The notes under the pieces: generated by a model | The model's input: only the letters and a program-made list of their open reading frames with translations | What the model was told of the DNA's origin: nothing | Databases searched by the model: none | In this document: piece by piece, positions 1-42,075 of the stretch | Layout: the number at the start of each line of letters is the position of its first letter | How positions within the stretch are numbered: position 1 is the first letter of the stretch | Program-made: the position numbers and the translations under genes | Origin: Rhodospirillales bacterium | GTDB lineage: Bacteria; Pseudomonadota; Alphaproteobacteria; BOG-932; Roseiterribacteraceae | Direction of reading: 5' to 3' | NCBI GenBank assembly: GCA_028291345.1 | Contig: JAQGIF010000284.1 | Span: forward strand, 1 to 42,075 | Length of the DNA stretch: 42,075 nt

Positions 1-8
1 ATGTGCGT

Positions 9-548
9 TTAGGCGGCGCTTTCACAAGCCGGTAGGCTGCCCGCCCGGGCCTCGTCGGGGTTGGCGCGATGCACCATGCCGGAAACGCCGGCGAGGGCGT
101 GCGACCTGAGTTCCAGACCCAGGAACCGGCGGAGGTCGACTGGACCGGGCAGTTCCAGTCCTTTCGTGAGGGCCCGAGTAAAACCGAATTTCAGATAATA
201 AGGCTCGTCACCGACCAGCAGAACGATGCCGTAGCCAAGCTCCCGCGCCCGGTCCAGACCTTGCCAGATCAATGCTCGCGCATAGCCCTTCCCGCGGTCC
301 GCCGGCGCTACCGCCACCGGCCCAAGAAGGAGCGCCGGAACCCGCGCCTCGCCGATCACCACCGGCCAGAATCTGAGGCTGCCCTTGAGCACGCCATCCT
401 CGCGGATGACGGCGCCCAGATCGGCGACCGGCGCCACGCCAGCGCGCAGCCGATAGACCGTTTTGCCGACGCGGTCCTGGCCGAAGGCGATATCGAGCAG
501 CCGCTCGATATCGGAGTCATCCTCGGGGCATTCGGGGGTGATGTTCAT
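9..548 (-). CDS. GNAT-family N-acetyltransferase
   Basis: This 179-residue protein has the GNAT fold signature. Residues about 75-93 carry the acetyl-CoA pyrophosphate-binding motif A (VAVAPADRGKGYARALI, matching the R/Q-x-x-G-x-G/A pattern), preceded by the LLLGPVAV strand. The later GDEPYYLKFGF segment resembles the YhbS-type subgroup, in which the acyl acceptor is usually unknown. The ATG at 548 gives a normal length for the family. It stands alone on the minus strand, divergent from apaG across about 200 bp in which I see no other gene. The family assignment is secure; the substrate cannot be inferred. Confidence 0.85.
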   Translation of the reverse strand: MNITPECPEDDSDIERLLDIAFGQDRVGKTVYRLRAGVAPVADLGAVIREDGVLKGSLRFWPVVIGEARVPALLLGPVAVAPADRGKGYARALIWQGLDRARELGYGIVLLVGDEPYYLKFGFTRALTKGLELPGPVDLRRFLGLELRSHALAGVSGMVHRANPDEARAGSLPACESAA

Positions 549-754
549 GGGGCGGTGGTTACCACGGGCTCCGTCATTCGGGCAATTTCACATATTGGGG
601 TTCAGCTGTGTCGAGGCTGCAATCCAAAACCCTATTCACAGCATCGCCGGCTGGCGTATGGTTGTAGGCTATTCGCCAGGTCCAACTGTAGGACCCGGCC
701 AGCCGCTCAGGCTTGGCTGTCCTTACGTCAGCCGGTCTTTTACGTCAGGTCGCC

Positions 755-1150
755 ATGTATACCGCCTCGACCCGCTCTATCACCGTGACCGTCAACCCGT
801 CCTATCTTGAGGATGAATCGACGCCTGCCGACAATGAATTCCGCTGGGCCTATCACGTCCGTATCGAGAATCATGGTGCGTGTCCCGTCAAGCTGCTATC
901 CCGTTATTGGCGAATTACCGATGCGCTGGGCCGCGTGCAGGAAGTGCGCGGGCCCGGGGTAGTGGGGGAACAGCCGGTGCTGGAGCCCGGCCACGCCTTC
1001 GAATATCAAAGCTGGACCCCGCTCCACACGCCATCCGGAATCATGGTCGGGCTCTATCAGATGGAGGAACGGCGAAGCGGCGAATTATTCGATGTCGTCA
1101 TTCCGGCTTTTTCGCTCGACAGTCCTTATCAGCCGGTCCGGCTGAACTAA
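755..1150 (+). CDS. apaG: ApaG-domain protein
   Basis: A 131-residue ApaG/DUF525 protein with a single fibronectin-III-like beta fold. Visible family motifs are the ITVTVNPSYL first strand, a central RYWRITDALGRVQEVRGPGV segment and the C-terminal GIMVGLYQM ... F.V.IPAFSLD block. I chose the ATG at 755 because the protein then begins just before the conserved beta strand; an in-frame TTG at 713 would add 14 residues with no family support. ApaG is linked to divalent-cation phenotypes in enterobacteria, but its biochemical role is unsettled. It lies 67 bp upstream of folE on the same strand and the two may be cotranscribed. Confidence 0.9.
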   Translation: MYTASTRSITVTVNPSYLEDESTPADNEFRWAYHVRIENHGACPVKLLSRYWRITDALGRVQEVRGPGVVGEQPVLEPGHAFEYQSWTPLHTPSGIMVGLYQMEERRSGELFDVVIPAFSLDSPYQPVRLN

Positions 1151-1217
1151 ATTCATTTCCTGATCGTTTATATTAACGCCATGCAGCCCGTCATAGCCGC
1201 GTCCAACGGATAGTTCC

Positions 1218-1865
1218 ATGCCTAAAAAAACCTCGCTCGCGCCCGTCTCCATGTCCGCCGTCGCCACAGAACCCGCAAAGGATCTGCGCCCCAGCCGGGC
1301 AGAAGCCGAAGCGGCTGTCCGTACACTGCTGCGCTGGGCCGGCGACGATCCGGATCGCGAAGGCCTGCGCGCGACGCCGGACCGGGTCGTCCGCTCCTAT
1401 GAGGAATTCTTTTCCGGATATGGCCAGGACCCGGAAGAGATACTGGCCCGCACCTTCGAGGAAGTCGCCGGCTATGACGATATGGTCGTGCTACGCGGCA
1501 TCCGCTTCGAATCCTATTGTGAACATCACATGGTGCCGATCATCGGCGTCGCCCATATCGGCTATCTGCCGCGCAACCGCGTCATTGGCATCAGCAAGCT
1601 GGCGCGCGTGCTGGAGATTTTCTCAAAACGCCTGCAGATCCAGGAAAAGATGACGGCCGAGATCGCCAACACGATCGACCGGGTGCTGAACCCGCAGGGC
1701 GTCGCCGTAGTGATCGAAGGCGAGCATCAATGCATGACGACCCGCGGCGTCCACCGCCCCGGCGTCAATATGGTGACCAGCCAGATGATGGGCGTCTTCC
1801 GCGACAACGAAGCCACCCGCAAGGAATTCCTGTCGATCATCGGGCATCGCAACGCGGGGAGCTGA
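1218..1865 (+). CDS. folE: GTP cyclohydrolase I
   Basis: Converts GTP to 7,8-dihydroneopterin triphosphate, the first step of tetrahydrofolate and pterin synthesis; cytosolic homodecamer in the family. The 215-residue protein has all active-site features. Zinc ligands are Cys101 and His104 in [12 protein letters not shown] and Cys172 in [11 protein letters not shown]. The [16 protein letters not shown] segment near residues 42-57 and the [18 protein letters not shown] helix are also typical. The Zn-binding cysteines are retained, so this is the Zn-dependent FolE1 type, not FolE2. About 35 N-terminal residues are a variable extension. It converges on hslO with only 14 bp between the stops. Confidence 0.97.
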
Positions 1866-1879
1866 CCGTCGCGAGCGGA

Positions 1880-2815
1880 TTAGGATCTATCGGTTCCGTA
1901 CAGCCGATCCAGCGCCGCATCGTCGAAGCGATAGAGCGTCGAGCAGAACTCGCAGGTCACCACAACTACGCCATCGATCTTGAGATCCTGTAATTCCTCG
2001 CGCGGGATCGATTGCAGCACCCGCTCCACCCGCTCGACCGAACAGCGGCAGCCACGCTGGATGGCACTGGGCGGAAAGACCCGCGCCTGCTCCTCATGGA
2101 ACAGGCGGTAGAGCAAACTGTTCAGATGCAGCGTCCGGTCGAGCAGTTCGACCTCCGCCACTGTGTTCATGAAAATGGTGGCGCGGCGCCAATCCTCCTC
2201 ATTGTCCGCCGGGCTTTTTGGCACTCGGCCTTCATCCTCTTCCGGCAGGTGCTGGATCAGCACGGCTCCTGCCCGCCAGCCGTCGGGATAATGCCGTGCC
2301 GCCAGCTTCGCCGCAGTCAGCAGCTGCTCGGACTGTTCAAAATAATGGGCTAGGCAATCAGTGAGCGTCGGGCCGGTTAAAGCGACAATGCCCTGATAAC
2401 CCTCTGTGTTTTCGCCCTGATCGACAGTGAAAGCGAGATAGCCTTCGCCGAACAGCGACTGGAACTCAGGCTTCGCTTCCGGTGGCGGCAGGCGGTCGGC
2501 ATCGAATCTGGCATAAGCGCGCACATCGCCGGCCGTCGTCACATCGACGACCAGCAGCGACACCGCACCCTCGCCCTTCGCCTGGAGAGTGAAGACGCCA
2601 TCATATTTGAGCAGACTGGCAAGCAGTACCGTGGCGATCATCGTCTCGGCGACAATCTGTTCGACCTGGGGCGGGTAATCATGTAGGCCCAGCACGTCAT
2701 CCAGCGCGCGTCCAAGCCGTACCGCCCGGCCGCGCACATTCGACAGCTCAAGCTGGAACGGCTGGATCAGATCGGTGGTCAGTTCCGTATCGGCATCGAG
2801 AGCGGTCCCGATCAT
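1880..2815 (-). CDS. hslO: Hsp33 redox-regulated chaperonin
   Basis: A 311-residue Hsp33. The N-terminal part (LGRALDDVL, VAETMIATVLLASLLKYDGVFTLQ) is the substrate-binding dimerisation domain. The C-terminal redox switch carries four zinc-binding cysteines in the expected CxC (GCRCSVERV) and CxxC (VTCEFCSTLY) arrangement. In the family, oxidation releases zinc, forms two disulfides and activates holdase activity. It follows argF by 39 bp on the same strand and is probably the last gene of an argD-argF-hslO operon, ending in a convergent arrangement with folE. Confidence 0.96.
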   Translation of the reverse strand: MIGTALDADTELTTDLIQPFQLELSNVRGRAVRLGRALDDVLGLHDYPPQVEQIVAETMIATVLLASLLKYDGVFTLQAKGEGAVSLLVVDVTTAGDVRAYARFDADRLPPPEAKPEFQSLFGEGYLAFTVDQGENTEGYQGIVALTGPTLTDCLAHYFEQSEQLLTAAKLAARHYPDGWRAGAVLIQHLPEEDEGRVPKSPADNEEDWRRATIFMNTVAEVELLDRTLHLNSLLYRLFHEEQARVFPPSAIQRGCRCSVERVERVLQSIPREELQDLKIDGVVVVTCEFCSTLYRFDDAALDRLYGTDRS

Positions 2816-2854
2816 CGGCTGCTCTCCCCGATTATCGAATAGGCAGGGCGGAAA

Positions 2855-3772
2855 TCACGCCAGGCACCATTCCAAGATGGCTTTCTGAATATGCAGGCGG
2901 TTCTCGGCCTCGTCCCATACCGCCGATTGCGGCCCGTCTAACACCTCGTCGGTGACTTCCTCGCCGCGATGGGCGGGCAGGCAATGCATCAGGATCGCCT
3001 CATTGTCGGCGAGCGCCATCAGCCCGGCATTGACCTGATAAGGATGGAGAATATTGAGCCGGCGCGCGGCCTCCTGTTCGTCACCCATCGAAACCCAGGT
3101 GTCGGTGATGACGCAGTCGGCCCCCCTCACCGCCCATTGCGGATCGTTGCTGAACTCGATGTTCGCGCGGGACTTGTCGACCCAGGCGCGCAAAGCCTCG
3201 CGCGGGGCGAATTCCGGCGGCGTCGCGACCCGCATCGCAAAACCGAACTGCGCAGCGGCGTGCATCCATGAGGCCAGCACGTTGTTGGAATCACCGCTCC
3301 AGGCGATGGTCTTACCGGCGATCGATCCCTTACGTTCTTCGAAGGTCATCAGATCGGCCATGACTTGGCAGGGGTGGCTCGACTTGGTCATGCCATTGAT
3401 CACCGGCACGCTCGAGTTCTCCGCCATCTCGTACAGCATCGCATGATCCAACGTGCGAATCATGATGATGTCGATATAGCGCGACAGCACGCGGGCCGTA
3501 TCCCCGACCGTCTCGCCCCGCCCGAGCTGCATCTCGGTGCCGGTCAGCATCATAGTATGGCCGCCCAGATGCCGCATCGCGACGTCGAATGACACGCGCG
3601 TGCGGGTCGAGGGCTGGTCGAACACCATGGTGAGCGTCCGGCCGACGAGCGGGGTCGCCTGTGGCTTGCCCGCCTTGCGGGCGCGCTTCACCTCGATCGC
3701 GCGCTTTATCAGCGCACGCAGCGTCTCAACCGGAATCCGGTCGATATCGAGAAAGTGGCGCGGGTGGGACAT
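2855..3772 (-). CDS. argF: Ornithine carbamoyltransferase
   Basis: Transfers the carbamoyl group of carbamoyl phosphate to ornithine, giving citrulline in arginine biosynthesis. The 305-residue protein carries the carbamoyl-phosphate motif STRTR at residues 55-59, the HPCQVMADL segment, and the C-terminal ornithine-site motif [15 protein letters not shown]. The length is normal for the anabolic enzyme. The start ATG lies 4 bp downstream of the argD stop, so the two genes are almost certainly translated from one transcript. Confidence 0.97.
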
Positions 3773-3776
3773 GGAA

Positions 3777-4958
3777 TTACGCCAGCGTGGCGGCGGCGGC
3801 CGTCAATTCGGCGGCGGTGTTATCCAGTATGCGCACGGCCTCGACGATTTCCGCCTCGCCGATGATCAGCGGCGGCAGCAGCCGGATGACATTCTCGGCC
3901 GCTCCAACGCTGAGCATGCCTCGATGACGCAGCGCGTTGACGACATCCAGATTGACCACCGATTCCGCGCAGCGCAGGCCGAGCATCAGCCCCACGCCCC
4001 GCACTTCGGCGAAGATCGCCGGATGGCGCGCAACCATGCCTTCCAATGCTGCGTGCAGAGCCTTCCCCTGAACCTGCACGTTTTCCAGGAAATCGGGCTG
4101 GGAAATGACATTGAGCGAGGCGAGGCCGACCGCCATGGCGAGCGGATTGCCGCCATAGGTCGAGCCGTGGGTGCCGGCAATCATGCCGCTGGCCGCGACT
4201 TCCGTCGCCAGGCAGGCGCCCAGCGGAAAGCCGCCGCCGATCGCCTTGGCGACACACATCACGTCCGGCGTGACCCCCGCCCATTCATGGGCGAATAGCT
4301 TGCCGGTGCGGCCAACGCCGCACTGGATCTCGTCGAAAAACAGCAGCAGGCCGAACTCGTCGGCGATCTGACGCAGCGCTTTCATATATTCGACGGTCGC
4401 TGCCTTGATGCCGCCTTCGCCCAATATCGGTTCGATATTGATCGCGGCCGTCTGAGGCGTGATCGCGGCGCGCAGTTCGTTGAGGTTGCCGAAAGCGACC
4501 TGGTCAAAGCCGTCGAGCAGCGGCCCAAAGCCCTTGACCATCTTCTCGGCCTTCGATGCCGAAATGGCGCCCAGTGTGCGGCCGTGAAACGCGCCCTCGA
4601 TGACGACGATGCGGTTCTTCTCTGGCTGGCCCTTGGAATAGAAATGCTTGCGGATCAACTTGACCCCGCATTCCCACGCCTCGACACCTGAGTTGGTGAA
4701 GAACACAGTATCGGCAAAGGTGAGAGCCGTCAGGCGGGCGGCGAGCTTTTCCTGGCCGGTGATACGGAAGAGGTTGGACGTGTGCCAAAGCTTGTTCGCC
4801 TGCTCGGTGAGCGCGGCGACCAGGACCGGATGGCAATGTCCGAGCGAAGTTACGGCGATCCCGCTCGCGAAGTCGAGATACCGGCGACCCTCAGAATCGA
4901 AAAGATAGGCCCCTTGCCCCCGCTCGAACTGGATGTCGGCGCGGGAGTAGACGGGCAT
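3777..4958 (-). CDS. argD: Acetylornithine aminotransferase
   Basis: PLP-dependent class III aminotransferase of arginine biosynthesis (N-acetylglutamate semialdehyde to N-acetylornithine); ArgD enzymes often also act on succinyl-diaminopimelate. The PLP phosphate site is in [11 protein letters not shown], the cofactor Asp is in [14 protein letters not shown], and the Schiff-base lysine is in [12 protein letters not shown]. The downstream [10 protein letters not shown] motif is also present. I placed the start at the ATG at 4958 ([14 protein letters not shown]), which matches the family N-terminus. Upstream in-frame TTG codons at 4973 and 4985 are possible, and a GGGGGA stretch lies nearer to them, so up to nine extra residues cannot be excluded. 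First gene of argD-argF-hslO. Confidence 0.95.
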
Positions 4959-5062
4959 GACTGCCGGGACCAAGATTTCCCCCAAAAAAAGTCAATGTGT
5001 GTACAGTGCCGTTACAGGCGCGACAAGGGGTTGCGGCGGCGAGATTTCAGCCGCCGCGCTAG

Positions 5063-5883
5063 AGCGTGTGGTCAGTTAGGGGGATGGTAATTTCTGATTG
5101 CACGTATGGCGAGTCCGAAGGGTCGCCTTTAGTCGTCCTACGAGTCTACACGAATAGAGTTGGATGTGATTCATAGGAGGTCGGCCTGATTTGGAGCTGA
5201 CCGATGCGGCGATATGGACTGAGAGACGATCAATGGGAGCGGCTCAAGGATTTCCTTCCTGGCCGTGAGGGTCATGTCGGCGGCACCGCGGCGGACAATC
5301 GCCTTTTCGTAGAGGCGGTGCTTTATCGCTAACGCGCCAGCATACCCTGGCGCGACCTTCCGGAACGCTTCGGCGATTGGAAGAACACCCACCGGCGGCT
5401 GCGCAGATGGTGCGAAGGCGGGGTTTTCGAGCGACCGCGTGTATCTTGGTCGTCAGCCCGGCCTCGGGATCGGCCGATGGCTTGGCAGGCCCCCTTTCTT
5501 TCGCGCCCCTGTGCTACGCTCTGGGCAATCCTGTCGCCGTGTCGCTCACGCCCGGTCAGGCATCCGACGTCAGTCAGGCCGAGCCGTTGCTCGAATAAGT
5601 CGAGCCCGGAGCCTTTCTCGCGGACAAGGCCTACGACGCCGACGCCTTGATCGAGACGCTGGAAGAACGCAAAATTACCCCCGTCATTCCATCCAAAGCC
5701 AATCGGCTCATTCCGCGCAAAACAGACTTTGCTCTCTATCGGGAACGCAACCTCGTTGAGCGGTTCTTCTGTAAAATCAAAGGGTACCGCCCAATTGCCA
5801 CACGATATGACAAGCTCGCCAGCAATTTCCTGCCTGCCGTCCAACTGATCTCAGCGATAATCTGGCTCAACTGACGACACGCC
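5063..5883 (+). mobile_element. Decayed IS5-family insertion sequence (IS427-like)
   Basis: An 821-bp element with matching terminal inverted repeats. The left end is AGCGTGTGGTCAGTT; the right end, read inward, is GGCGTGTCGTCAGTT. These agree at 13 of 15 positions. CTAG stands immediately outside both ends (5059-5062 and 5884-5887) and is probably the target duplication. The length and the transposase fragments fit the IS5 family, IS427-like group, which I name from the protein resemblance. The internal transposase is broken, so the element is dead. It sits in the region between argD and hipA. Confidence 0.85.
5204..5874 (+). pseudogene. IS5-family transposase remnant
   Basis: The N-terminal part starts at the ATG at 5204 ([20 protein letters not shown]) and stops after 42 codons at a TAA (5330-5332). 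Typical copies instead have a tyrosine codon in YRYRAGIPWRDLPE, and the same frame does resume with RASIPWRDLPERFGDWKN. The middle of the gene, including the region that should hold the first catalytic Asp, is missing. A second frame then carries ALGNPVAVSLTPGQASD, another TAA (5596-5598), LADKAYDADALIE and the C-terminal LVERFF ... IATRYDKLASNFLPA block, ending at 5874. Two stops, a central deletion and a frame change make it non-functional. Confidence 0.88.
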
Positions 5884-5936
5884 CTAGCTCTCAAATTTCG
5901 CATCACAAATAAACTGATCTATAAGCCATATGATGA

Positions 5937-5967
5937 GCGCAGCCGGCTTCGTGCCGGCGGCGCTTTT
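5937..5967 (+). terminator. Rho-independent terminator hairpin
   Basis: An 11-bp stem (GCGCAGCCGGC / GCCGGCGGCGC, one A-G mismatch) with a 5-nt loop is followed directly by TTTT on the plus strand. No intact plus-strand gene lies upstream, only the IS remnant. It could be the leftover end of a lost gene, or act as a barrier between the IS and the convergent hipA. Confidence 0.65.
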
Positions 5968-5995
5968 CTATGCATGCTTTCCTCGAACCCAGGAA

Positions 5996-7252
5996 CTAAC
6001 ACGCCGATGCCGGCTTCGGATTGAAGCCCGATGGCATAATAGTAGCCAAAAGCTCCCTATCCTTTTTGGAGACTGCGAAATCGACAAGAAACTGCGGGAG
6101 ATGCGCCATAGCGCCAGCGACTTCGTCGTAGATTTGCTTAGCCGCATCGGGCGTCAGCTTGAACTGCTTCCAAGCGGAAAATGCCAAAATCGGGTCAGGT
6201 TGCGGATCGATATTGACGCCTGGTCTGAGGACCAGTCTTCTGTCTCGATTTGGCACCAGGTCGAAAACCGGCGATAGCGCCCAGCCATCCTTAGATCGCA
6301 AAAATGCATGGTTTCTAAGGTGGTCGTCAGTATTGTGGATAAAGCAATTGAACAACAACCTGCGGAATAGTTCTGTCTCACAGGGCTGGATCCCCGCCGT
6401 GCGCGCCCTGATAGCGATGTCGGCATAGGAATAATTGGTCCCGTATCCAGTCGCTTCTTGACCAAGCAAAGTGGCGGCGCTGCTATAGCCCAAGCGATCG
6501 CCGGCGTGCGTGCGATCGAACCGCTCGACAAGAAGCACCGTTTTCCCACCAATCTCGATAAGTTCGTGTGTCGTCGTTTCGATCCCAGCTTTTTGGGCCA
6601 AGCTCAAACAGACAGCTTCAATCCTGGGATCGTCGAAGATATCGTCCCGAGTCGGGAATTTGGCGATCCATTCGGATCCGTCAGCTTTGCAAACGCGAGC
6701 TTTCGGCCGGGCGCCGCCGATATCGGCGCCGAATTTCAGCAAGAGCTGAAGATGGTGTCGAGAGGCGTCGCCGTCCTCCAAAGCAGCAGCCGCGGCAATC
6801 AGATCGTCAAGACTTTCTGGACCATCCGGGAGGTCGATATATGCCGGGCCCTCAGGCCTCCAGGTTTCAGCCTGACCGGCTGGCGTATGCCCAAACGACA
6901 GTTCGCCGGTCCTATTGTCGCCTGCCGCAGCTAGATATTCAGCCATCCCGAAAACCTGTGATGGGAAGGCATGATTGAGGATTGTCTTGCCCCAGGCATC
7001 AGGGCCTGAGTCGTAAAACGGCAATGGCACTTCGAACGGCCGACTATCGACCGATTTCTTTTTCACTGGCAGATGCGCAGGCGCTATCGCCCAGTGCTCG
7101 GGATCGTCGAACCACGACTTAGCATAGCTGAATGCCGAGAATCGCTTTCGTGAGCCACCTTCGAAACTAAGCTGGCCAATAGGCCGCGGAACTCCCATTG
7201 TCGTCACAAAAACAATGAGACAATCCAGGCGGCCGTTAGAAGTCTGCCACAT
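5996..7252 (-). CDS. hipA: HipA-family serine/threonine kinase toxin
   Basis: A 418-residue HipA-like kinase, the toxin of a type II toxin-antitoxin system. Motifs in order are the N-terminal HipA segment with DSGPDAWGK (81-89), the GGARPKA loop (179-185) in the place of the ATP-binding/autophosphorylated loop, the catalytic segment FNCFIHNTDDHLRNH (301-315, catalytic Asp309 or Asp310 and Asn314), and the metal-binding LSPVFDLVPN (Asp331). All kinase residues are retained, so activity is plausible. In E. coli HipA inactivates GltX by phosphorylation; the target here is unknown. The start ATG lies inside hipB (17-bp overlap), so antitoxin and toxin are translationally coupled. Confidence 0.92.
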   Translation of the reverse strand: MWQTSNGRLDCLIVFVTTMGVPRPIGQLSFEGGSRKRFSAFSYAKSWFDDPEHWAIAPAHLPVKKKSVDSRPFEVPLPFYDSGPDAWGKTILNHAFPSQVFGMAEYLAAAGDNRTGELSFGHTPAGQAETWRPEGPAYIDLPDGPESLDDLIAAAAALEDGDASRHHLQLLLKFGADIGGARPKARVCKADGSEWIAKFPTRDDIFDDPRIEAVCLSLAQKAGIETTTHELIEIGGKTVLLVERFDRTHAGDRLGYSSAATLLGQEATGYGTNYSYADIAIRARTAGIQPCETELFRRLLFNCFIHNTDDHLRNHAFLRSKDGWALSPVFDLVPNRDRRLVLRPGVNIDPQPDPILAFSAWKQFKLTPDAAKQIYDEVAGAMAHLPQFLVDFAVSKKDRELLATIMPSGFNPKPASAC

Positions 7253-7556
7253 CTTGCTTTACTCCAGCAATCTTTCGGCCCGTGGTCAGCTCCATGTCTT
7301 CGCCTTCTGGATCCGATTCAAGGATTTTGGGAAGCCTGTCTGGGTATCCGAAAATGGCGAGCGTTCTTATCAAGAGCGCCAAACTCGCCGAACTATCTCC
7401 AGCTTCCAGCTTCTGATAGGTAAGCCGGGTAACTCCGGCACGAATTGCCATGTCGGCTTGGGATATATTTCGACGAAGCCGTGCCAAGCGTATTCGCTTG
7501 CCGAGCTCCGCCAAGCCTGCCAAATCATCCGTATCTAATGTTACGCCACGCATCAT
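7236..7556 (-). CDS. hipB: HipB-type Xre-family antitoxin
   Basis: A short DNA-binding protein with a Cro/C1 helix-turn-helix at RIRLARLRRNISQADMAIRA and the following recognition helix GVTRLTYQKLEAGD. It overlaps hipA by 17 bp in the order antitoxin then toxin. I moved the start from an ATG at 7574 to the ATG at 7556 (106 residues). AGGA lies 3 nt upstream of it (AGGATACATG), and the 7574 codon sits inside a perfect palindrome that makes more sense as the operator. HipB proteins repress their own operon and neutralise HipA by complex formation. Confidence 0.88.
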   Translation of the reverse strand: MMRGVTLDTDDLAGLAELGKRIRLARLRRNISQADMAIRAGVTRLTYQKLEAGDSSASLALLIRTLAIFGYPDRLPKILESDPEGEDMELTTGRKIAGVKQDVADF

Positions 7557-7565
7557 GTATCCTAA

Positions 7566-7594
7566 TATGAGCATCTTTGGCCCAGATGCTCATA
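7566..7594 (-). promoter_or_regulatory. hipBA operator palindrome
   Basis: A perfect inverted repeat, TATGAGCATC - 9 nt - GATGCTCATA, ends 9 bp before the hipB start at 7556. A symmetric site just upstream of a HipB-type repressor gene is what autoregulation predicts. The AT-rich run next to it on the upstream side (TTATTAT on the minus strand) could supply a -10 element, but I could not assign a convincing -35. Confidence 0.7.
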
Positions 7595-7876
7595 ATAATA
7601 AGCACTTTAAAGGTTTTTACTAGAGACTGACCTTTTTCGGCCCTAAACCGCCGCAGCCCTGCCCAACAGGCAACGCCTGGTTCTGTCAAAAATCGTTTTT
7701 ATCGAGGTAGCTTTGATCACCGACGGTCGAAAAGCGACCAGCACAATCATGGATGAAACGCGCAACCGATTAGGAGCCACCTCGAAAGTTGAATCCGAAC
7801 GAGAAAGCTTTTGATCCCAATCTGCCACCGGCCATACACGATGGCTCCCGCCGCGAAAAACGCCCGATAAAGCAGA

Positions 7877-7900
7877 AAGGGCCCCGACCCCGAGGCCCTT
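7877..7900 (-). terminator. Stem-loop, possible operon terminator
   Basis: A 7-bp stem (AAGGGCC / GGCCCTT) with a 10-nt loop, followed on the minus strand by TTTCTGCTTTAT. It lies downstream of the minus-strand permease/NTF2/small-protein operon and could end it. The T-tract is interrupted, so the call is weak; on the plus strand a GTTTTT follows at a distance of 6 nt. Confidence 0.4.
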
Positions 7901-7919
7901 CCAGTCGTTTTTCACTTGT

Positions 7920-7944
7920 TTGCAAAACGCCCCGCGTTTTGCAA
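7920..7944. repeat. Perfect 10-bp inverted repeat
   Basis: TTGCAAAACG - 5 nt - CGTTTTGCAA, perfectly symmetric. It lies 19 bp from the neighbouring stem-loop and 34 bp beyond the stop of the small membrane protein gene. It could be a second terminator hairpin or a protein-binding site; the sequence does not decide. Confidence 0.6.
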
Positions 7945-7978
7945 TGTGATTTCCGCTAAGTCCTTCAAGCTGCAGGCC

Positions 7979-8131
7979 TTAAAACTTCGTCGCCCTTCTT
8001 CCAGTTGCAAGGGCGATCAAAGGCGGGTGAACAAAGAATGCGGCAAGGCCGCCCCATCCAAGAACGGCAAGCCCAAGATATGCAAGAGTGCTCAACAGGG
8101 CCACGAAAGCCAGTCCGGCATTCGCCATCAT
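7979..8131 (-). CDS. Small membrane protein, possible truncated Ste14-like N-terminus
   Basis: A 50-residue frame begins at tandem ATG codons only 6 bp after the stop of the NTF2-like gene, so it is positioned as the third gene of that operon. It is almost entirely hydrophobic (AFVALLSTLAYLGLAVLGW then GGLAAFF, HPPLIALA), forming one or two membrane segments, and then ends in a short basic tail. The sequence resembles, from memory, the first helices of isoprenylcysteine-methyltransferase-like membrane proteins, which are much longer. It could therefore be a truncated remnant, or a genuine small membrane protein. The Shine-Dalgarno sequence is poor. Confidence 0.45.
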   Translation of the reverse strand: MMANAGLAFVALLSTLAYLGLAVLGWGGLAAFFVHPPLIALATGRRATKF

Positions 8132-8137
8132 AGCCGC

Positions 8138-8503
8138 TTATTTTCCACTTCCGGGGAGCGGAAGCCCATGCGCTTTCAGGAACAACAGTCTGTCCCAATA
8201 GTCGCGTTGAAACGCAATCTTGCCATCGACAACACGGAAAAAGCCGCAGCCGCGCAATCCCAGCGGATCGGGCCATTCCAATATCGCCCATTCGCCGCCC
8301 TGGAAGATGTTTTCCGGGATGCAGGTCATCTCGGCGGCGGCAAAGTCCGTCCTGAACATCCTGGCGATCGCGGCTCGGCCGGCGACGGGGCTTTCCGCCA
8401 CCTGATGGTTGATCGCATCGTAGGCATAAAGAGCCGAGAGCGCAGCGACATCGGCGCGGTTGAAGGCTTCTACCCAGCGTTCGACAAGGTCTTTCGGCTC
8501 CAT
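8138..8503 (-). CDS. NTF2/SnoaL-like protein
   Basis: A 121-residue single-domain protein of the SnoaL/NTF2 fold. It begins with the family-typical helix (LVERWVEAFNRADVAALSALYA), has the conserved DAINHQV strand and GRAAIARMF helix, and ends with the curved sheet strands EWAILEWPDPLGLRGCGFFRVVDGKIAFQRDYWD. Members are small hydrolases, isomerases or ligand-binding proteins, and the ligand cannot be read from sequence. The start lies 7 bp after the permease stop, indicating one operon. Confidence 0.82.
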   Translation of the reverse strand: MEPKDLVERWVEAFNRADVAALSALYAYDAINHQVAESPVAGRAAIARMFRTDFAAAEMTCIPENIFQGGEWAILEWPDPLGLRGCGFFRVVDGKIAFQRDYWDRLLFLKAHGLPLPGSGK

Positions 8504-8510
8504 GGCCGCA

Positions 8511-9362
8511 TCACGATTTGAGTTTGTAGCCGGTAACGAGCATCCGCAATGTCACGATCCACAGCACCGCGTTCAGCCCGGCAAGCACGGCGGTTCCCGT
8601 CAGCAAGGACGCTTCGGCGTGGCCGATAAACCCATAACGGAAGCCATCGATCATATAGAAGAACGGGTTCAGGTGGCTGAGCGCGCGCAGGACCGGCGGA
8701 AACCTGTCGACCGAATAGAAGGTGCCCGACAGGAAGGTCAGCGGCGTGACAATAAAGTTGGTCACGGCCGCAATATGATCGAACTTGTCGGCCCAGATCG
8801 CCCCGATCACGCCCAGCAGCGACAGCAGCATGGTAGCCAGCACGCCGAAGATCAGTATCGTGCCGAGATCATGCACGCGGATCGGCAGCAGCAACGCGAT
8901 CACCCCCACTGTCACCACGCCAACCACCAGCCCGCGCACGACGCCGCCCAGCGTCCAGGCCAGCGCCAGCTCGACCGGCGAAATCGGCGTCATCAGCACA
9001 TCGACGATATTGCCCTGGACCTTTGAGATCATCACCGAGGACGAGGTGTTGGCGAAGGCGTTCTGCGACATCGCCATCATGATCAGGCCAGGGGCCAGGA
9101 AATTGAAGAACGGTACGCCGCCCACCAACGGCGGCGGACTTCCGGCGCCGCCGGGGCTCATCGCCAGCGAGAACACCACATAGAACAGCAAGGTCGTCAC
9201 CACCGGGGCGGCGACGGTTTGCATATAGACCTTCACGAACCGCCGGATCTCTTTCATCAAGAGCGTCCAGAGGCCGATCCAGTTGACCCGGCCCATGATG
9301 CGGGCGGCCGGTGGGGCGGTCACCTGGACCGTTGCGATATGCGATGGCAGTAGGGAATCCAT
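8511..9362 (-). CDS. ABC-2 type transporter permease
   Basis: A 283-residue integral membrane protein of the ABC-2 permease family (YadH/NodJ-like). About six hydrophobic helices are visible, and the family signature in the C-terminal half is PLTFLSGTFYSVDRFPPVL followed by LNPFFYMIDGFRYGF. I chose the ATG at 9362 (MDSLLPSHIATVQV) because AGGAG lies 2 nt upstream; the open frame extends 28 residues further without family support. No ATP-binding partner gene is nearby, so the ATPase must be encoded elsewhere. First gene of a three-gene operon, divergent from recX. Confidence 0.92.
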   Translation of the reverse strand: MDSLLPSHIATVQVTAPPAARIMGRVNWIGLWTLLMKEIRRFVKVYMQTVAAPVVTTLLFYVVFSLAMSPGGAGSPPPLVGGVPFFNFLAPGLIMMAMSQNAFANTSSSVMISKVQGNIVDVLMTPISPVELALAWTLGGVVRGLVVGVVTVGVIALLLPIRVHDLGTILIFGVLATMLLSLLGVIGAIWADKFDHIAAVTNFIVTPLTFLSGTFYSVDRFPPVLRALSHLNPFFYMIDGFRYGFIGHAEASLLTGTAVLAGLNAVLWIVTLRMLVTGYKLKS

Positions 9363-9472
9363 AACTCCTGTATAGGTTCGCGGAGGCGCGCCTGCAATCC
9401 GGCCTTGGCAATCCAGCCTTGCACGAGCACCTTGCCTGGATGGCACGTTCCCAACCCCGCCCCCCCGCCCGC

Positions 9473-9991
9473 ATGAGCGAATCCAAGCTGGCCGAGGCTG
9501 CCCTGTTCTATCTCAGCCGCTATGCCTCATCCTCCGGCAATCTGCGTCGCGTGCTGATGCGTAAGGTGGCGCGCTCCGCCGCCTTTTACGGCGACGATCC
9601 GGAACCGCTGAAGCCGATCGTCGATGGGCTGGTTGCCCGCTATGCGCAGAGCGGCGCGGTCAACGATGCGCACTATGCCGACGCCCAAGTCCGCAAGCTG
9701 CGCCGCCGCGGAAGCTCCGCCAGACTGATCGTCCAGAATCTGAACGCCAAGGGCGTACCGGCTGAAATCGTTGCAGAAACGGCATCCGCCTTGAGCCAAG
9801 AGGCGGGCGACCCAGCTGCCGCCCTGCGCTTCGCCCAGCGCCGCCGGCTCGGCCCTTTTCGCCAGACCGGCCGCGCCGAAAATCGCCAGCGCGACCTCGC
9901 CGCCTTAGGTCGCGTCGGGTTCGACTACCAGGTCGCGACGATGATCGTCGACGCAGAGGATGTTGAGACGCTGATGGAAGCGCTGGGTTGA
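9473..9991 (+). CDS. recX: RecX-family regulatory protein
   Basis: A 172-residue RecX-like protein built of repeated three-helix units. Recognisable segments are AALFYLSRYASSSGNLRRVLMRKV near the start and DAHYADAQVRKLRRRGSSARLIVQNLNAKGV in the middle, with the RRLGPFR motif later. RecX proteins bind RecA filaments and limit recombinase and LexA-coprotease activity. The ATG at 9473 (MSESKLAEAAL) fits the family start; an ATG at 9440 would add 11 residues. It stands alone, not next to recA, which is common in this lineage. Confidence 0.88.
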   Translation: MSESKLAEAALFYLSRYASSSGNLRRVLMRKVARSAAFYGDDPEPLKPIVDGLVARYAQSGAVNDAHYADAQVRKLRRRGSSARLIVQNLNAKGVPAEIVAETASALSQEAGDPAAALRFAQRRRLGPFRQTGRAENRQRDLAALGRVGFDYQVATMIVDAEDVETLMEALG

Positions 9992-10017
9992 ACATAGGCC
10001 TATGCGGCCAAGTACCT

Positions 10018-12264
10018 TCAAGCGGCGGCGGGCGCCGGATTCGTGCCGTTCGGATCGGCTAGCTGCGTGCGCTTCCCGCCCGGCAGAACCACCACACTTT
10101 GCGGGAAAGTCAGTGGGATTTCTAGTTCGTCGAAGCGTTTCTTCATGCGACGGTTGAATTCGCGTCCGACGGTCCACTGTTTGATCGGCCTGGTCTTGAA
10201 GCGAGCCTGCAGCACCACAGCGTCGTTGCCGAAGGCATCAACACCGATGATCTCGATCGGCGCAAGAATCAGGTCGGAGAACGCCAGGTCGCTCTGCAGT
10301 TCCTTGCCCAACTGGGTAACGACATCGACCACCCGGTCGGTGTCCTGGGCATAGTCGACTTTGATATTGAAGACGTAATAGGCGAAATCCTTGGTCATGT
10401 TGTTGACCGACGTCACGGCGCTGAACGGCACCGTATGCACCCCGCCGGACGCGTCGCGCAGCTTGATCGTGCGGATCGAGAAATGCTCCACAAGGCCGGA
10501 ATGGCCACCGCCGACGTCGACGACATCGCCGACCGCGATCGTGTTCTCGAACAGGATGAACACACCGGTGATGACGTCCTTCACCAGGGTTTGTGCGCCG
10601 AAGCCGATCGCCAGCCCGACCACCCCCGCGCCCGCCAGCAGCGGCGCGATATTGAGTCCGATCTCCGACAGGACGATCAGTATGACGACTACGGTCAGGA
10701 AGATCAGGAAGGCGTTGCGCAGCAGGGGCAGCAGTGTGCGCACCCGCTGGCTGCGCTCGATCGGCGTGCCGTCGCGGACCGCGCCCATCAAATAGCTCTC
10801 GATAATCGCCGACACGAACTCCCAGGCGACTAGCGCGCTGACGACGACGAAGGTGATGGAAAACAGCTTCGTCATCGTCGCGCGCCCGTCCGGGGTCGCG
10901 AACCAGCCCAGCGCATCGATGCCCCATACATCGGCGAGGATGATCAGTGCAACCAGCCATATGATCACCGAAGTGGTGGCGCGGACGACCGGCAGATAGG
11001 TATTGGCCCGCTCCTGCAGGCGGGGAAAGCGGCCGCTGGCGCCGCTCGACAGAGCCGCGCCGCGCGCCACTGCGCGCTCGACGATCATTCCGAGCAGCCG
11101 CGCGCCGCCGATCACCAGGATCGAAATTCCCGTGCCGCGCAGAACGAAGTCGAAGCCGCCCTCCAGATCGAACGCCCAGATCGCGAAGATCGCGATCAGA
11201 TAGGCGATTACCAGCAAATGCCAGATTTCGGCCAGGCGCCGCCGTATCGACCAGAAGGCGGATGAGCCGATCCTTCCGGGTACCGTCGAATCGTGGTCGC
11301 CGCGGATCCATCGAGCGACTTCGCGCCGTTTCCCGATCACGAGACCGATGAGGATTACCACCACCGTCAGTCCGACGAGCTTCAAGGCGGCATGGGCGGC
11401 GACGCGCGGCAGGCCGAGCAGCTGCAGCGCTGAAATTCCAAACCAGCCAAACGCCACAATTCCGCCGATCCAACTTATCCACCAGTGCAGGAACTGGGCA
11501 GCGTTGTCGCTCATTGGGATCAGCCGCAGGCTCCGCACACGCGGCGCCAGCAGAAAACGCGAAACCGCGATCACCACCATCAGGAGAATCGCGGCATTGA
11601 TGATTGTAAGGGTCGCCAGGCTGACCAGGGCCGGCGGATTGATAACCGACAGCAGCGAGTAACTGACGACCCCGAAGATTCCGATCGGAATCAGCCTCAA
11701 AACCAGACGCAGCACGCTGAAGAGAAATCGGTTGAGCGTGCCTTCGATGCGGTGCAGTTCGATCGAACGGCGCGGGGCGCGGATCGCCAGATAGGCCAGT
11801 CCGAACGCCGCCGCCCCTGCCGCGAGCACCATCACCAGCGAGGAGGCCAGTTCGACCCAGCGCGCCCGTGTGGCGGGATTGGACAACTGGCGCTCGAACC
11901 AGCGCTCGGCCGCGGGCAAGCCGACGAAGGCGCGGCCCAGCGCGCCGAATTCGGTTCCCGCCTTGGCGACCTCCGCAGAGAGGAATTTCAATACCCTGGA
12001 GCCCACTGGCTCGCTTTCCGCCTGCTTCTGCGCTGCCTGCTGCTGGGTCAGCAGGTTCAATTGCTGGATCAGCTTCTCACGCGCGACCGGGTCATTCAGG
12101 GTCTGAATGAGCTCTTTGACCTGCGCCGGATCGGCCGCCGGTGGCGGCGGCGGTTTCTGCGCAGCGGCCGCGGCTTCCCCCGCCGCCAGCTGGGCATGGG
12201 CCGGTGCGATCGCAGGAGTGACGGAAAACAGCAGAGCGCCGAGGAACGCGAGATATCGAATCAT
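10018..12264 (-). CDS. Large mechanosensitive channel, MscS family
   Basis: A 748-residue member of the MscS superfamily with an extended N-terminal half. An N-terminal signal peptide (MIRYLAFLGALLFSVTPAIAPAHA) precedes a Pro/Gln-rich periplasmic stretch and about ten predicted membrane helices. The MscS pore and beta domain lies at about residues 540-690: the glycine/alanine-rich pore helix (LLAGAGVVGLAIGFGAQTL), VKDVITGVFILFENTIAVGD, and the PFSAVTSVNNMTKDFAYY segment. Such channels release solutes on hypo-osmotic shock. No clear Shine-Dalgarno precedes the ATG. It converges on recX. Confidence 0.93.
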   Translation of the reverse strand: MIRYLAFLGALLFSVTPAIAPAHAQLAAGEAAAAAQKPPPPPAADPAQVKELIQTLNDPVAREKLIQQLNLLTQQQAAQKQAESEPVGSRVLKFLSAEVAKAGTEFGALGRAFVGLPAAERWFERQLSNPATRARWVELASSLVMVLAAGAAAFGLAYLAIRAPRRSIELHRIEGTLNRFLFSVLRLVLRLIPIGIFGVVSYSLLSVINPPALVSLATLTIINAAILLMVVIAVSRFLLAPRVRSLRLIPMSDNAAQFLHWWISWIGGIVAFGWFGISALQLLGLPRVAAHAALKLVGLTVVVILIGLVIGKRREVARWIRGDHDSTVPGRIGSSAFWSIRRRLAEIWHLLVIAYLIAIFAIWAFDLEGGFDFVLRGTGISILVIGGARLLGMIVERAVARGAALSSGASGRFPRLQERANTYLPVVRATTSVIIWLVALIILADVWGIDALGWFATPDGRATMTKLFSITFVVVSALVAWEFVSAIIESYLMGAVRDGTPIERSQRVRTLLPLLRNAFLIFLTVVVILIVLSEIGLNIAPLLAGAGVVGLAIGFGAQTLVKDVITGVFILFENTIAVGDVVDVGGGHSGLVEHFSIRTIKLRDASGGVHTVPFSAVTSVNNMTKDFAYYVFNIKVDYAQDTDRVVDVVTQLGKELQSDLAFSDLILAPIEIIGVDAFGNDAVVLQARFKTRPIKQWTVGREFNRRMKKRFDELEIPLTFPQSVVVLPGGKRTQLADPNGTNPAPAAA

Positions 12265-12679
12265 GGGGTGAACTTTAACTGCACATAATTAACGGCGGCG
12301 ACCCTAAGGCGATTGGAGCCGGCATATCGGAAAGGAACCCCGACAGGCGCGATGCGTTTCACCCCTAGACATCGGATTTGGCGCCCAAATCATCGCATCA
12401 GGACAAATAACAACGTTGAATCGACATGATAGCTCAGGAAAGAAATATCATGGCAGCCAATCTGAAGGGAAACCGATCTGAAGGGGAAACATGTCGCTGG
12501 CGTGGCAACCGACGGCTTCAGAGCGAATTAACCAAGCCGCGGACCGTAAATGCGACGACCTGCCGGCCTTCACCGGGAAGTGATTGCGATGACCGCCAAA
12601 GACTATGAAAGCCAGAGTATCGCGACGGCGAGCGCCCTATACCGTTTACAGTGCCGAGCCGCGTACCTATCTTGTCGGC
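12265..12679. other. Intergenic region without a supported gene
   Basis: Between the divergent MscS-type gene and msrB. Short plus-strand frames occur (for example 12426-12608) but have unusual, Arg/Cys-rich compositions and no family resemblance. I see no clear RNA gene, riboswitch or terminator. It should contain both promoters. Confidence 0.5.
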
Positions 12680-13081
12680 ATGAGCGAAAAAATCGAACGA
12701 ACCGACCAAGAGTGGCGCAAGCTGCTCTCACCCGAGGAATACCGGATCCTGCGGGAAAAGGGCACTGAGCCGGCTTTTACCGGTCATTATTACAAGACCG
12801 AGGAGCCAGGCACCTATGTTTGCGCGGCTTGCGGGCATGAGTTGTTCGACGCCGGCACGAAATACGAGTCAGGTTCCGGTTGGCCCAGTTTCTACGCCCC
12901 GGTCGCGGACGAGGCCGTTGCGGTCGAAACCGACCGCAGCCATGGCATGGTGCGGACCGAGGCGATGTGTGCCCGCTGCGGCTCGCATCTCGGCCACGTC
13001 TTCGAGGATGGTCCCGCCCCCACCGGCCTGCGCTACTGTATGAATTCGGCATCGCTGAAGCTGAAACCGAAAGATAGTTAG
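12680..13081 (+). CDS. msrB: Peptide-methionine (R)-S-oxide reductase
   Basis: Reduces the R epimer of methionine sulfoxide in proteins. The 133-residue protein has two zinc CxxC motifs, Cys48/Cys51 (VCAACG) and Cys97/Cys100 ([10 protein letters not shown]), the conserved SGSGWPSFY segment, and catalytic Cys120 in [10 protein letters not shown]. It is thus a selenium-free, zinc-binding MsrB. I chose the ATG at 12680 ([12 protein letters not shown]) as the family start; an ATG at 12605 would add a 25-residue basic stretch lacking support. No msrA lies in the window. Confidence 0.96.
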
Positions 13082-13146
13082 GCGGCTCTCCCGGCACCGC
13101 CGGCAACGTGCTAATCTCCGGGTGAATCGAGACCGGAGGGTGGAAA

Positions 13147-13887
13147 GTGCGATCGGGCGCTGGACGGATACCATTGATCATTGCGGGCATAGCAGCGCTT
13201 GTGACCTACGCCGCATTCGGCGAACAGGCTCCGTTCGGCTTTCTGCAAAAGATCCATCTTTCGTGTCACCTTCACCATGATACGACGGCAGCCGACGATG
13301 CGACGACCGACGACGAGGATAGCATCGTCGTATCCTCGAGCCCCGAAAAACGATCGGTCACTCCCTTCGACAGCATAGCTCTAGAAGGCGCTACCGATGC
13401 CGACATGACCAGCTGCGATACGCAGTCGCTGGCCATCACGGCTGCCAGCGGCAGCAAGCATCTCGAGACCACAGTCCCCGGCGGCAAGCTGGTCGTCGGC
13501 GGACAAAGAGGCGGCCTGCGCCTGCAGGTGACCGCGCCGCAGCATGCGATGCCGGTCGAGGGCGCCGGCAAGGTAACGCTGGCTGGCCTGCGCGATCCGA
13601 CTTCGATCAGGGCGAATGGGCCCATTCATCTTTCCGCGACAGGCGCGGGCGCGTCCGCCGAACTGACCCGTAACGGCCCGAGCAAGCTGTCTCTGACCAA
13701 GCTTGAAGCTAAGAACATGGTCATCCAGATGAACGGCGTCGGCGATGCCGAAGTCAATGCGACCGAGAACCTGATTGCCGAGGTTCGCGGCAGCGGCCAT
13801 GTGCGCTATCTCTGCCATGCACATACAGTTGCCGAGATACACGTTCCGCGTTCGGTCGAACGCCTGCCGACCTCAGACGGGGGCTGA
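13147..13887 (+). CDS. Exported protein with DUF2807-like (head GIN) domain
   Basis: A 246-residue protein with one N-terminal hydrophobic segment (IPLIIAGIAALVTYAAF), probably an uncleaved anchor or signal. A low-complexity acidic linker rich in Asp/Thr (about residues 44-58) follows. The C-terminal part repeats short beta-strand units ending in G or N (VEGAGKVTLAGL, LSATGAGASAELTRNG, MNGVGDAEVNATENLIAEVRGSGHVRY), the pattern of DUF2807 beta-solenoid domains. The GTG at 13147 is preceded by GGAGG at 7 nt. The function of the family is unknown. Confidence 0.75.
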   Translation: MRSGAGRIPLIIAGIAALVTYAAFGEQAPFGFLQKIHLSCHLHHDTTAADDATTDDEDSIVVSSSPEKRSVTPFDSIALEGATDADMTSCDTQSLAITAASGSKHLETTVPGGKLVVGGQRGGLRLQVTAPQHAMPVEGAGKVTLAGLRDPTSIRANGPIHLSATGAGASAELTRNGPSKLSLTKLEAKNMVIQMNGVGDAEVNATENLIAEVRGSGHVRYLCHAHTVAEIHVPRSVERLPTSDGG

Positions 13888-13989
13888 GCCCCGGCCGACT
13901 CGGATTGCCTTAGATTTTCAAGACCGAAGCCACCGCCGATGGCCGATGCCTTCGGTTTCATTTGCCTATGAAAACCAACAGAGACACGC

Positions 13990-15285
13990 ATGATCCCTCG
14001 CTATAGCCGCGCCGAGATGGCCGATATCTGGGAACCGCAGAACCGTTTCCGGATCTGGTTCGAAATCGAGGCCCACGCCTGCGATGCGATGGCCGAACTT
14101 GGCACGATTCCGAAGGAGGCGGCGAAGGCGATCTGGGAACGCGGGGCGTTCGAACCCGACCGGATCGACGAAATCGAGCGCGAAACCAAGCACGACGTCA
14201 TCGCTTTCCTTACCAATGTCAGCGAGCATGTCGGACCCGAAGCCCGCTTCCTGCATCAGGGCATGACATCGTCCGACGTGCTGGACACTGCGTTCGCCGT
14301 GCAATTGGCCCAGGCATCCGACCTGCTGCTGAAGGATCTCGACGCAGTCATCGCCGCGATCCGCCGCCGTGCGCTGGAGCATGCCCGTACGCTGACGATC
14401 GGGCGCAGCCACGGCATTCATGCCGAGCCGACGACGTTCGGGCTGAAGCTCGCCGGCCATTGGGCGGCGTTCAAGCGCAACCGCGAACGGCTGGTCGCCG
14501 CCCGCGCAGAGATCGCGACCTGTGCGATCTCTGGTCCCGTCGGTACCTATGCCACGGTCGATCCCCGGGTTGAGGCCCATGTCGCGAAGATGTTGGGCCT
14601 GACGCCGGAGCCGGTTTCGACCCAGGTCATTCCCCGCGACAGGCATGCGCAGTTTTTCGCGACTTTGGGCGTCATCGCCGCATCGATGGAAAATCTCGCA
14701 ACTGAAATACGCCATCTTCAGCGCTCGGAAGTCCTCGAAGCCGAGGAATATTTCGCACCGGGCCAGAAAGGCTCGTCCGCGATGCCGCATAAGCGTAACC
14801 CGGTGCTGTCCGAAAACATCACCGGACTGGCACGGCTCGTCCGGGGATATGTGACGCCAGCGCTTGAAAACGTCACGCTGTGGCATGAGCGCGATATCTC
14901 GCACTCGTCGGTCGAACGCGTCATCGGCCCCGACGCGACAATTGCGCTCGATTTCGGGCTGATGCGGCTGGCGGGGCTGGTCGACAGGCTGGTCGTCCAT
15001 CCGGAAAACATGCGGAAGAACCTCGACGCGCTTCAGGGACTGGTCTTCTCCCAGCGTGTGCTATTGGCGCTGACGCAGGCCGGGATGAGCCGTGAGGATT
15101 CTTATCGTACGGTGCAAACCACGGCGATGCGAGTGTGGGACGAGCGCAAGGACGATTTCCGCGCCCTGCTCAGTCAGAACCCGCAGGTCACCGCTCTATT
15201 GGCGTCCGAGCATCTCGATGCGATTTTCGACTACGGCTATTACACGCGCCATGTCGATACGATCCTTGCGCGGCTCGAGGACTAA
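13990..15285 (+). CDS. purB: Adenylosuccinate lyase
   Basis: Catalyses two beta-eliminations of fumarate in purine synthesis (SAICAR to AICAR, adenylosuccinate to AMP). The 431-residue protein has the fumarase/aspartase superfamily signature GSSAMPHKRNP around residue 260, the HQGMTSSDVLDTA segment, and the GRSHGIHAEPTTFGLKLA block with the catalytic histidine region. Its length fits the shorter bacterial type. Its stop overlaps the convergent EAL-domain gene by 4 bp. Confidence 0.97.
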   Translation: MIPRYSRAEMADIWEPQNRFRIWFEIEAHACDAMAELGTIPKEAAKAIWERGAFEPDRIDEIERETKHDVIAFLTNVSEHVGPEARFLHQGMTSSDVLDTAFAVQLAQASDLLLKDLDAVIAAIRRRALEHARTLTIGRSHGIHAEPTTFGLKLAGHWAAFKRNRERLVAARAEIATCAISGPVGTYATVDPRVEAHVAKMLGLTPEPVSTQVIPRDRHAQFFATLGVIAASMENLATEIRHLQRSEVLEAEEYFAPGQKGSSAMPHKRNPVLSENITGLARLVRGYVTPALENVTLWHERDISHSSVERVIGPDATIALDFGLMRLAGLVDRLVVHPENMRKNLDALQGLVFSQRVLLALTQAGMSREDSYRTVQTTAMRVWDERKDDFRALLSQNPQVTALLASEHLDAIFDYGYYTRHVDTILARLED

Positions 15286-16151
15286 ACGCGCGAAGGCGAG
15301 GCTCTGCGGGCGCATTCCTGCTCCAAGCAGTCGACCAGCTCGCCGGCGGGAGCCGGCGGGCCGAAATAGAGGCCTTGGCCGTATTTGCAATCCAGGGCCA
15401 GCAGCTCGTCGGCGACGTCCTTCTCCTCGACACCCTCCGCGACCGCGCGCAATTCCATGGAGCGCGCCAGCCCGATGATCGAACGCACGATCGCCCGGCT
15501 GCGCGGCGAGCGCAAGATCGCCTCGGAAAAGGAGCGGTCGATCTTGATACAGTCGATCGGCAGATGATGAAGATAGACCAGACTGGAATAGCCCGTGCCG
15601 AAATCGTCCAGCGCGAAGGACACGCCCATATCCTTGAGCCGCGTCAGTATTTCGGCGGCTGCATCCTTATCCTTGATCAGCAGTGTCTCGGTGATTTCGA
15701 ATTGCAGCTGCGTCAGGCGGCCCCGTCCGCTGGCGAGGAGAGCCTCGATCCGGTCCAGAATTGCCGTGTCGAGCAGGTTCGCCGCCGAGAGGTTGACGCT
15801 GAGCAGCATCGGCGGCCCCGGCATCGGGTGGGCTTCCAGCGCCTCCTCGAACGCTTGCCAGGCACGATCCAGAATCACCGAATCGATCGCGCGAATCAGG
15901 CCGCTGGCCTCGGCTATGCCCACGAAATCCGCGGGTTCGACCAACCCGCGTTGCGGATGACGCCACCGCGCGAGCGCTTCGAATCCCACCAGGGAGGAAT
16001 CGGCAAGCTTGACGATCGGCTGAAAAAACGGTTCGAACTCAAAGGCTTCCAAACCGCGACGAATCTGGGCGATCACGCCCGCATCGGAATCGATCGCGGG
16101 CACGACCGAGGCCGCTGAATTCGGCGATGATCCATTGGTGGCGCTTGCCAT
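15282..16151 (-). CDS. EAL-domain cyclic-di-GMP phosphodiesterase
   Basis: A 289-residue protein made of one EAL domain and no visible sensory or GGDEF domain. Motifs needed for activity are present: GFEALARWRHP (the EAL signature), VNLSAANL, FEITETLL, LDDFGTGYSSLVYLHHLP, CIKIDRSF and AVAEGVEE, followed by a QGLYFGPP end block where many members have QGYLFS. Metal-binding and catalytic residues (Glu, Asn, Glu, DD, Lys, Glu) appear complete, so hydrolysis of c-di-GMP is plausible. I favour the ATG at 16151; an in-frame TTG at 16208 would add a 19-residue hydrophobic stretch. Confidence 0.93.
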   Translation of the reverse strand: MASATNGSSPNSAASVVPAIDSDAGVIAQIRRGLEAFEFEPFFQPIVKLADSSLVGFEALARWRHPQRGLVEPADFVGIAEASGLIRAIDSVILDRAWQAFEEALEAHPMPGPPMLLSVNLSAANLLDTAILDRIEALLASGRGRLTQLQFEITETLLIKDKDAAAEILTRLKDMGVSFALDDFGTGYSSLVYLHHLPIDCIKIDRSFSEAILRSPRSRAIVRSIIGLARSMELRAVAEGVEEKDVADELLALDCKYGQGLYFGPPAPAGELVDCLEQECARRASPSRV

Positions 16152-16286
16152 TACATCCGCATTTCCCAGCACACCGGCAAAATATGCCCCAATCAAGGCT
16201 ATCTGCAAATCATCTGGGCCTCAGGCAACAAACAAACACCCATCGTGTTGAATATTGCGCGCTTTCTTCAACACGCGACAGAAGCT

Positions 16287-17408
16287 ATGCCGGACGCGAA
16301 TCTGACAGAACGAGCCATCGCCGAATCCAGTGCGGTCATCGACGCCGCGGCGGCCGCGAAGCAGGTGGGCTTGCGTTACGTGACCGATAGCAAGCCGGGC
16401 ATTTTACGCTGCCGCGCCGGCCGATCCTTTTTCTATCGCGACGCTAAGGCGCAAACGATCACCGATCCCGCGACGTTGGCGCGCATCCGGAAACTGGCCA
16501 TTCCGCCAGCTTGGAACAACGTCTGGATTTGCGCCGCCGCGAACGGGCATCTCCAGGCCACGGGCGTCGACGTTAAAGGCCGCAAACAATACCGCTATCA
16601 CCCGGATTGGCGGGCCCTGCGGGACGAGACAAAATACAACAGGATGATCGCCTTCGGCCGGGCCCTGCCGGTCATCCGTGCACGGGTGGCCCAGGACCTG
16701 AAACACGAAGGAATGCCCCGCGAAAAAATACTCGCAACCATCGTGCGCCTGCTCGAAACCACGCTGATCCGGATCGGCAACCGGGAATATGCCAGGCATA
16801 ATGCCAGTTTCGGCCTGACGACGCTGCGCACCCGCCATGTCACGGTCGCGGGCGATACCGTCCATTTCGAATTTCGCGCCAAAAGCGGCAAGATGCGCCG
16901 CCTCGATTTGAAAGACCGCACCATGGCCCGGCTGGTTAAACGCTGCCGCGACCTGCCCGGCTACGAACTATTCCAATATTTGGGGCCCGATGGCGAGCGT
17001 CACAGCATCACCTCGGACGATGTCAACGAATATCTGAAGGAAATAACCGGCGCGGACTTCACCGCGAAGGATTTTCGCACCTGGGCCGGCACCGTCTTGG
17101 CCGCGTTGGCACTGCAGGAATTCGAGGCTTTCGACTCCGAGGCAGCGGCCAAAAGAAACATCACCCGTGCGATCGAGCAGGTCGCCGGCAGGCTAGGGAA
17201 CACCGTTTCCATCTGCAGGAAATGCTATGTTCACCCCGAGATATTCGATGCCTATCTCGAAGGTAGCCTCGCCATTGGCTTGAAGAAGGATATCGAAGCC
17301 AAGTTGACGGACGAGCTTCCCCATCTGTCGCCTGAGGAGGTTGTCGTTCTGGCATTTCTTCAGCGCCGCCTCGCAGGCGATCCACCCGAGGCGAAGGCGG
17401 CGAAATGA
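16287..17408 (+). CDS. Type IB DNA topoisomerase (poxvirus-like)
   Basis: Relaxes supercoiled DNA through a 3'-phosphotyrosyl intermediate. The catalytic set is visible: GRKQYRYHPDW and LRTRHV in the core, the lysine in FRAKSGK, the arginine in KDFRTWAGT, and the nucleophile in CRKCYVHPE. Asn replaces the poxvirus His nine residues before the Tyr, as also described for Deinococcus TopIB. The ATG at 16287 has AGAAG just upstream; a GTG at 16245 would add 14 residues without a Shine-Dalgarno. The stop overlaps the next gene (ATGA), so the two are coupled. Confidence 0.93.
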   Translation: MPDANLTERAIAESSAVIDAAAAAKQVGLRYVTDSKPGILRCRAGRSFFYRDAKAQTITDPATLARIRKLAIPPAWNNVWICAAANGHLQATGVDVKGRKQYRYHPDWRALRDETKYNRMIAFGRALPVIRARVAQDLKHEGMPREKILATIVRLLETTLIRIGNREYARHNASFGLTTLRTRHVTVAGDTVHFEFRAKSGKMRRLDLKDRTMARLVKRCRDLPGYELFQYLGPDGERHSITSDDVNEYLKEITGADFTAKDFRTWAGTVLAALALQEFEAFDSEAAAKRNITRAIEQVAGRLGNTVSICRKCYVHPEIFDAYLEGSLAIGLKKDIEAKLTDELPHLSPEEVVVLAFLQRRLAGDPPEAKAAK

Positions 17409-18283
17409 AGCTTCCAACGCCTCTGGCGCTTGTCTGGAAATCGCTCGACGGGCTGGCCAATCGAAATGGGATCGAGATCGCCGGCTATATCGCCTTTACG
17501 GTTATGCTCTCATTATTTCCCTTCATGATTTTCCTGGTTTCCGTCGCAGGCTTCTTCGGCAACACGCGCACGGGCGAGGATTTCCTGAACACCGTCTCGC
17601 TGTTCGCCCCACCCGACGTGATGAAGACGCTCCAGCCGGCGATCCTGGAGGTGATCCAGAACCGCAGCGGCAGCCTTTTGACGATCGGGCTGGCGCTATC
17701 GCTTTATTCCGCCTCATCGGCGGTTTCCGCTCTCCGGCTCGCGCTCGATCTGGCCTACGGCGTCGAAGAGACGCGATCCTTCTGGTGGCGCAAGGTGCAG
17801 GATTTCCTGATTGTTATGGTAGGATCAGTGATCCTTATCCTGACGTCGGTCGCGATCATTCTCGGCCCCTGGGTTTGGGGGATAGTCGCCCGGTTCACCT
17901 TTCTGAATCCAAAAGACCAGAGTCTATGGCATCTGGCGCGATATGCTTTTGCAATGATCAGCTTGGCATTGGGCATAATCGGCCTGCACCGCGTCCTGCC
18001 GAACTGTAAAATGTGTATCAGGCAAATCTTGCCCGGTGCGCTGACGACCACGATCATCTGGATTATCGCCGCGAGCGCGCTGCCCCTCTATTTCGGCAGA
18101 TTCGCGAATTACACCGCGACTTATGGCAGTTTGGGCGGCGTGATCGTCACGCTGATGTTTTTTTATGTCAGCGCCATCATCTTCATATTCGGCGGCGAGT
18201 TCAATGCGGCGCTGATGGCGCGGGTCTCGAAGGCACCGCCGCCCCCTAACCCGGAGGTACAATCATTACCCGCAAAAGCCTGA
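17405..18283 (+). CDS. YihY/BrkB-family inner-membrane protein
   Basis: A 292-residue protein with about six hydrophobic helices. It starts with the family-typical amphipathic segment followed by [19 protein letters not shown] and ends with [29 protein letters not shown], the most conserved part of the YihY family. The family was once called ribonuclease BN in error; its transport or envelope role is unresolved. It overlaps the topoisomerase gene by 4 bp, and the creA reading frame starts within its last codons. Confidence 0.93.
18253..18258 (+). promoter_or_regulatory. Shine-Dalgarno sequence of creA
   Basis: GGAGGT inside the 3' end of the YihY-family gene. It lies 6 nt before an in-frame ATT codon at 18265 and 27 nt before the first conventional in-frame start (TTG at 18286), so it points to ATT as the creA start. 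Confidence 0.6.
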
Positions 18284-18741
18284 CCTTGCTGGCGCTGCTG
18301 CTGACGTCCGCCGTTTCAGCTCGGGGGGAGGATATCGGCAGCGTCAATACAACCTTCAAAGTGCTCGGCCCCGACAACAAGATCGTTGTCCAGGCCTTTG
18401 ACGATCCGGACATCGAGGGTGTCGCCTGCTATCTGTCGGGCGCCCGCACCGGCGGGATCAAGGGCGGCCTGGGATTGGCGGAAGACACGTCGGATGCCGC
18501 GATCGCCTGCCGCCAGGTCGGGCCGATCACCATCAAGTCGAAGTTCGAGAATGGCGATCAGGTCTTCAGCGAAAAGCGCTCCCTGCTCTTCAAGCGCCTA
18601 CGCGTCGTGCGCTTCCTCGATCAGAAGCGCAACACCCTGGTATATCTTGCCTATAGCGACAAATTGATCGACGGGTCGCCCAAGAACAGCGTCAGTTCCG
18701 TGCCAATCATGGCCTGGCCGGGGACGCAGCCAGGCAAGTAA
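18265..18741 (+). CDS. creA: CreA-family periplasmic protein, apparent ATT start
   Basis: Encodes a CreA protein of about 158 residues ([48 protein letters not shown], and [11 protein letters not shown]). CreA is a small exported protein of unknown function. The first usual start codon, TTG at 18286, cuts off most of the signal peptide and has no ribosome site. Reading from ATT at 18265 gives a complete signal peptide ([18 protein letters not shown]) behind a strong GGAGGT at 6 nt. I therefore place the start at ATT, overlapping the upstream gene by 19 bp. A substitution from ATG, or a sequence error, would look the same. Confidence 0.85.
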
Positions 18742-18819
18742 GCGCACACCTGGGGAACGAACGGGCGCGCCTTGCGGTTTTCCATGTAAGAACGCCGAGC
18801 CGCACTGGGAAAAGCTGGG

Positions 18820-20823
18820 ATGAATAAAGCCGTTGGTTGGATATTGGGCGTGCTGGGTGTCCTCGGCCTCGCCATCGTGTTGGTCGTCATCTTCTTCCAG
18901 TGGAGTTGGCTTAGAGGACCGGTGCAATCACGCCTGTCAGCATTGACCGGCAAGCATGTCTATATCGACGGGCCGATCGCCGGCACGAAATCCTTGGTGC
19001 CGCATATCACGCTCAATCAGATCCGGATCGAGGAACCCAACTTCACCGCCGCCCCCAAGGTCGCGCTGATCGACAGCATCGCGATCGAGATCGATCTCAG
19101 AAGCTTGCTCCATGGTAAGCTCAATTTCCCGCTGATCGACGTTAACCATCCGGTGCTCGATCTTTTGCGCAACCCCGACGGCAAGGCAAACTGGGACATA
19201 ACAGCCGAGGCCCGCGGCCCGAGCGGACGCAGCGACGTGCCCATTATCGGGAGGCTAACGGTCGAGAACGGCAAGCTGACCTATCGCGATGTCGCCCGGA
19301 AAGTGACGATCCAGGGCACGGTCAAGACGATCGCAGCGACCGGCGGCAACGGAGAGAGCAGTTTTACCCTCGAAGGAAAAGGCACTTATCGCGCGGCGCC
19401 TTTCACTATCCGCCTCAAGGGCGGGTCGCTGAACGACCTGCGTGAATCCACAAGACCATACGACGTCGATGCCGCGGCATCCGTCGGCAAGACCAAGGTT
19501 ACGATCGTCGGCACGGTGACGAATCCGTTCAAGCTGACGGACATGAACCTTAAACTGACGGCGGACGGCGACAATGCCGAAGAACTCTATCCGTTCTTCG
19601 GCATTCCGGCGCCATCGACGCCACCGTATCATCTGACCGGGACGCTGGACCGCGACGGCAAGGCCTGGCTGATCAAGAACTTCGCCGGCACCGTCGGCAA
19701 AAGCGATCTGCAAGGCTCGCTGCGCTTCGAGACTGAGAACCGGAAGCGGATATTCGTCGGCGGCAACCTCGAATCCAAGAACCTCAATTTCGCCGATCTC
19801 GGCCTGCTGGTCGGCGCGCCGGGCTCGATAGAAGCCGGACGGCCGGTCTCGGACACGCAAAAAGCCCTTGCCCGGAAGATGGAAGAAACCGGCCGCGTGC
19901 TGCCGGATGCCCCGCTCAATCTCGATGAGGTGCGCAACGTCGATGCCGACGTCACTTTCAAGGGCATACATATCGATGCGCAAAATCTGCCGCTCGACAA
20001 CCTCGACATGCGCATGAAGCTCGACAATGCACTACTGAGCCTGACGCCGCTCAAGGTCGGGGTCGCTGGCGGATTCACCGATTCGAATATCGTCATCGAC
20101 GCCCGTAACGATTCCGTTGTGACCGATTACGACGTCAAGCTCAGCCAGTTCCAGGTCGAGCAGTTCTTCAAGAAGGCCGGTTTCCCGGACGGGGGGAGCG
20201 GCGTCATCAACGGCCGCATCCGGCTGCACGGCATCGGCAATTCGGTGCGCAAGTCTCTCAGCACGGCAAATGGTCAGGTAAGCGCCATCGTCGATAACGG
20301 CACGGTCAGCGACCTCATCGCGAATTTACTGGGATTGGACATTGCCAGGGCGCTGGGCGTGCTGATCTCAGGTTCCAAACAAGTCCCCCTACATTGCGTT
20401 GTCGCCGATTTCGAAGTGAACGATGGTATCATGAAGGCCCGGACCCTCGTCCTCGACACCGACGCCGCGCTCACCACCGGCAAGGGCACGATCAGCCTCA
20501 AGGACGAACATCTCGATCTTGAAATTCACGGCGACCCGAAAAATGCGACCCCCATCGCGCTCGGCGGACCGATCGAAATCAAGGGGAGCTTCAAGAAGCC
20601 AAGCGTAAGCCTGGGAGCGGAAGCCTATGCGCGAGGCGGTGCGGCCGCCGCACTCGGCGCCCTTCTGACGCCGGTTGCCGCGATTCTCGGATTTATCGAT
20701 GCCGGCGACACCAAAAACGCCGATTGCGCCAATCTGGAACGGGAAGCCAGCACGAACGCCGCCGCGGTGCCGCCAGGAACACGGCACAGCCAAGGCGCAC
20801 CGATGAAACGTCCACGGCAATAG
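18820..20823 (+). CDS. AsmA-family envelope protein
   Basis: A 667-residue AsmA-like protein with an N-terminal membrane anchor (WILGVLGVLGLAIVLVVIFF) and a long periplasmic repeating beta-groove region. Family marks are the early LTGKHVYIDGPI ... ITLNQIRIEEPNF strands, WDITAEARGPSGRSDVPIIGRLTVENGKL, and the C-terminal AsmA_2-like block (GSGVINGRIRLHGIGNSVRKSL, LDTDAALTTGKGTISLKDE, LGGPIEIKGSFKKPSVSL). Relatives (AsmA, TamB, YhdP) are implicated in lipid movement between membranes. The extreme C-terminus is a polar tail. Confidence 0.9.
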   Translation: MNKAVGWILGVLGVLGLAIVLVVIFFQWSWLRGPVQSRLSALTGKHVYIDGPIAGTKSLVPHITLNQIRIEEPNFTAAPKVALIDSIAIEIDLRSLLHGKLNFPLIDVNHPVLDLLRNPDGKANWDITAEARGPSGRSDVPIIGRLTVENGKLTYRDVARKVTIQGTVKTIAATGGNGESSFTLEGKGTYRAAPFTIRLKGGSLNDLRESTRPYDVDAAASVGKTKVTIVGTVTNPFKLTDMNLKLTADGDNAEELYPFFGIPAPSTPPYHLTGTLDRDGKAWLIKNFAGTVGKSDLQGSLRFETENRKRIFVGGNLESKNLNFADLGLLVGAPGSIEAGRPVSDTQKALARKMEETGRVLPDAPLNLDEVRNVDADVTFKGIHIDAQNLPLDNLDMRMKLDNALLSLTPLKVGVAGGFTDSNIVIDARNDSVVTDYDVKLSQFQVEQFFKKAGFPDGGSGVINGRIRLHGIGNSVRKSLSTANGQVSAIVDNGTVSDLIANLLGLDIARALGVLISGSKQVPLHCVVADFEVNDGIMKARTLVLDTDAALTTGKGTISLKDEHLDLEIHGDPKNATPIALGGPIEIKGSFKKPSVSLGAEAYARGGAAAALGALLTPVAAILGFIDAGDTKNADCANLEREASTNAAAVPPGTRHSQGAPMKRPRQ

Positions 20824-20903
20824 CCTCGTCCGTCCATCGGAGATTCCGACATCAAACCCACAGATTGCGCTACGCTTCCCTACACCAAATGACGGGAGAC
20901 TGC

Positions 20904-21169
20904 GTGGACGCATTTAAACGAACACCGCTCAGCAGCGCCCTTATGATCGCGGCTATTCTTTTTCTCGCGGGATGGGCCGTGTCCATGATCATCACGGCAT
21001 TCGTGGCGGTCGATCTGCGTTTAAACAGCACCGGGGATCGGCGGCACCGGATGTTGCTTTTGGGCTTTTGGTAACGTTCGGATGCTATGCCGCCTACCTC
21101 CTCAGCAACGTCATAGCGGAGGCGGTAAAATATACGCGTGTCCAACAGGGCTCGAAGCCGTTCGTTTGA
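20904..21169 (+). pseudogene. Two-helix small membrane protein with a frameshift
   Basis: A GTG at 20904, with GGGAG 5 nt upstream, opens a frame with a clear first membrane helix (SALMIAAILFLAGWAVSMIITAF) that runs into a stop at 21071. The next frame continues with a second helix (LVTFGCYAAYLLSNVIAEAV) and ends at 21169. Adding one T to the run at 21066-21069 joins them seamlessly into an 88-residue protein reading MLLLGFLVTFGCYAAYLL across the joint. So it is either a recent pseudogene or a homopolymer sequencing error. I do not recognise the family. Confidence 0.6.
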
Positions 21170-21215
21170 ATATCGTCCCGGCCCTTTGAATATCGGACCG
21201 TGCCGCCGATCGGGT

Positions 21216-21247
21216 GCTTGCTAATAATCAGCTAGCTACCTATCTTA
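21216..21247 (+). promoter_or_regulatory. marR-emrAB promoter and operator, copy A
   Basis: A 32-bp block almost identical (30/32) to one in front of the outer-membrane gene at the far end of the cluster. It contains a sigma70-like promoter, TTGCTA (21219-21224) - 16 bp - TATCTT (21241-21246). Between the two boxes, GCTAATAATCAGC is an imperfect version of a 13-bp palindrome, followed by AGCTAGCT. The predicted transcript would start about at the marR ATG (21253), giving a leaderless or near-leaderless message. Confidence 0.7.
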
Positions 21248-21252
21248 GCGCT

Positions 21253-21699
21253 ATGCGCAGCAACACCGATATGTCCGCCATAAGCTGGCTCCTCGCCGAT
21301 GCGTCGCGCCTGATTCGCAAGCTTGCCGACCGACGGCTGAGCGCGATCGGCTTGACGCGGGTGCAATGGCAGGCGCTGGGCAATCTTCGCCGCATGGGCC
21401 CGCTCACCCAGGCCGCGCTCGCCGAAATCATGGAAGTCGAAACCGCCACCGTCGCACGGCTGATCGACCGGCTCGAGGCCGCGGGCTGGATCGAGCGGAA
21501 GTCGGAAGCGCACGACCGGCGGGTAAAATTGGTTTCCATGACCGAAAAAGCCGCCGCCATCATGGACGAGGTCGGTGTGATCGGCCAGAAACTGCGCGAC
21601 GATATGTTGATAGACCTTTCCCAATCCGAACGGGAGCAGCTCGTCGTCCTGTTAGCGACGATAAAATCCCGATTGATCCGCCTGCTGGAAACGCCATGA
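21253..21699 (+). CDS. MarR-family transcriptional regulator of the efflux system
   Basis: A 148-residue winged-helix regulator. The MarR core is clear: GLTRVQWQALGNLRRMGPLTQAALAEIMEVETATVARLIDRLEAAGWIERK contains the helix-turn-helix, followed by the wing AHDRRVKLVSMTEKA. The ATG at 21253 follows the promoter/operator block; a GTG at 21214 would lie inside it, and an ATG at 21271 is another option. It overlaps emrA by 4 bp (ATGA). Regulators placed like this typically repress the pump and release DNA on binding a lipophilic drug or phenolic compound; the inducer here is unknown. Confidence 0.92.
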   Translation: MRSNTDMSAISWLLADASRLIRKLADRRLSAIGLTRVQWQALGNLRRMGPLTQAALAEIMEVETATVARLIDRLEAAGWIERKSEAHDRRVKLVSMTEKAAAIMDEVGVIGQKLRDDMLIDLSQSEREQLVVLLATIKSRLIRLLETP

Positions 21700-22832
21700 C
21701 CCAAGCTCAGCTCGAACGCTCGACCCCTATCGCACCGGCGCCGGTCACGAACCTAATTCCGGATTCTATGAAACGCCGCATGACCTGGCGCCGTATACTC
21801 CTGCTGCTCGGCCCCATCGTCCTCGTTCTGGCCGGCAGTATTTATTATCTCTTCAGCGGGCGGATCGTTTCGACCGACGATGCCTATATCAAATCGCGTA
21901 TGCTGTCGGTGACGGCGACCGTTCCTGGGCAGGTCGTCGCCGTGCCGGTCAACGATAACCAAACCGTGAAAAGAGGCGATGTGCTGGTGCAGATCGACCC
22001 CGCCCCCTACAGGCTCCGCCTCGCCTCAGCGGAAGCGGATCTCGCTCAGTCGATACTGAATGCTGACCGGCTGCGCGCGCAGGTGCGCAGCCGTCAACAG
22101 GATCTGGTCCAGGCCAATGCCGACACCGCCTATAACCAGCGTGAGTTCGACCGGCAGAAGCCACTAGTTTCCAGCGGTGCCGTCGCCCGCAGCTTCAACG
22201 ACAAGGCGCAGCGCGACCTGATTTCCGCACAGGCCAAGGCCGCGAGCCTCGCGCAGCAGATCCAGGCCGATTTGGCCCAATTGGGCGGCAGTATCGACAC
22301 GCCGGACACCCAGCTGCCCAGCTACCTCTCCGCCCTCGCGGCCCGCGACACCGCTGCCTACAATCTGGAGCACGCGACCATCAGGGCCGCCGCCGACGGA
22401 CGGGTCGGCGCGGTGACCGTCCGTAACGGGGAATATGTCGCCGCCGGCCAGAATCTGTTCCCGCAGGTCGTCAGCGACGATACTTGGGTCGAGGCGAATG
22501 TCCGTGAGACCGACCTCACCCATGTGCGCGACGGGCAGCCGGCGACCTTCACCGTCGACGCCTATCCGGGCCACACCTTCAAGGCACATGTCCAAAGCTT
22601 CAGCCCGGCCACGGGCTCGGAATTGTCCGTTCTGCCGGCGGAAAACGCCACGGGCAACTGGGTCAAGATCGTACAGCGCCTGCCGCTGAAGCTGACGCCG
22701 GAACTGCATCCCGACGATCCGCCGCTGCGTGCCGGCCTCTCGGTCAATGTCGAGATCGATACCGGTGTTTATCATCACATGCCGAGCTTCCTGCGCGCCT
22801 CGTCAGCATCGGAATCGGCGTCAGCTAAATGA
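21696..22832 (+). CDS. emrA: EmrA-type membrane fusion protein
   Basis: Periplasmic adaptor (HlyD family) linking an inner-membrane MFS pump to an outer-membrane channel. The 378-residue protein has one N-terminal membrane helix (ILLLLGPIVLVLAGSIYYLF). The STDDAYIKSRMLSVTATVPG first lipoyl half-motif follows, then a long coiled-coil hairpin (about residues 100-210, Ala/Gln/Asp-rich) and the second half-motif ATIRAAADGRVGAVTVRNGEYV. The beta-barrel region has VEANVRETDLTHVRDGQPATFTVDAYPG. The start is the ATG overlapping the marR stop; the same frame is open much further upstream through marR, which is misleading. Confidence 0.95.
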   Translation: MTQAQLERSTPIAPAPVTNLIPDSMKRRMTWRRILLLLGPIVLVLAGSIYYLFSGRIVSTDDAYIKSRMLSVTATVPGQVVAVPVNDNQTVKRGDVLVQIDPAPYRLRLASAEADLAQSILNADRLRAQVRSRQQDLVQANADTAYNQREFDRQKPLVSSGAVARSFNDKAQRDLISAQAKAASLAQQIQADLAQLGGSIDTPDTQLPSYLSALAARDTAAYNLEHATIRAAADGRVGAVTVRNGEYVAAGQNLFPQVVSDDTWVEANVRETDLTHVRDGQPATFTVDAYPGHTFKAHVQSFSPATGSELSVLPAENATGNWVKIVQRLPLKLTPELHPDDPPLRAGLSVNVEIDTGVYHHMPSFLRASSASESASAK

Positions 22833-22856
22833 CCGGCGCTCAATGATCATGGCTAA

Positions 22857-24389
22857 ATGACCGTGACCGATTTCGTTCGGCCCGCCACCGCGGAGCCGAA
22901 CAAAGTCATGATCACCCTGATCGTCATGGCCGCCGTGACGATGCAGCTTTTGGATACGACGATCGCCAACGTCGCCCTGCCCCATATGCAGGGCAGCCTG
23001 GGCGCCACCCAGGATGAGATCGCCTGGGTTCTGACCTCCTATATCGTCGCCGCCGCGATCAGTACGCCGGTGACCGGCTGGCTAGCGTCGCGGTTCGGCC
23101 GCACCCGCCTGTTTGCCGTCGCCTTGAGCGGATTCACCGTCACCTCCGCCTTGTGCGGCCTGGCGAATACGCTGCCGGAGATCGTGCTGTTCCGCATCCT
23201 GCAGGGGCTGTTCGGCGCGGCGCTTGTACCGTTGTCGCAGGCGATCATGCTCGACACCTATCCGCGCAGCGAGATGGCGCGGGCCATGGGCATATTCAGC
23301 ATGGGCGTCATGATCGCGCCGATCCTGGGCCCTGTCCTCGGCGGCTACCTGACCGACGAATATAGCTGGCGCTGGTGCTTCTATATCAATGTGCCGCTGG
23401 GCATCGTCGCGATTTTCGGCGCGCTGGCGTTTGTGCCCGAGACTGTCAGCAATGCGACACGAAAGCTCGACTGGTTCGGCTTCGGTTTCCTCAGCCTCGC
23501 TGTCATGTGCTTGCAGCTCGTCCTCGATCGCGGCGAGCAGCGCGGCTGGTTCCAATCGACGGAAATCCAGGCCGAGGCCGCGCTCACGATCTTCGCCCTC
23601 TATATGTTCGTGGTCCATAGCAGCACGACCAGCCGGCCATTTCTCGATGTCAGGCTATTCCAGGACCGGACCTATGTCGTTTCGACCGTCATCATGACGC
23701 TGATCTTCATTGTCTATTACGGCTCGATGGTGCTGACGCCGCAGATGCTTCAGCAGGAATTCGGATATCCGGTCCTGACCGCCGGACTAATCATGGCGCC
23801 GCGTGGAGTCGGCACGATCGCCGCGATTATGCTGAGTGGACGGATCCGCAAATGGGTGGGGCCAAAGCAGATGATCGGCTTCGGACTGTTCATCAGCGGG
23901 GCCTCGCTCTACTCGATGTCAGGCTGGAACCTGATGACCAGCCCGCGCGACATCATCATCATGGGATTAATCCAGGGCGCCGGCAGCGGCCTCATCAACG
24001 TGCCGATCACGACGATCGCGTTCGCGACCTTGAGCACCGAACTGCGCACCGAGGCGGCAGGATTTTATAACCTGGCGCGCAATATTGGCAGCGCGATCGG
24101 AGTTTCGGTCGCCGCCTCCCAGCTTGTCGAATCGACCCAGGCCAATCACAGCCATCTGGCCCAATTCTTCACCCGGTTCCAGCATATGGCCATGCCGCAC
24201 GGCCTGTCGGGCGCAGCCGGCATGCGGATACTCAATCTCGGCATCACCCAGCAAGCGGCGATGGTCGCCTTCATCAATATCTTCTGGCTGCTGGGGATAC
24301 TCTGCGTAGCGATCATCCCGCTGGTGCTGTTCCTGCGGGTGCCCGCGGCGCCGGCGGCAGCAGGCAGAGCGGCCGCAGCCGGCGACTAG
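22857..24389 (+). CDS. emrB: EmrB-type drug:H+ antiporter (DHA2 family MFS)
   Basis: A 510-residue, 14-helix MFS exporter. Diagnostic DHA2 features are the first-helix motif LLDTTIANVALPHMQGSL, WVLTSYIVAAAISTPVTGWL, motif A (LASRFGRTRLF), ILQGLFGAALVPLSQAI, and motif C (MGVMIAPILGPVLGGYL). It exports hydrophobic compounds through EmrA and an outer-membrane partner. That partner is evidently the NodT-type gene at 25438-26988. The stop overlaps that of the convergent NTF2-like pseudogene by 4 bp. Confidence 0.96.
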   Translation: MTVTDFVRPATAEPNKVMITLIVMAAVTMQLLDTTIANVALPHMQGSLGATQDEIAWVLTSYIVAAAISTPVTGWLASRFGRTRLFAVALSGFTVTSALCGLANTLPEIVLFRILQGLFGAALVPLSQAIMLDTYPRSEMARAMGIFSMGVMIAPILGPVLGGYLTDEYSWRWCFYINVPLGIVAIFGALAFVPETVSNATRKLDWFGFGFLSLAVMCLQLVLDRGEQRGWFQSTEIQAEAALTIFALYMFVVHSSTTSRPFLDVRLFQDRTYVVSTVIMTLIFIVYYGSMVLTPQMLQQEFGYPVLTAGLIMAPRGVGTIAAIMLSGRIRKWVGPKQMIGFGLFISGASLYSMSGWNLMTSPRDIIIMGLIQGAGSGLINVPITTIAFATLSTELRTEAAGFYNLARNIGSAIGVSVAASQLVESTQANHSHLAQFFTRFQHMAMPHGLSGAAGMRILNLGITQQAAMVAFINIFWLLGILCVAIIPLVLFLRVPAAPAAAGRAAAAGD

Positions 24390-24817
24390 CCCCTATATGC
24401 GCTAAAGTCGGGATGGCGTGCCACCAGAGCGGCGATCTCATTATCGGAAATCGCGAAGTCGAAACGCTGCCTTCTGTCGTCCTGCCGCAGTCCATAGATA
24501 TTCAGGAAGCGGAACGGTGCCGTGCCGTCCTTAGGAGAAATCTCGGGCGTCAGATGGCATAGGCAGAATGTGTCGGAGACCGGGACCAGCGCCGATTCCG
24601 CCAGACGGTTGTCGCTCAACCCGTAATGGTCGAACCGCGCCATCCATGGGACCATCGGCGCCAATGCTTCGTCCTTCGTCGCGAAGCCGCCCGTATGACC
24701 CAGAGAGAACCAGGTAAAGGGCTCATTGTAATGCGTGGCCAGGGGGCCGGGTCGTTGGCGTTCGAGGCGTGGCCATAGCTGTCAACGAAGGCTTGTGCCT
24801 TGGCTTTTATCGAACAT
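24386..24817 (-). pseudogene. NTF2-like protein gene with two compensating frameshifts
   Basis: The ATG at 24817 has GGAGG 7 nt upstream, but its frame reads MFDKSQGTSLR and stops. Removing one A from the AAAA run gives MFDKAKAQAFVDSYGHASNANDPA. Adding one C to the following C run returns to the frame LATHYNEPFTWFSLGHTGGF ... FDFAISDNEIAALVARHPDFSAYRG, which ends at 24386. Start and end are in the same frame (51 codons from 24817 to 24664), so the two indels cancel. The restored product of about 143 residues looks like an NTF2/SnoaL-type protein. It lies 30 bp after the adenosyltransferase gene and is probably cotranscribed. Two sequencing errors would explain it as well as real decay. Confidence 0.6.
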
Positions 24818-24847
24818 CAACTTCCCTCCGGCTATTTGAGGCGGTGT

Positions 24848-25426
24848 TTAGCGTTCGCCGCCCGGTTTCCACAGCACGTCGCCGACCGCGGTTTTGGCAT
24901 TGATCCACCGTGCCAGCACGAACAGATGATCGCTGAGGCGGTTCAGATATTGCAGCACAACCGGATTGACATGCTCCTCACCTGCCAGGGTCCAGCATTC
25001 GCGTTCCGCTCTGCGGACTACGCTGCGCGCCAAGTGGAGATAGGCGGCTGCCGGAGCGCCGCCGGGCAGCACGAAGGACGTCAGCGGCGCCAGGTCGGCA
25101 TTCATCGCATCGATCTCTTTTTCCAGGCGCTTTACCTGGGCGGCCGTCACCCGCAGGCGCACCGCGCCATCGGCATCCTCCCCGGGAACGCAGACATCGG
25201 CGCCGAGGTCGAACAGATCGTTCTGAATGCGCATCAAGGCGGCGTTCGGTTCGGTTTCATCCAGCCCCGCGGCGTGCAGGCGGGCGATGCCGATGACGCC
25301 ATTCGCCTCGTCCACGGTGCCCATGGCGCCGACCCGCAGCGAATCCTTCGCCACGCGCCGGCCGTCGCCCAGCCCGGTCTGTCCTTTGTCGCCGGTGCGA
25401 GTATAGATCCGGTTCAGTTTGACCAT
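24848..25426 (-). CDS. PduO-type cob(I)alamin adenosyltransferase
   Basis: Transfers the adenosyl group of ATP to cob(I)alamin, making coenzyme B12. The 192-residue protein has the family N-terminus RIYTRTGDKGQTGLGDGRRVAKD with the ATP-binding residues, the GTVDEANGVIGIAR segment, and the C-terminal RRAERECW ... VLQYLNRLSDHLFVLARWIN block. It belongs to the PduO family, not CobA/BtuR. It begins 11 bp after the stop of the outer-membrane efflux gene, an odd operon partner. The window also encodes the B12-dependent MetH, which uses methylcobalamin, not the adenosyl form. Confidence 0.95.
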   Translation of the reverse strand: MVKLNRIYTRTGDKGQTGLGDGRRVAKDSLRVGAMGTVDEANGVIGIARLHAAGLDETEPNAALMRIQNDLFDLGADVCVPGEDADGAVRLRVTAAQVKRLEKEIDAMNADLAPLTSFVLPGGAPAAAYLHLARSVVRRAERECWTLAGEEHVNPVVLQYLNRLSDHLFVLARWINAKTAVGDVLWKPGGER

Positions 25427-25437
25427 GAGCTAACCGT

Positions 25438-26988
25438 CTATTTTGCCGCGACGGACTGCACGGGCGCCAGGCCAGCGCTTTCCGGAGCATCGCCAGTTTC
25501 CGTCCAGCCGCCGCCGAGAGCCTTGTAGATGGCGATCAGGTTGGTGGAGATCGTCACCGAACTGCGGGCGACCTCTGTCTGCGAGGCATATAGCCGTCGC
25601 TCGGCATCGAGGACGTCGAGGAAGTTCGAGAGACCCGCCCGATAGCGCTGCTGCGCCAGCAACAGCGAATGCTGGTTGGCTTCCGCCGCACGCTGCAGCG
25701 CGCGGAGGCGAACCTGCTCCGCCTCGTAGGACGATACCGCGTTCTCTACATCGTGCAGCGCACTCAGCACCGTGGTCTTATAGGTCAGCGCGGCTTCCTT
25801 CTGGCGCACCTCCTGAACCGAGATATTGGCATAGGTCACACCGTTGAAGACCGGAATCTGCAGCGATGGACCGAAATTATAGAATTTGCTGGCCCAGGCG
25901 CCGAGCTTGTTGAAGCGAAGCGCCTGCAGGCCGATGGAACCGGTCATCGTCAGGCGCGGATACAGATCGGCGGTCGCGACGCCGATATTGGCCGTCGCGG
26001 CGTGGAGCTCGGCCTCTGCACGCCGGATATCGGGGCGGCGACGGGCGAGGTCCGACGGCATGCCGATCGGCACTTGCGGCGGATTGGACGGCAGCGCCTT
26101 GGGCTTCCCGAGTTCCTGCTGCAGGGCACCCGGCTCAAGCGCCAGCAACAGGCTCAGTGCGTTAATGACGTGCGCCTCCTGGTCTTCTAGCGCCGGCAGC
26201 TGCGCGGCGGTCGTCGCGACCTCGGCCGATGCGCTTTCGACATCGAGATTGCTCGTTTCGCCGCCCTGCGCCTGGGCGTGCGTCAGGTTATAGGCGTCCT
26301 GCTGGGCCTTCAGATTGTCCTGGGTGATCGCGATCAGACGCTGGACGCCGCGTAGCTGGATATAGCTCCGCGCGACTTCGGCATAAACCGATACGAGGGC
26401 GTCGTTTCGTGCTTCAGCCACCGCCTGGGCTTGGGCTTCGGCCGATTCCACCGAACGGCGGACACGACCGAACAGATCGATCTCCCACGACGCGTCGAAG
26501 CCGGTTTGAAAAAGATCGAAAGGCGGAATTGCAAAAGGCACAGCCGAAGACGGTATGCCGTTCGCCGCGGCCTGGGAGGCCGTCTGCCCGCCGCCCGTCG
26601 GACTGCCGAAGATGCTCAGTGCTCCATTGGGAGACAGCCGTGTTCGCGCATACGAACTATCCAGCCCCACCGTCGGAAGATTGCGCGCACCGACCGCCTG
26701 AAGCTGAGCGCGCGCTTCTTCGATGCGCAGCGCCGCCTGCTGGAGGTCGGGATTGGAGTCGCGCGCCCGCTCGATTAGCGAGGTTAGTTCCGCATCGTTG
26801 AACCGGCTCCACCAGTTGGTGGCGTCGGCGGACTCGGATGTGATCCTGCTGTCGGGCTGGCCTTCCTTCGGGGGCTGGGCGACCCACCCCTTGGGCGTTT
26901 CAGCTGTCGATGCGGTAAAATTGGGGCCGACCGTACAGCCGGAAACGCTCATCAGTACGATGAGAGAAGAGCCTAGAAACAGACGCAT
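25438..26988 (-). CDS. Outer-membrane efflux lipoprotein (NodT/OprM family)
   Basis: A 516-residue outer-membrane factor for a tripartite pump. A lipoprotein signal peptide ends in the lipobox VSGC, with Cys18 as the acylated residue, followed by the family-typical TVGPNF. Further family marks are WWSRFNDAELTSLIERARDSNPDLQQAALRIEEARAQL, the VPFAIPPFDLFQTGFDASWEIDLFGRV block, and DLARRRPDIRRAEAELHAATANIGVATADLYPRLTMTG in the second repeat. Although NodT members often serve RND pumps, here it faces marR-emrA-emrB and shares their promoter block, so it is the likely channel for that pump. GGGAAG precedes the ATG at 5 nt. Confidence 0.95.
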   Translation of the reverse strand: MRLFLGSSLIVLMSVSGCTVGPNFTASTAETPKGWVAQPPKEGQPDSRITSESADATNWWSRFNDAELTSLIERARDSNPDLQQAALRIEEARAQLQAVGARNLPTVGLDSSYARTRLSPNGALSIFGSPTGGGQTASQAAANGIPSSAVPFAIPPFDLFQTGFDASWEIDLFGRVRRSVESAEAQAQAVAEARNDALVSVYAEVARSYIQLRGVQRLIAITQDNLKAQQDAYNLTHAQAQGGETSNLDVESASAEVATTAAQLPALEDQEAHVINALSLLLALEPGALQQELGKPKALPSNPPQVPIGMPSDLARRRPDIRRAEAELHAATANIGVATADLYPRLTMTGSIGLQALRFNKLGAWASKFYNFGPSLQIPVFNGVTYANISVQEVRQKEAALTYKTTVLSALHDVENAVSSYEAEQVRLRALQRAAEANQHSLLLAQQRYRAGLSNFLDVLDAERRLYASQTEVARSSVTISTNLIAIYKALGGGWTETGDAPESAGLAPVQSVAAK

Positions 26989-27021
26989 GAATACTTCCCG
27001 ACAGAGACCAGCGGCAGGCCA

Positions 27022-27053
27022 TAAGATAGGTAGCTAGCTAATGATTAGCAAGC
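27022..27053 (-). promoter_or_regulatory. Efflux channel promoter and operator, copy B
   Basis: Reverse-strand copy of the marR block, 30 of 32 positions identical and in the same orientation relative to its gene. The -35 TTGCTA (27045-27050) and -10 TATCTT (27023-27028) are 16 bp apart. Between them lies the perfect 13-bp palindrome GCTAATCATTAGC, then AGCTAGCT. It lies 33 bp upstream of the outer-membrane gene's ATG. Confidence 0.7.
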
Positions 27054-27094
27054 ACGCGACTTGCCGTTTGCGCGACCAGGGCAAGATGTCAGGT

Positions 27095-27615
27095 CTACTC
27101 CACCGCAACGCATTCGACCGGAAGCTTACGCCGTTTCGGCAACCAGACGGTAACCGTCGTCCCTTCGCCGGGCGTGCTTTTGATATCCATCGCGCCACCA
27201 TGGAGATCGACCAACGGGTTCGTCAATGGCAGCCCCAGCTCGGTGCCTTGATAGCGGCGCGACAGCGAGCTGCCGATCTGGCGGAAGGGCTGCATCGCCA
27301 TCACCGCTTCGTCGGCGGTCATGCCAATTCCGGTATCAATCACCCGCAAAACGATGCCGTCTTCATCGGCGCGGCCGGGCGGCGTCTGCAGCTCATGGCT
27401 ATATTGGCCAGGAAATCGCCGCGGCGCGGTTGGTGGTTTCCGCCCGGTCGCGCGGTGGCGAGCTCCACCCCTGTTTGGAGAGCTGCGTCTCGCGCTCCAG
27501 CAACGCGCTGCTCCAGCGTTCCGCCTCGCGCACGGCCGGCAGGATGAACCAGGTCAGCAGGCTGATGATGAGCAGGCTGGTCAGGGCGAAGAGTACGATC
27601 CAGCGGTCAGTTTAC
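27095..27615 (-). pseudogene. Sensor histidine kinase remnant
   Basis: Reading the minus strand, a membrane helix (IVLFALTSLLIISLLTWFIL) is followed by a coiled linker (LLERETQLSKQ). After a frame change comes a broken dimerisation domain in which DFLAN and, in another frame, SHELQTPP correspond to the usual FLANMSHELRTPL H-box. A deletion then joins straight to the ATP-binding half: GIVLRVIDTGIGM (N/G1 region), PFRQIGSSLSRRYQGTELGLPLT (F/G2 region) and the final PGEGTTVTVWLP strand. Several frameshifts and the internal deletion show a dead gene. No response regulator lies beside it. Confidence 0.75.
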
Positions 27616-27637
27616 GGCCCCGCTCATCGAGCCCGGA

Positions 27638-28168
27638 TCATTTATGTCGGGCAAAAAACGGATGCTCGAGAACCGCGTAGGACGGGTCGGCAGCGTCATG
27701 GCTACCGAACAGGCAGCCGGTAGTGTCCGGCAAGTCCTTGGTCCAGGACGACGGAGCCATCTGTTTCCAGTCCACTGACACGGTCCGCCGCGCGAATAGC
27801 CAACGCCCATCGACCTTGGCGTAATGATCGAGATAGCGCATGCCGTGGACCAGGTCGTTCCACCCGCCGCCTTCGGCCGGCAGGGTATGGTAGGCGGTGA
27901 CATAAACCTCGCCTTGCGCGCGGGTCCCACCTTCAACGGCGATGAGATGATTTTGCACGGCGTGGGTGGTGATCCCAAGGCGCGGCATCACGGTCATCAG
28001 CCAATCGACATAGCCTTCGGCCGGGCCGGTATAGCCGCCGCCGTGATTATCCTCCATCGCGTCAGGCGTGTAGAGCGTGCGTAGGAAGGCAAAATCCTGG
28101 CGATCGACCGATCGAGAATAACACAGCACCAGGTCGCGAATGGCGTCCTTGTCGATCAAAGTCTGCAT
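27638..28168 (-). CDS. NTF2-like (SnoaL_4-type) protein
   Basis: A 176-residue protein of the NTF2-like superfamily. It starts with the usual helix (DKDAIRDLVLCYSRSVDRQDFAFLRTLYTPDAME) and carries the Tyr, Asp and His residues seen in scytalone-dehydratase/bile-acid-dehydratase-like members (VDRQD, TTHAVQNHLI, YLDHYAKVDGRWLFARRTVSVDW). Such proteins are common in sphingomonad catabolic regions as dehydratases, isomerases or hydroxylase partners; the substrate cannot be assigned. It follows the Tat-exported NTF2-like gene by 34 bp. Confidence 0.85.
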   Translation of the reverse strand: MQTLIDKDAIRDLVLCYSRSVDRQDFAFLRTLYTPDAMEDNHGGGYTGPAEGYVDWLMTVMPRLGITTHAVQNHLIAVEGGTRAQGEVYVTAYHTLPAEGGGWNDLVHGMRYLDHYAKVDGRWLFARRTVSVDWKQMAPSSWTKDLPDTTGCLFGSHDAADPSYAVLEHPFFARHK

Positions 28169-28202
28169 TGCATTTTCCCGCTAACGCGCGGCCACGTCCT
28201 CC

Positions 28203-28718
28203 TCAGACATAGTCGCTCCATTCCTTGATTTTCCCGTTCTTGACCACGAACACGCCGAACACCTTCGTCGGATTGGTCGTCCGCTTACCTTTGACCGTGC
28301 TGTCAATCCTGGAGTTTACGACCAGCGGACCGCGCGCGAAAGTTTCCAATATCTTAAGGTCATACCGCTCCCCATTATTGAGGAAGGTCTGGAACAGAGC
28401 AATCGCGGGCTCATGGCCGGTCACCGGATCGACCGTCTCGCCGAACCGGACCAGGCAGTCGTCCGCCAGATAATGATTGACCAGTTGTTCCGCATCGGGC
28501 GGATCGTCGCCCCAGGCTTTGCAGAACTCCTTGACTAGCTGGATGTTGGTTTTTTCGATGGTGCCGGCACTGGCGGCGCTGGGCATATTGAGGTTCGGCG
28601 GGGCGCCGGGGGTGCCTTCGGCCGGCGGCGCATCTGCTGCGCCGGCGGCACCCGCCGCCGCCATGGCGAAGGCGCCCAATCCCCCCGCCACAACCAAATT
28701 TCGCCGTGTCACAAGCAT
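28203..28718 (-). CDS. Exported limonene-epoxide-hydrolase-like NTF2 protein
   Basis: A 171-residue protein with an N-terminal twin-arginine signal (VTRRNLVVAGGLGAFAMAAAGAAGA), then a Pro/Ala-rich linker and an NTF2-like domain. The domain (NIQLVKEFCKAWGDDPPDAEQLVNHYLADDCLVRFG ... EPAIALFQTFLNNGERYDLKIL ... RIDSTVKGKR ... KVFGVFVVKNGKIKEWSDY) resembles limonene-1,2-epoxide hydrolases, whose Asp/Arg/Asp triad may be present. The ATG at 28718 is preferred because AGGGAG lies upstream and the RR motif is then close to the start; starts at 28736 or 28766 are possible. Export of this fold is unusual. Confidence 0.82.
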   Translation of the reverse strand: MLVTRRNLVVAGGLGAFAMAAAGAAGAADAPPAEGTPGAPPNLNMPSAASAGTIEKTNIQLVKEFCKAWGDDPPDAEQLVNHYLADDCLVRFGETVDPVTGHEPAIALFQTFLNNGERYDLKILETFARGPLVVNSRIDSTVKGKRTTNPTKVFGVFVVKNGKIKEWSDYV

Positions 28719-29020
28719 AGCGCTTAGCTCCCTCATCGCTTTTCGCGCACTTGGCTGCCGCCCCAAGTGAACAGTTTTTTTACGTTAGCCGAATCTTAGC
28801 AACAAATCATTGATTTTGGTGTGCGATTTTCGCGGCACCGAGGCAAGTTCTCCTACTGCAAAGCGGGAAAGAAAGGGGCCCGCGCAGCGGTGGGAAGGTG
28901 AGCGTGCAAGGGCTTTGAGGGCATGGAATGCCCCCTCGCCCCAGCCGCCGCTAAGCTCGCTTGCGCTCGGTAAGGCTTGGCTGCCCTCTTCCTCAGGGGT
29001 GAGGGATTATGAAAAACACC
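28719..29020. other. Intergenic region with inverted repeats
   Basis: About 300 bp between the metH stop and the exported NTF2-like gene. It contains a perfect 5-bp hairpin GGGCA-TGGAA-TGCCC (28919-28933). It also has a wider pair, CCCTCGCCCC (28933-28942) and GGGGTGAGGG (28996-29005), one mismatch apart, enclosing a further imperfect stem. The composition looks like a dispersed intergenic repeat. I see no gene. Confidence 0.45.
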
Positions 29021-32000
29021 CTAAACGCTGAAGTATTTCGCTTTCGGATGATGCACTACCAGGGCCGATGTCGACTGTTCCGGGTGAATCTGGAACTCAT
29101 CGGATAAGGCTACGCCGATCCGTTCCGCATCCAGAATCTTGAAGATCGGAACCTGATCCTCCAGCCTGGGACAGGCCGGGTAGCCGAAGCTGTAGCGGCT
29201 GCCGTGATAGCTTTGGCCGAGCAGCGCATCCATGTCGCGCGCATCCTCCTCAGCGAAGCCGAGTTCGGAGCGAATGCGTTTATGGACGAATTCGGCCATC
29301 GCTTCGGCCATCTCCACGCCCAGCCCGTGCAGGTACAGGTAATCCTGGTAGCGGTTTTCCTCGAACCACTCCCGTGCCGTGTCGCTGGCCTTCGGACCCA
29401 TCGTCACGACCTGGAAAGCGACAACGTCGCGCCCGGCTGAATCGATGTCGCGGAAGAAATCGGCGATGCATTCGCCGTCGGCTCTTGCCTGCCGTGGGAG
29501 TGTGAAGCGGGTGATTTCGGTCTGGCCGTCTTCCTCGAATACGACTAGGTCGTCGCCCTCTCCGGCTGCCTTCCAATAACCATAGGCCGCCTGCGGCTGG
29601 AGGATCTGCTGCTGGTCGCAGATATCGAGCATCCGGCGCATGACTGGGCGCAACTCGCTCCGCGCCCAGGCGAGGAATTCCTCCAGACTGCGGCCGGCCT
29701 TGCGGAAACCCCATTGGAATTGGAACAGCGAGCGTTCGTTCACGTAAGGCACCAGCGCCCGCGGATCGACGTGCTCGATCAGGCGCGTGCCCCAGAATGG
29801 CGGGCTGGGAACCGCGACGCCCTGTACTAGGTTGGTGCGGCGAACTTTGGCATATTCGCGGTCGACCGGCGGCGCAGCGTCGGTGGCAACGCCCAGCTTT
29901 CGTTTCTGGTTTGACGGCTTGCCGACCCGGCGCTTCTGGATCGCAGCCAGATATTCGTCGAAGCCGTTGGTCTTGACCTTGTCCATCAGCGACAGTCCGT
30001 CAAATGCATCGCGGGCATAGGCGACGCGGCCGCTGCCGTAGGATTCGACGCAATCATCCTCGACATAGTTGCGGGTCAGCGCCGCGCCGCCAAGGAAGAT
30101 GGGGATATCGATCCCCTCGCGGGTCAGCTCGGCCAAATTCTCTCGCATCACCACGGTGGACTTGACCAGCAGTCCGGACATGCCGATGGCGTCGGCCTTA
30201 TGTTCGCGCGCAGCCGCCAGGATGTTCGCGAGCGGCTGCTTGATGCCGAGATTGACGACGCGATAGCCGTTATTTGTCAAAATGATATCGACCAGATTCT
30301 TACCGATATCGTGAACGTCGCCCTTCACGGTGGCGAGCACGATGGTGCCCTTTTCCTGGCCCTCGACCTTCTCCATGAAGGGTTCGAGATAGGCGACGGA
30401 GGCCTTCATCGTCTCGGCCGATTGCAGGACGAACGGCAACTGCATCTTGCCCGAACCGAATAGTTCGCCCACCACCTTCATGCCGTCCAGCAGGATGGTG
30501 TTGATGATGTCCAGCGGCGGATGGGTCTTCATCGCGTCCGCCAGCTCGTCTTCCAGCCCCTTGCGGTCGCCCTCGACGATGCGCAGCTTCAGACGCTCCT
30601 CGACAGTCTCGGGCCGGGCCCGTTTTTCCGAAGCCGCGGCCTTGCGGTCTGCGAAATGCGCCAGCAGGGCGTGCAGCGGATCGTAGCCTTCGCGCCTGCG
30701 GTCGAAGATCAAATCTTCCATGATCTCGATCTCTTCCGGCGGAATCAGATGCAGCGGCGCGATCTTCGACACATGGACGATCGCGCCGGTCATGCCGGCC
30801 TTGACCGCATGGTCGAGGAACACCGAGTTCAGCACATGCCGCGCGGCCGGGTTCAGGCCGAACGAGATGTTCGACAGGCCCAGTATGATCTGTACATCCG
30901 GGAATTCCTGGCGGATCAGGCGGATACCCTCGATCGTTTCCAGACCAAGCTTGCGGTCGTCCTCGTTGCCCGTCGCGATAGTGAAGGTCAGCGGGTCGAT
31001 CATCAGATCGGATTGCGGCAGGCCGTGCTTATTGCAGGCGAAATCGACCAGTCGGCGGGCGATGGCGAGCTTGTGCTCGGCCGTCTTCGACATGCCCTGC
31101 TCGTCGATCGTCAACGCGATGAGGGCGCATCCGAATTTCTTGGCCAGAACAAGGCGATCCTCGGCGTGCTTCTCACCATCTTCGAAGTTGATCGAATTGA
31201 TGATCGGCTTGCCGCCATAGAGTTTGAGCGCCGCCTCGATCACCGGTGTCTCGGTCGAATCGATCACCAGGGGCGCGGTCACGGCGCCGGTCAGGCGGGT
31301 AACCACCGCATCCATCTCGCCGGTCTCGTCGCGGCCGACGAAGGCAGTGCAGACGTCCAGCGCGTTCGAGCCCTCCTTCACCTGCTCCTTCGCCATGTCG
31401 ACGCAGCCGTCCCAATCATGCGCCTCCTGTAATTGCCGCCATTTCTTGCTGCCGTTGGCGTTGCAGCGCTCGCCGATCGAGAAGTAGGCATTCTCCTGGC
31501 GCAGCGAGACTTGGCCGTAGAGCGAAGCGACCGACGGAATCCACACTGAGTTGCGCTTCTTCGGCGCGGGCCGCTGCCCATTTTTGGCGAGCTTGCGTAA
31601 CACTCCGTCCAACGCAGCGATATGGGCCGGTGTCGTACCGCAGCAGCCGCCGATCAGATTGACCCCGTCCTCGGCGATGAAGCGTTCCAGCCACATCGCC
31701 ATTTCCTCTGGCGACAGTGGATATTTGGTCTGGCCGTCGACCAGTTCGGGCAGGCCGGCATTGGGTTGGACCGAAATCAATCCCTCCCAATTGTCCGAGA
31801 GGAACTTCACATGTTCGGCCATTTCCTGGGGGCCGGTGGCACAGTTCAACCCCATCAATGGCACGTCCAGCGCGTCGATCACGGTCGCCGCGGCGGCGAT
31901 ATCCGGCCCGACCAGCAAGGTGCCGGTGGTTTCAACCGTCACCTGAACAAAAATGGGTGTATCCGTGCCGGCTTCCTTCCGCGCGATCTTGGCGGCATTG

Positions 32001-32509
32001 ACCGCAGCTTTGATCTGCAAGGTATCCTGGCAGGTTTCGATCAATATGCCGTCGACGGCGCCCGCCACTAGCCCGCGGGCCTGGACGATCAGCCCGGCCT
32101 CCAGCCGATCATAGGTAATATGACCGAGGCTGGGCAGCTTGGTGCCCGGCCCGATTGAGCCCAGCACGAAGCGCTCTTTCCCGTGCCCGAACTTCTCGAT
32201 CGCCTCGCGCGCCAGCTCGCCGGCGCGGCGGTTGATTTCCAGCGCCCTGTCCTCCAGCCCCTCGAATTCAGCCAAGGTGATCGGCGACCCGCCGAAGCTG
32301 TTGGTCTGGATGATGTCGGAGCCGGCCTCGAGGTAGCCGCGATGAATCTCATGGACGATATCGGGGCGCGATAGGTTCAGGACCTCTGTGCAGTTCTCCT
32401 GTCCCCAATAATCGCGCTCGACATCCAGATCCATCGCCTGGACCCGGCTGCCGGTGCCGCCGTCGCATAGCAGAACTCGTTCGGCAAGCGCTTCAAGAAG
32501 TTTAGCCAA
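29021..32509 (-). CDS. metH: Cobalamin-dependent methionine synthase
   Basis: Makes methionine from homocysteine and 5-methyltetrahydrofolate via methylcobalamin. All modules are fused in 1162 residues. The homocysteine domain has zinc cysteines in LNCATGP (about 223) and GGCCGTTP (289, 290). Next come the pterin domain (FSIGERCNANGSKKW), the B12 cap and the B12 domain with the axial-ligand motif DVHDIGKN (His about 733). The AdoMet reactivation domain follows (RYSFGYPACPRLEDQ in place of the usual RxxxGYPACP). The start is probably TTG at 32509 (MAKLLEALAERVLLCDGG), 8 bp inside metF, with AGGA upstream; a GTG at 32560 is less likely. Last gene of the operon. Confidence 0.95.
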   Translation of the reverse strand: MAKLLEALAERVLLCDGGTGSRVQAMDLDVERDYWGQENCTEVLNLSRPDIVHEIHRGYLEAGSDIIQTNSFGGSPITLAEFEGLEDRALEINRRAGELAREAIEKFGHGKERFVLGSIGPGTKLPSLGHITYDRLEAGLIVQARGLVAGAVDGILIETCQDTLQIKAAVNAAKIARKEAGTDTPIFVQVTVETTGTLLVGPDIAAAATVIDALDVPLMGLNCATGPQEMAEHVKFLSDNWEGLISVQPNAGLPELVDGQTKYPLSPEEMAMWLERFIAEDGVNLIGGCCGTTPAHIAALDGVLRKLAKNGQRPAPKKRNSVWIPSVASLYGQVSLRQENAYFSIGERCNANGSKKWRQLQEAHDWDGCVDMAKEQVKEGSNALDVCTAFVGRDETGEMDAVVTRLTGAVTAPLVIDSTETPVIEAALKLYGGKPIINSINFEDGEKHAEDRLVLAKKFGCALIALTIDEQGMSKTAEHKLAIARRLVDFACNKHGLPQSDLMIDPLTFTIATGNEDDRKLGLETIEGIRLIRQEFPDVQIILGLSNISFGLNPAARHVLNSVFLDHAVKAGMTGAIVHVSKIAPLHLIPPEEIEIMEDLIFDRRREGYDPLHALLAHFADRKAAASEKRARPETVEERLKLRIVEGDRKGLEDELADAMKTHPPLDIINTILLDGMKVVGELFGSGKMQLPFVLQSAETMKASVAYLEPFMEKVEGQEKGTIVLATVKGDVHDIGKNLVDIILTNNGYRVVNLGIKQPLANILAAAREHKADAIGMSGLLVKSTVVMRENLAELTREGIDIPIFLGGAALTRNYVEDDCVESYGSGRVAYARDAFDGLSLMDKVKTNGFDEYLAAIQKRRVGKPSNQKRKLGVATDAAPPVDREYAKVRRTNLVQGVAVPSPPFWGTRLIEHVDPRALVPYVNERSLFQFQWGFRKAGRSLEEFLAWARSELRPVMRRMLDICDQQQILQPQAAYGYWKAAGEGDDLVVFEEDGQTEITRFTLPRQARADGECIADFFRDIDSAGRDVVAFQVVTMGPKASDTAREWFEENRYQDYLYLHGLGVEMAEAMAEFVHKRIRSELGFAEEDARDMDALLGQSYHGSRYSFGYPACPRLEDQVPIFKILDAERIGVALSDEFQIHPEQSTSALVVHHPKAKYFSV

Positions 32510-33452
32510 GATACTGATCCTGCTTTGAAATATGACTCTGATCACCGACGCCAAGCGCACGGCATATGTTGAGCACGAGCTCGGCCCGGTTCAGCGTGTA
32601 GAAATGGAAATGCCGCACGCCCAACGCATAGAGGTCGCGGCATTGCGCCAACGCCACCTTCGTCGCGACCGCATGCTTGAGCGCGGCATCGTCGCCCAGC
32701 CCGTCGAACTGAGCCCGAACTGCATCGGGAATATGCGCGCCGCAGGATTTCGCCATCTCGGCGGCCCGGCTAAAATTGGTCAGCGGCAGGATGCCGGGAA
32801 CAATCGGAACCGTGATGCCAGCCCTCTCTCCACGTTCGAGGAAATCTGCGTATTTTGTTGAATCAAAAAAGAATTGTGTGATCGCTCGCCTAGCGCCCGC
32901 ATCGATCTTGCGCTTCAGCGCATCGAGGTCGGCATCGGGGCTTCCCGCCTGCGGATGACATTCGGGATAGGCCGCGACGCTGATCTCGAACGGGTGAATG
33001 GCATGAAGACCAGCCACCAGATCATTGGCATAGGCGTAGCCACCGGGAGTCGGCACATAATCGCCGTCGATGCCGCCCGGGGGATCGCCTCGCAGAGCCA
33101 CGATATGGCGGATGCCGGCCTGCCAATAGGCGTCGGCAATGACGTCGATCTCATCGCGGGTCGCGTTCACGCAGGTCAGATGGGCCGCGGCCGGTAGACC
33201 GACCTCATTCTGGATGCGGCTGACCACGGCATGGGTGCGTTCTCGCGTCGATCCGCCTGCCCCATAAGTTACGGACATAAAGGACGGAACAATGGGCGCC
33301 AGCGTTTTCACGGCATGCCAGAGTTGCTGTTCCATCGCTTCGCTCTTCGGCGGGAAGAATTCGAAGCTGACGGAGATACCCGAACCGTCCACCGATGGCT
33401 GGAAATCACCGCCCGACGATTGGGCTAGCGGCTGCAAGGTAGGGTCGGTCAT
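32502..33452 (-). CDS. metF: Methylenetetrahydrofolate reductase
   Basis: FAD enzyme producing 5-methyl-THF, the methyl donor for the adjacent MetH. The 316-residue protein has the TIM-barrel family marks: VSFEFFPPKSEAMEQQLW, FMSVTYGAGGSTRERT, HLTCVNATRDEID, GIRHIVALRGDPPGG, and KRKIDAGARRAITQFFFD. About 25 N-terminal residues are a non-conserved extension. It overlaps the upstream regulator by 4 bp (ATGA) and the downstream metH by 8 bp, so all three genes are translationally coupled. Confidence 0.96.
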   Translation of the reverse strand: MTDPTLQPLAQSSGGDFQPSVDGSGISVSFEFFPPKSEAMEQQLWHAVKTLAPIVPSFMSVTYGAGGSTRERTHAVVSRIQNEVGLPAAAHLTCVNATRDEIDVIADAYWQAGIRHIVALRGDPPGGIDGDYVPTPGGYAYANDLVAGLHAIHPFEISVAAYPECHPQAGSPDADLDALKRKIDAGARRAITQFFFDSTKYADFLERGERAGITVPIVPGILPLTNFSRAAEMAKSCGAHIPDAVRAQFDGLGDDAALKHAVATKVALAQCRDLYALGVRHFHFYTLNRAELVLNICRALGVGDQSHISKQDQYLG

Positions 33453-34459
33453 TGGAACAACTCAAAATTCGGATCGGCGCGATGGGCCGGTATATGGGCT
33501 TCGGTCGGGTCGGGCCGTTCGCCACGCCATAGTTTGACGGTCAGCGCGCCCTCCGACAAGCTTGATGGGGCGGGCAAGCTTACCGGACGGCCGGCGACAA
33601 GCCCCGCCTCCCTCATCCAGCCATTGACGGTTTCGTCAGAAAACCCCGCCCACCGATGGGCATGATCGGGGCCAAGCACCGTCGCGTCATGCGGGGCAAA
33701 ATCGACCAGGATCAGCCGACCGCGCGGCCGCAGCACCCGCGCCGCCTCCTGGACGGCGAGTTCGGGGTCGGACAGAAAATGTAGCACCATGTGCGACAGC
33801 ACGACATCGAAGCTGGCATTGGCGAAGGGCAGCTTCTCGGCCGGCGCGCGGCGCAGCGCGCAATGCCGATAGTCCGGTCCGTCCAGATTGGCCCGGGCCA
33901 CTGCCAGCATTTCGCGTGACATATCGATCCCAACGGCGCGTTCGGCGCTGGCTGCGCAAAGCTGGAGCATCCGCCCGGTGCCGGTGCCGAGATCCAGCAG
34001 ATCGCCGACCTTGCGCCGGGGCAGTAGTCTGTGGATTGCCCGTTCGACCTCAGCCTCAGGGATATGCAGCGAGCGGATCGCATCCCACTCGGCGGCATGG
34101 CGCTGGAAATAGGTTTCGGCGCTGACCGCCCGGCTCCGCTGGATCGCCGCGAGGCGCTGGCGATCCAGCGCACGCACGGGATCGTCCTTGTCCAGAAAGG
34201 CAAGCAGGCCGCGCGCCAGATGCCCCGCGGCCTCGCCCGACGCCAGACGGAAATAGACATGCACGCCTTCCGGCGCGCGTTCGAGCAGCCCGGCGTCGCA
34301 GAGCAGTTTCAAATGACGCGACAGGCGCGGCTGGCTTTGGCCAAGAATCTCGACCATGTCGGTGACGCTGAGCTCGCTTTCGGCCAGCAACGCGACCAGC
34401 CGCAGACGCGTCTCCTCCGCCAGCCCGCGTAGCGCCTCCAGGAAGTTTCCGTAGTTCAC
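33449..34459 (-). CDS. ArsR-family regulator fused to a SAM methyltransferase
   Basis: A two-domain protein of about 336 residues. The N-terminal winged helix is ArsR-like (ALRGLAEETRLRLVALLAESELSVTDMVEILGQSQPRLSRHLKLLCDAGLLERAPEG) and lacks obvious metal-binding cysteines. The C-terminal class I methyltransferase domain has motif I DLLDLGTGTGRML, then VGIDMSREMLAVARANL, LPFANASFDVVLSHMVLHFL and VLRPRGRLILVDFAPHD. Placed first in front of metF-metH, it probably senses SAM or SAH and represses the operon (inference). I prefer the GTG at 34459 (VNYGNFLEALR), since the frame's first GTG at 34474 lies inside the operator palindrome. Confidence 0.92.
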   Translation of the reverse strand: MNYGNFLEALRGLAEETRLRLVALLAESELSVTDMVEILGQSQPRLSRHLKLLCDAGLLERAPEGVHVYFRLASGEAAGHLARGLLAFLDKDDPVRALDRQRLAAIQRSRAVSAETYFQRHAAEWDAIRSLHIPEAEVERAIHRLLPRRKVGDLLDLGTGTGRMLQLCAASAERAVGIDMSREMLAVARANLDGPDYRHCALRRAPAEKLPFANASFDVVLSHMVLHFLSDPELAVQEAARVLRPRGRLILVDFAPHDATVLGPDHAHRWAGFSDETVNGWMREAGLVAGRPVSLPAPSSLSEGALTVKLWRGERPDPTEAHIPAHRADPNFELFQ

Positions 34460-34462
34460 TTT

Positions 34463-34486
34463 ATATATCCACACATAAGGATATAT
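34463..34486 (-). promoter_or_regulatory. Operator palindrome of the met operon
   Basis: A perfect inverted repeat, ATATATCC - 8 nt - GGATATAT, ending 3 bp before the regulator's start at 34459 and touching the -10 box. This is a typical position for autoregulatory repression by an ArsR-type dimer. No SAM or SAH riboswitch structure was recognised in this short leader. Confidence 0.65.
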
Positions 34487-34512
34487 TTATATCGACAATA
34501 AAATGCGTGCAA
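34484..34512 (-). promoter_or_regulatory. Putative promoter of the met operon
   Basis: On the minus strand TTGCAC (34507-34512) and TAAATA (34484-34489) are separated by 17 bp, a good sigma70-like spacing. The operator palindrome begins at the -10 element, so bound repressor would block polymerase. Confidence 0.5.
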
Positions 34513-34675
34513 GTGTAATTTCGCGAATTGCAGCCAGACTCCTTGCCGCTCCGGGATGAGGGCCAAGCAACGTCGATATTTCGCTATTTGGGACTTGAAG
34601 TATCCTGCGGTACCATCCCTCACCCGCCGACTTCGTCGCCACCCTCTCCCGTTGGGCGAGGGTCCATCGCCTCAG

Positions 34676-34980
34676 TTATCGAAGGCACCAGCTGCCATCT
34701 TTCCGGCGGCACGCCACATTGGTGACGATTGTGCGTCGGCCGTCGATGATCGCTTCGCTTTCGACATTGCGGCAACGCTCGCCGCGGCGGCGGAACTCGT
34801 CGCGCGGCGTTACGTGATAATCTCGGCCATTATCTGGGTTGCGCCAGGACACGCTTCGTCCGCGGGGCTCTTGATCCAGCATCTGGGCCATGCAGCCCTG
34901 GTCCGCCTGACCATGCCCTTCCCGACCTGATTGCCCAGGAAACCGCCGCCGGCAACCGTCGCCACCGTATTGCCACTCTA
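34676..34980 (-). pseudogene. Glycine-zipper 17-kDa surface-antigen-like remnant
   Basis: The C-terminal frame reads QADQGCMAQMLDQEP then RGRSVSWRNPDNGRDYHVTP and VTNVACRRKDGSW, the pattern of the 17-kDa/RT0821-like surface-antigen C-terminus. The upstream glycine zipper (VAGGGFLGNQVGKGM) lies in a different frame, with a stop before it. A single-base shift near 34905 separates the two, and no signal peptide is found. It looks like a truncated, frameshifted gene. Confidence 0.6.
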
Positions 34981-35066
34981 TCGCAGAGCCCGCAAGTCGG
35001 CCTGACGGACCAGGTCTAAAAGTGTGGTTGTTACGCTGCGCTAACTTGCCCTGCTTTTGAAAAAAC

Positions 35067-36932
35067 CTACCCGTTAGTCAACTTTTCCATCTGATCCAGC
35101 AGCATGTTCATCCGCGCGACGATCGCCTGGTAGGGCGCGGGGCTCGCCATATCGAGCCCGGCCTTCTTGAGGATATCGTACGGATAGTCCGACCCTCCGG
35201 ACTTCAACACGTTCAGATAGGTGTCACGCTGCTTGGTGTCGCCGCCTTCGATCCCGTGGCTGAAATAGGCCGCGGCGGACAGGCAGGTCGCATACTGATA
35301 GACATAAAAGTCGGTATAGAAATGCGGGATATAGGCCCATTCGACCCCATATAGGTCATCGATCTTGACCGTACCCTGAGCGTCGCCGTGATATCGCTTC
35401 AGCAGGTCCAGGTAAATTTTCGTCAGCGAATCCCCCGACAGTGCCTCGCCCTTCTCCGCCGCCTCATGCGCCTTCAGCTCGAACTCAGCGAACATGGTCT
35501 GGCGGAAGAAGGTCGTGCGGATCGTTTCGATTGCTTGGTTCAGGAAGAACAATTTGTCCTCCTTGGTCTTGGCGTTGGCGATCAGATTGTCCTGCAGCAA
35601 CATCTCGTTATTGGTCGAGGCGATCTCAGCCAGGAAGATCGGATAATCGGCGGTCTCGAAAGGCTGCGCCTTGTTCGCCAGTACGCTATGCATCGCGTGT
35701 CCCCATTCATGCGCGATGGTGGTGACGCTGTCGTAATTGCCAGTGAAGTTTGCCAGCACATAAGGGTGCACGTCATAAGCGGATGGGTTCATATAGGCGC
35801 CGGACTTCTTCCCCGGCTGCGGCAGGGCATGCATCCAGCTTTTGGCGAACCCGGCCTTCAACATATCCACATAATCCTGGCCCAACGGCGCAACCGCCGT
35901 CAGCGTCATCGCCTCCGCCTCATCGACCGTGTATTTCCGGTCGCTTTTCACCAGCGGCACATACATGTCGTAGTAACGAAGGTCCGGCAGGCCGAGCATC
36001 TTCTTGCGCAGCGCGAAATAGCGGTGGAGCGTCGGCAGCCCCTTATTCGCCTCATCAACCAGCGTTCGATAGACTTGGTCGGGAATATTATGTTCAGCGA
36101 TCGCATAAGAGAGCGCGGTTGGATAATGCCGCGCCTTGGCGTTGAAGATCGTACCTTCGACATTGCCGTCCAGGCTCGCCCCGATGCTGCTCTTATACTC
36201 GGTCCATTTGCCGAAGAACGCCTCGAACACCTTCTTGCGGTCGTCGCGATTGGGCAGGTCGCGCGTGCCGGTATAGCCCTGGCTGTCGATCCTGACCTGC
36301 CTGCCGTCCGATAGCGCCACGGTCGGCCAGGGCAGATCGGAATTGGCCAGCAGCGTGTAGATCGTCTGCGGCGCGGCGGTCGCCGTGGTGCTGCCGGCCA
36401 GCACGCCCTCGCCCTCTTCGCCCAGCGTGTGCGGCGCCTTCCGCAAAATGTCGTGCAGTCCGAACGCAAAGACTTTCAGGTCGGGGTCGGCGGCAATGAA
36501 CTGGTCGATCTTGGTCTGTCCGATGCTCACTATTTCCGGATTTATGAAGGCGGTGGCGCGGCCGAAGTCGGTCGCCAGCAGCTGGAGCCGCTGCAGCCGC
36601 TCCTGGTTGGCGGCAACGCGCGTATCCTCGTCCCTCTTGAGGCTGGCATAGGTTTCCAGCCGCGCCAGGCGCCTTTGCAGGTCGGACACGGCACGCAGCG
36701 CTTTGGCGAGACTGGCCGGATCCTTTCCAAGCGTACCCTTATATGCCACCAGCCCCGGCAGCGCAGCGGCAACCGCCTTACTCTCGGCATCCCATACGGA
36801 GTCGGTTGGATAAAGTTCGGTCAAATCCCAGACGACCGGCGCTTTCTGGGCAGCGTCGGTTTGAGCCTCAGCCGTCACGAAGGACGAGGTCGCCAACAAG
36901 GTCACGACAAGCCCGACTAAAGCCTTTCGCAT
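35067..36932 (-). CDS. pepF: M3-family oligoendopeptidase F-like peptidase, exported
   Basis: A 621-residue zinc metallopeptidase that cleaves oligopeptides. The active site IAHEWGHAMH holds His408, Glu409 and His412, with a downstream Glu ligand in AEIASTNNEML. Other family marks are WDLTELYPTDSVWDAE near the N-terminus and VEWAYIPHFYTDFYVYQYATCLSAAAYF near the end. A signal peptide (KALVGLVVTLLATSSFVTAEA) implies a periplasmic enzyme, whereas classical PepF is cytosolic. The ATG at 36932 has AGGAG 6 nt upstream; the open frame continues 34 residues further without support. Divergent from the CxxCH protein gene. Confidence 0.94.
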   Translation of the reverse strand: MRKALVGLVVTLLATSSFVTAEAQTDAAQKAPVVWDLTELYPTDSVWDAESKAVAAALPGLVAYKGTLGKDPASLAKALRAVSDLQRRLARLETYASLKRDEDTRVAANQERLQRLQLLATDFGRATAFINPEIVSIGQTKIDQFIAADPDLKVFAFGLHDILRKAPHTLGEEGEGVLAGSTTATAAPQTIYTLLANSDLPWPTVALSDGRQVRIDSQGYTGTRDLPNRDDRKKVFEAFFGKWTEYKSSIGASLDGNVEGTIFNAKARHYPTALSYAIAEHNIPDQVYRTLVDEANKGLPTLHRYFALRKKMLGLPDLRYYDMYVPLVKSDRKYTVDEAEAMTLTAVAPLGQDYVDMLKAGFAKSWMHALPQPGKKSGAYMNPSAYDVHPYVLANFTGNYDSVTTIAHEWGHAMHSVLANKAQPFETADYPIFLAEIASTNNEMLLQDNLIANAKTKEDKLFFLNQAIETIRTTFFRQTMFAEFELKAHEAAEKGEALSGDSLTKIYLDLLKRYHGDAQGTVKIDDLYGVEWAYIPHFYTDFYVYQYATCLSAAAYFSHGIEGGDTKQRDTYLNVLKSGGSDYPYDILKKAGLDMASPAPYQAIVARMNMLLDQMEKLTNG

Positions 36933-37098
36933 CAAACTCTCCTCGCGCGGTGAATTTGCGCTGATCGCATATTGAGCCCGCCAGGAATGTCTGGCAGCAT
37001 TGGGGTAACTTAGGGCGCGAAAAGGCCAACGCAAATGGACCTTTTAAGCGGCTTTACCGGGAGCCGATGACGCCGAACATCATCCGGGGGAGGAAATC

Positions 37099-39309
37099 AT
37101 GAAGAACCGAGTTATTGCCGCTCTTCTTACGTCTGCCTGTTTGGGCATGGGCGGCGCCATTATCACCATACCGATGGCCTTTGCCGCGGACAGTGCGATT
37201 CCAATCGTCGCCGACGATATCGGCGGTGTGGTCACCAGCGCCAAAGGCGCCGAAGCCGGTGTGTGGGTGATCGCTGAAACCAAGGACCTGCCAACCCGCT
37301 ATATCAAGATCGTCGTGACGGACGACCAGGGCCGCTTTGTCCTGCCCACCCTGCCGAAGGCGAAATATCAGCTTTGGGTTCGCGGATACGGCCTGGTCGA
37401 CTCTAAGCCGGTCGAGGGCACGCCGGGCAATCGGGTCGATTTGACCGCCAGCGTCGCGCCCGACGCCAAGGCCGCCGCGGAATATTATCCCGCATCCTAT
37501 TGGTACGCGATGCTGCAGCCGCCCGCCGCCAGCGAGTTCCCCGGCACCGGCGCATCGGGCAACGGCATTTCGCCGACGATGCTGACCCAGCAGCATTGGC
37601 TGGAGAACATGAAAGAGAATTGCATGTTCTGCCACCAGCTGGGCGACAAGGCGACGCGCGAACTCGCCGCCACCGGCAACAGCCTCGAAGGCTGGGCGCA
37701 GCGCATCCAGATGGTGCGCGCCAATGGCGATCCCGCCATCCATAACAACGGCAAGGACATGTCGGAGACGATGCAGAACAACATGGCGCATTTCGGCCGC
37801 GACCGCGCGCTGAAGATGTATGCGTCATGGACCGACAGCATCGCCGGCGGCGCAACGCCGAAAGTGACGCCGCCCCGGCCGACGGGCGTCGAACGCAATG
37901 TCGTACTGACGATCACCGAATGGGGTGGCGGTCGCTTCATCCATGACCAAATTTCGAGCGACCACCGCGATCCGAACGTCAATGCCGGCGGCCCGATCTA
38001 TGGCATGGGGATGCTGCACAGCAATCTCGAAATCCTCGACCCCAAGACGCTGAAGACCACCACCATCCCGATCCCTGGCCTGGACGGCGCGGCGCATGAC
38101 GATACGGTGCGCATCCATGCTGACGAAATGGATGGCAAAGGCCGCGTCTGGATGCCGACGGTATCGACTGCCAGCACTGAACCGGATTACTGCAAGGATG
38201 GGTCAGTGGCGTCGTCGAAATATTTTCCGCTGACGGATAAAAAGAAGGCGGCGCAGATCGTGCTTTACGATCCCGCCACCAAGAAGATGGAGAACATCCC
38301 GCTCTGCTCGGGCGGCAATCACGGGAACTTCACCTTCGATAAGGAGAGCATCCTCTATCTCAGCGGCGACACCCAGGTGATCTCCTGGATCAACACCAAG
38401 GTCTGGGACGAGACGCACGATCCCAAGAAGGCGACCGGCTGGTGCCCGATGGTGCTGGATACCTCAGGCGACGGAAAGATCGACCCCGACCGTACCAAGT
38501 GGGTCCAGCCCGGCGACGCGTTGAAGAACGTGTCGGGCGAGGAAGGCGTCGGTCCGGTGGCGGCCGAGAAGGCGAAGCAGGCAGCGGCGACCGCCAATGC
38601 CGGGAAGGACACGCAGATCAGCCGCTATCTCTACGGCATGTCCGTCGCCAAGGATGGCAGCATCTGGGAAGCCGCCTATGTGCCTTATGTCCCATCGGGC
38701 CTCGTCCATCTGATTCCCGGCAAGAACCCGCCGGAAACCTGCAAGACCGAATATTACGAACCGCCGCTGAAGGACGGCAAATATTCGGCGGTGGGCATTC
38801 GCGGCGTCGGCATCGATTCCGCCGGGGTCGCCTGGGCGGCCTTCTCGTCCGGCCAGGTCGGCGCGTTCGACCGCCGCAAGTGCAAAGTCACGAATGGCCC
38901 GACCGCGACCGGGCAACAATGCCCCGAAGGCTGGACCTTCTATGACCTGCCCAGTCCTAAGATCGGCGACACGGCCGCGACCTCGGACTTCGTCTATTCG
39001 GAATGGGACGACATGCATGACGTCGTCGGACTGGGCAAAGAAACCCACTTTTTCCCCGCCACCAACTCCGACTCAATCGTCGCTTTGCCCGATGGCCAAT
39101 CCAAGTTCGTCACCTTCCGCATCCCTTACCCGATGGGCTTCTATACCCGTGGGCTGGACTTCCGGATCGACGACCCGAAGGACGGTTGGAAGGGCAAGGC
39201 CATGCACGCGACCTATAGCAGCGGCGTGCCGTGGCACCAGGAAGACGGCGAAGGCAGCTACAGCAAGGAAGTCTCCTTCCAGCTGAGGCCCGACCCGCTG
39301 GCGCATTGA
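37099..39309 (+). CDS. Secreted CxxCH protein with carboxypeptidase-regulatory-like domain
   Basis: A 736-residue exported protein: signal peptide (VIAALLTSACLGMGGAIITI), then an N-terminal Ig-like carboxypeptidase-regulatory domain (GGVVTSAKGAEAGVWVIAET, DDQGRFVLPTLPKAKYQLWV). A c-type heme motif CMFCH follows at residues 175-179. The rest is a long beta-propeller-like region of the streptogramin-lyase type (repeated D-G-R/S-x-W blades such as HADEMDGKGRVWMPT, MSVAKDGSIWEAA, GVGIDSAGVAWAAF). I know this arrangement as a family of uncharacterised proteins in sphingomonads and related catabolic bacteria. Its role is unknown; a periplasmic redox or sensing role for aromatic or alcohol oxidation is only a guess. 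A strong terminator follows. Confidence 0.85.
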   Translation: MKNRVIAALLTSACLGMGGAIITIPMAFAADSAIPIVADDIGGVVTSAKGAEAGVWVIAETKDLPTRYIKIVVTDDQGRFVLPTLPKAKYQLWVRGYGLVDSKPVEGTPGNRVDLTASVAPDAKAAAEYYPASYWYAMLQPPAASEFPGTGASGNGISPTMLTQQHWLENMKENCMFCHQLGDKATRELAATGNSLEGWAQRIQMVRANGDPAIHNNGKDMSETMQNNMAHFGRDRALKMYASWTDSIAGGATPKVTPPRPTGVERNVVLTITEWGGGRFIHDQISSDHRDPNVNAGGPIYGMGMLHSNLEILDPKTLKTTTIPIPGLDGAAHDDTVRIHADEMDGKGRVWMPTVSTASTEPDYCKDGSVASSKYFPLTDKKKAAQIVLYDPATKKMENIPLCSGGNHGNFTFDKESILYLSGDTQVISWINTKVWDETHDPKKATGWCPMVLDTSGDGKIDPDRTKWVQPGDALKNVSGEEGVGPVAAEKAKQAAATANAGKDTQISRYLYGMSVAKDGSIWEAAYVPYVPSGLVHLIPGKNPPETCKTEYYEPPLKDGKYSAVGIRGVGIDSAGVAWAAFSSGQVGAFDRRKCKVTNGPTATGQQCPEGWTFYDLPSPKIGDTAATSDFVYSEWDDMHDVVGLGKETHFFPATNSDSIVALPDGQSKFVTFRIPYPMGFYTRGLDFRIDDPKDGWKGKAMHATYSSGVPWHQEDGEGSYSKEVSFQLRPDPLAH

Positions 39310-39330
39310 TCGCGCCCGCTAGTCCAAGAA

Positions 39331-39368
39331 AAACCCCGTGGGCCACCCAGCCCACGGGGTTTTGTTTT
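39331..39368 (+). terminator. Strong Rho-independent terminator
   Basis: A perfect 13-bp stem, AAACCCCGTGGGC - 6 nt - GCCCACGGGGTTT, continuing into TTTTGTTTT. It ends the CxxCH protein gene; the A-rich left side lets it also serve the convergent NTF2-like gene on the minus strand. Confidence 0.92.
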
Positions 39369-39387
39369 GCAGTCGCCGCCAACGTTC

Positions 39388-39849
39388 TCAATCGTCCTTA
39401 TAAGTCACATTCGGACCCTCGGTCAGGAAGCAGCGATACATCCGGTTCTTCACCCGCCAGCCTGCCGCCGTGCGCACCAGATCGTCGTCATATTCGCCCC
39501 ACATCGAATAGATCGCACCCGGATATTTCCGGACGCCCAGATGCACGGCATAGTAATGGACCTTGGCCTTGGCGGTATCGTCGCTCACATCGATGCGGAA
39601 ATTAACCACGTTGTGATGGGTCTGGCCGCAATTGGACCCCACGCCCATATGGATATGCGCGCCGGCGATCAGCGGTTCTGTGCCCTGCATCAGCCCGTCG
39701 GGGCCCAGGGTCGACCGGTAATCCTGCACCGCATCGGTGGTGAATACCTCGGTCAGCCGATCGAAATCCTTGGCGTCGATAATATCGCAATAGTTGCAAT
39801 AGACCCGCTGAATGTCCCGCTCGTCGTTCAGTTCCTGTAAGCTCAGCAT
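39388..39849 (-). CDS. NTF2/SnoaL-like protein
   Basis: A 153-residue NTF2-like protein of the dehydratase/hydroxylase-subunit-like group. It has the helix ERDIQRVYCNYCDIIDAKDFDRLTEVFTTDAVQDY, the motif QTHHNVVNFRIDV with paired histidines in the active-site strand, and the terminal strands YDDDLVRTAAGWRVKNRMYRC. The ATG at 39849 (MLSLQELNDERD) is chosen because GGGGA lies 5 nt upstream; the ATG at 39879 lacks a ribosome site. It lies 68 bp downstream of the dienelactone hydrolase on the same strand and may be cotranscribed. Confidence 0.85.
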   Translation of the reverse strand: MLSLQELNDERDIQRVYCNYCDIIDAKDFDRLTEVFTTDAVQDYRSTLGPDGLMQGTEPLIAGAHIHMGVGSNCGQTHHNVVNFRIDVSDDTAKAKVHYYAVHLGVRKYPGAIYSMWGEYDDDLVRTAAGWRVKNRMYRCFLTEGPNVTYKDD

Positions 39850-39916
39850 CGCGTTCCCCGTATTCGCTTGAATCCGCATTCAGCCGGAGGTTAGCCGCCG
39901 CCTTGCCCTCGGGCAA

Positions 39917-40705
39917 TCAGCTTGGCGCCAGCTGTTCCTTGAAGAAGGACAGTACACGGTCCAGTGCCACCCTTGTGGGCTCACCTTCCTTGTCGATCAG
40001 ATGATTGGTGACCACGCTGTGCGGCGGATTGCGGCCGGCCGGGTTGGCATATTTGGGATCGATCTCGATCCCCTCGAAGCCGTCGCCGAACTCCTGGCGC
40101 AGCCGTTCGAATCGCTCCGCCGGGCAGCCCGGGTCGCCATGGAAGCGCAGCCCGAGTATGCGCGCGCCGTGATTGTCGATCTTGTCATGCGCCGCCGCCA
40201 ATTCGCGGGGCGATGCGTGCAGCGCGGCCTTAGCCGCCTTGCTGACCGGAAACGGGAGCGAGGGTTGCGACAGGACCGGCGCCATGGTTGGGGAATCGAG
40301 CATCATCGCCAGGGCGAAGTTGCCGGTCAGGCACATGCCGATCGCCCCGACGCCGGGACCGCCATGGCGCACATGGGCATGCCGGGCCAGCGCCCGCAGC
40401 CAATCGATAACCGGACTGGACTGGTTGGCCGCCAGCACCCTGAATTCCCGGCTAATGCAGGCACGAAAGAGCGAGCTCGCGATATATCCGCCGCTGATAG
40501 GGCGCATCGGTGTGCCGAGCAGCAGCGGCATATAGATCGTGAAGCCGGCATCGGCCACCCGCGTGGCGAAGGCTGCAACCTGCGGCGTAATCCCCGGTAT
40601 CTCATGCATGACGATCACCGCCGGCCCTTCTCCCCGGCGAAAAACCAGCCGCTCGACGCCGTCATGGGTGAATGGCTCAATGGTGAAACCGGGGACGTCC
40701 GTCAT
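39917..40705 (-). CDS. Dienelactone hydrolase family protein
   Basis: A 262-residue alpha/beta-hydrolase. The nucleophile elbow GAIGMCLTGNF carries cysteine (Cys125), as in true dienelactone hydrolases. The oxyanion region is VIVMHEIPGITPQ, with an early Glu in the DLH-typical place. The GLRFHGDPGCPAERFERLRQEF segment probably supplies the acid residue, and His in NPPHSVVTNHL the catalytic base. Such enzymes open enol-lactones in chlorocatechol pathways, but many paralogues have other substrates; no catechol genes are nearby. Confidence 0.9.
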   Translation of the reverse strand: MTDVPGFTIEPFTHDGVERLVFRRGEGPAVIVMHEIPGITPQVAAFATRVADAGFTIYMPLLLGTPMRPISGGYIASSLFRACISREFRVLAANQSSPVIDWLRALARHAHVRHGGPGVGAIGMCLTGNFALAMMLDSPTMAPVLSQPSLPFPVSKAAKAALHASPRELAAAHDKIDNHGARILGLRFHGDPGCPAERFERLRQEFGDGFEGIEIDPKYANPAGRNPPHSVVTNHLIDKEGEPTRVALDRVLSFFKEQLAPS

Positions 40706-40720
40706 AGAAATCGCCTCACC

Positions 40721-40789
40721 TAGGATGGGTCGAGCGTAGCGAAATCTATGATTTGGAATGATAGGTTTCGCTACACTCTACCCATCCTA
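40721..40789. repeat. Long imperfect palindrome (MITE/REP-like)
   Basis: Two 29-nt arms, 40721-40749 and 40761-40789, pair with three mismatches around an 11-nt loop. Each arm starts TAGGATGGGT and contains GTAGCGAAA when read inward. The element fills most of the gap between the divergent hydrolase and Ddn-like genes. This palindrome type, with GATGGGT and GTAGCGAAAC, resembles dispersed intergenic repeats known in many proteobacteria. RNA from either strand would fold into a strong hairpin. Confidence 0.8.
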
Positions 40790-40839
40790 CACCGCAAAAT
40801 TCGCTATACTGTGGCGCGATTCTAACAAGAGGACAATCG

Positions 40840-41262
40840 ATGGCCAATTTCGAGTGGTTCACCAAGGCGCACCGCTTTGTCTTCCACCATACCCATGGCT
40901 GGATCGGCGGCAATCTGGGCGCACCGATGGTGCTGATGTACACGATCGGCGCGAAAACCGGCGCCATGCGTTTGGCGCCGGTGCAATATTACCCGGTGGA
41001 ACCGGAAGGCATATTGGTCCTCGCCTCCAATAATGGTCAGCCCAAGGCGCCCGGCTGGTACTATAATCTTAAGGCCCATCCCGATATCGACATACTGGCC
41101 GGCCGGCTAAAGCGACGCGTCCGTGCCGAAGAACTCAGCGCCAAACGGCGCGCCGAGGTTTGGCCGGAAATGCTCAAGCAGAACCCGCAGATCGCGACCT
41201 ACGCCGCCAAGGCCGGACGGACCTTACCGATAATGTTGTTGCGGACCGTGAAGACCTACTGA
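40840..41262 (+). CDS. Deazaflavin-dependent nitroreductase-like protein (Ddn/DUF385)
   Basis: A 140-residue split-barrel protein of the Ddn/FDOR-A type. Matching features are the N-terminal helix (ANFEWFTKAHRFVF), the core MVLMYTIGAKTGAMRLAPVQYYP (usual form LLLTTTGRKSGKERTVPL), VLASNNGQPKAPGWYYNLKAHPDIDI and the late EVWPEMLKQNPQIATYAAKAGRTLPIMLL. In actinobacteria such proteins use F420; whether this host makes F420 cannot be judged here, so another flavin is possible. Confidence 0.88.
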   Translation: MANFEWFTKAHRFVFHHTHGWIGGNLGAPMVLMYTIGAKTGAMRLAPVQYYPVEPEGILVLASNNGQPKAPGWYYNLKAHPDIDILAGRLKRRVRAEELSAKRRAEVWPEMLKQNPQIATYAAKAGRTLPIMLLRTVKTY

Positions 41263-41424
41263 ACAATCGCCCGAGATGCAGCGATAAAGCTATTGTCGAA
41301 GTAACACATGACGCGAGGCAAAATATTGGCGTCGTCGAATATTTTGCACCCTGCATCGTTGATGAATAGTAATCGAGATCGAATAATATTGCGCTGTCGG
41401 CGCACGCTCAGCCGCCCTAAAGGC

Positions 41425-41867
41425 CTAAATGGTGTCATCGAGATTGCCGAGTTGGAGCTTCGCTGCCCTGAGCCGTCGTTTCAGCGCATCGACATCCATC
41501 CGAAAGTCGGACTCTCTCCAGACATGCGGCACATCCTGAAGTCGGTGGAGGCGGCAATCCAGTTCCACCATCTAAGCGATGAACATCGATTTGGATCGAC
41601 AGAGCCATACCGATTTCAAGCGCATATTCTTCCATAGCAACGAGGCCGGCGCCCCCGGCAAAACGCCGACTCCAGAACGGATATTCTCGAAATCCCGAGA
41701 GATTTTGCGGTCAGGGCGCCGTAATAAACGATATAGGAATAGTTGTTTCTGCCATAGCCGTCGGTCCTGATTTTGAAATATGGATCGTATGTTCTCGATG
41801 GAAGCTGATTATGCAACGCCGACAAGATGTTGCTGGACACGATAAGATTTTTAAGCAAGCGCTTCAT
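41425..41867 (-). pseudogene. Frameshifted remnant of an uncharacterised protein
   Basis: The minus-strand frame from the ATG at 41867 (MKRLLKNLIVSSNIL ... RNNYSYIVYYGALTAKSLGISRISVLE) shifts near 41670. A second frame carries GAGLVAMEEYALEIGMALSI and RLDGGTGLPPPP. After another shift a third frame gives DVPHVWRESDFRMDVDALKR then LQLGNLDDTI and a stop. Joined, this resembles the N-terminal half of a hypothetical protein family with a FGVAGG motif that I recall from other alphaproteobacteria. At least two frameshifts plus a missing C-terminal half make it a pseudogene. Confidence 0.6.
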
Positions 41868-41957
41868 GCGTAATCCAGGTCGAGCGGAGAGTTTAATATC
41901 TATCGCCCGGGATTGCCGGCTGCAACCGGACTTTGACATTGGCGGCCACGGGTTGGG

Positions 41958-42075
41958 TCAGCCAGTCAGCGCCACCGCGTCCTCTGCGACGTCGTCCGTC
42001 CACACGGTGAATTTCTCCAGCGTGTTCGGACCGAAGGTCGTGGCGATGGCGACATCCGCCGCGTCACGGCCGCGG
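41958..42075 (-). CDS. 3' end of a possible transglutaminase-like gene (partial)
   Basis: The last 38 codons of a minus-strand gene running off the right edge. The visible C-terminus (RGRDAADVAIATTFG then PNTLEKFTVWTDDV and a short acidic tail) resembles the end of transglutaminase-domain proteins in sphingomonads, where GRDxxDV is conserved. The catalytic domain lies outside the window, so the name is tentative. Confidence 0.5.
   Translation of the reverse strand, partial: RGRDAADVAIATTFGPNTLEKFTVWTDDVAEDAVALTG

Follow-up and report, generated by a model that had tools for sequence, protein, structure and literature searches.

The window, which is the whole 42,075-nucleotide stretch of DNA analysed here, carries on its forward strand a gene for a secreted, probably mono-heme protein with a propeller of the virginiamycin B lyase (Vgb) type and a strictly kept pocket; this product is most likely an enzyme moving electrons between the pocket and a heme c. 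The gene and its features are listed below, with conservation counts taken from an alignment of 57 family members unless another sample is named.

37099..39309, + strand, whole coding sequence of the exported heme/propeller protein, 736 aa, ATG start
37099..37185, + strand, probable Sec signal peptide, aa 1-29 (sequence reading: basic start, hydrophobic stretch, AFA/A)
37219..37449, + strand, Ig-like/carboxypeptidase-regulatory domain, aa 41-117 (PF13620, 22 bits; beta strands in the model)
37450..37896, + strand, putative mono-heme cytochrome c-like domain, aa 118-266 (CxxCH, W199, R202, W244, M225)
37621..37635, + strand, CMFCH heme-attachment motif, aa 175-179 (CxxCH in 72/72 usable members)
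37771..37773, + strand, M225, probable distal heme ligand (Met in 56/57, His in the other)
37897..39288, + strand, Vgb-type propeller, seven-bladed by match, about aa 267-730 (VIA Z 24.9 to 2z2n)
37942..37947, + strand, H282-D283, blade 1 pocket position (57/57 each)
38116..38118, + strand, H340, blade 2 pocket position (55/57; inside a search peptide, thus partly biased)
38320..38322, + strand, H408, blade 3 pocket position (57/57)
38458..38484, + strand, calcium-loop-like insertion DTSGDGKID, aa 454-462 (alignment conservation)
38632..38634, + strand, Y512, blade 4 pocket position (57/57)
38800..38802, + strand, R568, blade 5 pocket position (56/57)
38995..38997, + strand, Y633, blade 6 pocket position (57/57)
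39148..39150, + strand, R684, blade 7 pocket position, R or K (K in 33, R in 24 of 57)
39325..39369, + strand, intrinsic terminator, also facing the convergent gene at 39388-39879 on the - strand (folding z -5.55)

The open reading frame is real, and relatives from several phyla align over most or all of its 736 residues. The preliminary description, which had read in it a secreted protein with an Ig-like carboxypeptidase-regulatory domain, a single CMFCH motif, a large propeller-like region and a terminator of its own, holds as an observation. The terminator stem has a minimum free energy of -29.8 kcal/mol, and 0 of 200 shuffles folded equally well; a simple terminator consensus scan alone found 2 sites against 2.5 expected, which is not above chance. 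The convergent gene that this hairpin also faces is SnoaL-like, and a Pfam scan of the neighbours places peptidase, SnoaL-like and DLH-like genes beside the window copy. Elsewhere in the window, at 29021-34474 on the minus strand, genes for a B12-dependent methionine synthase, an MTHFR and an ArsR-methyltransferase fusion stand in tandem. Searches of NCBIfam and of PDB sequences with the window protein gave zero matches, and Pfam returned a sub-threshold PF13620 match, all remaining matches being weaker still.

Domain organization of the window protein

The PF13620 match of the Ig-like domain lies under the curated cut-off of 32.3 bits, yet all 57 aligned members match this family at E<=0.01, so that the domain is likely a remote member of CarboxypepD_reg. 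The CMFCH motif of the following domain is, as judged by its conservation, not a chance occurrence, because CxxCH is kept in all usable family members and M225 in all but one of the aligned ones; W199, R202 and W244 are invariant (57/57). Pfam cytochrome families match this domain below threshold (E 0.029 and 0.23), and a profile comparison pairs the segment from CxxCH to the Met weakly with NorC (E 0.69), an unrelated phosphodiesterase scoring better (E 0.16). A fold search with the predicted model of the isolated heme domain (pLDDT 84) gave chance matches and none to a cytochrome; this says nothing against a heme, because the model was built without one. A CcmF/NrfE-type cytochrome-c maturation gene is present in the window's genome. 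The earlier suggestion of a periplasmic c-type hemoprotein with a propeller is thus favoured by motif conservation, the predicted model and the maturation gene, while its covalent heme c is the part that we infer from the motif.

An AlphaFold2 model was built with the 57-row alignment (mean pLDDT 88, pTM 0.89), and in both structure searches with this predicted model the fold nearest to the propeller is seven-bladed Vgb. In the VIA search the propeller aligns to Vgb 2z2n over 287 residues of its 293 with an rmsd of 2.3 and 12% identity. The Z of this match is 24.9, whereas the highest-scoring unrelated propeller reaches 21.1. Vgb and the window protein share the propeller type and the x-G-[IV]-...-W motif of the inner strands (PDB 2z2n, 2qc5; PF24684), whereas the window protein has the additional heme and Ig-like domains, other residues in blades 6 and 7, and no match to PF24684 (Vgb_lyase) at E<=1; this family is also absent from the four families matched by any of the 57 members at E<=0.01. 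Quinohemoprotein dehydrogenases that depend on PQQ (PF01011 with a cytochrome c) are likewise propeller enzymes wired to a periplasmic heme c, with propellers of eight blades. Unlike them, the window protein lacks the PQQ repeat signature: PF01011 and PF13360 have no match in it at E<=1, nor in the 57 members at E<=0.01, and its reading as a PQQ enzyme was rejected on this ground. In CylK, too, a seven-bladed propeller of Vgb-like type follows an N-terminal domain of unrelated origin, and catalysis takes place where the two meet; there, in contrast, the domain is a calcium-binding beta-roll without heme and the chemistry is C-C bond alkylation (PMC8916777).

The propeller of the window protein also holds an insertion resembling a calcium loop, in which D454 is kept in 56/57 members, N or D at 458 in 55/57, G459 in 56/57 and D462 in just 31/57, and which may, from these residues, bind calcium. 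The insertion (family consensus DTNGNGK) is absent from six aligned distant heme-fused relatives.

The family and its relatives with and without heme

Our scan of species genomes found 79 loci with whole or partial relatives, whose best segments are 35-87% identical. They come from Pseudomonadota, Acidobacteriota, Verrucomicrobiota and Bacteroidota, as well as from MAGs labelled Actinomycetota, Cyanobacteriota and Marinimicrobia. The scan used six exact peptides, which biases conservation within their own segments (including C175 and H340). The 72 usable members comprise these loci, four further copies from the window's genome and the window copy, after exclusion of six loci with frame breaks (L011, L042, L070, L071, L077, L081), six partial loci (L067, L073, L074, L076, L078, L079) and the own-genome fragment L006; alignment A1 holds 57 of them, including the window copy, and leaves out the four own-genome paralogs and 11 others. 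Eleven members came from searches with the whole profile or the whole protein, and all of them keep CxxCH and every heme, Cys-pair and pocket residue checked. Five of these eleven belong to genome G001, apparently the MAG from which L007-L011 also come (the contig coordinates of one copy agree exactly between the two scans), and are thus not independent of the peptide scan; the other six, some of which may overlap with the peptide-scan loci, would add something new. Among the loci of three scans, complete members score at least 885 bits with the family profile, and L105, which ranks next, scores 180.

The preliminary description had called the family frequent in catabolic alphaproteobacteria. 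This is contradicted by its presence in 10 of 386 sampled genomes of the class, in which it is rare. The family also occurs outside the class, for instance in Acidobacteriota, Verrucomicrobiota and Bacteroidota. The window's genome has five full copies and one short fragment, the other four copies being 59-69% identical to that of the window. In a tree, the own copies of the window, C133 and C394 each pair with a different copy in a sister Rhodospirillales MAG, and these duplications therefore predate the split. The fragment (L006, C123:6814-7020) corresponds to the N-terminal aa 9-80, lies near a Vgb-like gene and a gene for a 2485-aa protein, and is possibly a decayed family copy.

Beyond the family, six distant proteins (L126, L129, L116, L110, L122, L105) likewise have a single CxxCH before a Vgb-like propeller, but their propellers are shorter and lack the long insertions of the window family, and L126 is without the Ig-like domain. 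The ring of inner-strand residues described below is largely kept in all six: by alignment reading, blade 1 has His-Asp in 5/6 (Arg-Asp in L126), blade 2 His in 5/6 (Arg in L116), blades 3 and 4 His and Tyr in 6/6 each, blade 5 Arg in 5/6 (His in L129), and blades 6 and 7 Tyr and Arg in 6/6 each. We found no description of this architecture in the open-licence PMC literature. Matches to Vgb_lyase as such occur in 25 of the 386 class genomes, in proteins of which some have a CxxCH and others do not.

Eleven heme-free loci (L140, L141, L143, L145-L150, L152, L153), among which L147 contains an internal stop, have enough of the motifs HD, PHGV, LNTA, PYGI and YAVY in common to form a group. At L148, L150 and L153 (genomes G223, G060 and G336) the propeller ORF is followed downstream by a same-strand cytochrome c ORF that either overlaps it or begins right at its end, so that a secreted heme-free Vgb-like propeller and a cytochrome c make up a small two-gene unit. 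These three share the propeller type and a similar ring with the window family but carry the heme on a separate protein and, by sequence reading, an Asn (LNTA) in blade 3 where the window family has His. The background, counted with the same search pattern, is 24 cytochrome-c-like ORFs in 1,203,283 bp, in a set that includes these three loci. Neighbour genes were taken from a longest-ORF script, which may prefer antisense ORFs in GC-rich DNA, and the cytochrome ORFs were checked directly: within 9-10 kb of ten of the eleven loci, the direct scan found cytochromes at L148, L150 and L153 only, the other eight loci having none nearby (seven over 9-10 kb, L147 over its 3.6 kb). Three heme-free loci of another type with a similar ring (L137, L151, L154) have no convincing cytochrome gene close by, the one regex match beside L154 being an 87-aa Arg/Cys-rich frame that is unconvincing as a cytochrome. 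A similar ring in such relatives implies that a linked heme need not accompany the pocket. The best evidence that the propeller works with a c-type heme is the heme fusion in the window family together with the gene pairing at L148, L150 and L153; the other eight loci of the group and L137, L151 and L154 speak against it.

The putative propeller pocket and its possible functions

In Vgb-type repeats the inner strand of each blade opens with x-G-[IV]-...-W, and the histidines of the PHAI and PHGI motifs of Vgb stand at x. The residues at x in blades 2-5 of the window protein are H340, H408, Y512 and R568, with a Trp or Tyr eleven or twelve residues on. For blades 1, 6 and 7, comparison with the aligned distant relatives gave H282, Y633 and R684 as the corresponding residues. 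Together they make a near-invariant inner-strand ring, H282-H340-H408-Y512-R568-Y633-R/K684, which would form one pocket. Six of the seven ring positions are at least 95% conserved, against 57 of the 464 propeller positions (hypergeometric P 1.7e-5, a value affected by the ring having been defined in part after looking at conservation), and the four positions in Vgb register alone give P 2e-4.

A pocket this close to invariant suggests that the protein is itself an enzyme, and we judge that the balance of probability tips slightly towards a periplasmic mono-heme enzyme in which the propeller pocket does the chemistry and the heme c carries the electrons. The substrate would bind in the top-face funnel of the seven-bladed propeller, to which each blade contributes one inner-strand residue of the ring, the covalent His/Met c-type heme of the preceding domain would accept electrons from the pocket, a redox direction that we infer, and soluble cytochromes or an oxidase would receive them from the heme. 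The Ig-like domain probably serves as a scaffold. Evidence against this reading comes from the heme-free relatives that have a similar ring but no convincing cytochrome gene nearby, and from the isolated heme domain, with its lack of a cytochrome fold match. It is also improbable that a single heme would act by itself as a two-electron oxidant. By analogy with carotenoid cleavage dioxygenase and nitrous oxide reductase, in which inner-strand histidines hold metals on the top face (PMC8916777), the His cluster of blades 1-3 (H282, H340, H408) is compatible with a metal site, and a metal may be held there. We put forward tentatively, as a proposal with a rather low chance of being right, a so far undescribed class of periplasmic oxidoreductases in which a Vgb-type propeller with a non-heme metal at H282/H340/H408, close to a Tyr/Arg-lined pocket, would be directly connected to a fused c-type heme, the same parts being split in other lineages into a propeller and a separate cytochrome c.

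The first alternative is a Vgb-like lyase or lactonase, in which a non-redox, metal-assisted cleavage would take place and the heme would be structural or regulatory. It draws on Vgb being the nearest fold, on the heme-free relatives with a similar ring and on the distant heme-fused relatives, all of which except L105 score above the cut-off of the Vgb_lyase model in Pfam. The Mg ion and a substrate analogue that Vgb binds lie near its blades 6 and 7 (PMC8916777), and in the same blade order these polar sites, which are His in Vgb, are Y633 and R/K684 in the window protein, which counts against this alternative. A Vgb catalytic constellation reached by circular permutation was also considered and is not claimed: the best rotation matches 4/7 positions, which shuffled rings equal too often for significance (P 0.10), and the register differed between two Vgb structures. 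With the heme motif kept in every usable member as a further objection, we regard a lyase or lactonase as unlikely.

The gene neighbourhoods bear on a second alternative. The own-genome copies have as neighbours, on C370, genes for a sulfatase, an MFS transporter, a TPR protein and a receptor-like protein; on C394, genes for SDRs, a molybdopterin enzyme and an alpha/beta hydrolase; and on C133, genes for a P450 and a TetR protein. TetR-like genes on C370 and C394 come from sequence reading, outside the Pfam scan. Several Bradyrhizobium loci have a FAA-hydrolase, MmgE/PrpD or TctC gene nearby. The neighbourhoods look catabolic but are without a common pathway; the substrate may be a catabolic one. 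Near two family copies on C370, L086:15305-18109 encodes a 934-aa protein that matches the plug of TonB receptors and ends in an OmpA domain. The second C370 copy is preceded, at a distance of about 53 bases, by L087:1-1977 (C370:20001-21977), which encodes a PQQ dehydrogenase propeller whose C-terminal part gives a weak cupredoxin-like match.

Over 1.08 Mb, 12 PQQ dehydrogenase genes lie near the family, at 10 of 75 loci; they are adjacent in four, and on the same strand and overlapping or close in three. Of the 12 PQQ-type neighbours, some of which are truncated at contig ends, only that of L019 contains a CxxCH. These counts lend some weight to the view that the protein is an electron-accepting partner of PQQ dehydrogenases, a large carrier resembling cytochrome cL. 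The 14 carrier genomes examined, mostly picked for this association, are, however, rich in PQQ genes (340 PF01011 matches in about 76 Mb). At their density about 5 neighbour genes would be expected against the 12 seen, which is a certain over-representation. In the class sample, 54 of all 386 genomes have a PF01011 match at E<=1e-100, and of the 10 genomes with the family 3 do (at most three candidates being scored per genome and weaker matches left uncounted), which makes an obligate PQQ partner unlikely, and zero PQQ families occur among the 11 scanned ORFs of the window. Because the carriers examined are PQQ-rich and seven of the ten family genomes have no strong PQQ match, proximity to PQQ genes is weak evidence for a partnership; a carrier, moreover, would not need an invariant propeller pocket, and we think such a partner quite improbable. 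The preliminary idea of a periplasmic electron carrier or a recognition protein for quinohemoprotein-type oxidation is weakly supported by the neighbouring PQQ genes, and the genome counts and a near-invariant pocket that points to an enzyme speak against it.

A periplasmic binding or sensor protein, with the propeller recognising a ligand and the heme sensing redox state or gas, is very improbable: Reg_prop, the propeller of two-component sensors, is matched by 4/57 members at E<=0.01 and a MEKHLA-domain gene adjoins one copy, but Pfam and NCBIfam found no signalling domain in the window protein, and enzymes, transporters and regulators make up most of the Pfam-scanned neighbours, none of which is a sensor kinase.

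Implications for Vgb-type propellers

The window protein combines known domains in an architecture that we did not find described in the open-licence PMC literature, where no paper pairs virginiamycin B lyase or a Vgb family protein with a cytochrome c, and none joins a carboxypeptidase regulatory-like domain, a cytochrome c and PQQ. Vgb-type propellers have been described in antibiotic lyases and, at a greater distance, in CylK. With a heme c fused to such a propeller across several phyla, and a cytochrome gene downstream of it in some heme-free relatives, the Vgb fold may also do redox chemistry; whether the family amounts to a new enzyme class depends on its substrate and on any cofactor of the propeller. 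The five copies in the window's own genome, set among different genes, suggest a substrate-diversified set of enzymes, one that current annotation, with zero NCBIfam matches and a sub-threshold Pfam domain only, hides from view.
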